Assembly (NCBI GenBank): GCA_903875445.1
Contig: CAIQWD010000014.1
Location: 1 to 64,000, forward strand
From: an uncultured delta proteobacterium
GTDB lineage: Bacteria > Desulfobacterota > Desulfobulbia > Desulfobulbales > Desulfocapsaceae
Reading direction: 5' to 3'
Length of the DNA stretch: 64,000 nucleotides
This document shows, piece after piece, positions 1 to 64,000 of this stretch (its first letter is position 1; each line of letters begins with the position of its first letter). The position numbers and the translations under genes are program-made. A model generated the notes under the pieces. It made no database searches. It was not told the DNA's origin and saw nothing but the letters and a program-made list of their open reading frames with translations.

Positions 1-105
1 TGGATTGAACTTCTGGTAGTGTAGCGAGGGGGAATGCTGGTGATTGATCCATCGGTAATCCTCCATTGGTTATAAGAAGGGTACCGATTGTAGCAGATCA
101 CTTTT

Positions 106-2610
106 ATGGTGTCATGGCAGGCTTGCCGAAAAGACACGATGCTTCCTGATGAGACTTGCTGGTTTCTGGCGATCGATTTTGATGATGGGGAGTGGCCAAA
201 GGATATCTCGGTATTGCTGGAGGTGTGTGCGGAATTTGCTATTCCTGTTTCCATTGAGCGCTCACGTTCCGGCAATGGAAGCCATGCGTGGTTATTTTTT
301 GAAAGGCCGATAGCTGCATCCCTGGCTAGAAGATTTGGCACATCCCTGCTTACCTACACCATGCAGAACAGGCATGAGATCACTTTCAAATCATACGACA
401 GATTTTTCCCCAATCAGGACACGATGCCCAAGGGCGGTTTGGGGAATCTGATAGCGCTGCCTTTGCAAAAGGAGGCAAGAAAGGCGAAAAACAGTGAATT
501 CATTGATCGGAGTTTCGAACCGTATCCCGATCAGTGGGCGTTTCTCGACACGATTCGAAGGCTCTCAGAGGATGACGTACTAACACTTACCTCAAAGCTC
601 GGCCAGGGAAATGAACTCGGGGTCTTGAAAATTGATGAAGAAGAAACGCAAAAACCATGGGAGACAACCAAGGTCAAATTACTGAAAACGGATTTTCCGC
701 GAGAAATAGAGATCGTAAAATCAAATATGCTGTTTGTTCCGAAGGCAGGCATCTCGCAAAGGGCTCTGAACCGGTTAAAACGCCTGGCGGCTTTCAAGAA
801 TCCCGAGTTCTACAAGAATCAGGCGATGCGCATGCCGACCTATAACAAACCGAGAATTATCTGTTGCGCTGACGATACTGTTGATTATCTCTGCCTGCCG
901 AGAGGCTGCGAGCAGGATCTGAGGTCAGTTTTTGACGAACAGGAAATGGATGTCATCTGTCTGGACAAGACCAATCACGACAAAAGGATCGACGTTACAT
1001 TCAATGGCATCCTGAGAGACGAACAGCCACTGGCAGTGGACAGGTTGCTTGAGCATGACATCGGTGTTCTTTCCGGCACAACGGCTTTCGGGAAAACGGT
1101 TGTGGCAATCAAACTGATCGCCGAGAGAAAAGTCAACACCCTCATCATTGTTGATAGAGCCAGTCTGATAACGCAATGGAAGAACAAACTGACTGAATTC
1201 CTGGCGATAAATGAACCCCTGCCTGTATCGGACAGAGGCGTGAAAAAGAGAGGACGAAAAAAGTCCGGAAGCATAATCGGACAACTGGGGCAAGGCAAGA
1301 ATAGCCTGGGCGGAATCATTGATATTGCTTTGATGCAATCGTTGAATAGGAAGAATGAAGTGAGGGACTGCGTGAAAGATTATGGCATGATCATCGTCGA
1401 CGAATGCCATCATGTCGCAGCCGTGAGTTTTGACGAGATTCTTAAAGCTGCAAAGGCAAAGTATGTTTATGGCTTAACCGCAACCCCTATCAGGAAGGAT
1501 GGTCATCATCCCATAATATTTATGCAATGCGGTCCGGTACGATACAGGGATGACGCAAAGAAACAGGCGGAAAAAAGGCCCTTCGATCATTTCGTAATAC
1601 CGAGATTTACCGCACTGCGGGTCCCGCTTGACATGGATGAAAAGGACGTATCCATTCAGGAGCATTATTCGCTCATGGTTGTAAGCGAGATGCGTAACCA
1701 GCTGATTGTCGACGATGTGGTAAAAAGCCATGAGAGTGGCAGGAACTGCCTTGTCTTGACTGAAAGGACCAGCCATTTGGAATTAATCGCCGGAAAGCTA
1801 CGGAAAAGAATTCCCGAAGTCATGACACTCAGGGGAGGAAGGGGAACAAGGGAAATCGCAGAAATCTTCGAGCGCATATCCGAAACACCCGCGGACAAGC
1901 AATTGACGCTGGTCGCCACGGGCAGGTACATCGGGGAGGGATTCGACGAACCGCGCCTTGACACCCTGTTTCTGACTATGCCGATATCGTGGAAGGGGAC
2001 TCTGCAGCAATATGCGGGCAGGCTTCACAGACTGTTTGCAGATAAAAGAGAGGTCCAGATCTACGATTATGTCGATATTCATGTAAGCATGCTGGAGAAG
2101 ATGTACCATAAACGGCAAAATGGCTACGCCTCGATCGGTTATAAGGTAAAAGCTTGCGCTGTTGAGGTGAACTCAATCAATGTTATATTTGACAAGAGCA
2201 ACTTTTTGCCGGTTTACGGCAATGATATTCTGGCAGCGGAAAGAGAGATACTGATCGTAAGCCCCTTCGTTACCAAGAGGCGCACCTTGCAAATGATGCA
2301 GCAGTTGGAGAGTGCGTTGCGGAATAAGGTAAAGGTAACGGTTGTTACGAGACCGACAGGAGACTTCGGGGAAAAGGGGCCACCTGCCTTGCAAGGGACT
2401 CTGGATATGCTACAACATGCCGGTGTGAACGTAGTGTTTCGTTCAAACATACACCAGAAATTCGCGCTCATCGATCAAAAGGTCGTATGGTATGGGAGTA
2501 TCAATCTGCTGAGTTTCGGCAGCGCGGAAGAGAGCATCATGCGTCTCGAAAGCCCAAATATCGCCAGTGAACTTTTGAAAAGCTTGGAAAAACAAGGAAG
2601 TCGACAATGA
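106..2610 (+). CDS. TOTE conflict-system primase-helicase-PLD protein, probably 5'-damaged
   Basis: Three modules are visible. Residues 15-160 match the archaeo-eukaryotic primase domain of TOTE conflict systems: the catalytic D24-x-D26 pair, an SGNGxHAW motif at 55-62 and the later FPNQDTMPKGG stretch. Residues 300-660 are a superfamily II helicase, with a modified Walker A (GTTAFGKT, 324-331), DECH at 432 and a motif VI-like QYAGRLHR. The C-terminus is a phospholipase D-type nuclease half (HxKx4D from H783). The family is thought to act in defence against invading DNA. The ORF begins abruptly at the primase core, with in-frame stops just upstream and no Shine-Dalgarno, whereas relatives carry a Cys-rich N-terminal part. 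A truncated or frameshifted gene is therefore likely. Domain assignment is firm; activity of this copy is doubtful. Confidence 0.8.
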   Translation: MVSWQACRKDTMLPDETCWFLAIDFDDGEWPKDISVLLEVCAEFAIPVSIERSRSGNGSHAWLFFERPIAASLARRFGTSLLTYTMQNRHEITFKSYDRFFPNQDTMPKGGLGNLIALPLQKEARKAKNSEFIDRSFEPYPDQWAFLDTIRRLSEDDVLTLTSKLGQGNELGVLKIDEEETQKPWETTKVKLLKTDFPREIEIVKSNMLFVPKAGISQRALNRLKRLAAFKNPEFYKNQAMRMPTYNKPRIICCADDTVDYLCLPRGCEQDLRSVFDEQEMDVICLDKTNHDKRIDVTFNGILRDEQPLAVDRLLEHDIGVLSGTTAFGKTVVAIKLIAERKVNTLIIVDRASLITQWKNKLTEFLAINEPLPVSDRGVKKRGRKKSGSIIGQLGQGKNSLGGIIDIALMQSLNRKNEVRDCVKDYGMIIVDECHHVAAVSFDEILKAAKAKYVYGLTATPIRKDGHHPIIFMQCGPVRYRDDAKKQAEKRPFDHFVIPRFTALRVPLDMDEKDVSIQEHYSLMVVSEMRNQLIVDDVVKSHESGRNCLVLTERTSHLELIAGKLRKRIPEVMTLRGGRGTREIAEIFERISETPADKQLTLVATGRYIGEGFDEPRLDTLFLTMPISWKGTLQQYAGRLHRLFADKREVQIYDYVDIHVSMLEKMYHKRQNGYASIGYKVKACAVEVNSINVIFDKSNFLPVYGNDILAAEREILIVSPFVTKRRTLQMMQQLESALRNKVKVTVVTRPTGDFGEKGPPALQGTLDMLQHAGVNVVFRSNIHQKFALIDQKVVWYGSINLLSFGSAEESIMRLESPNIASELLKSLEKQGSRQ

Positions 2611-2660
2611 ATAAAGAGGAACTCATTGATATTCTGAACAATGGTGTCTCGTTTCATTGA
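2607..2660 (+). pseudogene. 5' remnant of a gene following the helicase (AlbA_2-like start)
   Basis: An ATG overlaps the helicase stop as ATGA, a hallmark of translational coupling, but the frame ends after 17 codons (MNKEELIDILNNG...). This opening resembles the N-terminus of AlbA_2/divergent AAA-4 ATP-binding proteins, but the match is too short to prove it. The rest of the gene appears to have been lost before the AbiE promoter region. It could also be a chance short frame. Confidence 0.35.
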
Positions 2661-2801
2661 CACGTTTCGACCGCCATTGCCGCCACTTGGACAGGTTTCG
2701 CCCTGAACAGACCACACTCAAGACACGAATTTGCATGATATTTAGACTAAATAAATGACATAATGGTAGGAGTGTTATATAGTGAGGTTTAGGGAGGCAG
2801 T
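2661..2801 (+). other. AT-rich spacer carrying the AbiE leader
   Basis: No gene is visible here. The left part looks like a recombination junction after the truncated frame. The right part is AT-rich and ends in a good ribosome binding site (AGGGAGG) just before the AbiEi start. In AbiE systems the antitoxin binds its own leader, but I see no convincing inverted repeat here. Confidence 0.4.
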
Positions 2802-3398
2802 ATGTCTAAAACAAACGAGCTGAAAAAACATCTTCAACCAGGGCAGGTTTACCGGCGTGCGGATTTGGCGAAATGGTCGAATGCCGTTGATCGCCACTTG
2901 CAGCAGCTTGTCCGCGAGGGCACTGTCCAGAAACTTTCTGGCGGCATTTACTGTTGCCCCAAAAAAACGGCTTTCGGTGATGCCCCCCCCGAAGACGAAG
3001 CACTGGTTCGTGCTTTTCTTAAAGACGATCATTTTCATATGGCTTCTCTGAACAGCTATAATTCTTTAGGCGTTGGCACAACACAGCTTTACAATGAGAA
3101 GCTAGTTTACAATCACAAACGCGACGGAAGGCACACCTTAAACGGCCGTTACTTCTATTTCGTGAAAAGGCCGCGCTTTCCCACAAAAAGCAGTCAGGAG
3201 TTTTTGCTGGTGGACCTTATGAACAATCTCCATCTGCTCGCGGAGGACAAGGCAAGCATTCTTAAGAATGTTACCGAAAAAGCGCGCAGTATGAACAAAG
3301 AGAGCCTTATGGAAGCCGTTCGTGATTATGCTGGGGCAAGAACCCGGAGCTTCTTTGAAAAACTATTCAGCGCCAAAGAGACGCGACATGCCGTCTGA
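2802..3398 (+). CDS. abiEi: AbiEi/DUF6088-type antitoxin of a type IV toxin-antitoxin system
   Basis: This 198-residue protein starts with a winged-helix-like segment (residues 1-60: a basic helix, then a LVREGTVQKLSGGIYC turn) typical of the AbiEi antitoxin and transcription-repressor family, followed by the DUF6088-like body. Family members bind their own promoter and counteract the partner toxin without forming a tight complex. The downstream gene overlaps it by 11 bases and encodes the AbiEii nucleotidyltransferase, which makes the assignment strong. The start is supported by AGGGAGG upstream. The role is probably abortive infection against phage or stabilisation of the island. Confidence 0.85.
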   Translation: MSKTNELKKHLQPGQVYRRADLAKWSNAVDRHLQQLVREGTVQKLSGGIYCCPKKTAFGDAPPEDEALVRAFLKDDHFHMASLNSYNSLGVGTTQLYNEKLVYNHKRDGRHTLNGRYFYFVKRPRFPTKSSQEFLLVDLMNNLHLLAEDKASILKNVTEKARSMNKESLMEAVRDYAGARTRSFFEKLFSAKETRHAV

Positions 3399-4347
3399 AA
3401 TATATCTGCATCAACATGCTGATTTTGCCGATCTGATCCGTGTTGTCGCGGGCAAACGTAGGATCGATCCCTATCTGGCAGAAAAAGACTATTGGATTAT
3501 GCACTGTCTCTATGGACTTAAACTCGCCGGATATGATTTTCAACTTAAGGGAGGAACGTCACTCTCCAAGGGCTACGGCATTATTCACCGTTTCTCTGAG
3601 GACATCGACATTCACATCGCCCCGCCGCAGGGCATGAATGTTCGAACATCAAAGAATCACGATAAAGAGAAAGATCGTAAGAGCCGCAAAGACTATTACG
3701 ATCATTTGGCCAGCAACACCCACATTCCGGGAATTGTGAGTGTCGAGCGGGATATAACATTCGATGCCCTGCCAAAATATTTTACTGGAGGAATCCGCCT
3801 TTATTACAACGCCAAGTTTCCAGCAGACGGCAGCGCCAAAGAAGGCATTCTTCTTGAAGCAGGATTTGATAATGTCATTCCCAATCAGCCACTGAATATC
3901 ACTTCGTGGGCGTTAGATTTTGCCTTGGCAAAAAATGTTGCCGTGATCGACAACAAGGCGTTACAAATCTCTTGTTATGATCCGGGCTATACTTTGGTGG
4001 AGAAGCTACAGGCTATTGTAACGAAGTACAGGCAATATCAAACCGTAGGCGATACATTCCCGCCAAACTTTATGCGCCATTACTATGACGTTTTTTGCCT
4101 GTTGCAAAATGAAAAAGTGCAGGCATTCATCGGAACCGACAAATATAACGAGCATAAACGGCAGCGTTTTCCCACAATCGATACTCAGAAGCCACTCAGT
4201 GAAAATGAAGCTCTTGCTATGACTGATACCACCCAGCGAGCTCTATACAAAAAAGAATATGAACGCCGCGCCGCGCTCTATTATCAGGGGCAGCCGCCTT
4301 TTGATGAAGTGCTTTCCGTTATCCAAAAGAGTCTAGAACGGTTGTAA
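3388..4347 (+). CDS. abiEii: AbiEii-type nucleotidyltransferase toxin
   Basis: This 319-residue protein has a DNA polymerase beta-like nucleotidyltransferase core: GGTSLSK at about 55-61, then the metal-binding DIDI pair at about 72-75, and a helical C-terminal half. AbiEii/MenT-type toxins transfer nucleotides, in studied members onto tRNA, and arrest growth. The ATG at 3388 is preferred because it gives a normal N-terminus and a short overlap with the antitoxin; a start at 3322 would overlap it by 77 bases. The catalytic residues look intact, so the toxin is probably functional. Confidence 0.85.
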   Translation: MPSEIYLHQHADFADLIRVVAGKRRIDPYLAEKDYWIMHCLYGLKLAGYDFQLKGGTSLSKGYGIIHRFSEDIDIHIAPPQGMNVRTSKNHDKEKDRKSRKDYYDHLASNTHIPGIVSVERDITFDALPKYFTGGIRLYYNAKFPADGSAKEGILLEAGFDNVIPNQPLNITSWALDFALAKNVAVIDNKALQISCYDPGYTLVEKLQAIVTKYRQYQTVGDTFPPNFMRHYYDVFCLLQNEKVQAFIGTDKYNEHKRQRFPTIDTQKPLSENEALAMTDTTQRALYKKEYERRAALYYQGQPPFDEVLSVIQKSLERL

Positions 4348-4800
4348 CGAGTAGGACGTTCACACTTCGCCTTGAGCTTCAGCAAGATATCTACTTGTCA
4401 TTTACCAATAGTATCATGCTAGTAGCAAATATGCAGTTCTGAAATTGGAGGTACACCATATCAAGTTTCAATTACTTTGTCCGGTTCGCGACCGGATGAT
4501 CCACCACTCGATTATTATCAATATCCAGGGACCGTCCTGTCATCCCCACGAATCCCGACGGATCAATGCTGCCCAATAAACCCTCCTCGGCCGACCAGAA
4601 GGCGACAACTTTGCATGGGTCCGGCTTGTTGCGCTAAATGGGTCAGTTTTTATTCGGTGGTGATGCAAAAAAGAAGGTTGTGCAGTGCAGAAACAGAAAA
4701 GCCCATCTTTCACCTCCTGTGTCGCCGTTGATTGGCCAGGGTGGTGAAGGATAGGCTCCCGTTTCAAAAAACAGTATTTTATGCAATAATACCAACAACT
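4348..4800. other. Gene-free stretch between AbiE and the ssrA 3' end
   Basis: About 450 bases hold only short frames of low complexity on both strands, none recognisable. The segment ends exactly at the encoded CCA end of ssrA, so it may contain degraded island-end sequence. I see no integrase gene, clear att duplication or terminator in it. Confidence 0.4.
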
Positions 4801-5164
4801 TGGTGGAGGCGGCGGGAGTCGAACCCGCGTCCGAAAATGCTCCCCTCCCGTATCTACATGCTTAGTTCCGTGCTTTGGTTCTCACTTTGGGAACTCCGTC
4901 GGAACATGGATTTCCCGCAGCCAGCCTGTTAAATCTCATCCCTTGAAAGACAGACGGCCTTCAAGCGACCAGCCCATTGAGTCGACGCCCCAAATCCAGT
5001 CCTATGGGCGAGAACTGGTGGAACGGCAGTATGACAGGTTAAGCTGCTACTGCGTAGTTATAATCGTCTGCGATTATATTTAGATTCTATCGGTTTTACG
5101 AGCAAATAGAAGCTCGGCATGCAACAGTAAGCTTACACATCCCCGTCGAATCCGTTTCGCCCCC
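4801..5164 (-). ncRNA. ssrA: tmRNA (ssrA), tag ADDYNYAVAA
   Basis: The 3' end carries a tRNA-like T arm (GAGTCGAACCC in complement) and encoded CCA at 4801-4803. The 5' end carries GGGGGCG followed by the conserved ACGGATTCGACGGGG. The two ends pair in a 7-bp acceptor stem with one G-U. The tag reading frame lies at 5039-5071: resume codon GCA, then GAC GAT TAT AAC TAC GCA GTA GCA GCT and TAA. It encodes ADDYNYAVAA, with the hydrophobic AVAA end that proteases recognise. Length is 364 nt. smpB lies 29 bases upstream on the same strand, so both partners of trans-translation are adjacent. Confidence 0.96.
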
Positions 5165-5193
5165 TTATCTTGAAACGACTGTTTTGTTGAATC

Positions 5194-5676
5194 TTAGTGC
5201 TTGTTATGGTGCATCTCCCGCTGGATTTCGCGGTTACTTTGCTGTTCCTTGAGAGATGCCCTCTTGTCGTACTCTCTCTTGCCGCGGGCAAGGCCCAATT
5301 CGACTTTCGCCCTACCGTTCTCTTTAAAGTATATCTTCAGGGGGATGAGGGCAAGGCCTTTTTCATTGAGCTTGCCGATCAGTTTCTTTATTTCCCGCTG
5401 GTGCAGCAGGAGTTTGCGCACTCGGAGTGGATCGTTGGGGTTATGGGTGGCAAAGGTATACATCGAGATATGCACGTTGTAGAGCATCACCTCGCCGCGA
5501 CCATCAATCTTCACATAGGCATCCCGCAGATTGGCCTTTCCCGCCCGTAGCGATTTAACCTCCGGCCCGGAAAGCACCATGCCCGCTTCATAGGTTGCGT
5601 CAATATGATAATCGTGCGACGCCTTTTTATTCTTGGCGACAATTTTGATGCCCAAGTTCTTCTTATCGGTGGCCAT
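5194..5676 (-). CDS. smpB: SsrA-binding protein SmpB
   Basis: At 160 residues it matches the normal family length. It has the [11 protein letters not shown] strand, the [19 protein letters not shown] core that binds the tRNA-like domain of tmRNA, and a basic C-terminal tail ([14 protein letters not shown]...) that occupies the mRNA path in the ribosome. It delivers alanyl-tmRNA to stalled ribosomes. It sits immediately upstream of ssrA and downstream of the pilus ATPase gene on the same strand. The ATG at 5676 is preceded by GTGAGG. Confidence 0.97.
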
Positions 5677-5697
5677 GTTGCCTCACTTGCTTCTTCA

Positions 5698-7500
5698 TCA
5701 CTGGGAGGTTGCCCGTAGCGCTTCCTCATAGGTGGTAATGCCGCTCTTCACCTTACTCCACGCGTCCTCGCGTAATGTAGTCATTCCCTCGCGGATTGCA
5801 ACCTGGCGCATCTCCTGGGTGTGAGCATCATCCGCGACCATTTTCTTTATCTGGGTAGACATCGGAAATATTTCAAATATTCCGCACCGCCCCTTGTATC
5901 CCGTACCCCGGCATTCCCGGCAGCCCTTGCCCCTACGAAGAGTGACGGTACCCGCTTCGCCAACCGGAAAACCCATCTTTAGCAGCTCTTCGCTCTTCAT
6001 CTCAAAGGTCTCGGCACACTCGTTACAGACCATTTTCACCAACCTCTGCGCCATACAGCCGAGCAGGGTAGAGGCGATCATGAAGGATTGCAGGCCAAGG
6101 TCGCGAAGCCTGGCGATGGACGACACAGCATCGTTGGTATGCAGTGTAGAGAACACCAGGTGGCCGGTCATCGCCGCCTGTACCGCGTGCGCCGCTGTTT
6201 CATGGTCACGGATCTCACCGATCATGATAATGTCGGGATCCTGCCGCAGGATATTACGAAGAATCGTCGAGAAGGTGATATCAATGAGCGGCTGGACGGC
6301 AATCTGGTTAAACTCCTCATACACCATCTCCACCGGATCCTCGACCGTGACAATATTCTTTTCCGGGGTGGCAATTTCTTTCAGGGTCGAATAGAGGGTT
6401 GTCGATTTACCACTCCCGGTCGGCCCTGTCACCAGGATAATGCCGTGCGGTGAGGCGACAAAGGATTTGTACACCTCGATATCACGCCTGGAAAAGCCCA
6501 GGCTCTCGACCTGCTGGAAGATCATGTCGGAATCGAGGATACGCATGACTACCTTTTCCCCGAAGGCTACCGGCACCGTCGAAACCCGAATCTCAACATC
6601 CTTGCCGCTTTTTTCGCCAACCTTGATCCTGCCGTCCTGGGGCCGTCTTTTTTCGGCGATATCCATCCGGGCCAGGAACTTGATCCGCGAGGTTATGGCG
6701 GAATGAACGGCCTTCGGCAGACTATAAATGGTGTGCAGAGCGCCATCGATACGAAAGCGCACCATCGAAACATTGCGTTTCGGTTCGATATGAATGTCGC
6801 TTGCCCGCTGTTCAAGGGCATAGTGGAAGATGTGATTGACCGCCGATTTGATATGCTGGTCTGAGGAAGTGATCTCTTTTGTGGCAGAGATTTTCACATA
6901 TCTTTCGAGGTTGCCGATATCGATAGAACTGGTGCCGCCGGAGGCAACACCAAACTGGTCCTCGGCGGCACTGATCGACCGCTGAAAACCGAAAAATTCG
7001 GCAATTATCCGCTTAATATCCGATTTGGTGGCAAGGTACGGACGAATCTTCACCTGATTGGCCTGCTCGATATCTGCCAGTACCGTTTGACAGTCAGGAT
7101 GATAGACCGCCGTCTCCAGGAAACCATCCTCCATCTTGAATGGCAGTATCAGTTGTCTGATAGCAAAGTTGCGGGGGATGGTCTTGGTGGCGACATCCAT
7201 GTCCAAATCGAGGGGATCGAGCTTTTTGAAGGGCAGTTTTTTCTCCCTGGCTACGGCCTGCATGATGGCCTCCTCATCGACCAGCCGCCCATCCCCTCCG
7301 AGCAGCTTGAGGTTGAACGCCGTTATAATATCAACCATATCAGGATAATCTTTATCGACCTCCCCCTCCTTACTTGCCAGCCGCAGGAGTTTTTGCCGTT
7401 GCTTGCCCTTTTCCAGGGTCACAAACTGCCGTTGTTTGGGGCTCAACACCCGCAGATCGACAAGTACATCGAGAAGTTCATCACTGTTCAGAAATTTCAT
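5698..7500 (-). CDS. pilB: GspE/PilB-type assembly ATPase
   Basis: A 600-residue secretion/pilus extension ATPase. It has an N-terminal MshEN/GspE_N-like part (residues 1-180), Walker A GPTGSGKSTT near 358, Walker B within DPDIIMIGEIRD near 418, and a zinc-binding four-cysteine cluster (CNEC near 490, CREC near 523). Such hexamers drive pilin or pseudopilin polymerisation from the inner membrane. ATG 7500 is preferred because AAGGTGG lies 5 bases before it; an in-frame TTG 7 codons earlier would place this site inside the gene. No other pil or gsp genes are in the window, so whether it serves type IV pili or type II secretion cannot be decided. Confidence 0.88.
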   Translation of the reverse strand: MKFLNSDELLDVLVDLRVLSPKQRQFVTLEKGKQRQKLLRLASKEGEVDKDYPDMVDIITAFNLKLLGGDGRLVDEEAIMQAVAREKKLPFKKLDPLDLDMDVATKTIPRNFAIRQLILPFKMEDGFLETAVYHPDCQTVLADIEQANQVKIRPYLATKSDIKRIIAEFFGFQRSISAAEDQFGVASGGTSSIDIGNLERYVKISATKEITSSDQHIKSAVNHIFHYALEQRASDIHIEPKRNVSMVRFRIDGALHTIYSLPKAVHSAITSRIKFLARMDIAEKRRPQDGRIKVGEKSGKDVEIRVSTVPVAFGEKVVMRILDSDMIFQQVESLGFSRRDIEVYKSFVASPHGIILVTGPTGSGKSTTLYSTLKEIATPEKNIVTVEDPVEMVYEEFNQIAVQPLIDITFSTILRNILRQDPDIIMIGEIRDHETAAHAVQAAMTGHLVFSTLHTNDAVSSIARLRDLGLQSFMIASTLLGCMAQRLVKMVCNECAETFEMKSEELLKMGFPVGEAGTVTLRRGKGCRECRGTGYKGRCGIFEIFPMSTQIKKMVADDAHTQEMRQVAIREGMTTLREDAWSKVKSGITTYEEALRATSQ

Positions 7501-7722
7501 TAAACCACCTTCATTTGCCAAAAAAATGGATGCGTCGCCCTATTCTCCTCATAAACCAGGAATTTTGCAATAAAATAGAATGAGTTACTTAAATCCCACT
7601 GACTTAATCGAGCATTTTTGTATAATATTTGCTTCTCCATGGCCTTCATATCCGCTTGCCTGCTCCTCGGCAGTAAATTCTTTTATTGTGACCTGTCCTT
7701 CCTTGGTATATTGTCCTTACCT

Positions 7723-7968
7723 ATGAACAAACAACATACTAATACCTCTCTTGAGGGGGTGACTTTGGAGCAAATGGTCAGCGGCCTTTTTGCACATTAT
7801 GGGTGGGATGCGCTTGGTAAACGCATTGCCATCCGCTGCTTTACCACCGACCCGTCGCTCAAGTCCAGTCTGACATTTTTACGTAAGACTCCCTGGGCAA
7901 GGAAAAAAGTCGAAACCCTCTACCTCGCCACCCAAAAGCGGGGGTGGAAAGATCTTTACAGCAAATAA
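7723..7968 (+). CDS. VF530-family DNA-binding protein (DUF2132)
   Basis: The 81-residue product matches the small VF530 family throughout: an LEGVTLEQMVSGL opening, HYGWDALGKRI, the FTTDPSLKSSLTFLRKTPWARKKVE core and a short C-terminal helix. The family has a double-stranded-DNA-binding fold with unknown cellular role. An in-frame start 35 codons earlier adds a hydrophobic stretch not seen in the family, so 7723 is chosen although its ribosome site is weak. Confidence 0.8.
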   Translation: MNKQHTNTSLEGVTLEQMVSGLFAHYGWDALGKRIAIRCFTTDPSLKSSLTFLRKTPWARKKVETLYLATQKRGWKDLYSK

Positions 7969-8062
7969 AGCCGTTGTCAGAAATTATTTTTTGTTTTGGC
8001 AAACAACATGCAGCGTTTTTCTGAGAGACTCATCCTCATACCTTTGACCTCGCGGACCAGAA

Positions 8063-8575
8063 ATGAAACCAATTACCCTCCTCCTCTCGATGCTCCTGTT
8101 GCTTGGACTTACCGGTGGTTGCGGCAACAAAAAGATAAACCTCAGCCCTTCAGCGGTGCAAGATATTGCCCTGCTGACCATGGACGGCAATCTCCATGAA
8201 CAGAAGACAGCCGATCAGATTCGAGAACTGAAAATTACCCTTGAATGGATGAATACCGACCTCATCAAGAATTTTGAACAGTCTGGCTTTCACGTCATTG
8301 TCATCAAGGAAATGCAAGCCTATGGACCTGAGATGGGCAAACTCCTGGTTATCGATGTCCAGCGTTTTAACGCCGGCAATCGGGCCGCAAGAGCTTTTGT
8401 CGGTTTTGGTGCCGGATCTGCCTCCCTGGCTCTGAACTATAAACTGCTCGACGAGAAAGGTGCCATCCTGTCGGAGTGGCGAGATGGTGTCGGTTCGAGT
8501 AAAGGGGCCACGGACTGCGCAAAGATCCTCAACAGAAAGGCGCTTGAAAATGTCGTCGGTCTCTTGAACAACTAA
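8063..8575 (+). CDS. Lipoprotein with DUF4410-like domain
   Basis: A 170-residue protein with a type II signal peptide: KP at the start, a leucine-rich core and LTGGC with Cys20 as the probable lipidated residue. The lipobox is slightly off consensus at -3. The mature part has a glycine-rich GFGAGSASLAL segment near residues 113-123, followed by a strand-rich tail, as in DUF4410 proteins, which are outer-membrane-linked lipoproteins of unknown function. It is followed after 26 bases by a PlsC-like gene on the same strand, so they may be co-transcribed. Confidence 0.65.
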   Translation: MKPITLLLSMLLLLGLTGGCGNKKINLSPSAVQDIALLTMDGNLHEQKTADQIRELKITLEWMNTDLIKNFEQSGFHVIVIKEMQAYGPEMGKLLVIDVQRFNAGNRAARAFVGFGAGSASLALNYKLLDEKGAILSEWRDGVGSSKGATDCAKILNRKALENVVGLLNN

Positions 8576-8601
8576 GTATCACCTCATCCCAGGTTCTTTG
8601 A

Positions 8602-9186
8602 GTGTCGCGAACAATGTACAACACCCCGGTGTTGCAGCCAATCGTCTCAACCGTCTGTCAATTTTGTCTCGCCATCCGCGGCTGGAAACTCGAGGGTAGC
8701 CCCCCGACAGCATTAAAATACGTCATGATCACCGTCCCCCATACCAGCAACTGGGACTTCCCTCTGGCCTTGGCAATGGCCTTTGTTTATCGGTTTGAAA
8801 TGCGCTGGATGGGCAAGGATTCCCTTTTTACCGGATGGCGCGACCCGGTGATGCGCTGGCTGGGCGGAATTCCGATAAATCGAGCTTCGCGTAACAATGT
8901 GGTCGCCGAAACCATCGCCGCATTTCAGGCGAGCGAGCGCCTCATTGTTGCCGTCCCGCCTGAAGGAACCAGAGCAAAAGTTGATAAATGGAAGACCGGT
9001 TTCTATTACATTGCCATCGGTGCCAATGTCCCCATTGCCCTTGCCTTTCTTGATTATCGACGCAAAGTCGGTGGCTTTTTATCAACCTTCTTCCCTACCG
9101 GAGATGTAGAAAAGGACATCGCCGACATTCGCGCCTGTTATACCGGGATAGCAGGAAAATACTCCGCGCAATGTGTTATCGATTAA
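8602..9186 (+). CDS. 1-acylglycerol-3-phosphate acyltransferase-like protein (PlsC family)
   Basis: A 194-residue acyltransferase of the PlsC fold. The catalytic HTSNWD (an HX4D box) lies near residue 48 and the phosphate-binding PPEGTR near 116. Members acylate lysophosphatidic acid or related lipids at the membrane. The protein is shorter than canonical PlsC and belongs to the small HTSNWD subgroup, so the real acceptor is uncertain. The start may be GTG 8602 (AGG nine bases upstream) or ATG 8614; both leave the domain intact. The palindromic repeat at 9239-9327 follows it. Confidence 0.75.
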   Translation: MSRTMYNTPVLQPIVSTVCQFCLAIRGWKLEGSPPTALKYVMITVPHTSNWDFPLALAMAFVYRFEMRWMGKDSLFTGWRDPVMRWLGGIPINRASRNNVVAETIAAFQASERLIVAVPPEGTRAKVDKWKTGFYYIAIGANVPIALAFLDYRRKVGGFLSTFFPTGDVEKDIADIRACYTGIAGKYSAQCVID

Positions 9187-9238
9187 TCCCTCTTTTGGCC
9201 GATCCGACCACAATTTTTCCTCAACATGCCCATGTGGA

Positions 9239-9327
9239 GTACTCATCGCTATGAGTACCTGAGAAATATTTTTGCGCTCTTTTCCGGCAAAAAAATATCC
9301 CGTTTAGGTACTTATCCCGTTTAGGGG
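9239..9327 (+). repeat. Dispersed palindromic element, copy A
   Basis: It begins with a perfect hairpin (GTACTCAT, 4-nt loop, ATGAGTAC, 9239-9258). The core shared with copy B follows: AGTACCTnAGAAATnnTTTT at 9254, an A/T-rich middle, then AGGTACTTATCCCGTT at 9306-9321 and a G-rich end. The outer AGTACCT/AGGTACT arms are inverted repeats. Copy B (63724-63793) is the reverse complement with the same layout. No coding potential is seen. It resembles a REP- or MITE-like element. Confidence 0.7.
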
Positions 9328-9429
9328 ATTGGCAGTCAAAGATTTTATGATAAAAAAGAGAGGGGGCGCTGGATATAACCCTCGAAGATGAGTTATAATC
9401 AAAAGATCTTCACCTCAGGGGGAACAAAA

Positions 9430-9825
9430 ATGGACAACAACCTCTTACAACACGGAGCCATCAGCTGGTTTGAACTCATGACCACCGATGTCGAAGCCGC
9501 CAAAGGTTTTTACGGTACCCTTTTCGGCTGGAAATATGAGGCCTATGCAGGCGACCCAGCCGCTCAGTACCATATGTTGAAAGTCAACGACGAGCCGGTT
9601 GGCGGAATCATGAAGACCCCACCCCAATGTTCCGGATATCCACCGATTTGGGGCGCCTATGTCACGGTGGCCGATATCGATGCCACCGCCGCCAAGGTTG
9701 TGGAACTGGGTGGCAAGGTCATTGTCCCGCCAACCGATATCCCCAACATCGGTCGCTTCAGTGTCTTTTCCGACCCGCAGGGGGCGGTTCTCTCGGCGAT
9801 CACCTATTTCCCGCGCCAACCATAG
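9430..9825 (+). CDS. VOC-family (glyoxalase/bleomycin-resistance-like) protein
   Basis: A 131-residue protein with two beta-alpha-beta-beta-beta modules of the vicinal oxygen chelate fold: ISWFELMTTDVEAAKGFYGTLFGW at the start of the first, AYVTVADIDATAAKVVELGGK opening the second, and FSDPQGAVLSAI at the end. Members bind metals or small electrophiles, and the substrate cannot be told. ATG 9430 is chosen because AGGGGGA precedes it at good distance. The STAS-like gene follows after 19 bases. Confidence 0.82.
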   Translation: MDNNLLQHGAISWFELMTTDVEAAKGFYGTLFGWKYEAYAGDPAAQYHMLKVNDEPVGGIMKTPPQCSGYPPIWGAYVTVADIDATAAKVVELGGKVIVPPTDIPNIGRFSVFSDPQGAVLSAITYFPRQP

Positions 9826-9844
9826 CCGCCTATTCGTCTCGATA

Positions 9845-10282
9845 ATGGCAAAGGACAAAAACCCATCTACGGTTTCGGCCGATATCAAACGCAACCGCTT
9901 GGTCATCAAGTTGCGTGGAGACGTTCCCAAAAAAGACGCAGAACGACTGTATACCGATATTCGCTTCTGCGTCTCCGACCTCAAACCGAGCTTTGCCGTT
10001 ATCACCGATCTTACCGAGGCAAGAATCGGTCATCTGAGTGCTATCGATACCTTTAAAAAGATCACCGGCTATCTCGCCGAAAAAGATGTCGGACCGGTAA
10101 TCCGCATCGTTGGCCAGGCTAAGGTCTTCTTCCAACAAATCAGCAAACTGACACAACAGATAAACGGCTATCAAGCGATGTACGTAAAGACTATGGAGGA
10201 AGCGGAGCTGCTTCTTACCGAACTCGCGGGGAGGCAAACGGCAAGCTCATCCAACGACGCCCTTGCCGCTGGAGGTGATTAA
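9845..10282 (+). CDS. Small STAS/SpoIIAA-like protein
   Basis: A 145-residue acidic protein. The pattern RNRLVIKLRGDVPKKDAERLY..., then SFAVITDLTEARIGHLSAID and a later strand pair suggests the SpoIIAA/STAS-like fold used in anti-sigma antagonists and lipid-binding proteins. The last 20 residues are low-complexity Ala/Ser. It starts 19 bases after the VOC gene and ends in a 4-base convergent overlap with plsY. Function is unassigned. Confidence 0.55.
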   Translation: MAKDKNPSTVSADIKRNRLVIKLRGDVPKKDAERLYTDIRFCVSDLKPSFAVITDLTEARIGHLSAIDTFKKITGYLAEKDVGPVIRIVGQAKVFFQQISKLTQQINGYQAMYVKTMEEAELLLTELAGRQTASSSNDALAAGGD

Positions 10283-10878
10283 GGTTCGACCTTTTTCCAG
10301 GGTTTTTCTTGGCCGTGCATGAGTCTCTTGATATTTTCATGGTGCTTGGCCCAGATAAGAAGGGCAATGACCGACGCCGCAACGATGGCGACCTTCGAGG
10401 CCCCCAGCAGATAAAGCCACAAGGGAACCAAGGCCGAGGCGAGAAGTGAACCGACTGAGACGAACCCGGAAAGCTTCACTGAGGCGAGAAAAACCGCCAA
10501 ACTTATGCCTATCGCCCACGGCGAGAGAAACAAAAAAACCCCCAATCCGGTTGCCACCCCTTTGCCGCCGCAAAACCGTAAATAAACTGGAAACATATGG
10601 CCAATAACGGCCATGACCCCGGTCAAGGCAATTACCAACTCCCGGTTGGCAGTGTCGGAAAGAAAGTACCAGGTCAGCCACATCGGCAGCAAGCCTTTCG
10701 AACAGTCGCAAACGAGCGTTAACAACCCGAGTTTTTTGCCGAGAACCCGATTGACATTGGTCGCTCCGATATTGCAACTGCCTTCCTTGCGCACATCAAT
10801 GCCGACCATCTTGCCGATAACCAGGCCAAAGGGAATGGCCCCAACCAGATACCCGATCACCGGGAAAAGAATGTTCAT
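10279..10878 (-). CDS. plsY: Acyl-phosphate:glycerol-3-phosphate acyltransferase PlsY
   Basis: A 199-residue integral membrane enzyme with about five to six hydrophobic segments. It makes lysophosphatidic acid from acyl-phosphate, the first step of phospholipid synthesis. Diagnostic motifs are visible: the GAIPFGLVIGK opening, GSCNIGATNVNR near residue 40, and FCGGKGVATGLGV near residue 105. ATG 10878 gives the normal N-terminus; an in-frame start 19 codons earlier adds a basic non-membrane tail. Confidence 0.95.
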   Translation of the reverse strand: MNILFPVIGYLVGAIPFGLVIGKMVGIDVRKEGSCNIGATNVNRVLGKKLGLLTLVCDCSKGLLPMWLTWYFLSDTANRELVIALTGVMAVIGHMFPVYLRFCGGKGVATGLGVFLFLSPWAIGISLAVFLASVKLSGFVSVGSLLASALVPLWLYLLGASKVAIVAASVIALLIWAKHHENIKRLMHGQEKPWKKVEP

Positions 10879-10935
10879 AATTGTTCCGATCCTGATTTTT
10901 TTTGAGTAAACCTTCGCTGCCCCTGCTGACGCCAT

Positions 10936-11279
10936 ACTTGTTGCTGGCGGTGGCGGCGATCCATCACCTCACAGTTCAGTAGCGGTGCGCAACGCCCCTC
11001 ATGACACAATAAATTGCCACATAAGTCAAGATTTTTCAGGTCGTAGGATGTCTGCCGAATTCCCTGTTCCCGCTAGCTTCTGAGGCAATTGCCGGCTTTT
11101 GCCGGAACCGCGCCACATCTTGTAATAATCCCTTCCCGGTACCGAAAATCACTACCATCCAACGCCGCTGTGCTTACTTTTTCAAATCATGGCGAAAACA
11201 AAGTCGCTATGGTACATTGCCGAAGTTCAGCGGGCTTAAAGCTCCTGCCCAATCTATACCGATATGAGACCACCTTATC
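10936..11279. other. Intergenic region before def
   Basis: About 340 bases between divergent plsY and def. Only a 64-codon frame of no recognisable kind crosses the right part. No RNA gene, terminator or convincing promoter could be made out. Confidence 0.4.
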
Positions 11280-11801
11280 ATGAGTATTCAAAAAATATAC
11301 AAATACCCCGCGCCGGTTTTGCGGCAAAAAACTGAAAGTATTTCAACCTTTGACGATACCCTTTTGAGCCTTGTGCGGGATATGGCGGAAACCATGTACG
11401 ATGCCCCGGGAATAGGCCTTGCCGCACCGCAGATTGGTCAATCGGTGAAGCTGATCGTCGTCGATACCACGAAAGACAAGGAAGGCGAACCGCGGTTCAT
11501 GCCCCTCATCAATCCGGAGATAGTCGCCCATGAGGGGACACAGATCGACGAAGAGGGCTGCCTGAGTGTTCTTGACCTCACTGCGACCGTCAAAAGATAT
11601 AAGAAAGTTACCGTTTCTTACCAGGATTTACAGGGACAAGCGCAGGAACTGTCGGCAGAAGATCGCTTTGCCGTAGTCCTGCAACATGAGATAGATCATC
11701 TGAACGGCATTCTCTTTCTTGACTATCTCAGTCCCTTAAAAAGGGCACTGTATAAAAAGAAGGTCAAAAAGTGGCTGGCCGAGGAAGAGTATCCAGCATG
11801 A
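11280..11801 (+). CDS. def: Peptide deformylase
   Basis: A 173-residue metalloenzyme that removes the formyl group from nascent N-terminal methionine. All three family motifs are present: GIGLAAPQIG (about 44-53), EGCLS with the metal-binding Cys (92-96) and HEIDH with two metal-binding His and the catalytic Glu (136-140). fmt follows as a 4-base ATGA overlap, so formylation and deformylation enzymes are coupled in translation. Confidence 0.98.
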   Translation: MSIQKIYKYPAPVLRQKTESISTFDDTLLSLVRDMAETMYDAPGIGLAAPQIGQSVKLIVVDTTKDKEGEPRFMPLINPEIVAHEGTQIDEEGCLSVLDLTATVKRYKKVTVSYQDLQGQAQELSAEDRFAVVLQHEIDHLNGILFLDYLSPLKRALYKKKVKKWLAEEEYPA

Positions 11802-12763
11802 CGACTGCACCGCTGCGCATTATTTTCATGGGAACCCCGGATTTTGCCGCTGAAAATCTGAAGATTCTCCTCACCGGGCCGGATCAGGTGGTGGCGGTTG
11901 TCACTCAACCGGATCGGGCTAAAGGCCGCGGCAAGAAGGTAAGCCCTCCGCCGACCAAGGTACTCGCCGAGGCAGCCGCCATTTCGGTTCTCCAGCCGGA
12001 AAAGATTAAAACCGAGGAGTTTCGCAACGGCCTCCTCAGCTATCAACCCGACTTGATCGTCGTTGCCGCCTACGGCCGGATCCTGCCGCAAAGTCTCCTC
12101 GAACTTGCACCCATGGGATGCATCAACGTCCACGGCTCACTCCTGCCGGGGTACCGGGGCGCTGCACCGATTCAATGGGCGATTGTCAGGGGCGAGACCG
12201 AGGTCGGCGTCACCATTATTCAGATGGATCAGGGTATGGATACCGGCGACATACTGCTGAAGGCGAAAATCGTAGCCGCTCCCAAGGAAACCGCTGGCAG
12301 CCTCATGGTAAAACTCGCTAGTCTCGGCGGGCAGACCCTGCTGCAGGCCATTAAGGGTCTGAAGGCGGGTACCATTACCCCGGTGCCCCAGGATCACAGC
12401 CAGGCAACCATGGCTCCGATGCTGAAAAAAGATGACGGCCTGATCGACTGGAAGCGGAGCGCCAAAGAAATTGAATGCCTTATTCGCGGCCTTGACCCCT
12501 GGCCCTCGGCTTTTTGTTTTCTTGACCAAAACCGCCTGCGGCTCTTTTCCCCGGAGGTGGTCTACATGGACAGTACCGCCCAGCCCGGAACCGTGCTGCA
12601 GGCCGACCGGCGGGGGATGCTCGTCGCCTGCGGCCGAAATGCCCTGCAGATCCATGAACTCCAGCCGGAGGGTAAGAAGCGGATGACCGTCGAATCCTTT
12701 TGCTGCGGCCATCCCCTCGCCCCCGGCACCGTTTTCGACCAAGCTGTGGTACCATCTCCGTGA
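11798..12763 (+). CDS. fmt: Methionyl-tRNA formyltransferase
   Basis: A 321-residue enzyme that formylates initiator Met-tRNA from 10-formyl-tetrahydrofolate. The Rossmann N-domain starts IIFMGTPDFAAENL. The catalytic region HGSLLPGYRGAAPIQWAI lies near residues 111-128 and is followed by GVTIIQMDQGMDTGDIL. The C-terminal OB-like domain starts near 205. ATG 11798 overlaps the def stop and avoids an unnecessary 9-codon extension. It overlaps larC in turn (GTGA). Confidence 0.98.
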   Translation: MTTAPLRIIFMGTPDFAAENLKILLTGPDQVVAVVTQPDRAKGRGKKVSPPPTKVLAEAAAISVLQPEKIKTEEFRNGLLSYQPDLIVVAAYGRILPQSLLELAPMGCINVHGSLLPGYRGAAPIQWAIVRGETEVGVTIIQMDQGMDTGDILLKAKIVAAPKETAGSLMVKLASLGGQTLLQAIKGLKAGTITPVPQDHSQATMAPMLKKDDGLIDWKRSAKEIECLIRGLDPWPSAFCFLDQNRLRLFSPEVVYMDSTAQPGTVLQADRRGMLVACGRNALQIHELQPEGKKRMTVESFCCGHPLAPGTVFDQAVVPSP

Positions 12764-13947
12764 CTTCTACCGCTTCTCTCAGAATCGGCTATGCCGACTG
12801 TTTTTCCGGAGTTAGCGGCGATATGCTGCTCGGTGCTCTCCTCCATGCCGGTCTTGACCGACAACTGCTGGCCGAAGAACTGGTCAAGTTGCATCTTCCC
12901 GGCCTGGATATGCAAATCACCGACAAGACCGTCCAATCCATAGGTTGCGTCCAAGTCAAGGTAAATAGCGATTGTCGTCAGGAACTCCGCACCCTGCCGG
13001 CAATTCTGGCCCTGCTTGCGGGCAGTGCACTGGACGAGCCGGTGATCACAAGGGCAAGCGCCGTTTTCCGGGCTCTGGCCATGGCCGAGGCGAAGGTCCA
13101 CGACATCGCCGTGGAACAGGTCCATTTTCACGAAGTCGGTGCCCTCGACACCCTGGTCGATGTGGTCGGTGTCGTTTTCGGCTTGCAACAGCTCGGTATC
13201 CGTCGCCTCGTCTCTTCGCCTCTACCGACCGGTCATGGTTTTGTCGAATGCGCCCATGGTCTGCTGCCGCTGCCGGCTCCGGCCGTCTGCGAGCTGCTGC
13301 AAGGCATTCCCACCTACGGCGTTGACCTCCGCCAGGAGCTGGTCACGCCGACTGGGGCCGCCCTCATCGCCACCCTGACCGACAGCTTCGGCCCCTTGCC
13401 ACCGTTGACCATTACCGCCACCGGCTATGGTTCAGGCAGTCATGTTCTCGGCAATAGCCAGCCGAATCTGCTGAGACTGATCATAGGCAATGGTTTGGAG
13501 GTAGAGGAAAGTCAGGTTGTCGAGGTGATCGAGACTAATCTTGACGACTGGAGCCCGGAGGGTTTTCCGCACCTTACCGAACTTCTCTTTGCCCGGGGGG
13601 CGATCGATGTCACCCTGACCCCAGTGCACATGAAAAAAGGACGACCGGGCTTTACCCTGCAGGTCATAAGCCCGCTGGCTTTGGCCCATCCCCTCAAGGA
13701 GATAATTCTTACCCATACCACCGCCATCGGCCTGCGTTTCCGGCGCGAGGAACGGCAAACCCTGCTGCGGCAAATCGTTACCGTCGCAACCAAATGGGGA
13801 GAGGTCAAGGCAAAAAAGGTGCAGACTCCGGTCGGATGGGTCGTCCATCCGGAATATGAGGAATGCCGCAAGGTTGCGCTTCACCACGGGCTGCCGCTTT
13901 CGGACGTGTATAACGAAGTGCGCTGTGCCGGGATAGTTGCACGATGA
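12760..13947 (+). CDS. larC: Nickel-insertion protein LarC (nickel-pincer cofactor biosynthesis)
   Basis: A 395-residue homologue of LarC, the CTP-dependent cyclometallase that inserts Ni into the pyridinium pincer nucleotide of lactate racemase and related enzymes. The family opening YADCFSGVSGDMLLGAL, the VHFHEVGALDTLVD block near 120 and the LDDWSPEGFPHLTELLFARGA ferredoxin-like part near 260 are clear. GTG 12760 overlaps the fmt stop; earlier starts lie well inside fmt. In lactobacilli larC is read through a frameshift, while here it is one continuous frame. larB and larE are not in the window. Confidence 0.93.
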   Translation: MTSTASLRIGYADCFSGVSGDMLLGALLHAGLDRQLLAEELVKLHLPGLDMQITDKTVQSIGCVQVKVNSDCRQELRTLPAILALLAGSALDEPVITRASAVFRALAMAEAKVHDIAVEQVHFHEVGALDTLVDVVGVVFGLQQLGIRRLVSSPLPTGHGFVECAHGLLPLPAPAVCELLQGIPTYGVDLRQELVTPTGAALIATLTDSFGPLPPLTITATGYGSGSHVLGNSQPNLLRLIIGNGLEVEESQVVEVIETNLDDWSPEGFPHLTELLFARGAIDVTLTPVHMKKGRPGFTLQVISPLALAHPLKEIILTHTTAIGLRFRREERQTLLRQIVTVATKWGEVKAKKVQTPVGWVVHPEYEECRKVALHHGLPLSDVYNEVRCAGIVAR

Positions 13948-14405
13948 ACCGACTGATTATGGCCCTGGCCACCGGCTTCTACGTGGGCAAGATAGGCAAA
14001 GCCCCGGGGACCTGGGGATCGCTTGCCGCTCTCCTGCCCTGGCTGTTGATCAAGGATCTGCCGCTGCCGTTGTACGGGCTTGTCCTTGTTGCGGTTTTTG
14101 TCCTCGGCTTTTTCGTCGCAGGCTCGGCTGAAAAAATCCTCGACAGCCCCGATGCCGGCTGCATTGTCATTGATGAATTTCTGGGAATGTTCGTTACCCT
14201 CTTTGCCGCCCCGCCGCATCCCCTAGCCTGGGCCCTTGGGTTTGCGCTCTTTCGCATCTTCGATATCGGCAAACCCTTCCCGGTTTCCTGGTTTGATCAA
14301 AGAATCCACGGCGGCATAGGGATCATGATGGATGATGTCGTCGCCGGCCTGTACGCCTTCCTGGCCCTTCAGTTCCTCTGGTGGAGCGGTGGCTTGTTCC
14401 TTTAA
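13944..14405 (+). CDS. pgpA: Phosphatidylglycerophosphatase A
   Basis: A 153-residue membrane phosphatase that makes phosphatidylglycerol from its phosphate. It has the GKAPGTWGSLAA opening, DEFLGMF near 75, RIFDIGKPFPVSWFD near 105 and the MMDDVVAGL acidic pair near 130. It shares a 4-base overlap with larC and closes the def-fmt-larC-pgpA run. Confidence 0.95.
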   Translation: MNRLIMALATGFYVGKIGKAPGTWGSLAALLPWLLIKDLPLPLYGLVLVAVFVLGFFVAGSAEKILDSPDAGCIVIDEFLGMFVTLFAAPPHPLAWALGFALFRIFDIGKPFPVSWFDQRIHGGIGIMMDDVVAGLYAFLALQFLWWSGGLFL

Positions 14406-14410
14406 AATCT

Positions 14411-14448
14411 AAAAAAATGGCCGAAGAGGCGATACACCTCTCCGGCCA
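14411..14448 (-). terminator. Hairpin terminator of the cyd operon
   Basis: A GC-rich stem-loop (TGGCCGnnGAGG paired with CCTCnCCGGCCA, 14418-14448) is followed on the minus strand by seven T residues. It lies just past the last small gene of the cyd operon and faces the pgpA end, so it may act in both directions. Confidence 0.7.
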
Positions 14449-14469
14449 GTCCTCAATCGGGATCAACTT

Positions 14470-14562
14470 CTATAAGCTACTTGTTTTGGTCAGTGCCGCA
14501 ACCGCTGCCTTATAGGAAACAGCAATTAAAACGACCCAGCCGATCAGCAATATTCCTGTCAT
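14470..14562 (-). CDS. CydX-like small membrane peptide of cytochrome bd
   Basis: A 30-codon frame begins with ATG 14562, preceded by a strong AGGAG seven bases upstream, and lies 37 bases after cydB and before the operon terminator. The peptide has one hydrophobic segment (ILLIGWVVLIAVSY) and a short tail. CydX/CydS subunits of bd oxidases have the same size, topology and gene position, so it is probably a structural subunit. The sequence does not resemble E. coli CydX closely, so the match is by context and topology. Confidence 0.65.
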   Translation of the reverse strand: MTGILLIGWVVLIAVSYKAAVAALTKTSSL

Positions 14563-14599
14563 AGTGTGCTCCTTTCTTTCGATTTTTCGACCACTCTCA

Positions 14600-15733
14600 T
14601 CAATATGCCTTCTTATCGGCAAGATCCTGACTATCGATCTTCCGTGAATCCATTTGCCGCCATACATAGGCGACATAGGCAAGAACGCCGGGGATGGCGA
14701 GAGCCACATAGGTCATTGCCGTAAGCGTATAATGACTCGATGAAGCATTATAAATGGTCAGGCTCGACTGCAGATCCACCTTTGAGGGATAAAACGGCGT
14801 GCCGTTAAAACCGGCGGTGAAAAAGACCGCCAAACCTACCAGTACAGTTCCCAAACCCCCGAACCAGATGCCGGTGGTGGCCTTTGCCAGACTGGTACGC
14901 GTCACCCCGAGAATGACCAGAAAGAGCCCGACCAGCAGAAGACCCAGAACGACAGGCATGGCCAGGAGGTTGTTGAGATATTTATGTGCGACCATGCCGA
15001 CCATACCAGTCTTGTCGACAGCAAAACCATCGATCAGCAAAAGGCTCACCACGACATACAGGAGAAACGGCAGGGCAAGAAGAAAACTGGTGAGGCAGGA
15101 TTTCCTGACCCGCGCCTCAAATTCCGGCACCCCGTTAAAATCGATATTATTCACCAGATACATGGCTCCCAGCACCCGGGCATTGAAGACCAGGAACAGG
15201 CCGAAGGAAAGATTAAAGAGGGAAAATGCCGCCTCCAGACCGCGGAGCGGATTGGTCCAAGTCACCTGATTGAAGGCATTCAGGGTGAAGTTCGAACCGG
15301 TGAAAAAGGTCCCCACCGCTGCGCCGATAAGCAGGATGCCGACGGAGCCGTTGATAAAGAGAAACAGCTCGTAGACCTCTGCTCCCAGTAGATTATTCGG
15401 TTTTTTGCGATACTCATAACTTACCGCCTGGACGATAAAGGTAAAGAGAATGAGCATCCATACCCAGTACGCCCCGCCGAAACTGGTGGCATAAAATTTG
15501 GGGAAGGCGGCAAACAAGGCCCCACCAAAAAGCACCAGGGTGGTAAAGGTCAGTTCCCACTTCCTGCCAAGTGAATTGATTATAAGGGATTTTTCCCGGT
15601 CATTCTTTGCCACCTGCCAGAGCAGGGTCTGTCCGCCTTGTACAAAGGTCAAAAAAAGGAAGAGAGCTCCTACTACCGAGCACAGGATCCACCAAAGCTG
15701 TTGCAGTGTCACAATATCCAGTTTCCCGATCAT
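14600..15733 (-). CDS. cydB: Cytochrome bd ubiquinol oxidase subunit II
   Basis: A 377-residue membrane protein with about eight hydrophobic helices. It opens LQQLWWILCSVVGALFLFLTF and contains the typical VQGGQTLLWQ and EYRKKPNN segments. CydB forms the heme-carrying oxidase with CydA and helps reduce oxygen to water with quinol electrons. It starts one base after the cydA stop. Length and motifs are normal. Confidence 0.96.
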   Translation of the reverse strand: MIGKLDIVTLQQLWWILCSVVGALFLFLTFVQGGQTLLWQVAKNDREKSLIINSLGRKWELTFTTLVLFGGALFAAFPKFYATSFGGAYWVWMLILFTFIVQAVSYEYRKKPNNLLGAEVYELFLFINGSVGILLIGAAVGTFFTGSNFTLNAFNQVTWTNPLRGLEAAFSLFNLSFGLFLVFNARVLGAMYLVNNIDFNGVPEFEARVRKSCLTSFLLALPFLLYVVVSLLLIDGFAVDKTGMVGMVAHKYLNNLLAMPVVLGLLLVGLFLVILGVTRTSLAKATTGIWFGGLGTVLVGLAVFFTAGFNGTPFYPSKVDLQSSLTIYNASSSHYTLTAMTYVALAIPGVLAYVAYVWRQMDSRKIDSQDLADKKAY

Positions 15734-15734
15734 A

Positions 15735-17267
15735 TCACGCGCCCTCCGGTCCTATTTTAATCTGCTTGAGCATTATTTTTATTTCCGCCAGCAACAGCAC
15801 GGCAAACAGTACAAAAAACATGAGAAAGGTTGCCTGTACATGGCCGGCAGCAATACCGGTCGCAGCCATCTTCACCGGCAGCATATTCTGAATTGCCCAT
15901 GGCTGGCGGCCGACTTCGGCCACCACCCAGCCAAGTTCCGAAGCGAGATAGGCAAGAAAGAAGGAAGCCACGCCAAAACGCAGCAGCCACCGGCTTTCAG
16001 CAAGTTTGTTGGTGAATGTCGCCCGGAGAAAAAGAGCCAGCATAAGAATGAGAAAGGTCCCCACATACACCATGAAATGAAAAGAGTAGTAGGTGGAGGC
16101 AACCGGCGGCACGACCTCCTCCGGCTTGCCCAGATAGCCGAAACCAAGGTGCTCTTGGTTGGCCTTGAACCGTTGCAGTGCCACGGCCTTAGCCTGTTCG
16201 TCACCTGCCTTGCCGGCAGCCTTATAGGCGGCAAGATCGGCGATGGCCGCCTTGCCTTTGGCCATTTTTTCAGCAACCGGCATAATCCCTTCCGCCTTAT
16301 TGCCGTAGACAAGATCCTCTATTCCGGGGACAAAACCATTCAGCTCACGCTTGGCAAAAAGCGACAAGCCCTTGGGGATCGAAATCTGGAAGGCAAAGGG
16401 ATCCTGGCCATCGCCGATCTTTTTGCCGCTGTTCAGCACACCGAGGGCAACAATGCCCGCTCCCTTCGAACCCTTATACAAGCCCTCATAGGCCGCCAGC
16501 TTCATCGGCTGGGAGTACGCATTGACATATGCCGATTCATCACCTGTGAAAGCGGTAAAAAGGCTTGACAGGAGACCGAAGACTGTCGCGACGATGATCG
16601 ATTTCTTGGCCATTTCGACATGATGTCCCTTCAGCAGATAATAGGAAGAGATGGCAATAACAAATAGCGATCCGACAATAAAACTGGAACTCGTGGTATG
16701 GGTAAACTTGGACACCGCCACCGGAGATAAAACCACCTCCCAGATATTCTGCATTTCAAAGCGGGCGTTGTCGGGATTAAAGGCCATTCCGACCGGATAT
16801 TGCATCCAACCGTTGGCAATAAGAATCCACAGGGCGGATAGGTTGGAACCGATGGCCACCATCCAGGTGGAAAAAAGGTGAAAACTTTTGGAAGTACGTT
16901 CCCAACCGAAAAACATGACTGCGAAAAATGTCGCTTCGATGAAAAAGGCAAAAATCCCTTCAATTGCTAGAGGGGCGCCAAAGATGTCGCCAACCATCCA
17001 GGAGTAGTTCGACCAGTTGGTACCGAATTCGAACTCCAGAATGATACCGGTTGCTATCCCGATAGAAAAATTGATGCCGAAGAGAGTCATCCAGAATTTT
17101 GTCAGTCTCTTCCATTCCTCCTTGCCGGTACGGACATAAATCGTCTCATAAAAGGCGCAAAGAAACGACAGTCCCAAGGTTATCGGAACAAACAACCAGT
17201 GATACATCGCCGTCAGGGTAAACTGCGCCCGCGCCCAGTTCACCATGCCCAGATCCATTTCACCCAT
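15735..17267 (-). CDS. cydA: Cytochrome bd ubiquinol oxidase subunit I
   Basis: A 510-residue subunit carrying hemes b558, b595 and d. Heme ligands by family alignment are the His in the TAMYHWLFVP segment near 24, the His of KFTHTTSSSF near 187 and the Met of FHFMVYVG near 400. A GRQPW motif near 455 and a long Q-loop region (about 250-385) point to the E. coli-like long form. ATG 17267 has GGAGG eight bases upstream; the in-frame GTG two codons earlier sits too close. The DUF4492 gene lies 17 bases upstream. Confidence 0.97.
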   Translation of the reverse strand: MGEMDLGMVNWARAQFTLTAMYHWLFVPITLGLSFLCAFYETIYVRTGKEEWKRLTKFWMTLFGINFSIGIATGIILEFEFGTNWSNYSWMVGDIFGAPLAIEGIFAFFIEATFFAVMFFGWERTSKSFHLFSTWMVAIGSNLSALWILIANGWMQYPVGMAFNPDNARFEMQNIWEVVLSPVAVSKFTHTTSSSFIVGSLFVIAISSYYLLKGHHVEMAKKSIIVATVFGLLSSLFTAFTGDESAYVNAYSQPMKLAAYEGLYKGSKGAGIVALGVLNSGKKIGDGQDPFAFQISIPKGLSLFAKRELNGFVPGIEDLVYGNKAEGIMPVAEKMAKGKAAIADLAAYKAAGKAGDEQAKAVALQRFKANQEHLGFGYLGKPEEVVPPVASTYYSFHFMVYVGTFLILMLALFLRATFTNKLAESRWLLRFGVASFFLAYLASELGWVVAEVGRQPWAIQNMLPVKMAATGIAAGHVQATFLMFFVLFAVLLLAEIKIMLKQIKIGPEGA

Positions 17268-17284
17268 TAGCACATCCTCCGTAA

Positions 17285-17563
17285 TTATTTATTTTCTGCC
17301 GAACCAGTCAGTTGCAAAAGAACATGGTCGGCCCTTTGTTGCTCTGTTGAAAAATGCGTTTTTAGAAAATTGGGGAAAAAGAACAGCTTCAAAACGACAA
17401 ACATGACAAAGAGCTTGATGAAAATGATTTTCCACAGGGTTCGGCCGACGGTCATTTGTTGAAACCCGTCCCGATATAAACGGTAAAAACTCATGAAAAA
17501 TGGCGGCGTCATAATTTTCTCCACCCAAAGATCAGCAGATTTGACAGCTACACTCTGCTTCAT
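17285..17563 (-). CDS. DUF4492 small membrane protein
   Basis: A 92-residue protein with the DUF4492 pattern FYRLYRDGFQQMTVGRTLW, then a hydrophobic helix (IIFIKLFVMFVVLKLFFFP). This family is commonly encoded directly before cydAB, and here it is the first gene of the operon. Its role is unknown, possibly assembly of the bd oxidase. ATG 17563 has a near-ideal AGGAGTGAGG upstream. Confidence 0.85.
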   Translation of the reverse strand: MKQSVAVKSADLWVEKIMTPPFFMSFYRLYRDGFQQMTVGRTLWKIIFIKLFVMFVVLKLFFFPNFLKTHFSTEQQRADHVLLQLTGSAENK

Positions 17564-17609
17564 TTTCCTCACTCCTAGGAGTCTCGTTTTGAAAATTTTG
17601 TTATAGCAT

Positions 17610-17639
17610 AACATACCCAATGAGATGTGCAGGAGTCAA
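17610..17639 (-). promoter_or_regulatory. Probable sigma70 promoter of the cyd operon
   Basis: On the minus strand TTGACT (17634-17639) and TATGTT (17610-17615) are 18 bases apart, about 47 bases before the DUF4492 start. The sites match consensus at most positions. Confidence 0.45.
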
Positions 17640-17712
17640 GAGCAATAATAATCATTCGCAAATTGATTCTTTGTCGGTCATGCAAATCCGATTGTTTTTT
17701 CAGGAGTTGGAG

Positions 17713-17742
17713 TTGACGAAAAGCTTAATTTTGCGCTATGCT
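17713..17742 (+). promoter_or_regulatory. Probable sigma70 promoter of the MotA-like gene
   Basis: TTGACG (17713-17718) and TATGCT (17737-17742) are 18 bases apart, pointing right toward the small gene at 17889. This site and the cyd promoter sit in the same 325-base divergent region. Confidence 0.45.
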
Positions 17743-17888
17743 GCAAGTTCATCATTCTCATTGCCTGCTGCCGGGACCTTCGACAGAGTAACAATTTTTT
17801 GCTTCCAGAACCGCCAGTTCCGTGCTCGGACGCTTAACGCGACCCAGTAAAGTGGCAGGTTTCACTTTTATTGCCGAGAAAAAATTCT

Positions 17889-18281
17889 ATGATACGCGAT
17901 CTCTCCCTTGCCGCTAAGGCCTCCTGCAGTCTTGAAGACCAGGAGACCCTCGTTCCCATGGTCCTACAGCTCAAAAAACTCTCCGAGTTGATCACTAAAC
18001 AGGGGTTGCTCGCCCTGGAAAACGAACTTCCTCAGATAAATGATCCTTTTTTGAATCTTGGGATACAGCTGATCATCGACAAGGTGGAGGCGGAAAACAT
18101 CAAAGATATTCTCGACTCCGACATCTTTTACAATCAGTCGAATGGTCGAGAATTATTGAAAAAAATTATTATCAGGGAAGGTTTGCTGCGAATCCAGGCG
18201 GGAGATTCTCCGAGAAATGTCCTGATCTGCACCAAGGTTTTCCTCGGCAGGATACCCGACGCTGCCTTCCGGAATTCCTGA
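17889..18281 (+). CDS. MotA-cytoplasmic-domain-like protein
   Basis: A 130-residue soluble protein. The segment LLALENELPQINDPFLNLGIQLIIDKVEAENIKDIL resembles the cytoplasmic loop of MotA/PomA stators (in MotA roughly GLLALE...DPFLRKGLQLVVDG...IRDIL). It lacks the membrane helices and proton-channel residues, so it is not a stator. It could be a regulator or interaction module. I know no named family for it. Confidence 0.45.
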   Translation: MIRDLSLAAKASCSLEDQETLVPMVLQLKKLSELITKQGLLALENELPQINDPFLNLGIQLIIDKVEAENIKDILDSDIFYNQSNGRELLKKIIIREGLLRIQAGDSPRNVLICTKVFLGRIPDAAFRNS

Positions 18282-18439
18282 ATTCGGTGTCATTGGGCCA
18301 GCCAACTGCCTGCCATTGCAACACCTTTGACGGTGACCGATAAGGGATGGGTTAGGTCACAACCGCCCACAACCAGCTGGCAGATTCCTTGAAGTATCGG
18401 GGAGGCAGGCCGACATCTGGCCCCCTCCCGACACGACAC

Positions 18440-20236
18440 TCATCGCCCGCTTTCGACGACAACAACTTCCACCCGCCGGTTTTTTGTCCGACCGTCATTG
18501 GTATCATTAGAGGCGATTGGCTCCTGATTGCCCATACCTTTGATCTGTATTCTCTCCGTTTCCATACCGCCGGCGACGAGCATTTTCTGCACTGCCATGG
18601 CCCGTTCTTCGGACAGCTTGATATTCTCAGGAGAATCCGAGGTGGAAGACACGAAGCCCTTGACGAGCAGCTTTGCCTTGGGATACGCTTTTAGTTTTTC
18701 GACAAACCCTTTATACTCCTTATTCGCCTCGCTCGTGAATTTGAGGGAGTTCGGGGCCAAGGGAAGAACAATCTTGTTCGGCAGCACAGGAATTTTTTCT
18801 TTATCTTTAGCCGCTGCCACTGGTCCTGCGGTCGTAATTGTCTTCTCTTGAGCCCTGGCCACTGTCTCGGTAGCTTGAACGGTTCCACCAGTGGTGGCAA
18901 TCGGAGTGAGTTCTTTTACAACTACAGCCTTTCCACCCTGATCTTTTGCCGAACCCGGATCAGTTTTACTACTGACTGTTTGCGCCACATCTCCGGGCCC
19001 TGCGAGTTCCGTTGTTCCCTGCCGTCCAGTTTCACCGGTGCTATATGCCTTTTCCAGGATGGCATGTTTCAGCTCTGCCGCTTTTTTCTCGTTTATCTCA
19101 TCCTGGTTCTGCTCGAGAACGGTCACTGCAGGTGAGGCTCTGACTTGTACCTGTGGCGCTTCTTTGACGACAATCTGCGGTTCCGCCTTCCGGGCCTCAA
19201 TCCCTGCAAGTTCGGGAGTCTTGCCCACCGGGTACCAGTAATAGACAGCGGACAAAACCAAGACCACGCCCCCCAAAGCATATTTCATCCAGCCCCAGCA
19301 TCCACCATTTTCAAGATTGATACCCGAGACACTGGCCGGTGACTCGGCGGAGCCGGCGGTAAATCTTCCCCGGAAATGTTCGAGATGACTTTTTTCATCA
19401 TCCAAACCCTCAAAATCTTCCTGAGTCGGCTTGAGCGGGAGGTTCAATTTCTGGATGCACTCTTCAACAATTTTGTGATCGAGGTTGCGTTTGCCCTGAA
19501 CACTACCGGCCACCATGGCATGATCGCAAATGATGTTGATTCGCTTGGGAATACCCATGGAATAGCGGTGAATAATTTGCATGGCCTTGGCAGAAAAGAG
19601 TTTTTCCTCAGTGCCGGCAACCTTCAACCGATGGCGGATATATTCATCGGTTTCCTCAGCCGTCAAGGCGACCAAATCCACCTTGATAGTAAGACGTTGC
19701 CTGACTGCCCGGTTGTTCGGCTGAATGAGCGTCTCGTTGAATTCACGCTGCCCGATGAAAAAGATGTTAATCAGCTTGGCGTCGGCCTTTTCAATATTCG
19801 AGAGGAGACGCAACTCCTCCAGCATGTCCTGACTCAACCGGTGGCAATCATCGATCAGTAACAGTACTTTCTTTTGCTCATCGTCGGCTTTATGTAAAAA
19901 ATGGCTGAATTGAATGAGAAACTGAACTTTTGAAGTAAATTCCTTGGCAATACCGAAACCTTTGGCAATTGCATTGTAGAAATCGAGTCTCTCCCTTGTC
20001 GGATCGTTAATCACCGCCCATATCACTGTGTCGTCTAAACTGTTGGTCAAAGCATTTATCAGGGTCGATTTGCCGGTTCCGGAATCACCCGTCATCAACA
20101 AAAAACCCTTATTTTCAAGGATACCGTAACGTAATGCGGCAAGCGCTTCCTTGTGCTTCTCACCAAGCCAGAGAAAGATTGAATCGGTGGTTATCTCAAA
20201 TGGTTTCGATTTTAGATTGAAAAATGCTCTATACAT
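18440..20236 (-). CDS. AAA+ ATPase (ExeA/GspA-like) fused to a TM segment and OmpA domain
   Basis: A 598-residue three-part protein. Residues 1-270 are an ExeA-type AAA ATPase: MYRAFFNLKSKPFEITTDS opening, Walker A GDSGTGKST near 49, Walker B LLLIDDCH near 120. A single membrane helix follows near 317-335. A Glu/Lys/Ala-rich linker covers about 340-470, and the last 120 residues are OmpA-like (NRRVEVVVV ending) and would bind peptidoglycan. In ExeA/GspA the cytoplasmic ATPase and periplasmic peptidoglycan-binding part help insert secretion machinery into the wall. Here the wall-binding part is the OmpA type. ATG 20236 is preferred for the canonical N-terminus. Confidence 0.8.
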   Translation of the reverse strand: MYRAFFNLKSKPFEITTDSIFLWLGEKHKEALAALRYGILENKGFLLMTGDSGTGKSTLINALTNSLDDTVIWAVINDPTRERLDFYNAIAKGFGIAKEFTSKVQFLIQFSHFLHKADDEQKKVLLLIDDCHRLSQDMLEELRLLSNIEKADAKLINIFFIGQREFNETLIQPNNRAVRQRLTIKVDLVALTAEETDEYIRHRLKVAGTEEKLFSAKAMQIIHRYSMGIPKRINIICDHAMVAGSVQGKRNLDHKIVEECIQKLNLPLKPTQEDFEGLDDEKSHLEHFRGRFTAGSAESPASVSGINLENGGCWGWMKYALGGVVLVLSAVYYWYPVGKTPELAGIEARKAEPQIVVKEAPQVQVRASPAVTVLEQNQDEINEKKAAELKHAILEKAYSTGETGRQGTTELAGPGDVAQTVSSKTDPGSAKDQGGKAVVVKELTPIATTGGTVQATETVARAQEKTITTAGPVAAAKDKEKIPVLPNKIVLPLAPNSLKFTSEANKEYKGFVEKLKAYPKAKLLVKGFVSSTSDSPENIKLSEERAMAVQKMLVAGGMETERIQIKGMGNQEPIASNDTNDGRTKNRRVEVVVVESGR

Positions 20237-20441
20237 ATATACCCATTGAAAAAGAAATATCATATAACCGGTGAAAACGACGCCCTCTTCCGGATTTTTC
20301 CGACAATCTTTTACCTAACACTAACATGCCAATATTGCAATTTTTTTAAGCACAAGTTATGGTGCGGATAGTACTTAGTTTTCAGCCGAAAATCAAATAA
20401 ATGAATAATTTTCACGGATTCCGCCAAAATAGAGATTTTTT

Positions 20442-21851
20442 ATGAATAAAGGAATTATCGTCTTTACCTTTCTGCTCTCCTTCTCACTTGCTCTGGCAAT
20501 GCCACTCTCAGCGGCGGATGAAGACCTCGGTTTTAAGGAGCATCTGGATAAAGCCAATGATTATTTCAAGGCCTATCGCCACTTTGAAGCCGGGGACGAA
20601 TTGAAAGAGGCAACCAAGCTGGGCGGAGCTAAGCACCCTTCCTTGCACATGCGTCTTGGCATCCTTTATTACGGCCTCGGGTTGATCCCGGAGGCGATTG
20701 CCGAGGGAGAGAAAGCCGTTGCCCTGGCACCTTCATCGAAGTGGTACAAGTTCGACCTGGCGAAATTCTATTATGTCGACAAACAATACTTAAAAGCCGA
20801 AGAGCAGTTCATTGCCCTTTTGAAACTCGATCCCGCTTTCACCCTTGGCTATTACTATCTCGCCGAGTTGTATTTCCGCAATAAAGACTACGATATTGCC
20901 TGGTTAAGTTTCCAGAGAGCCCGCCTGCTCGGCCACCAGGCAAAACAACTGGAGGCTAAACTGGCTCCGCACACAAAGAAACCGACAGAGGACTTCGTTA
21001 AAATCTCCAAAAACAACATGATAGTCAGATTTATCAGACTCTCCTCGGAAGAAGCGGCAAAGACAATACTCGACGAGATTTCGAAGGGGAAACTCTTTGA
21101 AAATATGGAACTTGAACTGAAAAAAGAAAAAGTCGGTGAGGCTGATTTCGGGGTGATGAACATCAATGAATTACAGGATTCCGTCGCCGAATCCATGCGC
21201 AGCCGGCAGCCGTATTCCCCGCCGGTGGTCGTAAAAACCGGATCGGATTATCGGATAATGCAACGAATTGCACCCTTTGATCCGGTTGCATGGCGAACCA
21301 CTATCGGAGCAACCTCCTCGGCCTCGCCAAAGGATTCCGAGGGGACTCCCCCTGTCGCTGCTGTTGCGAAAAAAAAAATTCAGACCGATAGTGCCAATCT
21401 TGCACCGCCCACCTCTGTCCCTCCCCCTGTTGCCGTAAACGAAAGCACACCGGAAATCCGACAGGCTCCGGTCGGAAAAGGCAAGGAACAACTGGCAACG
21501 CAGCTGGCCGCCTATTATGCCCTGGAAAGTTGGAAAAGCGCCTGGCAATCTGCAGATGTTACAAAATATCTTGCGGCCTATAGCAATAAGTTTACTCCGT
21601 CGGACAGCATGGATCTCGCAACCTGGAAAAAGAAGAGAACCGCCAGCCTTATTCGCCCGAAATTCATCCATGTGACAATCAAAGACCCGGTAGTCGAACT
21701 CCTGACGAACAACCGCTTACTCATCACCTTCACTCAAAAGTTCGAGTCGGATGCCTACCAGGACACAGTTATCAAGACCTTGACCATGGAAAAGGAAACC
21801 GGCAGTTGGAAAATCAGCGAAGAACGAACTGTTCAGGAACTTTCTCGTTAG
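20442..21851 (+). CDS. Exported TPR protein with Cds6/NTF2-like C-terminal domain
   Basis: A 469-residue protein with a Sec signal peptide (ending near LSAAD). About four TPR-like helical repeats lie between residues 30 and 170, with a middle linker rich in Pro/Val and a C-terminal 115-residue domain: YYALESWKSAWQ, YSNKFTP, KDPVVELL, then WKISEE. This C-terminal pattern matches NTF2-like Cds6 domains often linked to L,D-transpeptidases. It likely acts in the periplasm at the cell wall. It is transcribed divergently from the AAA-OmpA gene, which also looks wall-associated. Confidence 0.7.
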   Translation: MNKGIIVFTFLLSFSLALAMPLSAADEDLGFKEHLDKANDYFKAYRHFEAGDELKEATKLGGAKHPSLHMRLGILYYGLGLIPEAIAEGEKAVALAPSSKWYKFDLAKFYYVDKQYLKAEEQFIALLKLDPAFTLGYYYLAELYFRNKDYDIAWLSFQRARLLGHQAKQLEAKLAPHTKKPTEDFVKISKNNMIVRFIRLSSEEAAKTILDEISKGKLFENMELELKKEKVGEADFGVMNINELQDSVAESMRSRQPYSPPVVVKTGSDYRIMQRIAPFDPVAWRTTIGATSSASPKDSEGTPPVAAVAKKKIQTDSANLAPPTSVPPPVAVNESTPEIRQAPVGKGKEQLATQLAAYYALESWKSAWQSADVTKYLAAYSNKFTPSDSMDLATWKKKRTASLIRPKFIHVTIKDPVVELLTNNRLLITFTQKFESDAYQDTVIKTLTMEKETGSWKISEERTVQELSR

Positions 21852-21887
21852 CGTTACAGCGTCGGTTTGTGAAGGCAATATCGGCCC

Positions 21888-22757
21888 CTAAAGTTTGATA
21901 TGCCAGGGTTCATAGCGAACCCCAAACATGTTGTCCCGCCAGTACCGGTAGTCGACAAACCCTTGTTCCGTCAACCGCTTATAGACCGGAGTGGTCGTAA
22001 ATAATTCCGAGAAATTCCCCTCACCCAAACCCTTTTGACCGATATCAAAATCTCCGGTGGCGTGATAAGAGTATCCGGGAGGTGCCAAAGAACGGGAGGC
22101 CAGAGAGAGATTCCCCCCGTGCCGATGGGCCTTGCCGAGAAAGAGGTGAAACTGTTTGACTATCCCGCGAATGCCCGAAGTCAGTATGACATCGTCACCA
22201 AGATTGTTCTTTATTCGGCTATATTTTGCCAAGGATTCACCTTTAAACAGGTAGTTACCTGTTTGCGGTATCTTAATAATCTCATTGGCTGCAATCACAT
22301 GAAGAAAGGCCACAACCTGCTTGGCCCCGAAAAATCCGTAATCATGTGCATCCCGATTATAAATCATTTCGAAAAACGCCAGCTCGGCATTGGTAAAACT
22401 GCCGATAAAGGGTTGCCGCCCGGCAATGATCAATGCCTCATCAAAGCCGAGGGTGGAAAAATTTCCGTTGCCGACATTCAAGCAAAGGCGAGCAAGCTTC
22501 TCCACCACCGCCCCTAAAAGCTGCTGCTCAGCCTTATCAAGAATTATGTCGTCGGGATGAGGTGTGTCGGGATTACGGACTTTGAAGAAATAATCCTTCA
22601 GTTGATCGTCCGCCACCGAGTACACCTGCTGATCTCGTCCGAAGGGAGTGTCTTCCTCGGGAGGGTCGGCTGACAATAGTTCTTCCGCACCGATGGGATA
22701 GGCTGGAGCCAGCAATATGGCCATGGCCGTCATTTTCAGAAAGGCTCTTCTGGTCAT
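21888..22757 (-). CDS. VanY-like peptidase M15B family protein, exported
   Basis: A 289-residue protein with a short twin-arginine-like leader (TRRAFLK then a hydrophobic run). Near residue 230 there is a zinc-peptidase SxHxxGxxD motif (YSYHATGDFDIG), and near the end EPWH, matching the catalytic Glu and zinc His of D,D-carboxypeptidases. It probably trims peptidoglycan stem peptides in the periplasm. The wide spacing suggests a divergent subgroup, so substrate is uncertain. Confidence 0.75.
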   Translation of the reverse strand: MTRRAFLKMTAMAILLAPAYPIGAEELLSADPPEEDTPFGRDQQVYSVADDQLKDYFFKVRNPDTPHPDDIILDKAEQQLLGAVVEKLARLCLNVGNGNFSTLGFDEALIIAGRQPFIGSFTNAELAFFEMIYNRDAHDYGFFGAKQVVAFLHVIAANEIIKIPQTGNYLFKGESLAKYSRIKNNLGDDVILTSGIRGIVKQFHLFLGKAHRHGGNLSLASRSLAPPGYSYHATGDFDIGQKGLGEGNFSELFTTTPVYKRLTEQGFVDYRYWRDNMFGVRYEPWHIKL

Positions 22758-22916
22758 AAAAGTCTATCCTCCCTCCGCTTGAAATGTTCCCTGCCCCCCA
22801 CCTGCGGCGCCTGACAATATGAAATAAAACTACCTGTGGAATATCAACTTGTCAATCCCTTAGTACCGTGCTGCCGCACTTGCCCTTTCCCGTCACTGCA
22901 ATGCCTGTCAGAATGT

Positions 22917-22945
22917 TTGACAATACTTCATTTTTGTTCTAATTA
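22917..22945 (+). promoter_or_regulatory. Possible sigma70 promoter of the CBS/beta-helix pair
   Basis: TTGACA (22917-22922), 17 bases, then TAATTA (22940-22945) lie about 70 bases before the CBS start. The -35 is perfect and the -10 is weak. Confidence 0.35.
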
Positions 22946-23015
22946 ATAAGTCGTTATTCGCACCAATCGATTTTGCCGCGAAAGCAGTTTTTGATCTCGT
23001 CACTGAGGAGGCCTT

Positions 23016-23585
23016 GTGAAAAACTATCTCGTCAAAGACCTTATGGTTCCGATTTCCGAATATGCCACAGTGGTACTTGGAACCCCCCTCATTGAAGCCA
23101 TTCATGTTCTCGAACGAGCCCAGGAAGCCTACACCATCAGTAAATACCAACACCGAGCCATAATCGTCCTCAATCAGGACGGGCATGTGGTCGGTAAAAT
23201 CAGCCAACTGCGAGCCCTTAAAGCGATTGAAACGGAATTTGATTTCACCGACCAGATTGAGGAGATACGTAAATTTAAGTTCAGCGAAAATTATGTGGCT
23301 CAGCTCCGCGATAAATATCGCTCCCGGGAGAAAATCATCAAAGAAGAAACATTACGGGAAGTAGCTGCCAAAAAAGTTGAAGAATTCATGCAAATGCCAA
23401 CCCCTGGAGAATTTGTTTCCGAAGATTGCAACCTGGATACGGCCATTCATCGACTCATTGCCGGAACACACCTGTCCCTGCTTGTTACCAGAGGAGAACA
23501 GATTATCGGGATCTTGCGGATATCGGATGTCTTTGCTGCTGTTTTTCATGAAATGATGACCATAGCAGAAAACAAAAACTCTTGA
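23016..23585 (+). CDS. CBS-domain pair protein
   Basis: A 189-residue protein with two CBS modules (about 1-75 and 125-180) split by a charged helical linker (REKIIKEETLREVAAKKVEE). CBS pairs sense adenine nucleotides or act as dimer switches. It is followed directly by a beta-helix protein whose start overlaps or lies within 10 bases of its stop, so the two are probably coupled and may regulate one another. Confidence 0.8.
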   Translation: MKNYLVKDLMVPISEYATVVLGTPLIEAIHVLERAQEAYTISKYQHRAIIVLNQDGHVVGKISQLRALKAIETEFDFTDQIEEIRKFKFSENYVAQLRDKYRSREKIIKEETLREVAAKKVEEFMQMPTPGEFVSEDCNLDTAIHRLIAGTHLSLLVTRGEQIIGILRISDVFAAVFHEMMTIAENKNS

Positions 23586-23593
23586 GAAACATT

Positions 23594-25015
23594 ATGAAAG
23601 AACTGGAAATACTCTTCAACAGGATTATTCAGAGGGTCAATGTTAATCTACGGGAATTGAACTTTGATGTCACCCCGTTTGCCATGACTCTTATCATTCC
23701 CGATCAAATGAGCAAGTTTTATGCCTTCTACGGCATAACCCCCGACCATCCCCTTGACCTCCACTTTGAACATTCCGCTCTGGCCGGCAGCTATTTTCTC
23801 GGCAAATGTCGGGTGAGAAACTCCATTTTGTATAAAAGTGACATTCGTGGCGACGAACTGAAGCGCAAGGATCGCCAGATCAATTTCGGCAAATTCACCT
23901 TAACCCTGACAAAAGACGAGCGCATCGATATTGAAGACAGTGCCCTGGTCAAGACTCTGGTGCACAATTACTCCCACGATCCGGAAACTCCTGAGAAATT
24001 TTTTATTAAAGATACCCTGGCCATGGATTATGCAAATATCCATGGCTCCCCGTCGGACGGCTGTTTTCTCGGACCTTATGCCACCGTTGATCTGACAACC
24101 ATGCGGGATTGCATTATCGGTGCCTATTCCTACATCCAGGCCGGCGAGATTTCCCACCTCAATGTCGATCCCGGAACAATTTGGGTCAATAGCCCCGGCA
24201 ACTTCAATTTCTATTACAAATACCCACCGGAGCTTCTTGCACATTATGTCTCTCTTTCACCGGAAAAGGTGCCCTGGGGTGTTCTTATCGACTTTATCGA
24301 AAAGCGGAAATTCGAATTTCAGCGGGTCTTCGATTTCGTCAATCTTGAAGAAATAGAGTCAATTCCCAAAACGGCCTCCCTCGATCGCTATGCCGTGGTC
24401 CTGCCGAATATAAAAATCGCCGACAACGTCCTCGTTTCCCAGCGGGCTTACATCGAGAATTCAACCCTTGGCAAGGGAGCTAATGCCCAGGAAAACTGTT
24501 TCATCATCAATTCCCATCTTGAGGGCTTGAATGTCACCGCCCATGGGGCAAAAATTATTGAGGGATATCTTGGACTTGGCGTCTTTGTCGGCTTCAACAG
24601 TTTCCTCTGTGGTAAAAAACAGAATCGTTTGAAGATCGGCGAAGGTTGTATTGTTATGCCACATACCATTATCGACATTGAAGAGGCGCTGGAGATCCCT
24701 GCCAATCATCTGGTCTGGGGCCTGGTGCGAAACCGGGAAGAACTGGCTACCAACTCTATCTCACTGGAAAAATTTTCCACCATCGACACAACATTTTCTT
24801 CCGGAAGAATGCATTTTGAGGGCAGCGGCGCATCGTTCGTCAAGGCATTCAAGGATCGCATCCAGCACATCCTCGATGTCAATGGAGCCTTCTTCGCGGA
24901 TGGAGAAAATGCCGGCCATGCCCAAAAAAATCAGCGGCTCTCCCTGAATACCATCCAACCATTCCAATTTGGCCCCATGGAGGGGATGTATCCCAACATT
25001 TCCATAGTGCCATAA
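23594..25015 (+). CDS. Left-handed beta-helix protein with hexapeptide-like repeats
   Basis: A 473-residue protein. Two blocks of hexapeptide-like turns are visible: about 135-190 (GCFLGPYATVDLTTMRDCIIGAY...) and about 260-370 (RYAVVLPNIKIADNVLVSQRAYIENSTLG...). This fold occurs in acyl- and acetyltransferases, but no acyltransferase His or cofactor motif is obvious, and the N-terminal 130 residues match no family I know. The ATG at 23594 is preferred; an in-frame TTG at 23582 would overlap the CBS stop. The neighbouring CBS gene suggests regulation by nucleotides. Confidence 0.6.
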   Translation: MKELEILFNRIIQRVNVNLRELNFDVTPFAMTLIIPDQMSKFYAFYGITPDHPLDLHFEHSALAGSYFLGKCRVRNSILYKSDIRGDELKRKDRQINFGKFTLTLTKDERIDIEDSALVKTLVHNYSHDPETPEKFFIKDTLAMDYANIHGSPSDGCFLGPYATVDLTTMRDCIIGAYSYIQAGEISHLNVDPGTIWVNSPGNFNFYYKYPPELLAHYVSLSPEKVPWGVLIDFIEKRKFEFQRVFDFVNLEEIESIPKTASLDRYAVVLPNIKIADNVLVSQRAYIENSTLGKGANAQENCFIINSHLEGLNVTAHGAKIIEGYLGLGVFVGFNSFLCGKKQNRLKIGEGCIVMPHTIIDIEEALEIPANHLVWGLVRNREELATNSISLEKFSTIDTTFSSGRMHFEGSGASFVKAFKDRIQHILDVNGAFFADGENAGHAQKNQRLSLNTIQPFQFGPMEGMYPNISIVP

Positions 25016-25078
25016 CGACCGCCGGTTGTCAGGGTCGGAAACGAAGGGAACTTTCGTTCTCTTGAGAAGAGAAGGTTG

Positions 25079-26908
25079 TTACCGATGTCGTTTCCGGACG
25101 GTCATTTCACAGCTGTCGCAATCGAATCCCAACTGATACTCGCCGGTATTGTCGACAAGAACCAGGGGTTCGACGATTGCCGGAACATTGCCGGTCATCT
25201 TCGGACACATTCTCAGTTGCGCTCGTAGGCAGTATTTGCAGGTCATCAAGATGCAGTCAGCGATATCTTTTGCTTTCAGAACGGATTTATTGCCCCCCTC
25301 CACCCCGTGCCGCTGGTAAAAATCCAGGGCCTTACGGTTAGCGATGTTGTCAAGGTAGCTCACCTCATCCGCCGGCCAGGGATAATCGTTGATCGCAGGT
25401 TCTGCCTGTTCGCACCGATACCCCTCCAGTCTCTTGGCCAGATGTTCCTCCAGACCCTGTCGCCGCAGTTCGTTGAAGATTGCCGCCGAATAGAAGCTCC
25501 CGGGGAGAAGATGAACCTCCACTGCCTCCACAGAAAACAGCGTCCCTCCACTTTTTTTCAGCTGTTTTTCCGCCATCGCCCCAACTGTTCCACCCTGTCT
25601 GGCCATCTCTTTTTCGGCCTTGAGAAGAGTTTTTGAGACAAGGCCATCTTCATCACGCACCGTCATCAGCAACCCGTCGGCAGTTTCGCTCAATTCGATC
25701 CACACCGCCAAGGTCCGACACTGCTCACTCCGGGCAAGCTGCTTGGCGAAGGCCGTATCGGCGTTGCGGTGGACGAGAGTACCCATCGGTACCACTAGAG
25801 CATCCTTGAGATGAATTCTGCCGTTCTCAACCCTGTTTGTTTTTATACCGACAAGTCTTCCCTCTGGACCCAAAAAACACAGCCCGTCACCGTTATTGAC
25901 CACCTCGCTCGTTGCCAAGACCAAGAATCCCTTTCCAGTTTGAATCACCCGGCCCAGTTCCTGTCCGGTTGACTTGGGGCTATCCAGTGCACCGGGTGTA
26001 TTTCTTTTTTTTACAAGGAAATAATCGGTCTTCCCCCGGTTAAACGATTTTGCCGTGTCGGGAGTGAACGAAAAGCTGCAACGGCCGGAAGATGCGGCCT
26101 GAAGCCCGGCATCGGCATCGATGAGTTTATCGAGAGCCTGGCGGTAAAAAGCGGTAACATTTTTGACATATGCTTCGTCTTTCAAACGCCCCTCAATCTT
26201 GAAGGAATCGATGCCGGCTGCAACAAGTTCGGTAAGATGGGCAGAAAGATCCAAATCCTTGAGGCTGAGCAGATGGCGGTCGCGAAGGAGGATTGCCCCC
26301 CGGCCGTCGCGAAGTGTATATTGATGGCGGCAGAACTGGGCGCACTCACCCCGGTTGGCGCTCCGCCCGGCCATAACCTCACTCATATAGCACTGCCCGC
26401 TATAGGATACACAGAGGGCACCATGGACGAAAAATTCGAGGGTCGTGGTGGTCGCCGCCCGGATCGCCCGGATTTGCGCAAGGCTTAATTCTCTTGCCAG
26501 GACCACCTGCCTGAATCCTACTTTTTCGAGAAATTGTACCTTTTCGACAGTGCGATTATTGGTCTGGGTAGAGGCGTGCAGGGGAATCGGCGGCAAATGG
26601 CACTCCAACAGCCCCATATCTTGGATAATAAGGGCATCGACACCGATTTCCCGGAGTTGCCAGGCAAAGCGAGCGGCGAGGGCCAGTTCACGATCATCGA
26701 AGATGGTGTTCAGGGCGACATAGACCCTCGCCCGGAAGCGGTGGGCAACAGTCACCAGTTTTTCGATATCCGTAAGACTATTGGCGGCAGCAATCCTGGC
26801 GCTGAACTGTGGCCCGCCGATGTAGACGGCGTCGGCACCGTGGTCGATGGCGGCAAGGCCACAGGAAAGATTTTTGGCCGGTGCCAGTAATTCGAGGGTA
26901 CGCTTCAC
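25079..26908 (-). CDS. U32-family peptidase
   Basis: A 609-residue protein of the U32 'collagenase-like' group. The TIM-barrel domain (1-270) starts ELLAPAKN and contains DAVYIGGPQFSAR, LHASTQTN and the Cys-rich CVSYSGQCYMSE / CAQFCRHQY cluster. A long C-terminal extension contains more cysteines. Members include RlhA (tRNA/rRNA hydroxylation) and UbiU/V, so 'peptidase' may be a misnomer. GTG 26908 overlaps the DOMON-gene stop as GTGA; earlier starts would lie inside that gene. Confidence 0.9.
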   Translation of the reverse strand: MKRTLELLAPAKNLSCGLAAIDHGADAVYIGGPQFSARIAAANSLTDIEKLVTVAHRFRARVYVALNTIFDDRELALAARFAWQLREIGVDALIIQDMGLLECHLPPIPLHASTQTNNRTVEKVQFLEKVGFRQVVLARELSLAQIRAIRAATTTTLEFFVHGALCVSYSGQCYMSEVMAGRSANRGECAQFCRHQYTLRDGRGAILLRDRHLLSLKDLDLSAHLTELVAAGIDSFKIEGRLKDEAYVKNVTAFYRQALDKLIDADAGLQAASSGRCSFSFTPDTAKSFNRGKTDYFLVKKRNTPGALDSPKSTGQELGRVIQTGKGFLVLATSEVVNNGDGLCFLGPEGRLVGIKTNRVENGRIHLKDALVVPMGTLVHRNADTAFAKQLARSEQCRTLAVWIELSETADGLLMTVRDEDGLVSKTLLKAEKEMARQGGTVGAMAEKQLKKSGGTLFSVEAVEVHLLPGSFYSAAIFNELRRQGLEEHLAKRLEGYRCEQAEPAINDYPWPADEVSYLDNIANRKALDFYQRHGVEGGNKSVLKAKDIADCILMTCKYCLRAQLRMCPKMTGNVPAIVEPLVLVDNTGEYQLGFDCDSCEMTVRKRHR

Positions 26909-27480
26909 ATTTTTGCCATTCCCGGCAGCGCCATCAGAAAACTCCGCCGACAATGAAAATCCGGCACGGTTTCGAAATGATCTATGGCCCAATACGTCGC
27001 GGCCCCTGTCGCAGCCAGGAGCACCCCGGCTATTCCCACTTCAAGCGCCTGACAATCAGGGACAAGTTTGTGCATATCGATCCGACAGAACAGAGATAAT
27101 CCGTTACCGTCTCTAACCACATGGCTGGTAAGTTCGTCAACAGCCGAATCCTCCTGCATTCCCTGCCGGTAAGCAGTGAAATGATAAAGGTTCCAACCGC
27201 CGTCCGGGCCAAGATTCACCTCCCAATAGGGTGATTCCCCGGCAATACCCAAAAAAAGCTCAAAACACGTTTGCCGCCACAGTTCATGGCGCCGAGAAAG
27301 AACCAGACATGGGGTGGGCCAGACAACACTTCGTAAATCCCCTTCCAGTCGGTATTCTATGGAAAGCACCCCGGGCAGTCGATAAAGCGATCCTCCCAGG
27401 GTCAAACCCCGAGAACCCAAGGCGGGTGCAAATGGTCGTAGTTGGAAAGGGTATCCGTACTTCTCCGCTGTCTCCGTCAC
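26905..27480 (-). CDS. DOMON-like domain protein
   Basis: A 191-residue protein. The central pattern ELWRQTCFELFLGI...PYWEVNLGPDGGWNLYHFTAYR matches the DOMON-like carbohydrate-binding-type-9 family, a beta-sandwich with no assigned function in bacteria. No signal peptide is seen. It lies between a ferredoxin gene (17 bases upstream) and the U32 gene (4-base overlap), suggesting a three-gene operon. Confidence 0.75.
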   Translation of the reverse strand: MTETAEKYGYPFQLRPFAPALGSRGLTLGGSLYRLPGVLSIEYRLEGDLRSVVWPTPCLVLSRRHELWRQTCFELFLGIAGESPYWEVNLGPDGGWNLYHFTAYRQGMQEDSAVDELTSHVVRDGNGLSLFCRIDMHKLVPDCQALEVGIAGVLLAATGAATYWAIDHFETVPDFHCRRSFLMALPGMAKM

Positions 27481-27497
27481 AGCCGTCCCAGACGATT

Positions 27498-27695
27498 CTA
27501 TTCTTCCTCGACGTCAATGCAATCAACCGGACACGCTGCGGCAGCGTCTTCAATACACTCCTCATCCTCTGAGTACTGTTCATACACATAGGCTTTTTCC
27601 GTCTCATCGTCAAAACCGAATACATCGGGGCAAAGCTCTATACAGCTCTGGCAACCGATACACTCCTCGTCATCCAATGTAACCTTTAACGCCAT
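27498..27695 (-). CDS. [4Fe-4S] ferredoxin
   Basis: A 65-residue acidic ferredoxin with a CxxCxxC...C cluster site (CIGCQSC, then CP), closest to single-cluster bacterial ferredoxins. Low-potential electron carrier. ATG 27695 follows an excellent AAGGAGG. It heads the putative operon with DOMON and U32 proteins, where it could donate electrons to the U32 enzyme. Confidence 0.9.
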   Translation of the reverse strand: MALKVTLDDEECIGCQSCIELCPDVFGFDDETEKAYVYEQYSEDEECIEDAAAACPVDCIDVEEE

Positions 27696-27719
27696 CCGCA
27701 ACCTCCTTAAAGTAACACT

Positions 27720-27746
27720 TTGACATATCTTATATATTTAAGATAT
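27720..27746. promoter_or_regulatory. AT-rich palindrome upstream of the ferredoxin gene
   Basis: ATATCTTA and TAAGATAT form perfect 8-bp arms around 6 bases (27725-27746). It could be an operator or part of the ferredoxin promoter. No regulator is assigned. Confidence 0.35.
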
Positions 27747-27911
27747 ATCCCATATTTCGAAATAAATTAAGACCGTTTCCAAGGGTTAAAACCCGAAGAA
27801 AGGAGCCGGAGTCCTTGCTCGCAGACAACACGGAGCTGCACCGGTTACTTCATCGCTATTTTTGTTTATATCCGTATTTTCCCCATAATCAATAGAAAAA
27901 AACTTTTTTCT

Positions 27912-29489
27912 CTAAACAACAACGCTTTGGCCATGGCGAGGGACAACCACATTGTACCCCGCGCCACGCAGATACTCGGCAAAAGCCAGAGTTTGTTCCT
28001 CTTCCCCATGCACCAGAGCGATCTTTTTAACTATCAGGTTGGAATCTTTCAATACCCGCATGAGTTCATTGCGATCCCCGTGAGCACTGAAACCTCCCAG
28101 AGTAACTACCCGCGCCTTCAGAGGATAGTCTTTATTATAAAAGCGCACCAGGGGTGCCGGACCCTGCCGACCTTCGGCATTATATTTTTCGCCGACTTCC
28201 TGCAGATGCCTGCCAAAGGTGTTCTGCCCCATATAGCCAACGATCAGGACCGTGTTGCGCTCATCGTGGATCTTGTGTCGAAGGTGGTGCAACACCCGCC
28301 CGCCCTCGCACATGCCTGACCCGGCAAGTACCACATGCGATCGCTGGTCACGGTTCAAGGCCATCGACTCTTCCACAGTCTGAACAAACTTCAATTGGGA
28401 AAAATCAAATGGGTTCAAGCCTCTTTTTAGAAAGGCTTCATGGGTTTCCTGATCATATGTCTCCGGATGTTCGCCGAAGACATGGGTGATCTGAGTAGCC
28501 AGCGGGCTGTCGACCCAAACCGGCATCGGTGGCACTTCTTTGGCCAGATAGAGTTCGTGGAGAAAATAGAGGAGTTCCTGGGTCCGACCGTAGGCGAAGG
28601 CCGGGATGATGACGGAACCGCCCCGGTCAAAGGTCTCTATCAGAGCGTTCTTCAGAAGGGGTTTCATATCCAGCATCCTCTCGTGCAGCCGGTTGCCGTA
28701 GGTGCTTTCCATAATCAACAGATCGATATTACGATGATTTTCTGCAAAATTAAGGGTCGGGTCTTTGATGATCGGCTTGTTGAACCGCCCCAAATCTCCG
28801 GAGTAGAGCACTGTTTTTGTCCGGCCTTCCACCTCGTAACAAATGACCGACATGGCTGATCCGAGGATATGTCCGGCTTCATACAAAGTGCAGGTTAAAT
28901 TCTTGCCGATGGTGACCGTTTCGCCATAGGGAATACCTTGGAAATAGCTCAGAGCCTCCTCCACCTCGGTCATTGTATACAGGGGCGTCACCACTTCAAG
29001 ATGGTGTTCTTTCAGGAGTTTTTCGATTACTTCAGTGCGTAGACCATGGTCTCCGGATTTCAGCAGGGATTTAATTTCCTGCAGATCTTCGCCGGAAATG
29101 GCAATCTTCCCATCTCTGGTTTTGACCTTTGCCAGAAAGGCTTTGGCGGTTTTATAGTTGAGGTAGGATGCGTCACCTTCCTGGATCTTGGCCGAGTCGC
29201 GAAGCAGATACTCGCTGGCGGCGGCGGTCGCCCTTGAACAGAAGATCTGGCCTTTGAAGCCATTCCTGGTAACCATCGGTACACGCCCCGAATGATCAAT
29301 ATGGGCATGGGAGAGAATCATGTTGGTCAGAATTTTTGCGTCAACGGGGAGTACACGGTTCTTCGCCTCGGTCTCCTTTCGTTTGCCTTGGAAAAGGCCG
29401 CAATCCAGCAAAATAGTATCATAATCGGTTGTCAGGGTATGAAACGAACCGGTAACCTCTCGCGTTGCACCGAAAAATGAAACATGCAT
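27912..29489 (-). CDS. Beta-CASP metallo-hydrolase (RNA nuclease-like)
   Basis: A 525-residue metallo-beta-lactamase/beta-CASP protein: HAHIDHSG zinc site near 60, a second zinc region (YEAGHILGSA near 205), the beta-CASP insertion near 230-380 (ESTYGNRLH onward) and a C-terminal motif SAHGDRNEL. Proteins of this type cleave RNA 3' to 5' or endonucleolytically. AAGGAGC precedes the start. It stands alone between the ferredoxin and Trm5-like genes. Confidence 0.9.
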   Translation of the reverse strand: MHVSFFGATREVTGSFHTLTTDYDTILLDCGLFQGKRKETEAKNRVLPVDAKILTNMILSHAHIDHSGRVPMVTRNGFKGQIFCSRATAAASEYLLRDSAKIQEGDASYLNYKTAKAFLAKVKTRDGKIAISGEDLQEIKSLLKSGDHGLRTEVIEKLLKEHHLEVVTPLYTMTEVEEALSYFQGIPYGETVTIGKNLTCTLYEAGHILGSAMSVICYEVEGRTKTVLYSGDLGRFNKPIIKDPTLNFAENHRNIDLLIMESTYGNRLHERMLDMKPLLKNALIETFDRGGSVIIPAFAYGRTQELLYFLHELYLAKEVPPMPVWVDSPLATQITHVFGEHPETYDQETHEAFLKRGLNPFDFSQLKFVQTVEESMALNRDQRSHVVLAGSGMCEGGRVLHHLRHKIHDERNTVLIVGYMGQNTFGRHLQEVGEKYNAEGRQGPAPLVRFYNKDYPLKARVVTLGGFSAHGDRNELMRVLKDSNLIVKKIALVHGEEEQTLAFAEYLRGAGYNVVVPRHGQSVVV

Positions 29490-29625
29490 ACCTGCTCCTT
29501 TCCTTGGTCAATTCTTCCTCTAGTGCCAGCCACATGATCCGACGGCAGGCCGATTTGCCCTACTACTTAACAAACGACCGGCCAAAACTCAACTACAATC
29601 CCAGGCCGCAACCATCGGGCTGAAA

Positions 29626-30456
29626 TCACTGAATCCGTGCATCAATGCAGATCCTGTAGGTTCGAGGTCCGCAATGTCCACACTTGATGATAGAGAAACC
29701 TTCAACTTGCCGATTGTTGGTGCTGCAAGCGGCGGTGATTTTGGCAAACGAGTCAGCAAAGCAATCCGGTCTTTGCAGATCGTAAAAATGCAGATATCCA
29801 CCAGGCTTCAATATCCGGAGGGCGTCGGCGAGGAAGGTCTCGGCCATCGTCGGCAGAGGCATGACAACCCGGTCAAAGCACTCGCTCAAGATGGGTATGA
29901 TCGCGCCGGCGTCACCAAGATACAGGATAATATTACGAAGTTTTTTGTTGAGTTGCAGATTCTGCAGAGCATACCCATGGGCTTCCGGATTCTTTTCTAT
30001 GCCGACAATTACCTTGGCGAGGCTGAACCGCGAGATAGCTAATGGGTAGGGAGCAACCCCGGAAAAAAGAACGAGAACCGATTCACCCGGGGTAACAAGG
30101 GAGGCGATCCGTCGCCTTTCATTACCGCTTCTCACCGAAAAGTAAACACGTTCCGGATTAAGGCGCAGGCGAATTCCAAATTCCCGCACCTCCGTCTCCT
30201 TTCTGTTTTCTCCGGCAAGAATAGAGAGGGGTATGGTCCTGAATTCACCACCATAAACGCCGGCTCGTTTGGCAACTACCTTGATCCTTCGGTTGCCTGC
30301 CAAGATTGCATTGGCGATCAGTCTTTCGCAAGCTTTAAGGGTTTCCGGGATAATGATGATGGCAATATCACCGACAATGTCATATGACCCTATAAGTGCT
30401 TGCTGTTCTTCCGCGGTCAACACCCCGGACAGGGAGTCTTTCAAGCGCATCGCCAT
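29626..30456 (-). CDS. Trm5-like class I SAM methyltransferase
   Basis: A 276-residue protein of the archaeal/eukaryal Trm5/TYW2 group, which methylates G37 of tRNA. It has the D1-like N-terminal segment (GVYGGEFRTIPLSILAG, then RLNPERVYFSVR), the SAM motif LFSGVAPYPLAI near 130, GIEKNPEAHGYALQN near 155 and a MPLP active-site loop near 200. Bacteria normally use the unrelated TrmD for m1G37, so this is an unusual gene here and may methylate another base. The ATG at 30456 or 30450 may be used. Confidence 0.75.
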   Translation of the reverse strand: MAMRLKDSLSGVLTAEEQQALIGSYDIVGDIAIIIIPETLKACERLIANAILAGNRRIKVVAKRAGVYGGEFRTIPLSILAGENRKETEVREFGIRLRLNPERVYFSVRSGNERRRIASLVTPGESVLVLFSGVAPYPLAISRFSLAKVIVGIEKNPEAHGYALQNLQLNKKLRNIILYLGDAGAIIPILSECFDRVVMPLPTMAETFLADALRILKPGGYLHFYDLQRPDCFADSFAKITAACSTNNRQVEGFSIIKCGHCGPRTYRICIDARIQ

Positions 30457-30468
30457 CGATGAATCCCG

Positions 30469-30514
30469 TTAAAAATAAAAACAGCGTCAGGAAAAGCTCT
30501 TTTCCATGACGCTG
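30469..30514 (-). terminator. Rho-independent terminator of the cold-shock gene
   Basis: A long stem CAGCGTCAxGGAAAA / TTTTCCTGACGCTG (30482-30514, one bulge) is followed on the minus strand by TTTTTATTTTT. It lies just past the cold-shock gene and before the Trm5-like gene. Confidence 0.8.
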
Positions 30515-30558
30515 CTGAGGTTGTAAAAGAAACGGATGTGGCGTGAAAAGTCAGGAAA

Positions 30559-31542
<984 letters not shown>

Positions 31543-32379
31543 ATGTTTAAGATCGTAAAACGTCAAGAAATGTCACAAGGCACCGTTATCCTCAATGAAA
31601 TTGAGGCGCCTTTGATTGCCAAAAAAGCCAAGCCCGGACAATTTGTCATACTTAAGGCCAATGAAACAGGTGAGCGAATCCCTCTCACCATGGCCGATAC
31701 CAATCCTGCCAAGGGTACCATTACCATAATCTATATGGTTGTTGGAAAATCTACGGCTCTTTTTAAGGATTTGAAGGTCGGTGAGGGCTACCAGGATGTC
31801 ATCGGACCCTTGGGAAAAGCCACCCATCTCGAAAAAGTCGGCAAGGTCGTTTGCGTCGGCGGTGGCACCGGTGTCGCCGTCCTCCACCCTATCACCCGGG
31901 GTTTAAAAGAGGTCGGCAACGACGTAACCTGTATCATCGGTTCCCGCAACAAAGGCTTGCTGATCATGGAAGAACACATGAAAGCCGCCTCCCATGATCT
32001 GCGGATTTGTACCGATGACGGTTCCTACGGCCACCATGGCTTCGTCACCGATGTCCTGAAAGATGTGCTCAAGGGGGGCGACATCAAACTGGTTGTGGCA
32101 ATCGGCCCGGTTCCCATGATGAAGGCGGTCAGCAACATCACCAAAGAGTTCAACGTGGAAACCATGGTCAGCCTCAATCCGATCATGGTCGACGGCACCG
32201 GAATGTGCGGCGGTTGCCGGGTTACCGTTGGCGGGAAAACCAAATTCGCCTGCGTTGACGGCCCTGAGTTTGATGGTCACCAAGTCGATTACGACGAACT
32301 CATGCTCCGCCTCCGAGCTTATCAGGAAGAGGAACGAAAATGTCATCAAGACTATTGCACTATCCGCGACGCCAAATAA
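31543..32379 (+). CDS. nfnA: NfnA/sulfide dehydrogenase small subunit (ferredoxin-NADP reductase)
   Basis: A 278-residue flavoprotein of the ferredoxin-NADP+ reductase family: FAD-binding part to about 100, NAD-binding GGGTGVAVLHP near 110, and a C-terminal C-rich cluster (GMCGGCRVTVGG...FACVDGP) for a [2Fe-2S] centre. With the next gene it forms the electron-bifurcating NADH-dependent ferredoxin:NADP+ oxidoreductase typical of sulfate reducers and other anaerobes. ATG 31543 follows GGAGGGA. The NfnB gene lies 84 bases downstream. Confidence 0.93.
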   Translation: MFKIVKRQEMSQGTVILNEIEAPLIAKKAKPGQFVILKANETGERIPLTMADTNPAKGTITIIYMVVGKSTALFKDLKVGEGYQDVIGPLGKATHLEKVGKVVCVGGGTGVAVLHPITRGLKEVGNDVTCIIGSRNKGLLIMEEHMKAASHDLRICTDDGSYGHHGFVTDVLKDVLKGGDIKLVVAIGPVPMMKAVSNITKEFNVETMVSLNPIMVDGTGMCGGCRVTVGGKTKFACVDGPEFDGHQVDYDELMLRLRAYQEEERKCHQDYCTIRDAK

Positions 32380-32463
32380 CCGTCGAACCTCTTGTATCTC
32401 GCCGACCTTCTTAACATTGAGTGATATTTATTATCGTGGAATCGATTTTATTCGGAGGAAAAC

Positions 32464-33876
32464 ATGTCAGAAACAGCAGGTAAAAAAGCACAAATCGGAA
32501 GAGTTGCCATGCCGGAGCAGGAAGCGAAAATCAGGGCTCGCAACTTCCTTGAGGTACCGACCGGCTACACGGTCAAAATGGCACAGGAAGAGGCATCGAG
32601 ATGCCTTCAATGCAAAAAACCCGGATGTGTCGAAGGATGTCCGGTAGGCGTTGATATTCCCGGTTTCATCGATCTTATCGCCCAGGGCGATATGACCGGT
32701 GCCATCCGCAACCTCTGGGGCAAAAATGCCTTACCGGCGGTTTGCGGCCGGGTCTGCCCCCAGGAGGTTCAATGTGAAGGAAAATGCATTGTCGGCAAAA
32801 AGGGTGACCCCGTAGCCATCGGCAACCTCGAGCGCTTCTGTGCCGACTACGAACGGGAACACGGCACCGGCGAATTGCCGCCAACGGCATCAGCCACCGG
32901 GAAAAGAGTAGCCGTCGTCGGTTCCGGACCATCCGGCCTCACCGTTGCCGGCGACCTTATCATCAAGGGCCACGATGTTACCATCTTTGAGGCCTTCCAT
33001 AAGCCGGGCGGCGTTCTCGTATACGGTATTCCCGAATTTCGCCTACCTAAGGCAATTGTCGCCCAAGAAGTTAATTTTCTTGAAAGACTTGGGGTTAACG
33101 TTCAGTGCAATGCCGTTGTCGGCAGGACGGTTTCCCTCGATGAACTCTTCGAAGAAGGATATGACGCAATCTATGTCGGGGTAGGTGCCGGCTTACCGAA
33201 ATTCATGAATATTCCCGGAGAAAACTATGTCGGCATCCTCTCCGCCAACGAGTATCTTACCCGTGCCAATCTTATGAAGGCCTACAAGTACCCGGAAGTC
33301 GACACGCCCATTCCTCTCGGCAAAAATGTTGTCGTCCTCGGTGCCGGCAACGTGGCCATGGACTCGGCCCGCACGGCAATGCGCCTCGGGGCTGAGAGCG
33401 TCAAGATCGTTTATCGCCGTTCCCGCGATGAAATGCCGGCACGTAGCGCAGAAATCCATCATGCCGAAGAAGAAGGCATTGAACTCTTCCTGCTCACCAA
33501 CCCGACCCGTTATATTGGCAATGCAAACGGTAGGCTGACCGGCATGGAATGTTTACGCATGGAACTTGGCGAACCCGATGCCTCCGGCAGACGCCGCCCT
33601 GTAGCTGTAAAGGGATCGGAGTTTGAGATAACCTGCGACCTGTGCATCGTCGCCGTCGGCTCCGGCGCCAATCCGCTCCTTACCAGCGAAACCCCGGACA
33701 TGAAGCTGAACAAATGGGGCAACGTCCACGCCGATGAGAAAAACGGCAAAACCACCAAACCAAGGGTTTGGGCCGGCGGCGATATCGTAACCGGAGCAGC
33801 AACCGTTATTCTCGCCATGGGTGCCGGGCGAGCGGCGGCAAACTCCATTCATGACTACCTGACCCTCGGCTGGTAG
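32464..33876 (+). CDS. nfnB: NfnB large subunit (GltA-like NADPH oxidoreductase)
   Basis: A 470-residue subunit with two N-terminal [4Fe-4S] sites (CLQCKKPGCVEGCP and CGRVCPQEVQCEGKC), an FAD fold starting VVGSGPSGLTVAG near 145 and a second NADPH-binding fold near 285 (VVLGAGNVAMD). It holds the bifurcating flavin and completes Nfn with NfnA. The alternative glutamate synthase small subunit reading is less likely because nfnA precedes it. ATG 32464 follows GGAGGA. Confidence 0.93.
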   Translation: MSETAGKKAQIGRVAMPEQEAKIRARNFLEVPTGYTVKMAQEEASRCLQCKKPGCVEGCPVGVDIPGFIDLIAQGDMTGAIRNLWGKNALPAVCGRVCPQEVQCEGKCIVGKKGDPVAIGNLERFCADYEREHGTGELPPTASATGKRVAVVGSGPSGLTVAGDLIIKGHDVTIFEAFHKPGGVLVYGIPEFRLPKAIVAQEVNFLERLGVNVQCNAVVGRTVSLDELFEEGYDAIYVGVGAGLPKFMNIPGENYVGILSANEYLTRANLMKAYKYPEVDTPIPLGKNVVVLGAGNVAMDSARTAMRLGAESVKIVYRRSRDEMPARSAEIHHAEEEGIELFLLTNPTRYIGNANGRLTGMECLRMELGEPDASGRRRPVAVKGSEFEITCDLCIVAVGSGANPLLTSETPDMKLNKWGNVHADEKNGKTTKPRVWAGGDIVTGAATVILAMGAGRAAANSIHDYLTLGW

Positions 33877-33905
33877 AAAAATCTCTTACTCTTCTGCTGT
33901 TGCAA

Positions 33906-33943
33906 AAAACCCTGTCGGTCCCCAAAGTGCCGACAGGGTTTTC
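33906..33943 (+). terminator. Rho-independent terminator of nfnAB
   Basis: Perfect 9-bp stem CCCTGTCGG / CCGACAGGG (33911-33939), then TTTTCT. The other strand carries an A-run, so it can also act leftward. Confidence 0.85.
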
Positions 33944-34563
33944 TCTGCATCCCCATTCCTCCTAGCCACTCGCAGAAACTGCCCCTCGCTCTCTTTTGTC
34001 ATTTATTTTCGGGCTTACATAACCGATTTTGAACGTCAACTCCACACAAATGAATCAATTTGATCTCGTCTTATCGCATTGAATTATCGATACAAAACCA
34101 ACAGAATGTAAAGCGGGCCGGAGTTTCCAAAATTTCATTACAAGCTACGTCTCCCAATCTGCATACGCCAACAATGTGCTTTTTGTGCGTAGTATGAAAT
34201 GCTGGTCTACACAGATTTTCCGAGACAGCGCCACCAAAACATCCGACCGCGTCGTATCTAGGTATTATTGTGGATATATATTTTGAACAACCAGCTCTTC
34301 GACCGATTGTGCATCTGCCGATGCCCAACGGCAAATCGGCACATCAGTCAACGATGATGGCACAATACGCACATTATTTATTTATTATTGCACAAAATGA
34401 ACTCCGGAAAACCAATGTAAGTGGCTGTTTGACAAGGAAAAATATTTTCTTGACAGGGGACAGAGACGACTGTTAATGAATGGTTATTCATAATTGTCTT
34501 CGGTCCGGTGTGCCCTGTAGCAGCCACATTGGGATGAATAAAAGTAGCGAAAAAGGGGAAACG
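33944..34563. other. Intergenic region before nuoA
   Basis: About 620 bases without a recognisable gene. Short frames on both strands match nothing known. A TTGACA (34450-34455) with TAATGA (34474-34479) 18 bases on may be the nuo promoter. The ribosome site is AGGGGAAA before nuoA. Confidence 0.4.
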
Positions 34564-34923
34564 ATGTCATCGGAACTGATTCTCTCGGCGGCGACCTTAA
34601 TCGGCATTGCCGCACTTGTTCCCTGTTTTATGGTCATGACCGCGGTCTTAGGACCCCGGTCCAAGGGAAAGATCAAAAACGAAGCCTATGAGAGCGGCGT
34701 AGGCCCGATTATCGGAGCGGTTGACCAGAAATTCAGTGTCAAGTTCTATCTCCTGGCAATACTCTTTCTGATTTTCGACATTGAAGCGGTTTTCATGTAC
34801 CCATGGGCGGTCAGCGTCCGTGAACTCGGCTGGTTCGGCTTTACAGAGATGGTAGTTTTTATGCTGCTCCTTCTCACTGGACTCATCTACATTCTCAAGA
34901 AGGGGGTGCTCAATTGGCGTTAG
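34564..34923 (+). CDS. nuoA: NADH-quinone oxidoreductase subunit A
   Basis: A 119-residue membrane subunit with three helices. It has the conserved NEAYESGVGPI loop and the FLIFDIEAVFMYPWA motif of the proton-pumping arm near the quinone site. It heads the 13-gene nuo run, with nuoB starting inside its last codons. Confidence 0.97.
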   Translation: MSSELILSAATLIGIAALVPCFMVMTAVLGPRSKGKIKNEAYESGVGPIIGAVDQKFSVKFYLLAILFLIFDIEAVFMYPWAVSVRELGWFGFTEMVVFMLLLLTGLIYILKKGVLNWR

Positions 34924-35426
34924 GATTAGAAGCTAGTCTCGGCAACACGGTTATCACCACCAAACTTGATGCGGTCGTCAACTGGGGTAGGCAGTATTCG
35001 CTGTGGCCCTTCATTTTTGGAACTGCCTGCTGTGCCATCGAGTTTATGAGCGCAGCGGCAAGTCAGCATGACATCTCCCGTTTTGGCGCGGAAGTCGTCC
35101 GCTTTTCTCCTCGCCAGGCCGATCTTCTCTTGGTCTGCGGCACCATCAGCTATAAACAGGCACCTATCCTGAAGCGCATTTATGAACAGATGCCTCTACC
35201 AAAATGGGTTGTCGCCATGGGGGCCTGTGCCAGTTCCGGAGGAATATACGATAACTATTGTACGGTGCAGGGCATCGACACCATAATTCCTGTGGACGTT
35301 TATATCTCGGGCTGTCCGCCAAGGCCGGAAGCTGTTCTGGATGCACTGATAAAAATCCAGGAACAAATTCAAGGCGAAAGCGTTCTTGTTGACCGCCACA
35401 ACGACTTTAAGGGGATTCTCGACTGA
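34914..35426 (+). CDS. nuoB: NADH-quinone oxidoreductase subunit B
   Basis: A 170-residue subunit carrying cluster N2: the CC pair in GTACCAIEF, then MGACASSGG and SGCPPRPE. N2 is the last iron-sulfur centre before quinone. TTG 34914 overlaps nuoA by 10 bases and is the only start that keeps the N-terminus. Confidence 0.97.
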   Translation: MALGLEASLGNTVITTKLDAVVNWGRQYSLWPFIFGTACCAIEFMSAAASQHDISRFGAEVVRFSPRQADLLLVCGTISYKQAPILKRIYEQMPLPKWVVAMGACASSGGIYDNYCTVQGIDTIIPVDVYISGCPPRPEAVLDALIKIQEQIQGESVLVDRHNDFKGILD

Positions 35427-35427
35427 T

Positions 35428-37143
35428 ATGAATTCGACGGCTCTAGAAAAAATAAAGGCCGCGTTTCCAGACGCCACCTGCACGACGGTTCTGGATTCAG
35501 TGGTTGTTGAAGTTCAGCCTGAATACCTGGAGAGCACGCTTTCTCGGTTAAAAAATGATCCGACTTTCAACTGTGGTCTGTTGGTTGATATCACGGGCAT
35601 CGATTACCTCGAATACCCGACACCCCGGAAATTCAGGTTCCATGTGGTATATACCCTCCGTAACTGGCAGGACAATCTCCTCGTCCAAGTACGGAGCGCC
35701 GTGCCCGACCCACAGGCAGGCATCGCCACCGTCACCCATTTATGGGGTTCGGCAAACTGGGGCGAAAGGGAGGTCTACGATCAATATGGCATCAGGTTCA
35801 ATGGTCATCCCGACCTGCGTAGAATACTCAATCACTGGCAGTTTGAGGGACATCCGCTACGCAAGGATTATCCGATCGAAAAGGGCCAAATCTGCCTCGA
35901 AACAGACAGCCTGGAAAACGAGATCAGGTCCCGCCTCTTCGAAAACGGTATTGATGAAACCACCATGAAGGACATCAATACCGAGATCATGTTCCTCAAC
36001 ATCGGACCTTCCCATCCTGCTACGCACGGGGCGATCAGAATTCTCGCCGCCCTCGACGGTGAAACCATCCTTGCAAATGTCAACGAGATCGGCTACCTGC
36101 ACCGCGGCTTTGAAAAAACCGCGGAAAACAGGACCTACAACCAGATCATTCCGTTGACCGACAGGCTTAATTACTGTTCTTCGATGATCAACAATATCGC
36201 CTATGCCAAAGCCGTTGAAGCGTGGCTTGGGGTGACGATCACCGAGCGAGCCCAGTTCATGCGGGTGGTGTTGACCGAGTTCTACCGCGTGCTCGACCAC
36301 TTGGTCTGTCTGGCTGCCGCCCTGGTCGATATGGGTGGCTTGACAAACTACTGGTACCTCTACAACGAGAAAGAGGCCGCCTACGATCTTATCAGCCGCC
36401 TCACCGGTGCACGCCTCACCAGTTCTTTTACCAGGATTGGCGGCATGTACCGTGATTTTTATGAGGGTTGGGAGAAAGATCTGGAACTGCAGCTTCGAGG
36501 CATAGAAAAGGGTATCGGCGACGCCCTGAAACTGGTCGAAACCAACCGTATCGTCCATGATCGGACACAGGGTGTCTGTGTCGTTTCTGCGGAAACCGCT
36601 CTCAGCTATGGCTTTACCGGCCCGGTCCTCAGGGCAAGCGGTGTTCCCTTTGACCTGCGGAAAGACGCACCTTACTACAATTACGAATCCTTCGACTTCG
36701 AGGTTCCCGTCGGCACCACCGGCGATATCTACGACCGTTTCATGATTCGCTTTTATGAGATGGCTCAATCAATTCGCATCATTCGCCAGGCAATGAAACA
36801 TATCCCAAACGGCCCGATCAATGTCAGGAACTCCCAAGTCTGTCTGCCGCCAAAAGATCAAGTCTATAACAACATTGAAGGATTGGCCAACCACTTCAAA
36901 CTGATTTTTGAGGGCGTGAAAGTGCCGGCCGGTGAATGGTATGACTCCTTTGAGGCCGCAAACGGTGAATTGGGTTTCCATTTTATCTCCGACGGGTCCG
37001 GACAACCCTACAAACTCAAGGTGCGACCACCATGTTTCTATACCATGGGAGGTTTCCATAAAATGGTTGAAGGTAATATGATAGCCGATGCCGTCATCAA
37101 CCTCAGTTGTATCAATATAATAGGCGGGGAGTTGGACAGATGA
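35428..37143 (+). CDS. nuoCD: NADH-quinone oxidoreductase fused subunits C/D
   Basis: A 571-residue fusion of the 30-kDa (1-170) and 49-kDa (from about 185) subunits. The D part shows GPSHPATHG near 192, IGYLHRGFEK near 220 and a C-terminal SCINIIGGELDR. It forms the quinone pocket with NuoB. Fusion of C and D is common in gammaproteobacteria and some deltaproteobacteria. ATG 35428 starts two bases after the nuoB stop. Confidence 0.97.
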   Translation: MNSTALEKIKAAFPDATCTTVLDSVVVEVQPEYLESTLSRLKNDPTFNCGLLVDITGIDYLEYPTPRKFRFHVVYTLRNWQDNLLVQVRSAVPDPQAGIATVTHLWGSANWGEREVYDQYGIRFNGHPDLRRILNHWQFEGHPLRKDYPIEKGQICLETDSLENEIRSRLFENGIDETTMKDINTEIMFLNIGPSHPATHGAIRILAALDGETILANVNEIGYLHRGFEKTAENRTYNQIIPLTDRLNYCSSMINNIAYAKAVEAWLGVTITERAQFMRVVLTEFYRVLDHLVCLAAALVDMGGLTNYWYLYNEKEAAYDLISRLTGARLTSSFTRIGGMYRDFYEGWEKDLELQLRGIEKGIGDALKLVETNRIVHDRTQGVCVVSAETALSYGFTGPVLRASGVPFDLRKDAPYYNYESFDFEVPVGTTGDIYDRFMIRFYEMAQSIRIIRQAMKHIPNGPINVRNSQVCLPPKDQVYNNIEGLANHFKLIFEGVKVPAGEWYDSFEAANGELGFHFISDGSGQPYKLKVRPPCFYTMGGFHKMVEGNMIADAVINLSCINIIGGELDR

Positions 37144-37646
37144 GCGACCGTTCACAACTGATTTCTACAGGAAAACCCTTCCAGTACGACCGGGAAAGGG
37201 ACGCTGAATTCGAAAGACTCGTCAAACGCTACCCCACCCGAGAGTCGATGATTCTCCCCTCCCTCTGGCTGATTCAGGAGCAGGAAGGGTGGATAAGTCA
37301 GGAAGCGATAGCCTATGTTGCCGATCGGATAGGCACCTTTGCCAGCATGGTGTATGAAGCGGTAACCTTCTATACCATGTACCAGCTGCACCCGATGGGC
37401 AGAAACCACCTCTGTGTCTGCCGCACCCTCTCTTGCTGGCTGCGCGGTAAACAGGAAATTATCGATTACCTGAAAAACGAGATCGGCATCACCCCCGGGC
37501 AGATAAGCGAGGACGGCCGTTTCAGTCTGGAAGAGGTTGAATGCTTGGGTCACTGCGGTACCGCTCCGGTTGTCCAGGTCAATGGCGAATTCCACGAGGA
37601 CATGAACGTGGACAAGCTAAAAGCGCTGCTGGCCACATTGAAATAG
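37140..37646 (+). CDS. nuoE: NADH-quinone oxidoreductase subunit E
   Basis: A 168-residue thioredoxin-fold subunit with the N1a [2Fe-2S] ligands in CRTLSC and CLGHCG near the end. It works with NuoF at the NADH-oxidising tip. It starts as an ATGA overlap with nuoCD. Confidence 0.96.
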   Translation: MSDRSQLISTGKPFQYDRERDAEFERLVKRYPTRESMILPSLWLIQEQEGWISQEAIAYVADRIGTFASMVYEAVTFYTMYQLHPMGRNHLCVCRTLSCWLRGKQEIIDYLKNEIGITPGQISEDGRFSLEEVECLGHCGTAPVVQVNGEFHEDMNVDKLKALLATLK

Positions 37647-37660
37647 GGAGGCGGACCGAA

Positions 37661-38935
37661 ATGGAAGTGAAAATTCTCAGTGCCAAGTTCGATATTAAAG
37701 ACGCCAACAAAATCGCCATAGCGAAAACCCTCGGCGCCTATGCTACGCTTGACAAGCTCTTTGCCATGAAACCCGAGGATGTCATCGAGGAAGTAAAGAA
37801 AAGCGGCCTCAGGGGCAGAGGTGGTGCCGGCTTTCCTGCCGGGGTAAAATGGGGATTTCTTCCAAAAAATACCGGAAAACCGATCTATTTGACGGTTAAC
37901 TCCGACGAGTCGGAACCGGCCACTTTCAAGGATCGATATATCCTGGTCAGGGATCCGCACATGCTCATCGAAGGCATTATCATCTGTAGCTATGCCATCG
38001 GTTGCCATGACACCTATATCTACATCCGCGGCGAATATACCACCCAGGTGAAGGTACTGCAGGCGGCAATAGACGAGGCCTATGCCGAGGGATACCTTGG
38101 CGACAGCGTTGCCGGCCATGATTTCCAGCTCAACGTCACCGTCCATCGCGGCGCCGGCGCCTATGTCTGCGGCGAAGAAACGGCACTGCTTGAGTCGATT
38201 GAGGGCAAGAAAGGTCAGCCGCGCAGCAAGCCGCCGTTTCCGGCGGTTGCCGGACTGTATGGCTGCCCGACGATCATCAACAATGTCCAGACCATTGCTT
38301 CGCTTCCTTTCATCCTTACCAACGGCGCCGACGCCTACAAGGTTTACGGCACCGAGAAAAGCCCCGGCACCCACCTGTTTGGGATCTCCGGCCATGTCGA
38401 GAAACCAGGCATGTATGAACTGCCACTTGGCCTGCCGATCCTGGAAGTCATCGACAAGGTGGCGGGAGGAGTGTGGAAGGGCAGAAAGCTGAAGGGCATC
38501 ATCCCCGGCGGGAGTTCCACTCCGGTTCTGCTTCCGGACGAGGTCAAAGATGTAACCCTTGATTACGAGTCGATGGCCGCCCATAAGACCATGTTCGGCT
38601 CGGGCGGCATCGTGGTGCTGGACGAGACGGTCGACATTGTCCAACTTGTGAAAAATCTCATCGATTTTTACCATCACGAATCCTGCGGCCAATGCACACC
38701 CTGTCGAGAGGGACTTGGCTGGATGCTGAAGATTATCAAAAAAATACTCCGCCGCGAAGGCAGCATGGACGATGTACTCCTGCTGCGCGAGCTCTGCGAC
38801 AACATCGAGATGAAAACAGTCTGCGTCTTATCTGCTGCATGTACCATGCCGGTGCGCAGCTATCTGGATAAGTTCAGGCACGAGTTTGAGGCGTATGTTC
38901 AAGGCGCTTCTTCAGCACAAGTGAAACAGGAATAG
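37661..38935 (+). CDS. nuoF: NADH-quinone oxidoreductase subunit F
   Basis: A 424-residue subunit. It has the FMN/NADH-binding GRGGAGFPAGVKW near 50, GEETALLESIEG near 180 and the [4Fe-4S] (N3) ligands ESCGQCTPC near 345 plus a later Cys. It oxidises NADH via FMN. ATG 37661 follows GGGAGG; longer frames upstream overlap nuoE and are not used. Confidence 0.97.
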   Translation: MEVKILSAKFDIKDANKIAIAKTLGAYATLDKLFAMKPEDVIEEVKKSGLRGRGGAGFPAGVKWGFLPKNTGKPIYLTVNSDESEPATFKDRYILVRDPHMLIEGIIICSYAIGCHDTYIYIRGEYTTQVKVLQAAIDEAYAEGYLGDSVAGHDFQLNVTVHRGAGAYVCGEETALLESIEGKKGQPRSKPPFPAVAGLYGCPTIINNVQTIASLPFILTNGADAYKVYGTEKSPGTHLFGISGHVEKPGMYELPLGLPILEVIDKVAGGVWKGRKLKGIIPGGSSTPVLLPDEVKDVTLDYESMAAHKTMFGSGGIVVLDETVDIVQLVKNLIDFYHHESCGQCTPCREGLGWMLKIIKKILRREGSMDDVLLLRELCDNIEMKTVCVLSAACTMPVRSYLDKFRHEFEAYVQGASSAQVKQE

Positions 38936-38943
38936 GGCACCCC

Positions 38944-40506
38944 ATGGCTGATACGATTAAGCTTTTTGTAAACGGAGTTGAGGTCGAGGTCGAAGCGGGG
39001 AAAAACCTGATCGACGCCATCGGTGCCGTCGGCATCGAAATTCCGCACCTCTGCTACCACCCGGCACTTGGCGCCGACGGCAATTGCCGCATGTGTCTGG
39101 TCGGCATAGAAGACGGCAGACCACCGCTGGTTCCGGCCTGCAAGACCCCGGCCCAGGCGGGAATGAAGGTGTTACTTGACGCCGCGCATATCAAGAAAAT
39201 CCAGCGCGATGTCATGGAACTCGAGCTGATTAATCATCCCACCGACTGCCCGATCTGCGATCAGGCTGGGGAATGCAAACTGCAGGACTATTATATGAGC
39301 TACGGTCGACCGGAAAGTCGGATGACCGTCCCCCAGGTGCAGAAAAGCAAAAAACTCGATTTCGGCTGCGGTGTGGTCCACGATCAGGAACGCTGCGTGA
39401 CCTGCGGTCGGTGTGTCCGTTTCTGCCGACAAATCACCAAGACCGGCGAACTGGGAATAATCAACCGAACCGATGATGCCCGTGTCAATATCTTTCCCGG
39501 TCGACCGCTCAATAACCGCTACGCCCTGAATGTCGTCGATCTTTGTCCGGTCGGCGCCATGACCAGTAAAGATTTCCGTTTCAAGCAACGGGTCTGGTTT
39601 TTAAAAAAGGCCCCCGGTATCTGTCATGGTTGCGCCAAGGGTTGCAACATCACTATTGAGCATAACCGGGAAAAATACCAGGATGACATCATCTATCGCT
39701 TCCGGCCACGCCTCAACCCGCAGGTCAATGGCTACTTCATGTGCGATGCCGGACGGCTCAGTTATCGGCAGGAAAACGAAGGCCGCTTGCTCGAAGCGCG
39801 GCTGAGCAGCCAGATTCGCCCACTGAGTGATGTTCTCGCCGCCTGCAACCAAGAGATTGAACGGGCCGGAAAAATTGTCGTTCTCCTCTCCCCCAACTGC
39901 TCCCTGGAACAGATGGTTGCGGTCAAGACCCTGTCAGCAAAACTCGGTGCGTCACTTTCCGGTTTCAGTGACGGGTATGTTAAAGCAGGCGACGGTGACG
40001 GTTATCTTATCCAAGATGATAAGTCGGCAAATCGAGCAGGGCTTACACTGCTTGGCATCGATTGCACCCAGGAAACCTTTGAGGAGGCAGTGCGAGAAGC
40101 ACAACTCCTGATCAATTTCAACAACGATCTGACCCGCTCCTATACTGATTCCGAATTAAAGAAACTCCTCAAAGACACCAAGGTCATAGCCGTCGCCACC
40201 CACAATGACCGTCTTACCGCAATGGCCGATATAGCGATACCGGTTGCTACTTCCAGTGAATATGCCGGATGCCTTATTAATTGCGATAACATTTTGCAGG
40301 CCTTTGCCCTGGCGGTAAGCAAAAACCAGCAACCGCTAGACATAGGGGCAATAGCCGCAAAACTTGGCAGCCCCCTGCAAAGCCGCGCAGAGCAATTTGC
40401 CGAACTCCGAAAATACATCAGTATCCTCAAAGACTTTGAAGCTGATACTCTCCCAGCCGAGGGATTGAAATTAAACGATAGCGAGGCTGCCAATGTCACT
40501 GCTTGA
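38944..40506 (+). CDS. nuoG: NADH-quinone oxidoreductase subunit G (short form)
   Basis: A 520-residue subunit. It has the N-terminal [2Fe-2S] (CYHP...CRMC...C) region, the HPTDCPICDQAGEC cluster, the CVTCGRC and later C clusters, and an extra CHGCAKGC...C site matching the N7 cluster of the long NuoG. The molybdopterin-like domain is present but clearly shortened compared with about 900 residues in E. coli. Short NuoG forms are known in several anaerobes. It overlaps nuoH by 14 bases. Confidence 0.95.
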   Translation: MADTIKLFVNGVEVEVEAGKNLIDAIGAVGIEIPHLCYHPALGADGNCRMCLVGIEDGRPPLVPACKTPAQAGMKVLLDAAHIKKIQRDVMELELINHPTDCPICDQAGECKLQDYYMSYGRPESRMTVPQVQKSKKLDFGCGVVHDQERCVTCGRCVRFCRQITKTGELGIINRTDDARVNIFPGRPLNNRYALNVVDLCPVGAMTSKDFRFKQRVWFLKKAPGICHGCAKGCNITIEHNREKYQDDIIYRFRPRLNPQVNGYFMCDAGRLSYRQENEGRLLEARLSSQIRPLSDVLAACNQEIERAGKIVVLLSPNCSLEQMVAVKTLSAKLGASLSGFSDGYVKAGDGDGYLIQDDKSANRAGLTLLGIDCTQETFEEAVREAQLLINFNNDLTRSYTDSELKKLLKDTKVIAVATHNDRLTAMADIAIPVATSSEYAGCLINCDNILQAFALAVSKNQQPLDIGAIAAKLGSPLQSRAEQFAELRKYISILKDFEADTLPAEGLKLNDSEAANVTA

Positions 40507-41779
40507 TTCTGTTATGATTGTCGTCAGGGTTGCCTTCAGCGCCTTTATCCCGCTCTGCTTCATTGCAGTCTGCGTCTGGATGGAGCGGAGGGGGGCCGGC
40601 TATTTTCAGGATCGATCCGGCCCAAACCGCGCCAATATCTTTGGTTTTCGGGCTGCCGGACTCGTGCAGAACCTCGCCGACGCGGCCAAGCTTATCTTTA
40701 AAGAAGATGTCATTTCCGGGCATATCAAACACAAGTTCTACTTTGTTCTCGCCCCGGTGATTGTTTTCTTCACCGCCCTCGTCTCCTTTGCCGTCGTTCC
40801 CTTTGCCGATACTCTGGTGGTCGGCGGTAAAAGTTACATTATGCAAGGTATCCCGCTTGACCTTGGTATTCTCTGGTTTTTGTCCTTTGTCGGCTTCAGT
40901 GTCTACGGCATTATCCTCGCCGGGTGGTCTTCAACAAATAAATACGGAGTACTCGGTGCCCTCCGTTCGGCGGCACAGGTAATCAGCTACGAAATTCCCA
41001 TGGGTCTGGCGATCGTCAGTTTGCTCGTCGTTTACGGCACCGTCAATCTCAACGAAATTGCTCAGTTCCAAGGAAAGCTCCTGTTCGGATTCATCCCCAT
41101 GTGGGGTGCTGTGCTGCAACCTATAGGGATGGTTATCTTCATTATCGCCGCCTTCGCCGAGACCAACCGGACCCCTTTTGATCTCGCCGAGGGCGAAAGC
41201 GAACTAGTTGCCGGCTTCCATGTCGAATACAGCGCCATGAAGTTCGCGATCTTTTTCATGGGTGAATACGTCGCCATGTTCGCGTCGAGCGCCATGATCG
41301 TCACCCTCTTTTTCGGTGGTTACCAGGTGCCGTTTCTCTCCACAGCCACCTTGATTGGTCAAGCCAAACCGGTAGCCTTCCTGCTGATGGTCATTATCCC
41401 CGTGGTCATGCACTTTTTCGCCGGGTGGATCAGAAGGAGCAACGTCAGCCATTATCCGCGGGAAAATGATCCGCGGGTCTTCGAGGCTACGGTCTATATC
41501 AAATGTCTTTGGGGCTTGGTGATCTTCCTAGAAATAGTTCTCCTGGCCATCCTCTTCTCCGCCTCAGGGGGTGCGACCGCCCATATCTTCGTGGTGCTCC
41601 TGCAACTGTGCACTTTCCTTGTAAAAGTTACCATGATGATTTTTGTTTATATCTGGGTACGCTGGACCTTGCCCCGTTTTCGCTATGACCAGCTACAGAA
41701 ATTGGGATGGCAGATGCTCCTACCCTTGGCACTTCTGAACATCTTCATTACAAGCGCATTTGTCGTGGCGTTGAGCTAA
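40493..41779 (+). CDS. nuoH: NADH-quinone oxidoreductase subunit H (long)
   Basis: A 428-residue membrane subunit that lines the quinone entry path. It has the ERRGAGYFQDRSGPNRA loop near 30 and TNRTPFDLAEGESELVAGFHVEYS near 225. E. coli NuoH has about 325 residues, so this one carries extra C-terminal membrane segments. Confidence 0.95.
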   Translation: MSLLDSVMIVVRVAFSAFIPLCFIAVCVWMERRGAGYFQDRSGPNRANIFGFRAAGLVQNLADAAKLIFKEDVISGHIKHKFYFVLAPVIVFFTALVSFAVVPFADTLVVGGKSYIMQGIPLDLGILWFLSFVGFSVYGIILAGWSSTNKYGVLGALRSAAQVISYEIPMGLAIVSLLVVYGTVNLNEIAQFQGKLLFGFIPMWGAVLQPIGMVIFIIAAFAETNRTPFDLAEGESELVAGFHVEYSAMKFAIFFMGEYVAMFASSAMIVTLFFGGYQVPFLSTATLIGQAKPVAFLLMVIIPVVMHFFAGWIRRSNVSHYPRENDPRVFEATVYIKCLWGLVIFLEIVLLAILFSASGGATAHIFVVLLQLCTFLVKVTMMIFVYIWVRWTLPRFRYDQLQKLGWQMLLPLALLNIFITSAFVVALS

Positions 41780-41792
41780 AGGAGAGGATGAC

Positions 41793-42317
41793 ATGGGTGC
41801 TAAAGTAAAAACAATGGACCGGAAGGGAGCGAGTTTTCAGGAACGCCTCTACCTGATTGAGATCTTTAAGGGGATGGCCACCACCTTCGGCCATTTTTTC
41901 CGAAATCTTCTCGACAACAGAAAACTTTACGTTCGCCACTACCCTGAAGTTCAGCCGGAAATTCCGGTTCGCTGGCGTGGCCGGCATCGCTTAACTACCC
42001 ATGCCGACGGCACAGTCAAATGTGTTGCCTGTTTTATGTGTCAGACCAATTGTCCAGCCAACTGCATTATGATTGAAGCCGGAGAAAGGCTTGACGGCAA
42101 GACTGAAAAAATGCCGGTGAAATTCAAAATTGATCTGCTGGAATGCATATATTGCGGCTACTGTGTCGAAGCCTGTCCTTTGGACGCAATCCGCATGGAT
42201 ACCGGGATTTTCTCAGTGACGGACAATAACAGGGAATCTTTCGTCTTGGAACTCCCGGAGTTACTGACAACCCCGGGAGCCTTTTCCGAAGAAGAATATA
42301 AAAAAGGGGGCGCTTGA
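41793..42317 (+). CDS. nuoI: NADH-quinone oxidoreductase subunit I
   Basis: A 174-residue subunit with two [4Fe-4S] ligand sets, CVACFMCQTNCP and CIYCGYCVEACP, typical of N6a/N6b. It passes electrons toward N2. It sits 13 bases after nuoH. Confidence 0.97.
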   Translation: MGAKVKTMDRKGASFQERLYLIEIFKGMATTFGHFFRNLLDNRKLYVRHYPEVQPEIPVRWRGRHRLTTHADGTVKCVACFMCQTNCPANCIMIEAGERLDGKTEKMPVKFKIDLLECIYCGYCVEACPLDAIRMDTGIFSVTDNNRESFVLELPELLTTPGAFSEEEYKKGGA

Positions 42318-42321
42318 TATC

Positions 42322-42831
42322 ATGTTTGCCGAGGCTTTATTTTTCGGATTTGCTGTGCTGTCGGTCCTTGGCGCCATTGGGCTGGTGCTCTTTCGCCATC
42401 CGATGAACGGGGCGATGAGTCTGGTGGTGACCATGATCTCCTTGGCCGGGCTCTATGCCCTCCTTTCCGCCAAGCTGATTTTCGCTCTGCAGCTTATTGT
42501 CTATGCAGGTGCGATCATGTCCCTGATCCTCTTCATAATTATGTTTCTCAACATCCAAGAGAGCGATCTCCCGAAGGAAAAATACCGATGGTTGTACCAG
42601 TTGGGGGGAATAATAGTCATCGTCCCTATCGCCTCTTTTTTGATCAAAATAGTCAAAAGTATCCCCGGTGGCCAAACAACAATCGTCGGTCACGGTTTTG
42701 GCGGGGTAAAAGAGGTTGGGCTGGTTCTCTTTCAGGACTGGTTGCTTCCCTTTGAAATCGTATCAATTCTCCTGCTCGTAGCGCTCGTCGGGGCGGTGGT
42801 GTTGGCAGGTAAGAGGAGGATGGGCAAGTGA
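42322..42831 (+). CDS. nuoJ: NADH-quinone oxidoreductase subunit J
   Basis: A 169-residue membrane subunit with five helices. The conserved LQLIVYAGAIMSLILFIIMF helix near 55 contributes to the quinone-gate and proton paths. It shares a 4-base overlap with nuoK. Confidence 0.94.
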   Translation: MFAEALFFGFAVLSVLGAIGLVLFRHPMNGAMSLVVTMISLAGLYALLSAKLIFALQLIVYAGAIMSLILFIIMFLNIQESDLPKEKYRWLYQLGGIIVIVPIASFLIKIVKSIPGGQTTIVGHGFGGVKEVGLVLFQDWLLPFEIVSILLLVALVGAVVLAGKRRMGK

Positions 42832-43124
42832 TCCAGGATTATCTCATACTCAGTGTTATTCTCTTCTGTCTGGGAATTCTCGGGGTTGTTACCAGGCGAA
42901 ACGTATTCACCGTTTTCATGTCCATCGAGCTGATGCTTAATGCGGCAAACCTTGCTTTCATTACCTTTTCACGATTGCATGAAAGCATGAACGGCCATGT
43001 TCTGGCAATGATGGTAATGGCCGTAGCGGCTGCCGAAGCGGCACTTGCTCTTGCCGTTGTCATTCTCCTGCACAAGCACAAGAGCAAGCTGGACACTAAC
43101 GTATTCAGCCTGTTAAAAGGGTGA
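42828..43124 (+). CDS. nuoK: NADH-quinone oxidoreductase subunit K
   Basis: A 98-residue three-helix subunit. The conserved Glu in FMSIELMLNAANL (near 37) and the one in the AAEAALALAVV helix near 72 are present. It starts at GTG 42828 as a GTGA overlap with nuoJ. Confidence 0.96.
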   Translation: MIQDYLILSVILFCLGILGVVTRRNVFTVFMSIELMLNAANLAFITFSRLHESMNGHVLAMMVMAVAAAEAALALAVVILLHKHKSKLDTNVFSLLKG

Positions 43125-43128
43125 TTTC

Positions 43129-45042
43129 ATGGAACATACAGTCACATATCTAGGTTTTATACCCCTCTTGCCGCTGCTCGGAGCGGTGGTCATCGGTCTT
43201 CTGCATATGTTCACCTGCAAGAAAACCCCCTTGCCTGAATTATTCTATGGTGCCCTGGCTTGTATCGGTCCCGTCCTTTCATTCTTTTTAGCCCTGGTGG
43301 TTTTTTTCCAATTGAAAGGGCTTCCCGCCGAAGACCGCTTTCTCACCCATAACGTTTTTACTTGGTTTGCCGTAGGTGATCTGCATGTGGACATGGGATT
43401 TCTTGCCGACCCGCTCAGTTCGCTCATGCTCCTCTTCGTTACCTTCATCGGTTCCCTGATCCATATTTATTCGGTGGGTTATATGGCGGGTGACGAGAAT
43501 TTCGGCAAATTCTTCTCCTACCTTAACCTCTTCCTCGGATCAATGCTGATCCTCGTTCTCGGTAGCGGTCCGGTAGTTATGTTCGTCGGCTGGGAAGGCG
43601 TCGGCCTCTGCTCCTATCTGCTCATCAGCTTCTACAGCAAGGATACGGACAATGTTCTGGCCGGCAACAAGGCCTTTATCGTCAACCGTATCGGCGATCT
43701 CGGCTTTGTTCTCGGTATGTCGGTGCTTTTCTGGGCTATCGGTGCCAGCGGTTTTGATTATCTTTCCCTAAAAGCCAATGTAGCTGGTATTCCGCCGGGC
43801 GTGGGAGTTGCCGTCTGCCTCCTGCTCTTCGTCGGCGCCTGCGGTAAGTCGGCGCAGATTCCTCTGTATGTCTGGTTGCCCGATGCCATGGCCGGCCCAA
43901 CCCCGGTTTCCGCACTGATCCATGCGGCAACCATGGTTACCGCCGGTGTCTATATGGTGGCCAGGTTTAGTTTTCTTTACGCCCATTATCCGGTCGCCGG
44001 CTCTGTGGTTGCCTGGGTCGGCATCTTGACTGCCTTATTGGCGGCGATCTTTGGCATGTTTCAGAAGGATATCAAAAAGATTCTCGCCTATTCGACGGTC
44101 AGCCAGCTGGGCTATATGTTTGCCGGAGTCGGCGTAGCGGCATATTCGGCAGGTATCTTCCACGTCTTCACCCACGCCTTCTTCAAGGCCCTGCTCTTTC
44201 TTGGCGCCGGTTCGGTCATCTACGCCCTGCACCACGAACAGGATATCTGGAAGATGGGCGGACTGAAGGAGAAATTGCCGAAAACCTACATGACCATGCT
44301 GGTCGGTGCCTTCGCCCTCGCCGGTTGTCCACCCTTTGCCGGCTTTTTCAGTAAAGACGAAATCCTTTTTTCAGCACTCGCCACCGGCCATACCGGAATT
44401 TGGCTTATCGGGGTGCTGGTGGCCGGGATGACCGCCTACTACACCTTCCGCATGATCTTTCTGGTCTTTCACGGCACACCAAGAGTGCAAGAGTCCTTTG
44501 ACCATGCCCATGAACCCCCGGCGGTGATGACTGTTCCCCTCATCATACTCGCGGTGGGCGCCTTGTTTGCCGGGTTTTTGAATCTGCCGGGAATCTTCGG
44601 CGGCAATCTCAATGTTTCCCATTGGCTGGCGCCTAGTCTTCTCGAACATCATCCGCACGTTAGTGTATGGTTTGAATTGCTCGCCATTGCTACCAGCGTT
44701 GCAGCCTTTGCCATTGGCATCACCCTTGCCTATAAAAAGTTCGGTCAGGGGGCTACGGAGCCTGAATTTACAGGCTTTGCCAAATTCGGTTATCACAAAT
44801 TTTATGTCGATGAGATCTACAATGCCGTTTTTGTCCAGCCCTACAAGGCATTCGGCTCAGTTATCTCGAGGTTTCTCGAACCAAATGTCACCGATCTTCA
44901 TATCAAGCTTTCTACCTGGCTGTATCAGAAGGCCGGAACTGCATTTAAGGTCTTTCAGGTCGGGTATGTCCGGATCTACGCGATCTATATGGTCATCGGG
45001 CTGAGTCTTATGAGCCTTTTCTTATCTCAAACGATCAAATAG
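43129..45042 (+). CDS. nuoL: NADH-quinone oxidoreductase subunit L
   Basis: A 637-residue antiporter-like pump. The key Glu of GWEGVGLCSYLLI near 150, the Lys of CGKSAQIPLYVWLPDAM near 240 and the HALFKA-type HAFFKALLF helix near 345 are conserved. The last third carries the lateral helix and end segment. Confidence 0.97.
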   Translation: MEHTVTYLGFIPLLPLLGAVVIGLLHMFTCKKTPLPELFYGALACIGPVLSFFLALVVFFQLKGLPAEDRFLTHNVFTWFAVGDLHVDMGFLADPLSSLMLLFVTFIGSLIHIYSVGYMAGDENFGKFFSYLNLFLGSMLILVLGSGPVVMFVGWEGVGLCSYLLISFYSKDTDNVLAGNKAFIVNRIGDLGFVLGMSVLFWAIGASGFDYLSLKANVAGIPPGVGVAVCLLLFVGACGKSAQIPLYVWLPDAMAGPTPVSALIHAATMVTAGVYMVARFSFLYAHYPVAGSVVAWVGILTALLAAIFGMFQKDIKKILAYSTVSQLGYMFAGVGVAAYSAGIFHVFTHAFFKALLFLGAGSVIYALHHEQDIWKMGGLKEKLPKTYMTMLVGAFALAGCPPFAGFFSKDEILFSALATGHTGIWLIGVLVAGMTAYYTFRMIFLVFHGTPRVQESFDHAHEPPAVMTVPLIILAVGALFAGFLNLPGIFGGNLNVSHWLAPSLLEHHPHVSVWFELLAIATSVAAFAIGITLAYKKFGQGATEPEFTGFAKFGYHKFYVDEIYNAVFVQPYKAFGSVISRFLEPNVTDLHIKLSTWLYQKAGTAFKVFQVGYVRIYAIYMVIGLSLMSLFLSQTIK

Positions 45043-45055
45043 GTAAGGTGTAAGA

Positions 45056-46579
45056 ATGTTTGAATATGCCCTTTCAGTCATGATCTTTCTGCCAATCCTT
45101 GCCGGATTGACTCTTTTTCTCTTTCCCTTTAGCGACAGCGCGTCGCGAATTTCCGGCTTTATCGTCTCCATCGTTGTCCTTTTCCTTGGTATTGAACTCT
45201 TTCTCGGGTTCAGCGGCAGCGGTGCCATGGAATATGCCGAGAGCAAAGCGTGGATCGAATCCTTAGGAATACGTTACAGCCTTGGCGTTGACGGCATCAG
45301 CCTTCTCGTCCTCATGGCCGGAGCAATCTTATTCCCCATGGTCTTCACTATTTTTTCGACCCGGAGCAAAGGCTTCTATGCCAATCTTCTCATTACCCAG
45401 GGAGCGATGATCGGCGCCATCTGTGCCACCGATATGGTGCTTTTCTACATCTTCTGGGAGATCATGCTGCTGCCGATTTTCTTTATGATCGGCATCTACG
45501 GGGGACCGAATCGTTTACCGGCAACTGTAAAAATCACCCTCTACACCATCTCCGGTTCGTTGCTTATGCTCGCCGGCCTCGTGTACATCGGCGTTTCCTA
45601 CCATGAGCAATTCGGCAGGTGGACCTTTGACATCGTCGAACTCAGCAATTTAAAGCTCAGTGGCGGTTTTGCAGTCCTGGCCTTTTTTATGTTCATGATC
45701 GCCTTTGCCATTAAAATCCCGCTGTTCCCCTTTCACACTTGGTTGCCCGACGCTTATACCGAGGCACCGAGTTCGACCACCTTTGTCCTCTCGGCAATCA
45801 TGGCCAAGATCGGCGTCTACGGGGTTATTCGCTTTATTGTGCCGATTTTTGCGATCGAATTGGCCCGCTTTGCGATACTTTTGGCATTTGCCGGGGTTAT
45901 CGGTATGATGTACTGCGGCCTTGCGGCAATTGCCCAAAAAGACATGAAACGCATGCTCGCCTTTTCATCGGCATCGCATATGGGCATCATTGCCCTTGGG
46001 GTCTTCTGCATGAATGTGCAGGCCCTGACAGGATGCCTTTTTCAGATCGCCGCCCACGCCACCAGCACCGGGGTACTGTTTCTCTTTATCGGCCTGATGG
46101 AGGAGCGGATGCAGACCAGAAACATTGCCGATTTTGGTGGCATTGCTTATCGGGCGCCAATCTTTGCAACCTTTTTTGCCATCGCCATGCTCGCCTCCGT
46201 GGGCTTGCCAGGAACCAGCGGTTTCATCGGTGAGTTTCTCATCATCCTCGGCGCCATCAAGTTCAGCGGGTTTATCGGTTTTCTTGCGGGTACCTCGCTG
46301 ATCATCGGGGTGTGCTATATGTTGTGGATGTTCCAAAGGGTGTTTTTCGAAAAATCGGGTGAGGGTACTGAAAAGTTTCAAGATCTTTCGCTCTCCGAAG
46401 CACTCACCTTTCTGCCGGTCATCCTCCTCATTCTGGCTATGGGGATTTTTCCCCAGCCATTCATTAAAAAGATTGAGCCGACCGCCCAGTTGCACATTGC
46501 AGAAATGACGATGATGGCCCAGAAGCAGCTTGCCGACACAAGGCTTCCGATTGTAGTAGACACTCATCAAAAGAATTAA
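45056..46579 (+). CDS. nuoM: NADH-quinone oxidoreductase subunit M
   Basis: A 507-residue antiporter-like proton pump. The conserved Glu in FWEIMLLPIFFMI near 138, the Lys in IKIPLFPFHTWLPDAYTEAP near 225, and the Lys in QKDMKRMLAFSSASHMG near 295 are all visible. It starts 13 bases after nuoL. Confidence 0.97.
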   Translation: MFEYALSVMIFLPILAGLTLFLFPFSDSASRISGFIVSIVVLFLGIELFLGFSGSGAMEYAESKAWIESLGIRYSLGVDGISLLVLMAGAILFPMVFTIFSTRSKGFYANLLITQGAMIGAICATDMVLFYIFWEIMLLPIFFMIGIYGGPNRLPATVKITLYTISGSLLMLAGLVYIGVSYHEQFGRWTFDIVELSNLKLSGGFAVLAFFMFMIAFAIKIPLFPFHTWLPDAYTEAPSSTTFVLSAIMAKIGVYGVIRFIVPIFAIELARFAILLAFAGVIGMMYCGLAAIAQKDMKRMLAFSSASHMGIIALGVFCMNVQALTGCLFQIAAHATSTGVLFLFIGLMEERMQTRNIADFGGIAYRAPIFATFFAIAMLASVGLPGTSGFIGEFLIILGAIKFSGFIGFLAGTSLIIGVCYMLWMFQRVFFEKSGEGTEKFQDLSLSEALTFLPVILLILAMGIFPQPFIKKIEPTAQLHIAEMTMMAQKQLADTRLPIVVDTHQKN

Positions 46580-46594
46580 GGCAGGGTAACCATT

Positions 46595-48004
46595 ATGAAT
46601 GATTTTTTGTCATTGCTCCCTCTTCTCATCGTAAGCTCCGGAGCCATCCTCTTGATGCTTCTCGCCGCTTTTGAAAAAAGTCGCTTGGAGACAGCTTCCT
46701 GCGTGAGTATGGGCTTTTTCGCCGTGGCGTTTTTTGTCCAGTTGCTGGTCGGCTACGGTCCGGCAACAGCAGTCTTTCATGGTGTCTTCAACGGCATGCT
46801 GGTTGCGAGCAGCTTCACACAGGCGGCCGGCCTGATTATTCTCGCCTGCGGTTTTTTTACGGCCATGACCACCCATACCTACTTCAAGGTCAATTCCTTC
46901 TGTACCTTAGAATTTTATGCAATCCTGATGTTCGGGGCCTGCGGCATGCTCCTGCTGACCCTATCCCAGGAGCTTATCACCGGCTTTATCTCCCTGGAGA
47001 TTATGTCCCTGGCCATTTACATCCTCGTCGGCTACGACCGGTCGAATATCAAAGGAGCGGAGGCAGTATTGAAATACCTCATGCTCGGGGCCTTTGCCGG
47101 AGCCTTTTTCACCATGGGAACAGCGCTCATCTACGGCGGAGTTAAGAGCACCAAGTTTGTCGAAATCGGTGCCTTCTGTGCTGCTCATTCTGCAACTACA
47201 CCGCTGCTCCTCGGAGGAACCTTTTTCATTTTCGTAGCGCTTCTCTTCAAGGCGGCGGCTTTCCCCTTCCATGCTTGGGTTATTGATGTCTACGATGGGG
47301 CCTCTACCCCGGTCACCGGCTTTATGGCCACCGCTCTGAAAACCGCAATCTTCACCGTCTTTGCCAACTTCCTCGCGCAAAACAGCGGCTTACACGGTAG
47401 CTGGGTGACATTTCTCTTTTACGTTTCAGTCCTTACCATGTTCGGCGGCAACCTCATTGCAATCGGCCAGAACAATCTGAAAAGGATGCTGGCCGCCTCC
47501 GGCATCGTCCATTCCGGCTATCTGCTCATTGCCCTTGTTGCCATTAGCACCGAGCATTTTACCGGCAGCGTCATTGCTTATTACTTGGCAGCCTATGCCG
47601 CTGGAACCCTCGGAATGTTCGCCGCCCTTGCCTATCTTGGTGGTGAAGGTGAAAAACGCGCTACCTTTGATGATTTCAAAGGCCTTGCCAAGGTTCGGCC
47701 GTACTCGGCGGCGGCCGTCACCGTTTTTCTCCTGTCCATGGCCGGTGTTCCTCCGACTGCCGGTTTTATGGGCAAATTCTATGTAATCACCAGTGCCATC
47801 TCGGCAGATCAGATGGCCCTTGCCGTACTCGGCATCGTCAGCAGTATTCTGTCTATGTGGTACTACCTGCGGCTGATCATCAACATGTATTTCCACGAAG
47901 CAGCGGAAACCTTTGAAACGAAGGGATCGGTTTTTGCGACCACCTGTACCTTCATCCTGGTATTCTGTGTGTTTGCTATAGGCATTTATCCTATTGTCAT
48001 TTAA
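46595..48004 (+). CDS. nuoN: NADH-quinone oxidoreductase subunit N
   Basis: A 469-residue pump paralogue. It has LEIMSLAIYILVG near 130, FKAAAFPFHAWVIDVYDGA near 215 and NNLKRMLAASGIVHSGY near 290. It closes the nuo operon; the next gene starts 74 bases later, so it may be co-transcribed. Confidence 0.96.
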   Translation: MNDFLSLLPLLIVSSGAILLMLLAAFEKSRLETASCVSMGFFAVAFFVQLLVGYGPATAVFHGVFNGMLVASSFTQAAGLIILACGFFTAMTTHTYFKVNSFCTLEFYAILMFGACGMLLLTLSQELITGFISLEIMSLAIYILVGYDRSNIKGAEAVLKYLMLGAFAGAFFTMGTALIYGGVKSTKFVEIGAFCAAHSATTPLLLGGTFFIFVALLFKAAAFPFHAWVIDVYDGASTPVTGFMATALKTAIFTVFANFLAQNSGLHGSWVTFLFYVSVLTMFGGNLIAIGQNNLKRMLAASGIVHSGYLLIALVAISTEHFTGSVIAYYLAAYAAGTLGMFAALAYLGGEGEKRATFDDFKGLAKVRPYSAAAVTVFLLSMAGVPPTAGFMGKFYVITSAISADQMALAVLGIVSSILSMWYYLRLIINMYFHEAAETFETKGSVFATTCTFILVFCVFAIGIYPIVI

Positions 48005-48078
48005 AATTAAATAACGGTAACAATCGATACTGAGCGGCTGTTTTCCAGCTTACAGATTCCAAATCGGGAGCCAATAAG

Positions 48079-48519
48079 ATGAAAGTAAAAGATATTCTGG
48101 CAGCAAAAGGAAATCGGGTTGTGACCATCGAGAAAGAGACAGGGGTTATAGACGCCATGTCGATTTTTTCGGCCAATCGCATCGGCTCCCTGTTGATAGT
48201 TGATAAAAACAACAACATCCTCGGTATCATCGGGGCTCGCGATGTCTTGATGGCGGTGGTCAATCACCTTGAAACACTCCAGACTATGACCGTTGAAATG
48301 ATTATGACCACCAATCTAATAGTCGGCACCGAAGACGATCATGTCGATTATATCTTGGCGGTCATGACCGAGAACAGAATACGGCACATCCCCATTATGA
48401 ATGGCAAGGAACTTAAGGGCATGGTCTCAATCGGCGACGTGGTCAAGGCCCTGCTTAAAGAAAAGGACGTGGAGAACAGGTATCTCAAAGATTATATCGC
48501 CGATAAGTACCCGCGCTGA
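48079..48519 (+). CDS. CBS-domain protein
   Basis: A 146-residue protein built of two CBS modules (about 1-65 and 70-140: MTTNLIVG...RHIPIMNGKELKGMVSIGDVV). Such signalling modules bind adenine nucleotides. It lies 74 bases after nuoN with a hairpin after it, so it may belong to the nuo transcript and report energy state. No catalytic part is present. Confidence 0.85.
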   Translation: MKVKDILAAKGNRVVTIEKETGVIDAMSIFSANRIGSLLIVDKNNNILGIIGARDVLMAVVNHLETLQTMTVEMIMTTNLIVGTEDDHVDYILAVMTENRIRHIPIMNGKELKGMVSIGDVVKALLKEKDVENRYLKDYIADKYPR

Positions 48520-48552
48520 TAAGCCCCTGACAGCCCTATCCCCTCCTTTGAC

Positions 48553-48599
48553 AATGAAGATACCTTCTCCGACGATCGCCTGAAGGAAGTATCTTCATT
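48553..48599. terminator. Hairpin between the CBS gene and vapBC
   Basis: AATGAAGATAC and GTATCTTCATT form an 11-bp stem with further imperfect pairs inside. It has no clear T-run, so it could be a bidirectional terminator for the convergent genes or another structured element. Confidence 0.5.
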
Positions 48600-48662
48600 C
48601 GTTCTCCTTTGTTCGGAAAAACGAGTCGAATTTATTCAAATTTTCGCAACCGTAACATCACG

Positions 48663-49031
48663 TCACTGCTCTTCTTTTCGAATAAGCTGGAAAGACATCG
48701 CAACCTCCTGCAAACGCCGGTCGAGAGTCCAAAGAGACATGCCACTCAGCAAGGCCGAGACGAGAAGATGGACATCGATGTACCCCAAACCCTTTCCCAT
48801 CAGCTTGCGGTCTTCAATAAACCCGAGGACCTCCTCGTCACTTGCCGGAGATGCCTTGGGCAGATACTGCAGAAGCGAGAGGATTTCCTTTCGATTTTTG
48901 AGATGGCCGCAGGCGAGTTCGCCGATGATAAAAGGATGGCTGGCAACCTGACCGACGTTCAGAAGCGCTTCGAGCCCGATGCTCCCTGATCGCAAATGCT
49001 CAACCCAGACCGAGGTGTCAACCAGGATCAT
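48663..49031 (-). CDS. vapC: VapC-type PIN-domain toxin
   Basis: A 122-residue PIN nuclease. Acidic active-site residues are visible in MILVDTSVWVEH (D5), in GELACGHL (Glu near 38) and in YIDVHLLVSAL (Asp near 87), followed by LDRRL. It probably cuts RNA when free of VapB. ATG 49031 gives the canonical start; longer frames begin inside vapB. The vapB stop is one base before this start. Confidence 0.9.
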   Translation of the reverse strand: MILVDTSVWVEHLRSGSIGLEALLNVGQVASHPFIIGELACGHLKNRKEILSLLQYLPKASPASDEEVLGFIEDRKLMGKGLGYIDVHLLVSALLSGMSLWTLDRRLQEVAMSFQLIRKEEQ

Positions 49032-49032
49032 C

Positions 49033-49230
49033 CTACTTTTCCTCCGTTTTCCGGCGCGGAATCGATTTGATATCCCGCTCCGTACCGGCCAATTTGGCCA
49101 GCCTTTTGGCACTTTCCTGGGCTATTAGTGCTTGCAGACCAAGACGAATCAGAGAAGTTTTCTCCATTATCCCTGTCAAATTCGCTGCTTTTCCCAATAA
49201 ACCATCATCAATATTCAACGTTGTGCGCAT
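49033..49230 (-). CDS. vapB: VapB-type antitoxin
   Basis: A 65-residue ribbon-helix-helix-like protein: MRTTLNIDDGLLGKAANLTG, then a helix and a basic C-terminal tail. It precedes vapC by one base and forms a type II toxin-antitoxin pair. ATG 49230 follows GGAGG. The AT-rich 50 bases upstream hold a short imperfect repeat (CACAT...ATGTG), a possible autoregulation site. Confidence 0.85.
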   Translation of the reverse strand: MRTTLNIDDGLLGKAANLTGIMEKTSLIRLGLQALIAQESAKRLAKLAGTERDIKSIPRRKTEEK

Positions 49231-49290
49231 TGACAACCTCCATATATGCATAAATCACATGCCGTAATGTGCATCAATAGCATGTTTTTG

Positions 49291-50346
49291 TCAAGTCGAG
49301 GATGAGGATCGAAATTCCTCAAGCCTCGCGGCTGCCTCGTCAATATCTTCAGCAGAAATTTCCAGGGCAAAGTGGTACTCGCTCATACTCTTGCCATAGC
49401 GTTTATCGTAGTATTCAAGAAGCAGGGTACGGACAAGTTCAGGCAGGTTACGCTCCCGCAACAAACAGCACATTCTTTCCACCTCTTCCGACCCCATTTT
49501 CTGCTCCAGTGATCGCAGAATGCGATCAATTTGCTGCTGCATTTTTTCATCCGTAATCGGATAATCCTCAATGATTCTTGCAATCCGGGTCTCCAGCCGA
49601 CAATGAATATTCACCAGCACCGCCTGTTTCATGGCGACGGCCAGAGGTTTCGGGATGAATACCCTGCCGATCTTACGGCTCTCGCCCTCGATAAAATACG
49701 GTTCCTCACCAAGGGTAGCGATTCTCGCAGCCAGCAGGCTTTCAAAGGTTCGCTGGTTGCTGGGTTGTCGATCGAGGCCTCCGAACAGAGAGCTGCGATG
49801 ACCGGCCAACTCCTCAAGGTCGATTGCCTGCTGCAGGCGCTGGAGAATCCGGGTCTTGCCGGTCCCGGTCAAACCGTGAATAACAATCAGCCTCGGCCTA
49901 AAACCCTCAAGGCGATCAAGGACACCCTGGCGGTACTCTTTATACCCTCCCCGCAGCTGGCAGGCGGAAAAGCCGGCCCCCGTCAACAGATTGACCACCG
50001 AACGCGAGCGCATCCCGCCCCTGGCACAACAGATGGCCAGCGGTTGATTCTCAAAAGACTGGAAGGATGACAACAACCAGGCGAGTTTTTTCTCTACAAA
50101 TTCAAAACCTTGATCAAACGCTTGACTCTGCCCGCCATGACGATAAATAGTGCCGATAATCCCGCGTTCATCATCATCAAAGAGTGAGATATTGATTGCC
50201 CCGGGAATGGTCCCGGCAGAAAACTCACCGGCAGAACGAACATCGATGATCCGGTGGCCGGTGGCAAGTGCCTCATCAAGACCGAGAACCCGGTCGGTTT
50301 TTGCAAGGATCGCCTGTTGCGATAGACTCTTTACCATTTTTTTCAT
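49291..50346 (-). CDS. mnmH: tRNA 2-selenouridine synthase MnmH
   Basis: A 351-residue enzyme with an N-terminal rhodanese domain whose active-site loop reads CCARGGMRSRS (near 104-114), and a P-loop domain GLTGTGKT near 156. It swaps S for Se in the wobble base of tRNAs for Lys, Glu and Gln, needing selenophosphate. Its presence implies selenium metabolism (selD elsewhere). It lies 2 bases after the rsmE stop on the same strand. Confidence 0.96.
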   Translation of the reverse strand: MKKMVKSLSQQAILAKTDRVLGLDEALATGHRIIDVRSAGEFSAGTIPGAINISLFDDDERGIIGTIYRHGGQSQAFDQGFEFVEKKLAWLLSSFQSFENQPLAICCARGGMRSRSVVNLLTGAGFSACQLRGGYKEYRQGVLDRLEGFRPRLIVIHGLTGTGKTRILQRLQQAIDLEELAGHRSSLFGGLDRQPSNQRTFESLLAARIATLGEEPYFIEGESRKIGRVFIPKPLAVAMKQAVLVNIHCRLETRIARIIEDYPITDEKMQQQIDRILRSLEQKMGSEEVERMCCLLRERNLPELVRTLLLEYYDKRYGKSMSEYHFALEISAEDIDEAAARLEEFRSSSST

Positions 50347-50348
50347 TG

Positions 50349-51077
50349 TTAGAGGTTGCCGCTTAAATATTGGACGATGGAGACTGCGGTGAGCGTCGCG
50401 GTCTCCGCCCGCAGGATGCGCTCGCCGAGACTCACCGTCAACCAGCCGAACCGCCGCGCCAGGTCAATCTCTTCCCGCGAAAATCCACCCTCCGGGCCAA
50501 GCAACAGGGCCACCGACTGCGCCTCCGGCAGCTCTGGAATATCCTGCAGATGCACCGCCTTTTCCTCTTCCCAGAAGAGCAGGCACAATGTCGCATCCGT
50601 ATCCCGCAGCAGGTCGGCCAGATCCACCGGGGCGTCTATCTGCATGAGCCTCGGACGCAGGCATTGTTTGCAGGCCGCAAGGCCGATGCGCTGCCAGCGC
50701 TCGTGCCTTTTGCGGTTCTGCCCCAGATCGGCCTTGCCCTGGCATCTCGAACTTGCAAAGGGGCTGAAGCGGCTTACCCCCAATTCCGTGCATTTCTGCA
50801 CCACCGTGTCCATTTTCTCTCCTTTGAGGATGCCCTGGCCAACCCAAACGGCCTTGCCCGCTCCTTGGTCTTCCACCACAACGGCGGCAATACGAGCCTC
50901 CACCTGTCTGCCGGTGGCAACGATAATCGCTTGGTACACCGTGCCCTGCCCGTCGAGCAGCTCTATTTCACTGCCGGCGGGGAGCCTGAGGACCTTGGCA
51001 ATATGGCGCGATTCCTCGTCCGCCAGGAAGATGCTGTCTCCTTTGCGGTTGTTTGGATCAAAAAAGAAGCGTCGCAT
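50349..51077 (-). CDS. rsmE: 16S rRNA m3U1498 methyltransferase RsmE
   Basis: A 242-residue SPOUT-fold methyltransferase. It has an N-terminal PUA-like part (EESRHIAKVLRLPAG) and the knot motifs LLLGPEGGFSREEIDLA near 195 and LGERILRAETATLTAV near 220. It methylates U1498 of 16S rRNA. It leads mnmH in a two-gene operon for RNA modification. Confidence 0.97.
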   Translation of the reverse strand: MRRFFFDPNNRKGDSIFLADEESRHIAKVLRLPAGSEIELLDGQGTVYQAIIVATGRQVEARIAAVVVEDQGAGKAVWVGQGILKGEKMDTVVQKCTELGVSRFSPFASSRCQGKADLGQNRKRHERWQRIGLAACKQCLRPRLMQIDAPVDLADLLRDTDATLCLLFWEEEKAVHLQDIPELPEAQSVALLLGPEGGFSREEIDLARRFGWLTVSLGERILRAETATLTAVSIVQYLSGNL

Positions 51078-51235
51078 CGAATTCCTTGCTCCAATGATTT
51101 GCCCGTGTGGAGGTCGGTAAATCCTCCTTAGGTCGGGCGTTGATGTCTTTCAAATTGACATTCTCCCTTACTTTCCGTAAGTATTGACCCAGCAGCTTGT
51201 GTTTCATCATCTCCCTTCGCGCCTAGGAAGCATCA

Positions 51236-51619
51236 ATGCCCAGCGACAAACGTACCCAGGAACGGTTTTCCCTCAACCTCCAGGCCAGAATCTCTTACCG
51301 GCACACCGACAACCAGTTGCCGGTAGTTGATACGGTGGCGGCGAATATCAGCGCCGGCGGTGCCTTCCTCAGGACCTCCCACCCTTATCCGCTGGCCGCC
51401 AAGGTGAAAGTCGAGTTCCTCCTCAGTTTCGATGATGTGAAACGGCTGAAATTCATCCTCTCCGTGGAAAGTTTGAAAAATCTCACCGGCAAAAACCTCT
51501 GGGTCAGTGCCACTGCCATTGTCATCCGCCGGGAAGCGGACGGGGTCGGTATCATCTTCGATACCGATTACCAGTTTACGCCGATGCGCCCGCCCCATCC
51601 CGAGGAAGAAGAGTTTTAG
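51236..51619 (+). CDS. PilZ-domain protein
   Basis: A 127-residue c-di-GMP-binding-type module. The opening ERFSLNLQARISYR supplies an Arg-rich loop and NISAGGAFLRTS the D/NxSxxG-type motif. A C-terminal acidic tail (HPEEEEF) follows. It overlaps the prmA 3' end by 44 bases in a convergent arrangement. Its target is unknown. Confidence 0.8.
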   Translation: MPSDKRTQERFSLNLQARISYRHTDNQLPVVDTVAANISAGGAFLRTSHPYPLAAKVKVEFLLSFDDVKRLKFILSVESLKNLTGKNLWVSATAIVIRREADGVGIIFDTDYQFTPMRPPHPEEEEF

Positions 51620-52526
51620 CAATGGTTGAGTTTACCTTCTGAAAGCGCAAGGCCGCCCACTCCTTACGCTCTTCCAGATCGAGTAGTGTAAACCCCTTGC
51701 CGCCAAAAAATCTTTCTATATTGGCGGCCTGCTCGCCGACAAGAATGCCGGAGAGAATCAGGATTCCACCCCCATCGATCAGCCTGGTCAAATCCTCGGC
51801 CAGATCGAGGAGGACATCGTGGACGATATTGGCGACAACGATCTGATACTGTCCGGACAGTTCGCTGAGTGGCGTCGAAGTCACCTGCATCTGCCGGTCA
51901 AGAGCATTTCGCCGAACATTGGCATCCGCCGCCGCTACCGCCTCGGGGTCGTTATCGATGCCCAGAACACTCGATGCCCCGAAAAGCACCGCAGCCATGC
52001 CGAGGATGCCGGTGCCGGTGCCGACATCAAGCACCCGCATGGCACTGTCGGCGGTCAGGGTCCGGCGCAACAGTTCCAGGGAAAGGCTGGTAGTGGCATG
52101 ATGGCCGGTGCCGAAGGCCATGCCGGGATCCATGGTGATAACCGCTTCCCCGGCGGTCGGCCGGTATTCTTCCCAGGTCGGGGCGATCACCAAGCCGGGC
52201 ACGATGACAAAAGGTTTGAAGTGTTCCTTCCAGGTTGAACTCCAATCCTCTTCTGCAAAAAAGGAAGAGGCGAGTACCGGCGTGGGCACCTTAAAGACCT
52301 CGGCTAGTTCAATGAGGTATGAGGAGATCTTAGCAATAATTTCCGTGACCTCCTCCGGCTCGGGATTGGCTTTCTGCACGTAACAGATCACGGTACCGAA
52401 ATTCGGCTCATCCGGTGCACCGGTCTCGACACCCGCGTCAATAACCCCGACGAGAAAGTCGCTGATTGGTTCCACCAGCATAGGATCGGTTTCTATGGTA
52501 ATCTTCAGCCATCTGTTGGCATTCAT
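51576..52526 (-). CDS. prmA: Ribosomal protein L11 methyltransferase
   Basis: A 316-residue SAM enzyme. It has an N-terminal substrate-binding part (WLKITIETDPMLVEPISDFL), GTGHHATTSLSLELL near 145, the SAM motif VLDVGTGTGILGMAAVLFGAS near 170 and NIVHDVLLDLA near 235. It trimethylates L11. ATG 52526 has GAGG six bases upstream; the adjacent ATG 52529 is the alternative. Confidence 0.95.
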   Translation of the reverse strand: MNANRWLKITIETDPMLVEPISDFLVGVIDAGVETGAPDEPNFGTVICYVQKANPEPEEVTEIIAKISSYLIELAEVFKVPTPVLASSFFAEEDWSSTWKEHFKPFVIVPGLVIAPTWEEYRPTAGEAVITMDPGMAFGTGHHATTSLSLELLRRTLTADSAMRVLDVGTGTGILGMAAVLFGASSVLGIDNDPEAVAAADANVRRNALDRQMQVTSTPLSELSGQYQIVVANIVHDVLLDLAEDLTRLIDGGGILILSGILVGEQAANIERFFGGKGFTLLDLEERKEWAALRFQKVNSTIAKTLLPRDGAGASA

Positions 52527-52682
52527 CATCAACCTCAAAATTTCATAGACTTCCCTGTCTGCACCTGCCGCATCGCAGGCTCCTCGACAATTGTTTTTAT
52601 ATGACAAACAATCGCGATGACGTTATTATAATTCGAAAAAAATCAATCCTTGCCCGTAAACCCGCCATCAGGGGATAGTATT

Positions 52683-54011
52683 TTGCATTCTTTGCCGGAC
52701 TTTCTTGCCCACTATACCGCCTGCCCTGACTGTGACCTTCTGCTGCACAAAGCAAAAGCCCCGGCAGGCTACTCGGTGGTCTGCCCCCGTTGCCGTAGAA
52801 TAATAAGCAGAAGCACGGCAGCTTCCATCGCCAAAGTGCTGGCGCTCAGTATCGCCGGCCTCCTCCTCTATCTTCCGGCAATGTTGCTGCCCCTTATGAC
52901 CTTCAAGTCGTTCGGTTTCAGCGGCTCCGCCAATATACTCGAATCGATTCTAAACTTTTACCGAAATGATTACTATTTCGTCGCGCTCATGGTTTTGCTC
53001 TCGGCGGTCGTCATGCCTTTGATCCTCCTCGCCACCATCTTCCTCCTCTCCTGGCAACTGCAGAGAAAAAAATACCCCACTTATCTTGCAGGCCTCTTCA
53101 GGATCCATCTCCATCTGGAGGAATGGGCGATGTTGGAGGTATATCTGATCGGCATTCTGGTCACCATTATCAAGATGTCCCCCACTTCCGATATTGACTA
53201 TCATTCCGGGATATTTTGTTTTTCCTGTCTGGTGCTGATCACTCTGGCCATTTCCAGCATCGTCGATCGCGACCTTTTCTGGCAGACTATCGAGGATCAA
53301 AGCCACGAGGATGAGAAAGAAACCTTGTCCGAGCAGCACCACCAGGGTACAGCTTCGACCGCCGCCGAAAAAGGTCTGGTCCTCTGCCACATTTGCCATA
53401 AACTCTCCCCAACCACCCTTGCCGGCACCGGTTGCCCCCGCTGCCGCACAAATCTCCATATGCGCAAACCGCACAGCGTCGCCCGTACCTGGGCCTTGGT
53501 AATCACCTCGGCAATTTTTCTTGCCCCAGCCAACCTCCTGCCGATAATGGAGGTCGATTTCCTCGGCGTTCCCAGTAGGTCAACGATCCTCGACGGCATA
53601 ATTCATTTTTTTCAGGATGGTTCCTATCTGATCGGCCTCATCATTTTCACCGCCTCCATCCTGGTGCCGGTCTTTAAGATCATCGGCCTGGTCATCCTAC
53701 TTCGCGCCACCCGACCCGGCCATCACCATTTTCTTGTGCAAAAAGCCAAATTATTTCGTTTTATCGCCTTCATCGGCAGATGGTCAATGCTCGATATCTT
53801 TGTCATTGCCCTCCTCAGTGTCCTCGTTGATTACGGTTTTTTCACCTCCATTCATACCGCTCCGGCAGCCACCTACTTCTCCTTTGTCGTTGCCGCGACC
53901 ATGTTCGCCGCCATGACCTTTGATCCGCGTATCATCTGGGATGCCTGCTATCCCGATGATACACCGCAATATCAAGAACAAACAGCAACTCCTCTCGGGA
54001 AAACGCTATGA
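52683..54011 (+). CDS. letA: LetA/PqiA-type inner-membrane protein
   Basis: A 442-residue membrane protein with two tandem PqiA-like halves, each with a zinc-binding CxxC...CxxC site (CPDCD...CPRCR and CHICH...CPRCR) and four helices. LetA supplies lipids to LetB. TTG 52683 is chosen because AGGGGA lies seven bases upstream; an earlier in-frame TTG 52650 has no such site. letB starts as a 4-base overlap, so they form an operon. Confidence 0.88.
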   Translation: MHSLPDFLAHYTACPDCDLLLHKAKAPAGYSVVCPRCRRIISRSTAASIAKVLALSIAGLLLYLPAMLLPLMTFKSFGFSGSANILESILNFYRNDYYFVALMVLLSAVVMPLILLATIFLLSWQLQRKKYPTYLAGLFRIHLHLEEWAMLEVYLIGILVTIIKMSPTSDIDYHSGIFCFSCLVLITLAISSIVDRDLFWQTIEDQSHEDEKETLSEQHHQGTASTAAEKGLVLCHICHKLSPTTLAGTGCPRCRTNLHMRKPHSVARTWALVITSAIFLAPANLLPIMEVDFLGVPSRSTILDGIIHFFQDGSYLIGLIIFTASILVPVFKIIGLVILLRATRPGHHHFLVQKAKLFRFIAFIGRWSMLDIFVIALLSVLVDYGFFTSIHTAPAATYFSFVVAATMFAAMTFDPRIIWDACYPDDTPQYQEQTATPLGKTL

Positions 54012-56725
54012 CCACCGCTCAAGTCAAGAAGAATCGCGGCATCTCTGCAATCTGGACCCTGCCCCTTATTGCCCTGTGCATCTGCGGCTGGCTGGTCTAT
54101 TCCAGCTATAAAAACGCCGGGGTGGAAATCACCATCTTTTTCGCCGATGCTACCGGGATAGTCCCCGGCAAAACCCAGGTCATGGCGAGGGGCATCCCCA
54201 TCGGTCTGGTCACCAAAATTCTTCCCGATCTCAATAATCGGCAAATCGAGGCGAAAGTAAAAATGGAAAAGTCGGTGGTCGAACATCTTGTCGACGACAC
54301 CCTTTTCTGGATAGTCCGCCCGGAACTTTCGGCAAGCTCTATTCATGGCCTCGAAACCATCCTTTCAGGGAGCTATATCGGTATACAGGTCGGCACCTCG
54401 ACCAATTCCCGGCGAGAGTTCGCCGGCCTTGCCTCGGCACCGCCGGTGTCGCTCGACACGCCCGGACTGCATTTGAAAATCAGGGCCGAGGTTCTCGGAT
54501 CCATTCAGGCGGGAACCGGCATTTATTACCGCAATATCGAGATAGGCGAGGTACAGCAATACCAGCTTGAAGGAGTTAAAAATATTCTTATCGATGTCTT
54601 CATCAAACCCGAATTTGTGAGTCTTGTGCGCGAGGGAAGCCGCTTCTGCAACGCCAGCGGCATTCAGATAAGCGGCAAACTGCCGTCCCTGAAGATTCAG
54701 GTTGAGTCCCTGGCCTCACTGCTCAGGGGCGGAATTCTCCTGCATACCCCGGAACAGCTGGCAACCACACCTCAGGTGCACAACGGCTATATGTTCTCCC
54801 TTTATCCCGACGTTGAATCGGCCAACTACGGTATTCCCATGACCCTTACCCTGGCCTCAAGTGAAGACATCGTCGAAGGCTCAACCAAGGTCATGTACCG
54901 TGGCCTGGAAGCCGGTTTTGTCAAGGATATCCAAATAAATAACGACGCGCAGCGGACGGTTACCGCCCATATTATGCTGGATCCAAGGACCGAGTTGATC
55001 CTCCGCGAGGGCACCAAATTCTGGCTGGTGAAGCCGGAAATTTCGCCGTCCGGTTTCAATAATCTGCAATTGCTGCTCTCCGGGGCGCATATCACCTTTC
55101 AACCGGGCGGCGGGGCTTTTAAGGATCACTTTGATATTCTTTCCGAGGCGCCCCCGCAAATCCCGTTACGACCCGGAAAAACCCTTATGCTCAGCGCCGA
55201 CGGCCCTGTCGATCTCTCACCCAAGTCGCCGGTTTATTATAAAAATATCCAGGTCGGGGAGGTTGTCGATGTCGGCATCGACAAGACGGGTATGAAAATC
55301 CGCTCCTCAGTGTTCATTTATCAGGACTCTCTCAAATTTCTCAGTAAAAAAAGCGTGTTTTGGGTGCAATCCGGAGTTGAAATGCATGGCAGCCTAGCCG
55401 ATGGAGTGTCACTTGCCACCGGGCCACTGGCGAAGATGCTGCACGGTGGAGTGAATTTCACTACTCCCGATCTTCTGAAAAAACAGAAGTATGTCCAGCC
55501 GGAGGAAGGTTTTGAATTTCATCTGTACAACAACTATCGGCAAGCCGTTGCGGCGGTCGCCGACCTGCAGCCTGCCGGCAAACATATTTTGCTCACCGCC
55601 CAGGATGCCGAATCGCTTGCCCCCGGTTCTCCCATCCTCCACAAAAAGATCAAGATCGGCGAGGTGGAGAGTTTTCGACTTTCCCCCGACCAGAAATCGG
55701 TGTTGCTTGAATGTATGATCTTTGACGAATTCAAAAACATCGTCCGGGCAAACACCCGGTTTTACAATACCAGCGGCCTGCAGGTTTCCGCCGGCCTGGA
55801 CGGGATTACCGTGCAGACCGGATCTCTCCAGTCGGTACTCGCGGGAGGTATCGGCTGCATCAACCCGCCTTCGGGGGCACCTTCTCCCGCGCCTGAGCCC
55901 TATCCGTTATACGCTAGCCTGCAGGATGCCCTGCAGGCCGATGAAATGGAGCTGACCGTCCTGCTTGACAGTACAAGGGGCCTGAAGGAGGGCGCGAAGA
56001 TCCGCTATAAAGGCATTGAGATCGGCAAGGTCGGTGCGTTGCGCCTCGGTGACAATCGGCAAACCATTATCGCTACAGTCCGGATCGATGAAAAGGCAGC
56101 GGCACTGTTCCGCAGCAACACAAAAATCTGGGTCGAACAGGCTGAATTGGGCCTTTCCGGCGTAAAAAATGCCGAAACCCTGGTCTTCGGCTCGTTTCTC
56201 AACATCTTGCCGGGGGACGGCAAACCGATACGGACCCTGAAGGCACTTGCCGACCCACCACTCACGGAGATCGCCAGTCTCGACGGCCTGGGTATTGTTC
56301 TCGAAGCCGGGCATCTCGGCTCCCTCATGGTCGGCTCCCCCATCTATTATCGGCAGCTGCAGATCGGCGAGGTAACCGGTTACGATCTGTCCCCCTCCTT
56401 TCAGAAGGTCCGGATCTTTGCCAACATCAGACCGCAGTACACAGCTATCATTCGGGAGAACACCAGGTTTTGGCAGGTGAGCGGCGCGAGAATCGAGGGC
56501 GGCATCTTCTCCGGGGTGACCGTCTCGACCGAATCCCTTACCGCCATCATCCGCGGGGGAATTGCCCTGGCCACCCCGGACGGTGAGCGTACCGGCCCGG
56601 CAATAGCCGCCGGACACCATTTTTCCCTCCACGACCAACCGGAAAAACAGTGGCTCGCTTGGAGTCCCGATGCCGTTCTTCTTGAGCAAGATCCGGGGAA
56701 AATGCTGCCGGCAAAAAAACAGTAA
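54008..56725 (+). CDS. letB: LetB-type protein with seven MCE domains
   Basis: A 905-residue periplasmic tunnel protein. A single N-terminal membrane anchor is followed by seven MCE domains, each with a repeated GxxVxYxGxxIGxV-like turn: about 45-130, 157-245, 275-365, 394-480, 525-615, 645-735 and 765-850. E. coli LetB (YebT) has the same number, whereas PqiB has three. It likely ferries lipids between inner and outer membranes. It is coupled to letA. Confidence 0.92.
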   Translation: MTTAQVKKNRGISAIWTLPLIALCICGWLVYSSYKNAGVEITIFFADATGIVPGKTQVMARGIPIGLVTKILPDLNNRQIEAKVKMEKSVVEHLVDDTLFWIVRPELSASSIHGLETILSGSYIGIQVGTSTNSRREFAGLASAPPVSLDTPGLHLKIRAEVLGSIQAGTGIYYRNIEIGEVQQYQLEGVKNILIDVFIKPEFVSLVREGSRFCNASGIQISGKLPSLKIQVESLASLLRGGILLHTPEQLATTPQVHNGYMFSLYPDVESANYGIPMTLTLASSEDIVEGSTKVMYRGLEAGFVKDIQINNDAQRTVTAHIMLDPRTELILREGTKFWLVKPEISPSGFNNLQLLLSGAHITFQPGGGAFKDHFDILSEAPPQIPLRPGKTLMLSADGPVDLSPKSPVYYKNIQVGEVVDVGIDKTGMKIRSSVFIYQDSLKFLSKKSVFWVQSGVEMHGSLADGVSLATGPLAKMLHGGVNFTTPDLLKKQKYVQPEEGFEFHLYNNYRQAVAAVADLQPAGKHILLTAQDAESLAPGSPILHKKIKIGEVESFRLSPDQKSVLLECMIFDEFKNIVRANTRFYNTSGLQVSAGLDGITVQTGSLQSVLAGGIGCINPPSGAPSPAPEPYPLYASLQDALQADEMELTVLLDSTRGLKEGAKIRYKGIEIGKVGALRLGDNRQTIIATVRIDEKAAALFRSNTKIWVEQAELGLSGVKNAETLVFGSFLNILPGDGKPIRTLKALADPPLTEIASLDGLGIVLEAGHLGSLMVGSPIYYRQLQIGEVTGYDLSPSFQKVRIFANIRPQYTAIIRENTRFWQVSGARIEGGIFSGVTVSTESLTAIIRGGIALATPDGERTGPAIAAGHHFSLHDQPEKQWLAWSPDAVLLEQDPGKMLPAKKQ

Positions 56726-56946
56726 CTGCTTTGGACGAACACCCTGCGAGGCGAGAGAAACACGGTAAAATGTGAACGGTGGTTGCCCGAGGCGCAGTGT
56801 TTATGGTAAAGAACATTGATCGTCAAATCTTTGGACGCCAAACCCAAACCCTGATAAATGGGATAAAAACCTGCATAAAGAATTTTCTAAAATAAATTCC
56901 TTTCGAGGTGTTGACCCCCAACAGTTTTTTTACACAAGGAGAACCC

Positions 56947-58290
56947 ATGATTAAAAAAATCGTACTACGCGATGATGAGATGCCCACCCAATGGTACAAT
57001 GTCGTTCCGGACCTGCCAAACGGCCTGCTGCCGCCGCTCGATCCGGAAACAAAACAACCGATGGGTCCGGAAAAATTGGCCAAAGTGTTTCCCATGGGAC
57101 TGCTTGAGCAAGAGATGTCCACTGCCCGTTTTATCGACATTCCCGAAGAGGTCCAGGAAATTCTCAAGATCTGGCGACCATCGCCATTGGTCAGGGCCTC
57201 GAACCTGGAGAAGGCCCTGGGCACCAAGGCCAAGATCTTTTTCAAAAATGAAGGGGTTTCTCCGGTCGGTTCGCACAAACTGAACAGCGCCGTAGCCCAG
57301 GCCTATTATAATAAGCGCGAAGGGGTTAAACGCTTAACCACCGAAACCGGTGCCGGGCAATGGGGCAGCGCCCTTTCTCTCGCCGCCAATAAGTTCGGCC
57401 TGGAGTGCAAGGTGTATATGGTCAGGGTAAGTTTCGATCAAAAACCCTACCGCAAATCCATTATGCAGACCTTTGGCGCCACGGTCGTCGCCAGCCCGAG
57501 CAATGAGACCAACACCGGTCGCGCCATTTTGGCGCAAATGCCCGACACCCCCGGTTCTCTCGGTATTGCCATCTCCGAGGCGCTGGAGGATGCAGCGACG
57601 CGAGAGGATACCAAGTACGCCCTCGGCTCGGTCCTCAACCACGTTATCCTCCATCAATCGATAATCGGCCTTGAGGCCAAGAAACAAATGGAGATCGCCG
57701 GGGAATATCCGGATGTCATCGTCGGTTGCTGCGGCGGCGGCTCGAACTTCGCCGGTCTGGCAACGCCCTATCTCCCCGATTACCTGGAAGGCAAGAAGAT
57801 CCGCTTCGTCGGCACCGAGCCGGCATCCTGCCCATCGCTCACCGCCGGCAAACTGGCCTATGACTTTGGGGATGTCGCCATGACTACCCCGCTCCTCTAC
57901 ATGTACACCCTGGGTCATGATTTCATACCCCCGGGCATCCATGCCGGCGGCTTGCGGTATCACGGGATGTCACCGATTGTCTCGGCCATGGTGCGGGAGA
58001 AGATTGTCGAGCCGATGAAGCTGCAGCAATTGGAGTGTTTCGAGGCAGGCGTGCTGTTTGCCAAGACAGAAGGGATTATCCCGGCCCCGGAAACCTGCCA
58101 TGCGATTCGCGGCGCCATCATCGAGGCAATGCGGAATCCGCAGGAACCGAAGACCATCCTCTTTAATTTCTCCGGCCATGGTCTGATCGACATGGGCTCG
58201 TACGACAAATACTACTCCGGACAGCTGCACGACTATGATTATCCGGCCGAGGCGATCGCCAAATCGATGGCCAACCTGCCGAAGATCTGA
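56947..58290 (+). CDS. trpB2: TrpB2-type tryptophan synthase beta chain-like protein
   Basis: A 447-residue PLP enzyme of the TrpB-related (TrpB2) subfamily. The PLP Lys sits in [14 protein letters not shown] near 115, and the phosphate-binding [12 protein letters not shown] near 260 is clear. TrpB2 proteins lack the TrpA contact features and may convert serine plus indole on their own. No trpA lies nearby. ATG 56947 follows AAGGAGA. The gene has its own terminator. Confidence 0.93.
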
Positions 58291-58317
58291 AACCAGCCGC
58301 ACCTATTAAAATAGCTC

Positions 58318-58358
58318 AGGCCCAGCAACCTATCCGGTTGCTGGGCCTTGTTTTTTTA
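58318..58358 (+). terminator. Rho-independent terminator of trpB2
   Basis: A 13-bp stem AGGCCCAGCAACC / GGTTGCTGGGCCT is followed by TTGTTTTTTT. Confidence 0.9.
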
Positions 58359-58504
58359 TTATCACCGATGGTTGTTGCCCTTACCCTTGCATAACCCGCC
58401 CCATTGTACAATGCCTTGCCTTGTAAAACGACTCCCAATCCTTACATTCATAACAACCGAAGCCCCTTTTCTTTATCGCTTTCCAGGGAGTAATCGCACT
58501 GCCC

Positions 58505-59047
58505 ATGCCCCTTCCCAAACCGCATCATCTTATCTACGGAACCCTTGTCGACTATCTGAACGGAGAGGAACTCACCGATACCGATGACGAGCGTATTCGC
58601 CAGAAACTTTGCAAGATGATGGTTGCGGAAAAAGGCTATCCCAGGGATTCGCTTACTCCCAGGCTGAAAATTGAAACCCTGTTTTCCCGGTGCTTTGTCG
58701 TTTCCACCATTGAACTTGTGATTTCTCTTAAGAACAGGCAAGTTATGATCCTGCGTTACGGTCCCGGCTCCCTGGTCAGCCGGGAACGTGCCGCCATTGC
58801 CGCCGCCAGGGTTCTCTTCCCTGACTATCGTATCCCCCTTGCTGTGGTCACAAACGGTGAAGATGCCGAACTTTTAGACACTAGAACTGGCAAGATTTGC
58901 GGATATGGGTTAGATTCTATCCCCGATTACTCCACCGCTTTAACGATGCTTGAACACCTGGAATTCCTTCCACCGCTCGATGCCGTTCGCCGGGAGCGGG
59001 AGCTGCGAATCCTCAATGCCTTTGATGTTGAGCGGTGTTGTTTTTGA
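58505..59047 (+). CDS. Stand-alone HsdR N-terminal-like protein (HSDR_N_2), degenerate
   Basis: A 180-residue protein whose first half matches the HSDR_N_2 restriction-like domain (ERIRQKLCKMMVAEKGYP). The expected PD-(D/E)xK acidic residues and ExK motif are not seen; the corresponding strands read TIELVISLKNRQVMILRYG. It probably lacks nuclease activity. It is not next to hsdM or hsdS. Function is unknown. Confidence 0.65.
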   Translation: MPLPKPHHLIYGTLVDYLNGEELTDTDDERIRQKLCKMMVAEKGYPRDSLTPRLKIETLFSRCFVVSTIELVISLKNRQVMILRYGPGSLVSRERAAIAAARVLFPDYRIPLAVVTNGEDAELLDTRTGKICGYGLDSIPDYSTALTMLEHLEFLPPLDAVRRERELRILNAFDVERCCF

Positions 59048-59108
59048 GATCAATCTATGTTCCTACCGCCCACAATTATAATATTCTTATTCATTGAAGG
59101 GAATTGCC

Positions 59109-60458
59109 ATGCCGACAACACAGAAAAATTGGAGTAAATCAAGTTGGAAAAATCATACGGCTCTGCAACAGCCGATTTGGCCGGACCAACTGGCCGTCGA
59201 CCGCGTCCTCGCCGATCTCTCAACCCTGCCGCCACTGGTTTTTGCCGGGGAAATCCGCTCGCTTAAGCAGCTCCTGGCCCAGGCTTCAAGGGGCGAGGCC
59301 TTCCTCCTGCAGGGCGGCGACTGTTCCGAAAACTTTTCCCAGGTTACCGCTCCGAATATTCGCGAGACCTTGAAAATTCTCCTGCAGATGGCTGTAGTTC
59401 TCACCTATGCCGGCGGTAAACCGGTTATCAAAATGGGCAGGATCGCCGGGCAATTCGCCAAACCTCGCTCCGCCGACATGGAAACCATCGATGGCGTTGC
59501 ATTGCCATCCTACCGTGGCGATATGGTCAACAAGGCGGAATTCACCCCGGAAGCCCGCATGCCCAACCCGAAATACATGCTCAAGGGCTACAACATGGCG
59601 GCCTCGACCCTGAACCTCCTGCGCGCCTTTACCCGCGGCGGCTTCGGCTCCCTGCAGCGGGTACAGGCCTGGAATCAGGAATTCGTCGCCCAATCGCCGA
59701 TGGGTCGGTCCTACGACCGGATGGCCAAACAGATCAGCCAGGCTATTAAGTTCATGGAGACCATCGGTATTTCCTCGGAAACTCCGCAGATCAATCAGAC
59801 CCAGCTCTTCACCTCGCATGAGGCCCTGTTGCTCCAATACGAAGAGGCCCTCACCCGCGTCGACTCCATTACCGGCGACTGGTACGACTGTTCGGCCCAC
59901 ATGCTGTGGATAGGCGAGAGAACCCGGCAGGTTGACGGTGCCCATGTCGAATTTCTGCGCGGCGTGCATAACCCGATCGGCGTAAAAATCGGTCCAAGTT
60001 ACGACCTCGACGATGTCAAGCGGCTGATACAAACCCTCAACCCTGCCAACGAACCGGGTCGTCTCACCCTCATTACCCGTTTCGGTCTGAAAAAAATCGA
60101 AAAGGCTCTCTCGCCCCTTCTTCGGGAGATGAAAAAAGAGGGCTTTAATATCGTCTGGAGTTGCGATCCGATGCACGCCAACACCTACACCGCCACTTCC
60201 GGCCATAAGACTCGTAACTTCAACGACATCCTCTCGGAGATCACCTGTTTTTTCGAGACCCACTGGTCGGAAGGCACCATTCCCGGCGGGGTTCATTTCG
60301 AGATGACCGGCAACAACGTCACCGAGTGTACCGGCGGTGCCCACAACATCCTCGACGAGGAACTGGCCGATAATTACCTGACTTCCTGCGACCCCCGGCT
60401 GAATGCCGAACAAAGCCTCGAAGTCGCCTTCCAGATCGCCGATATGATCAGAAGCTGA
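59109..60458 (+). CDS. Class II 3-deoxy-7-phosphoheptulonate synthase
   Basis: A 449-residue plant-type DAHP synthase, the first enzyme of aromatic amino acid synthesis. It has QPIWPD, LLQGGDCSENF near 75, GRIAGQFAKPRS near 115, NPIGVKIGP near 285 and SGHKTRNFNDI near 365. ATG 59109 follows GAAGGG. A terminator follows. Together with trpB2 nearby, this region carries two aromatic-biosynthesis genes, though they are not in one operon. Confidence 0.96.
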   Translation: MPTTQKNWSKSSWKNHTALQQPIWPDQLAVDRVLADLSTLPPLVFAGEIRSLKQLLAQASRGEAFLLQGGDCSENFSQVTAPNIRETLKILLQMAVVLTYAGGKPVIKMGRIAGQFAKPRSADMETIDGVALPSYRGDMVNKAEFTPEARMPNPKYMLKGYNMAASTLNLLRAFTRGGFGSLQRVQAWNQEFVAQSPMGRSYDRMAKQISQAIKFMETIGISSETPQINQTQLFTSHEALLLQYEEALTRVDSITGDWYDCSAHMLWIGERTRQVDGAHVEFLRGVHNPIGVKIGPSYDLDDVKRLIQTLNPANEPGRLTLITRFGLKKIEKALSPLLREMKKEGFNIVWSCDPMHANTYTATSGHKTRNFNDILSEITCFFETHWSEGTIPGGVHFEMTGNNVTECTGGAHNILDEELADNYLTSCDPRLNAEQSLEVAFQIADMIRS

Positions 60459-60485
60459 CTTCCTTCGCAGGTTTTTTTCTCACAC

Positions 60486-60523
60486 CGGCGGAGTCCCACC
60501 CAAGCGTGGCACTCCGCCGTTTT
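60486..60523 (+). terminator. Terminator of the DAHP synthase gene
   Basis: CGGCGGAGT / ACTCCGCCG (60486-60519) with further inner pairing, followed by TTTTC. Confidence 0.75.
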
Positions 60524-60530
60524 CATTGCC

Positions 60531-60582
60531 AAGATTACATTTCCGTAATCTTTCTTGACGACCCTTTGTTCCCGTTTACAAT
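60531..60582 (+). promoter_or_regulatory. Promoter and operator-like inverted repeat of htrA
   Basis: TTGACG (60555-60560), 16 bases, TACAAT (60577-60582) form a sigma70-like promoter. A perfect inverted repeat AAGATTAC-6-GTAATCTT (60531-60552) abuts the -35. It is a likely binding site for an envelope-stress regulator, but the regulator cannot be named from sequence alone. Confidence 0.55.
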
Positions 60583-60676
60583 TCTCCCAAGACACTAGAT
60601 GGTGTTTCCGGAAGAAAACCTGCGGCAGGTTCTCCCCTCCATTTTTTCCCAACATGCCGAACCAAGGAGAATTGCA

Positions 60677-62143
60677 ATGTATCTAAAAAAAGCCCATCTT
60701 TCAGTGCTCGCCCTCCTGCTTCTATGCCTGACCCTGGTGGCAAGCGAGAGTATGGCCAAGGCTGAAACCGATAGCGATACCGCCATCCTCGACAAGTCAT
60801 CCAAGGCCTTTGTCAATGTGGTGAAACGAGTTAAACCCGCAGTAGTGCATATCAAGGTAGAAAAGACCACCAAGGCTGCTTACCCTGGTGGCCAAGGCCC
60901 TGACGAGATGTTTAACAATCCCTTTTTTGAACAGTTTTTCGGTCCGCAATTTCACGGCCAAATGCCCCGACAACAGGAATTCAAGCAACGCGGTCAGGGT
61001 TCCGGTTTTATTATCAGCGAGAAAGGTCTAATCCTCACCAACAATCATGTCGTTGAAGATGCCGACGTCATCAAGGTAATTCTTTCCGATAACCGTGAAT
61101 TTGTTGCCAAAGTTGTCGGAACCGACCCTCAGTCCGATGTTGCCCTCCTGAAAATTGACGATCCGGAAAATCTTCCCGTTCTGCCCCTCGGAGATTCGAG
61201 TGCCCTGGAGGTTGGCGAGTGGGTTATAGCCATCGGCAACCCCTTCGGACTCGACCAAACGGTAACCGTAGGTGTTGTCAGCGCCACTGGTCGTTCAAGT
61301 GTCGGTATCAGCGAATATGAGAACTATATACAGACCGATGCGGCCATCAACCCCGGGAACAGTGGCGGGCCGTTGATCAACGCCCACGGTGAAGCGGTCG
61401 GTATCAACACTGCCCTCTTTTCCCGCACCGGCGGTTATATGGGTATAGGTTTTGCCATTCCCATTAACATGGCCAAATCGATTGAGGATCAACTGCAGAA
61501 AAAGGGCAAGGTTACCAGGGGCTGGCTGGGGGTAGCTATCCAAAATGTCGACAAGGATCTGGCCGAATCCTTCGGCCTGCAAAAAGCGGAAGGCATCCTG
61601 GTCAGTGAGGTGACGAAAGACTCTCCGGCAAGTGGCGCCGGGCTGCAACGAGATGACATTATCTTGCGACTCAACGATACCGTCTTGAAAGACTCATCCG
61701 ATCTGCGAAACCGCGTTGCCCTTCTGCCTGTGGACAGCAAGGCAACCCTTGATATCCTCCGCGACGGCAGGGAAAAAAAGGTTCAGGTGACCATTGGTGA
61801 ACAACCCTCCAATTTCAGCAGTGTCGCCACAGGCAAGGCATTGAAAGGAAAGGAGACTCTCGATAAATACGGGCTGACTATGCAGGAACTGACTCCTGAA
61901 CTCGCTGACAAATTTGAGTACAAAAGTAAAAGCGGGCTTATAATCAGCGATGTGCAATCAGGGTCCCCAGCAGACTTTGCCGGTTTAAAACCTGGATATC
62001 TTGTAGAGGAGGTCAATAAGGTGAAGGTCCAAAGTCTTAACGATCTGAAAAAGGCCTTGGGGCAAGGAGGAACATCCGGCAAGATACTCCTGCGTGTTCG
62101 CTTCGGTGACTATTCTACCTATGTGGTGCTCATGACGAAATAA
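60677..62143 (+). CDS. HtrA/DegP-family periplasmic serine protease
   Basis: A 488-residue exported protease-chaperone. It has a Sec signal peptide (cut near AKA, residues 25-30) and a trypsin-like domain with catalytic His124 (TNNHVV), Asp154 (SDVALLKID) and Ser229 (GNSGG). Two PDZ domains follow at about 275-365 and 395-485. It degrades misfolded envelope proteins. ATG 60677 follows AAGGAG. DegP and DegQ cannot be told apart here. The likely promoter with an inverted repeat upstream suggests stress control. Confidence 0.95.
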   Translation: MYLKKAHLSVLALLLLCLTLVASESMAKAETDSDTAILDKSSKAFVNVVKRVKPAVVHIKVEKTTKAAYPGGQGPDEMFNNPFFEQFFGPQFHGQMPRQQEFKQRGQGSGFIISEKGLILTNNHVVEDADVIKVILSDNREFVAKVVGTDPQSDVALLKIDDPENLPVLPLGDSSALEVGEWVIAIGNPFGLDQTVTVGVVSATGRSSVGISEYENYIQTDAAINPGNSGGPLINAHGEAVGINTALFSRTGGYMGIGFAIPINMAKSIEDQLQKKGKVTRGWLGVAIQNVDKDLAESFGLQKAEGILVSEVTKDSPASGAGLQRDDIILRLNDTVLKDSSDLRNRVALLPVDSKATLDILRDGREKKVQVTIGEQPSNFSSVATGKALKGKETLDKYGLTMQELTPELADKFEYKSKSGLIISDVQSGSPADFAGLKPGYLVEEVNKVKVQSLNDLKKALGQGGTSGKILLRVRFGDYSTYVVLMTK

Positions 62144-62176
62144 TAGCAGCAACCTGAAGGCCTGGTCGTAGCCTCC

Positions 62177-63481
62177 TCAGTCGGTAACGACTTTCGAGGC
62201 TGCGGCCCGGTCTTCCGGCCGTCCCGGCTTGTTGGCAATCTCCCGGCGCCGCGCCATGGCGATACGCTCGACGATTTTGATAATCACCGGGAGTTTGTGA
62301 AAGTCGCCGGTGGAAATTTTGCGCAGTACGACATCGGTTTTGGCGAGTACGGTTGCCGTGCGTCTCTGCTCCCCACCGAAATAGGCCATCTCACCGAAGA
62401 TCGTGCCGGCTTCGATGATCGACAGCAATTCGCCCTTACCATTGACGGTTTGTGCCGTACCGCTGTCCAGGTAGTAGATACCGTCGGGTGCGCTGTCAAT
62501 CTGGATTATGATCTCACCCTTTTTTCGCCACTCCAGCTTAAAAAATCTCTCCCAATCGGTATCGACCACCAGGGCGTGATAGAACTCCGGGTTCATGGCC
62601 CGTAGTAGCTGTTTTGACAAATGAAACAGCCGTTCGCCGAGAGAATCCCGTTTTTTCTCCAACAATTTCATGCCGGTTATGGAAAAATCCTCGGCCGGAA
62701 ACGGTGTCTCACGGATATATTCAAGAATCCGCTCGATGCCGAGATCCTTCTTGCCGGTTATTGCTCGAAATAGCTTTTGCGCCTGCAGCAACCCTTCCCG
62801 TACCCGGGGAAAATCCGGGACAAGACCCTGCAGTTGATTGCCGCCAAAAAATTCCATCGCCTGGTTTTTCATGCGGATAAATTCCTGCAGCCGTGCTTCT
62901 TCGACCACCTCCGGGCAATTATGAATGCCCTGCTTGTAGAGTGAAAAAATATTCATAGGGTGCTCGACACTGGTAAGGCTGATCTTGGCCATATTCACCA
63001 GATGGCGATCAAACCCCTGTTGGTACCTGGCTACCTCGCGATCCATCAGCAGATGAGTGCCAAAATGCCCGCACAACTCCTCAAGGCGATTGGCGACGGC
63101 AAAGCTCGCGCCGAATTTAGCCATTCGGCTGCCAAGCTGCGCCTCGATTATGCGGCCGAGAAAAATTCCCATACGGGTCGGCATGAGCCTTCCTTGGCTG
63201 ATGGCTTCGGCCATGCAGAGCCCTGCCTGCAGGACCCTGGTACAGATCCCGGAACGATCTTCCCCCGGTCGCTTGTCAAAAATAACCAGACAGCCGTCCC
63301 CCGCCGAGGGTTCAATCTCCAGGGGAAAGTTTTCTTGCCGATAAAGAAGTTCGTGAATCTGGCCGTGGTAGTCGATCAGGAAATCCCTGATCTCCTCCGG
63401 CGCCATTCCCAAGGATTTTCGCGAATACTGAACCATGTCGGTCATCAGTATCACGACTTCCCTTTCCAGTCCGTTTTTCAT
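62177..63481 (-). CDS. Cyclase-like domain fused to a cyclic-nucleotide-binding domain
   Basis: A 434-residue protein. Residues 1-190 resemble a class III nucleotidyl cyclase: VVILMTDMVQYSRKS (metal Asp), SAGDGCLVIFD (second Asp) and FGASFAVANRLEELCG. Residues about 300-415 are a cNMP-binding module with EAGTIFGEMAYFGGEQRRTATV, the phosphate-binding cassette. This places possible synthesis and sensing in one chain. The usual substrate-specifying residues cannot be aligned with confidence, so the cyclase half may be inactive. Confidence 0.75.
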   Translation of the reverse strand: MKNGLEREVVILMTDMVQYSRKSLGMAPEEIRDFLIDYHGQIHELLYRQENFPLEIEPSAGDGCLVIFDKRPGEDRSGICTRVLQAGLCMAEAISQGRLMPTRMGIFLGRIIEAQLGSRMAKFGASFAVANRLEELCGHFGTHLLMDREVARYQQGFDRHLVNMAKISLTSVEHPMNIFSLYKQGIHNCPEVVEEARLQEFIRMKNQAMEFFGGNQLQGLVPDFPRVREGLLQAQKLFRAITGKKDLGIERILEYIRETPFPAEDFSITGMKLLEKKRDSLGERLFHLSKQLLRAMNPEFYHALVVDTDWERFFKLEWRKKGEIIIQIDSAPDGIYYLDSGTAQTVNGKGELLSIIEAGTIFGEMAYFGGEQRRTATVLAKTDVVLRKISTGDFHKLPVIIKIVERIAMARRREIANKPGRPEDRAAASKVVTD

Positions 63482-63548
63482 CTCTGTCCCGCCCGAACTT
63501 TGACGGATTTTTTCATAATCGCAACTCCCTGCATTGCCCCGAAGTCAC

Positions 63549-63662
63549 TCAGCTTATAAAGCCGATAAAGGTGATGGCGGCAAGAACGGCAACAAAGAAC
63601 AAGGCAATCTTGACGTTGACGGAATTATCTTCGTGATGATGATCATGGGCGGCGTGAGACAT
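63549..63662 (-). CDS. 37-residue His-rich small membrane peptide
   Basis: ATG 63662 follows AGAGGT and reads 37 codons to TGA. The N-terminus is His-rich (HAAHDHHHED) and is followed by one hydrophobic helix (IALFFVAVLAAITFIGFIS) at the C-terminus. The His cluster could bind metal. It lies between radA and the cyclase-like gene on the same strand. No family is recognised. Confidence 0.55.
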   Translation of the reverse strand: MSHAAHDHHHEDNSVNVKIALFFVAVLAAITFIGFIS

Positions 63663-63723
63663 GGTTGTACCTCTTATTTTCTGATTATTAAAAATATCTT
63701 GAAACAGCAGCTCCCTTATTTAG

Positions 63724-63793
63724 CCCCGCTTAACGGGATAAGTACCTTCACGAAATTCTTTCTTAAAAACAAGAAAAGAATTTCTAAGGTACT
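63724..63793 (-). repeat. Dispersed palindromic element, copy B
   Basis: Reverse-orientation copy of the element at 9239-9327. On the minus strand it reads AGTACCTTAGAAATT, a long imperfect hairpin (GAAATTCTTTTCTT/AAGAAAGAATTTC), then AGGTACTTATCCCGTT and a G-rich end. The plus strand shows AAGTACCTT...AAGGTACT arms. It covers the radA stop. Confidence 0.7.
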
Positions 63794-64000
63794 AAAAAAA
63801 TCCCTTGCAACACCTCGTGCAAATTGGCGACCCCGACAAGTTCGATCTCCGGCTTCCAGGTCAAGCGTTCCTTGTTTCCCGCCGGCAGTACAAAGCGGGT
63901 AAACCCGAGACGCTGCGCTTCACGAATCCGTACATCGACGTGACCTATGGCCCGAACTTCGCCGGCCAGACCGACTTCGCCGCAGACAACGGTAGTGGGA
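63784..64000 (-). CDS. radA: DNA repair protein RadA (C-terminal part)
   Basis: The last 71 codons of radA/sms, a RecA-like branch-migration helicase. The segment VVCGEVGLAGEVRAIG...REAQRLGFTRFVLPAGN matches the Lon-protease-like C-terminal domain. The gene enters from the right edge. Its stop TAG (63784-63786) lies inside the repeat element. Confidence 0.9.
   Translation of the reverse strand, partial: PTTVVCGEVGLAGEVRAIGHVDVRIREAQRLGFTRFVLPAGNKERLTWKPEIELVGVANLHEVLQGIFLVP

Follow-up and report, generated by a model that had tools for sequence, protein, structure and literature searches.

Origin and placement of a palindromic repeat in a Desulfocapsaceae genome

What kind of sequence is a palindromic stretch that appears twice, in opposite orientations, in a contig of an uncultured member of the Desulfocapsaceae? 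The DNA analyzed here is the first 64,000 nucleotides of contig CAIQWD010000014.1, referred to below as the window. A preliminary description had noted two palindromic stretches, copy A (9239-9327) and copy B, had placed them in intergenic DNA apart from the radA end, and had proposed that they represent a dispersed REP- or MITE-like element. Both stretches are present in the sequence as noted, and their opposite orientation is correct. The element proper has different bounds from those first given (Table 1), and a small palindrome at 9,239-9,258 that had been counted within copy A falls outside the family consensus. Copy B reads TTAGTACCTTAGAAATTC...GAATTTCGTGAAGGTACTTATCCCGTTAAGCGGGGC on its own strand and folds at -28.8 kcal/mol; copy A reads TGAGTACCTGAGAAAT...CCCGTTTAGGTACTTATCCCGTTTAGGGG and folds at -26.4 kcal/mol. 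A third copy, copy C, is new relative to the preliminary description and reached an E value of 6.1e-5 in a search smaller than that listed in Table 1.

The intergenic placement held for the most part. Copy A has an acyltransferase-domain gene on one side and a glyoxalase-domain gene on the other, and copy C is located upstream of a pyridoxal-phosphate enzyme gene. The exception is copy B: its first 12 bases, TTA GTA CCT TAG (63,784-63,795, minus strand), close the radA frame by encoding its three final residues, LVP, and its stop codon. This frame matches the NCBIfam RadA profile TIGR00416 with 393 bits as a fragment, and the profile ends before the last seven residues. Since copy B supplies the LVP residues and the stop codon, it is now part of a coding sequence.

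Table 1. Copies of the element, their parts, and sites in the window that lack an element present at the corresponding locus elsewhere
Feature	Position in window	Strand	Evidence
Copy B, intact: TTAG tag (63,792-63,795), hairpin 1, CTTAT spacer, hairpin 2 (CCCGTTAAGCGGGG)	63724..63795	-	96.2 bits, E 1.6e-17 in own genome
Hairpin 1 of copy B: outer stem AGTACCTT/AAGGTACT, A/GTG bulge, AT-rich inner stem, T-rich loop	63741..63793	-	Alignment, covariation counts
Copy B hairpin 2, GC-rich	63724..63737	-	Alignment; helix 3 of covariation counts
Copy B right-hand tetranucleotide, CTAA on element strand, target-derived position	63720..63723	-	Sequence, border analysis
Copy A, decayed: tag TGAG, hairpin 1, CTTAT, hairpin 2 (CCCGTTTAGGGG)	9252..9327	+	40.3 bits, E 5.3e-5
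Copy C, strongly decayed	56845..56914	-	32.3 bits, E 0.0032
Empty site: element in L162 (Desulfobulbaceae BRH_c16a), absent from window, TTTAG once	41770..41795	-	Locus comparison
Empty site: element in L120 (MAG Old_saline.mb.128), absent from window, TTAT once	17280..17300	+	Locus comparison

The repeat is widespread among sulfate-reducing bacteria

The exact 16-mer AGGTACTTATCCCGTT occurs at only two sites in the 4.89 Mb genome, both of them in the window (a reversed control pattern gave none), and with up to two mismatches it matches 14 genome sites compared to 3 control sites. In a blastn search, copy B matched additional copies in the same genome, with up to 96% identity over the full length and 98% over 59 bases. 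We then relied on a covariance model, R1, constructed from 21 copies that had been aligned with MAFFT, blind to structure; copy B was among them, and copies A and C were left out. R1 gave at least 29 matches in the genome of origin at E<0.005, including copies A, B, and C. The preliminary description had stated that a mere pair of copies with no inverted-repeat conservation would count against its proposal; the number of copies found and the covariation of their stems, described below, show that this is not the situation. At E<=1, the model gave 36 matches in the same genome, and opposite strands of the same palindrome were starting to show.

R1 matches were present in 66 of the 146 genomes sampled from the order and, at E<=1e-4 with the best 12 candidates scored per genome, in 27 of 395 phylum genomes, the other 368 serving as a negative control. 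A blastn search with copy B matched 34 of 37 genomes at a lenient E<=10, a figure that includes chance matches. Thirteen genomes picked as rich carried from at least 19 to at least 147 scored copies each, and one of them, G107, carried at least 142 in 2.8 Mb. All of these copy counts are lower bounds, as the best 150 candidates were scored per genome, and the best 12-32 in wide searches. A strict core pattern recovered 65 stretches from named records, assigned to Desulforhopalus, Desulfobulbaceae, Desulfocapsaceae, Desulfobacterales, or merely Proteobacteria or Deltaproteobacteria, along with single matches in bins named Chloroflexi, Fibrobacterota, and Gammaproteobacteria. The Chloroflexi contig (GWC2_73_18) shares 99.5% identity over 1.4 kb with a contig from Desulfobacterales (GWB2_56_26; L133/L141) and is probably misbinned. 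Blastn with one consensus-like sequence found no match in plasmid and phage collections, and viral contigs contained no exact match to one strict pattern. The repeat is present across many sulfate-reducing bacteria, with more than 100 copies in some genomes, mostly between genes.

Two hairpins with conserved pairing

Each unit consists, in order, of TTAG, hairpin 1, a (C)TTAT spacer, the GC-rich hairpin 2, a G, and then often a second TTAG. The outer stem of hairpin 1 has 8 bp, most commonly in the form seen in copy B; an asymmetric bulge (A/GTG) separates it from an inner stem, AT-rich and up to 13 pairs long, which ends in a T-rich loop. Hairpin 2 takes forms that include CCCGTTTATCGGGG and CCCCCTTGTGGGGG, among others. 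The unit is 71-80 bp long in the commonest subtype, and variants are longer. No gene was seen within the element.

In the stems, pairing is better conserved than the sequence itself. In the 21 MAFFT-aligned copies, two-sided changes occurred at 13 of the 25 pairs, a level reached by none of 500 shuffles, and sliding the partner by one base reduced pairing from 92.7% to 60.2%. With 52 distinct copies, 21 of the 25 pairs covaried (0 of 500 shuffles) in an alignment that was fitted to the model and so leans towards structure. The covariation includes G-U pairs. In distant families the outer stem has been rewritten with its pairing kept (AGTAAGTT with AACTTACT in G434 and G353), and TTAG and ACTTAT are retained.

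Several variants depart from the basic two-hairpin plan. A third hairpin follows a linker like CTGAAAAGAGT in L005, L112, and L162, and a longer 3' module is found in L105, L123, and L124. These last three, on three different contigs of BRH_c16a, are identical elements whose common longer 3' module ends in GCGGGCGTTAGCCCGCTTTAG. Elements in L308, L309, L312, and L316, from other families of the phylum, keep the TTAG-hairpin 1-ACTTAT start and have a longer TTGCGGGC... module in place of hairpin 2, which precedes a 3' TTAG or a similar word. Extra sequence is located in the apical loop of hairpin 1 in L019 (1490-1582), L128 (1174-1262), L136 (4043-4130), and L151 (1415-1505), and the insert in L136 includes another hairpin. 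Judging from these sequences, the apical loop looks as if it were cargo-tolerant.

Insertion occurs next to a TTAG-like tetranucleotide

Conservation starts abruptly at (W)TTAG. Across 100 copies, the upstream sequence is near random (0.00-0.14 bit), position -1 carries 0.78 bit, and the TTAG positions carry 1.45-1.78 bits. At the right border, four conserved positions (1.32, 1.55, 0.85, and 1.00 bits) are followed by a drop to 0.06 bit (55/56 copies of one hairpin-2 subtype). The element ends are TTAGTACC at the 5' side and CGGGG(TTAG) at the 3' side; the palindromes are internal, and no inverted repeats were seen at the termini in the border analysis.

The two tetranucleotides are not equally constant. 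Among 46 copies from G107, the left one is TTAG in 42 (the exceptions being TCAG in three and ATAG in one) compared to 32 for the right one (Fisher p 0.016), and in a wider set TTAG stands on the left in at least 52 of 56 copies and on the right in 27 of 55 (p 2e-7), both p-values being rough given that the copies are related. By position, the left tag of the wider set reads T54 T54 A56 G56 of 56. GTAG is found as an occasional left tag, as in L010 and L013.

Comparison of orthologous sites shows that some carry the element and others do not. In addition to the two empty sites in the window (Table 1), occupied and empty loci could be paired in L016/L126, L126/L211, and L139/L137, and a site occupied in G107 is uninterrupted in eight relatives, which match all or nearly all of a 280-base joined-flank query with 71-80% identity. 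When the unit is cut out from its TTAG through the final G of hairpin 2, what is left has the same length as the empty junction in L120, L016, L139, and G107/G076, and is off by 2 bases in L162 and by 1 in L126. Eight further locus pairs were too diverged for the junction to be read (L154/window, L006/L132, L131/L158, one L137/L139 site, L056/L198, L013/L145, L013/L046, and L122/L201). The element inserts directly 5' of a (W)TTAG-like tetranucleotide that is already there, so that one tetranucleotide becomes two. The right repeat of L016/L126 is TCAG, exactly the word found at the empty site; that of L139/L137, also TCAG, resembles the TCAAG of its empty site; the left repeat is TTAG in both. 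From these right repeats and the asymmetry of the tags, we conclude that the left TTAG is carried along by the element and that the right tetranucleotide is the target.

All six readable empty sites involve single units. Where copies abut, as in L116, L011, L282, and L299, they form head-to-tail direct tandems with a common TTAG, the expected outcome if a new copy inserts at the tag of an older one. Some pairs are inverted, with 0.4-2.2 kb between the copies (L275-L278). In L275, a 169-aa open reading frame (1183-1692) lies between two oppositely oriented copies that read alike in the stretch compared, and it has no Pfam match.

A proposed single-strand route of transposition and the search for its enzyme

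We consider the repeat to be a dispersed, non-autonomous mobile DNA element that inserts at TTAG and is moved as a single strand by a trans-acting HUH nuclease of the Y1 type, a reading to which we assign a probability of roughly 0.6. The element brings its own TTAG at the left and lands 5' of the target tetranucleotide, and new copies can land on the TTAG of old ones to give head-to-tail tandems. It would move as single-stranded DNA, and the putative nuclease would act as such enzymes do on IS200/IS605 ends and REPs. No function for the host is needed to explain the element.

The IS200/IS605 elements provide the closest rule: insertion takes place 3' of a tetranucleotide that is retained, and the element carries its own tetranucleotide at the right end, where a bulged hairpin adjoins it. 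On its complementary strand, the present element follows the same rule, with insertion 3' of CTAA and its own CTAA at the right end, next to the bulged hairpin. As in IS200/IS605 ends, hairpins lie near the ends and terminal inverted repeats are absent, and a target tetranucleotide is retained on one side with an element-borne one on the other, provided that the left tag is read as element-borne. The differences are that both tetranucleotides are the same word here, that no copy was found beside tnpA-type genes, and that no orientation bias was seen. The guide rule of IS200/IS605 is treated in the relevant parts of PMC8266576 and PMC6006769. According to PMC8266576, in the part concerned with this enzyme, E. 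coli TnpA-REP needs both GTAG and the stem bulge, and the tetranucleotide can help to choose the cut. The present repeat, with its tetranucleotide at the base of a bulged hairpin, resembles TnpA-REP substrates. Given how short such pairing would be, we do not claim that TTAG/CTAA pairs with a guide sequence adjacent to hairpin 1.

The genomic association with Y1 transposases that this reading might lead one to expect was not seen. The preliminary description had proposed a test for a TnpA-REP partner gene, and the loci of Y1 transposases did not provide one. A search restricted to the Y1_Tnp family, the sole enzyme family covered, gave 97 matches in all, 11 of them without a locus of their own. 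At 85 of the 86 Y1 loci, from 18 genomes, there was no copy within ~1.5 kb (flanks being shorter at contig ends), the one locus with a nearby copy being L183, and a REP-transposase partner was rejected on this basis. No gene-bearing unit with tnpA between the same ends was seen beside the Y1 genes examined. Y1 genes were nearly as frequent in genomes without an R1 match (16 of 20; a few of these 20, such as G036 and G020, matched weakly by blastn and may contain decayed copies) as in genomes with copies (18 of 20), and therefore we claim no Y1 association; for the same reason we do not claim one from clustering of the Y1 proteins at 40% identity, which had given a RAYT-like group in 17 genomes. 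Two genomes rich in copies, G004 (at least 108) and G084 (at least 25), had no Y1_Tnp match. Transposition on the lagging strand would predict an orientation bias with respect to GC skew, and there was none (45 of 83 copies in one count and 18 of 39 in another). Because linkage, gene frequency, these two genomes, and orientation all go against it, we infer the Y1 step from the form of the element, with moderate confidence. The imperfect left tag and the inexact junction lengths in L162 and L126 also count against the reading as a whole.

The same results make up the case for a mobile element that is moved by something other than a Y1 enzyme, such as another HUH enzyme, a recombinase, or a route through RNA and reverse transcriptase. 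We regard this as rather unlikely: the tag and bulged-hairpin anatomy resembles that of known Y1 substrates, the search of the one enzyme family produced no candidate, the copies in G004 could be old remnants, and the G084 assembly is 84% complete. Along related lines, we suggest only tentatively that the repeat may be a phylum-wide TTAG-tagged two-hairpin family of sulfate reducers and their relatives with a mobility system of its own, neither RAYT/REP nor DDE MITE, in which a trans-acting enzyme would recognize a bulged hairpin with TTAG on one side and CTTAT on the other and would insert the element exactly at TTAG, whichever way it faces the replication fork.

A MITE mobilized by a DDE transposase is improbable

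MITEs such as ERIC, RUP, and Correia are short, non-coding, dispersed, intergenic sequences flanked by short direct repeats, and a classical MITE has terminal inverted repeats. The present element is MITE-like in its short, non-coding, dispersed, and direct-repeat-flanked form and differs in lacking the terminal inverted repeats; the MITE half of the preliminary description holds for general form and fails at the borders. Duplication of TTAG as a 4-bp target by a DDE transposase would account for the 4-bp direct repeats, for empty sites with one copy of the tetranucleotide, and for the identity of the left and right tetranucleotides in 31 of the 46 G107 copies, an identity that is also a point against the single-strand reading. 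The duplication expected of such an enzyme is equal on both sides; here the 4-bp repeats are asymmetric and vary unequally even though the G107 copies hardly differ in their interiors, and at two empty sites the target is resembled by the right repeat alone. We therefore think a DDE MITE improbable.

Gene context does not point to a structured RNA

Placement was scored for 164 copies with a crude open reading frame caller: 127 lie between two mechanically called frames, 26 overlap one, and 11 lack a frame on one side. Between co-directional neighbors, 50 copies are in sense and 37 in antisense orientation, and a further 26 lie between divergent and 14 between convergent genes. The background gaps (n=513) comprise 305 co-directional, 110 divergent, and 98 convergent ones, and thus copies are not in excess between convergent genes (14/127 vs 98/513). 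Inspection by eye found no T-run 3' of the element in 21 places.

None of the elements searched against Rfam 15 reached a gathering score, all matches to them being sub-threshold; the sole match at gathering score in the window was a tmRNA (4,801-5,164, minus strand, 217.8 bits). Among the sub-threshold matches, one to Whalefall-1 (30.7 bits, gathering 37) covers hairpin 2 and the downstream flank in L046 (2646-2693) and was not reported for 13 other loci; this identity was rejected, and the match is taken as a chance C-rich hairpin. A sub-threshold SECIS_3 match (46.9 bits, gathering 63) is located at 1988-2046 in L151. In its placement and orientation the element does not look like a terminator or cis-regulator, and we reject these readings on that basis.

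A structured RNA, be it a cis-regulator, an sRNA, or a terminator that is transcribed and selected for its function, would explain the strong covariation with G-U pairs and the RNA-like hairpins, but the Rfam result, the occurrence of both orientations beside co-directional genes without a convergent excess, the lack of a T-run, and the presence or absence of the element at orthologous sites make it the least probable of the readings considered here.

DISCUSSION

The preliminary description was right in its hunch of a dispersed repeat, and the term REP- or MITE-like is correct in kind, for the element is dispersed, mostly intergenic, palindromic, and mobile as judged from empty sites. It had not noticed the TTAG at the 5' end, hairpin 2, or the rule of insertion. 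Identity with REPs is another matter. In those parts of PMC3733652 and PMC6006769 that deal with it, the REP/RAYT system is defined by the REP tag GTAG or GT[AG]G. REPs as characterized by Di Nocera et al. (2013, PMC3733652, in its account of GTAG- and CGTC-tagged REPs) are, like the present repeat, short, dispersed, mostly extragenic palindromes, with a conserved tetranucleotide at one hairpin end, a high copy number, and compensatory stem changes, and the CGTC REPs likewise have no linked transposase. They measure 20-40 bp by the same account, whereas the present element measures at least 71-80 bp and joins two dissimilar hairpins by CTTAT. Our repeat differs further in its TTAG tag, in its long AT-rich stem, and in the insertion rule obtained from empty sites. 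It is thus a dispersed, multi-copy, extragenic imperfect palindrome, as REPs are, but has no GTAG or GT[AG]G tag at the foot of the hairpin and no repeat-flanked transposase gene (RAYT, PF01797), a copy being near only one Y1 locus, and its mobile unit at the readable empty sites is the single unit and not an inverted doublet (BIME/REPIN). The element seems close to REPs and to IS200-type ends in its apparent working, and it is not a REP by its tag and by linked transposase.

Within the portions of the open-access literature consulted, no description of a TTAG-tagged repeat of the present kind was found. The main text of PMC3733652 contains none of the terms "TTAG", "Desulfo", and "deltaproteobacteria", and it does contain abbreviated names such as D. 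alkenivorans. RepRanger (PMC12306157, in its tabulated data) includes palindrome counts for Desulfotalea psychrophila.

The mechanisms by which REPs are disseminated are described as poorly understood in the part of PMC8266576 that addresses them. For the spread of REP-like repeats, the present family is good material, as it combines near-identical copies in high number in G107 with readable empty sites and a sharp insertion rule. Its deep covariation defines what an enzyme must recognize, and the copy-rich genomes with no Y1 match argue against a resident RAYT. A model of the R1 type can be used to annotate non-coding DNA in sulfate reducers.
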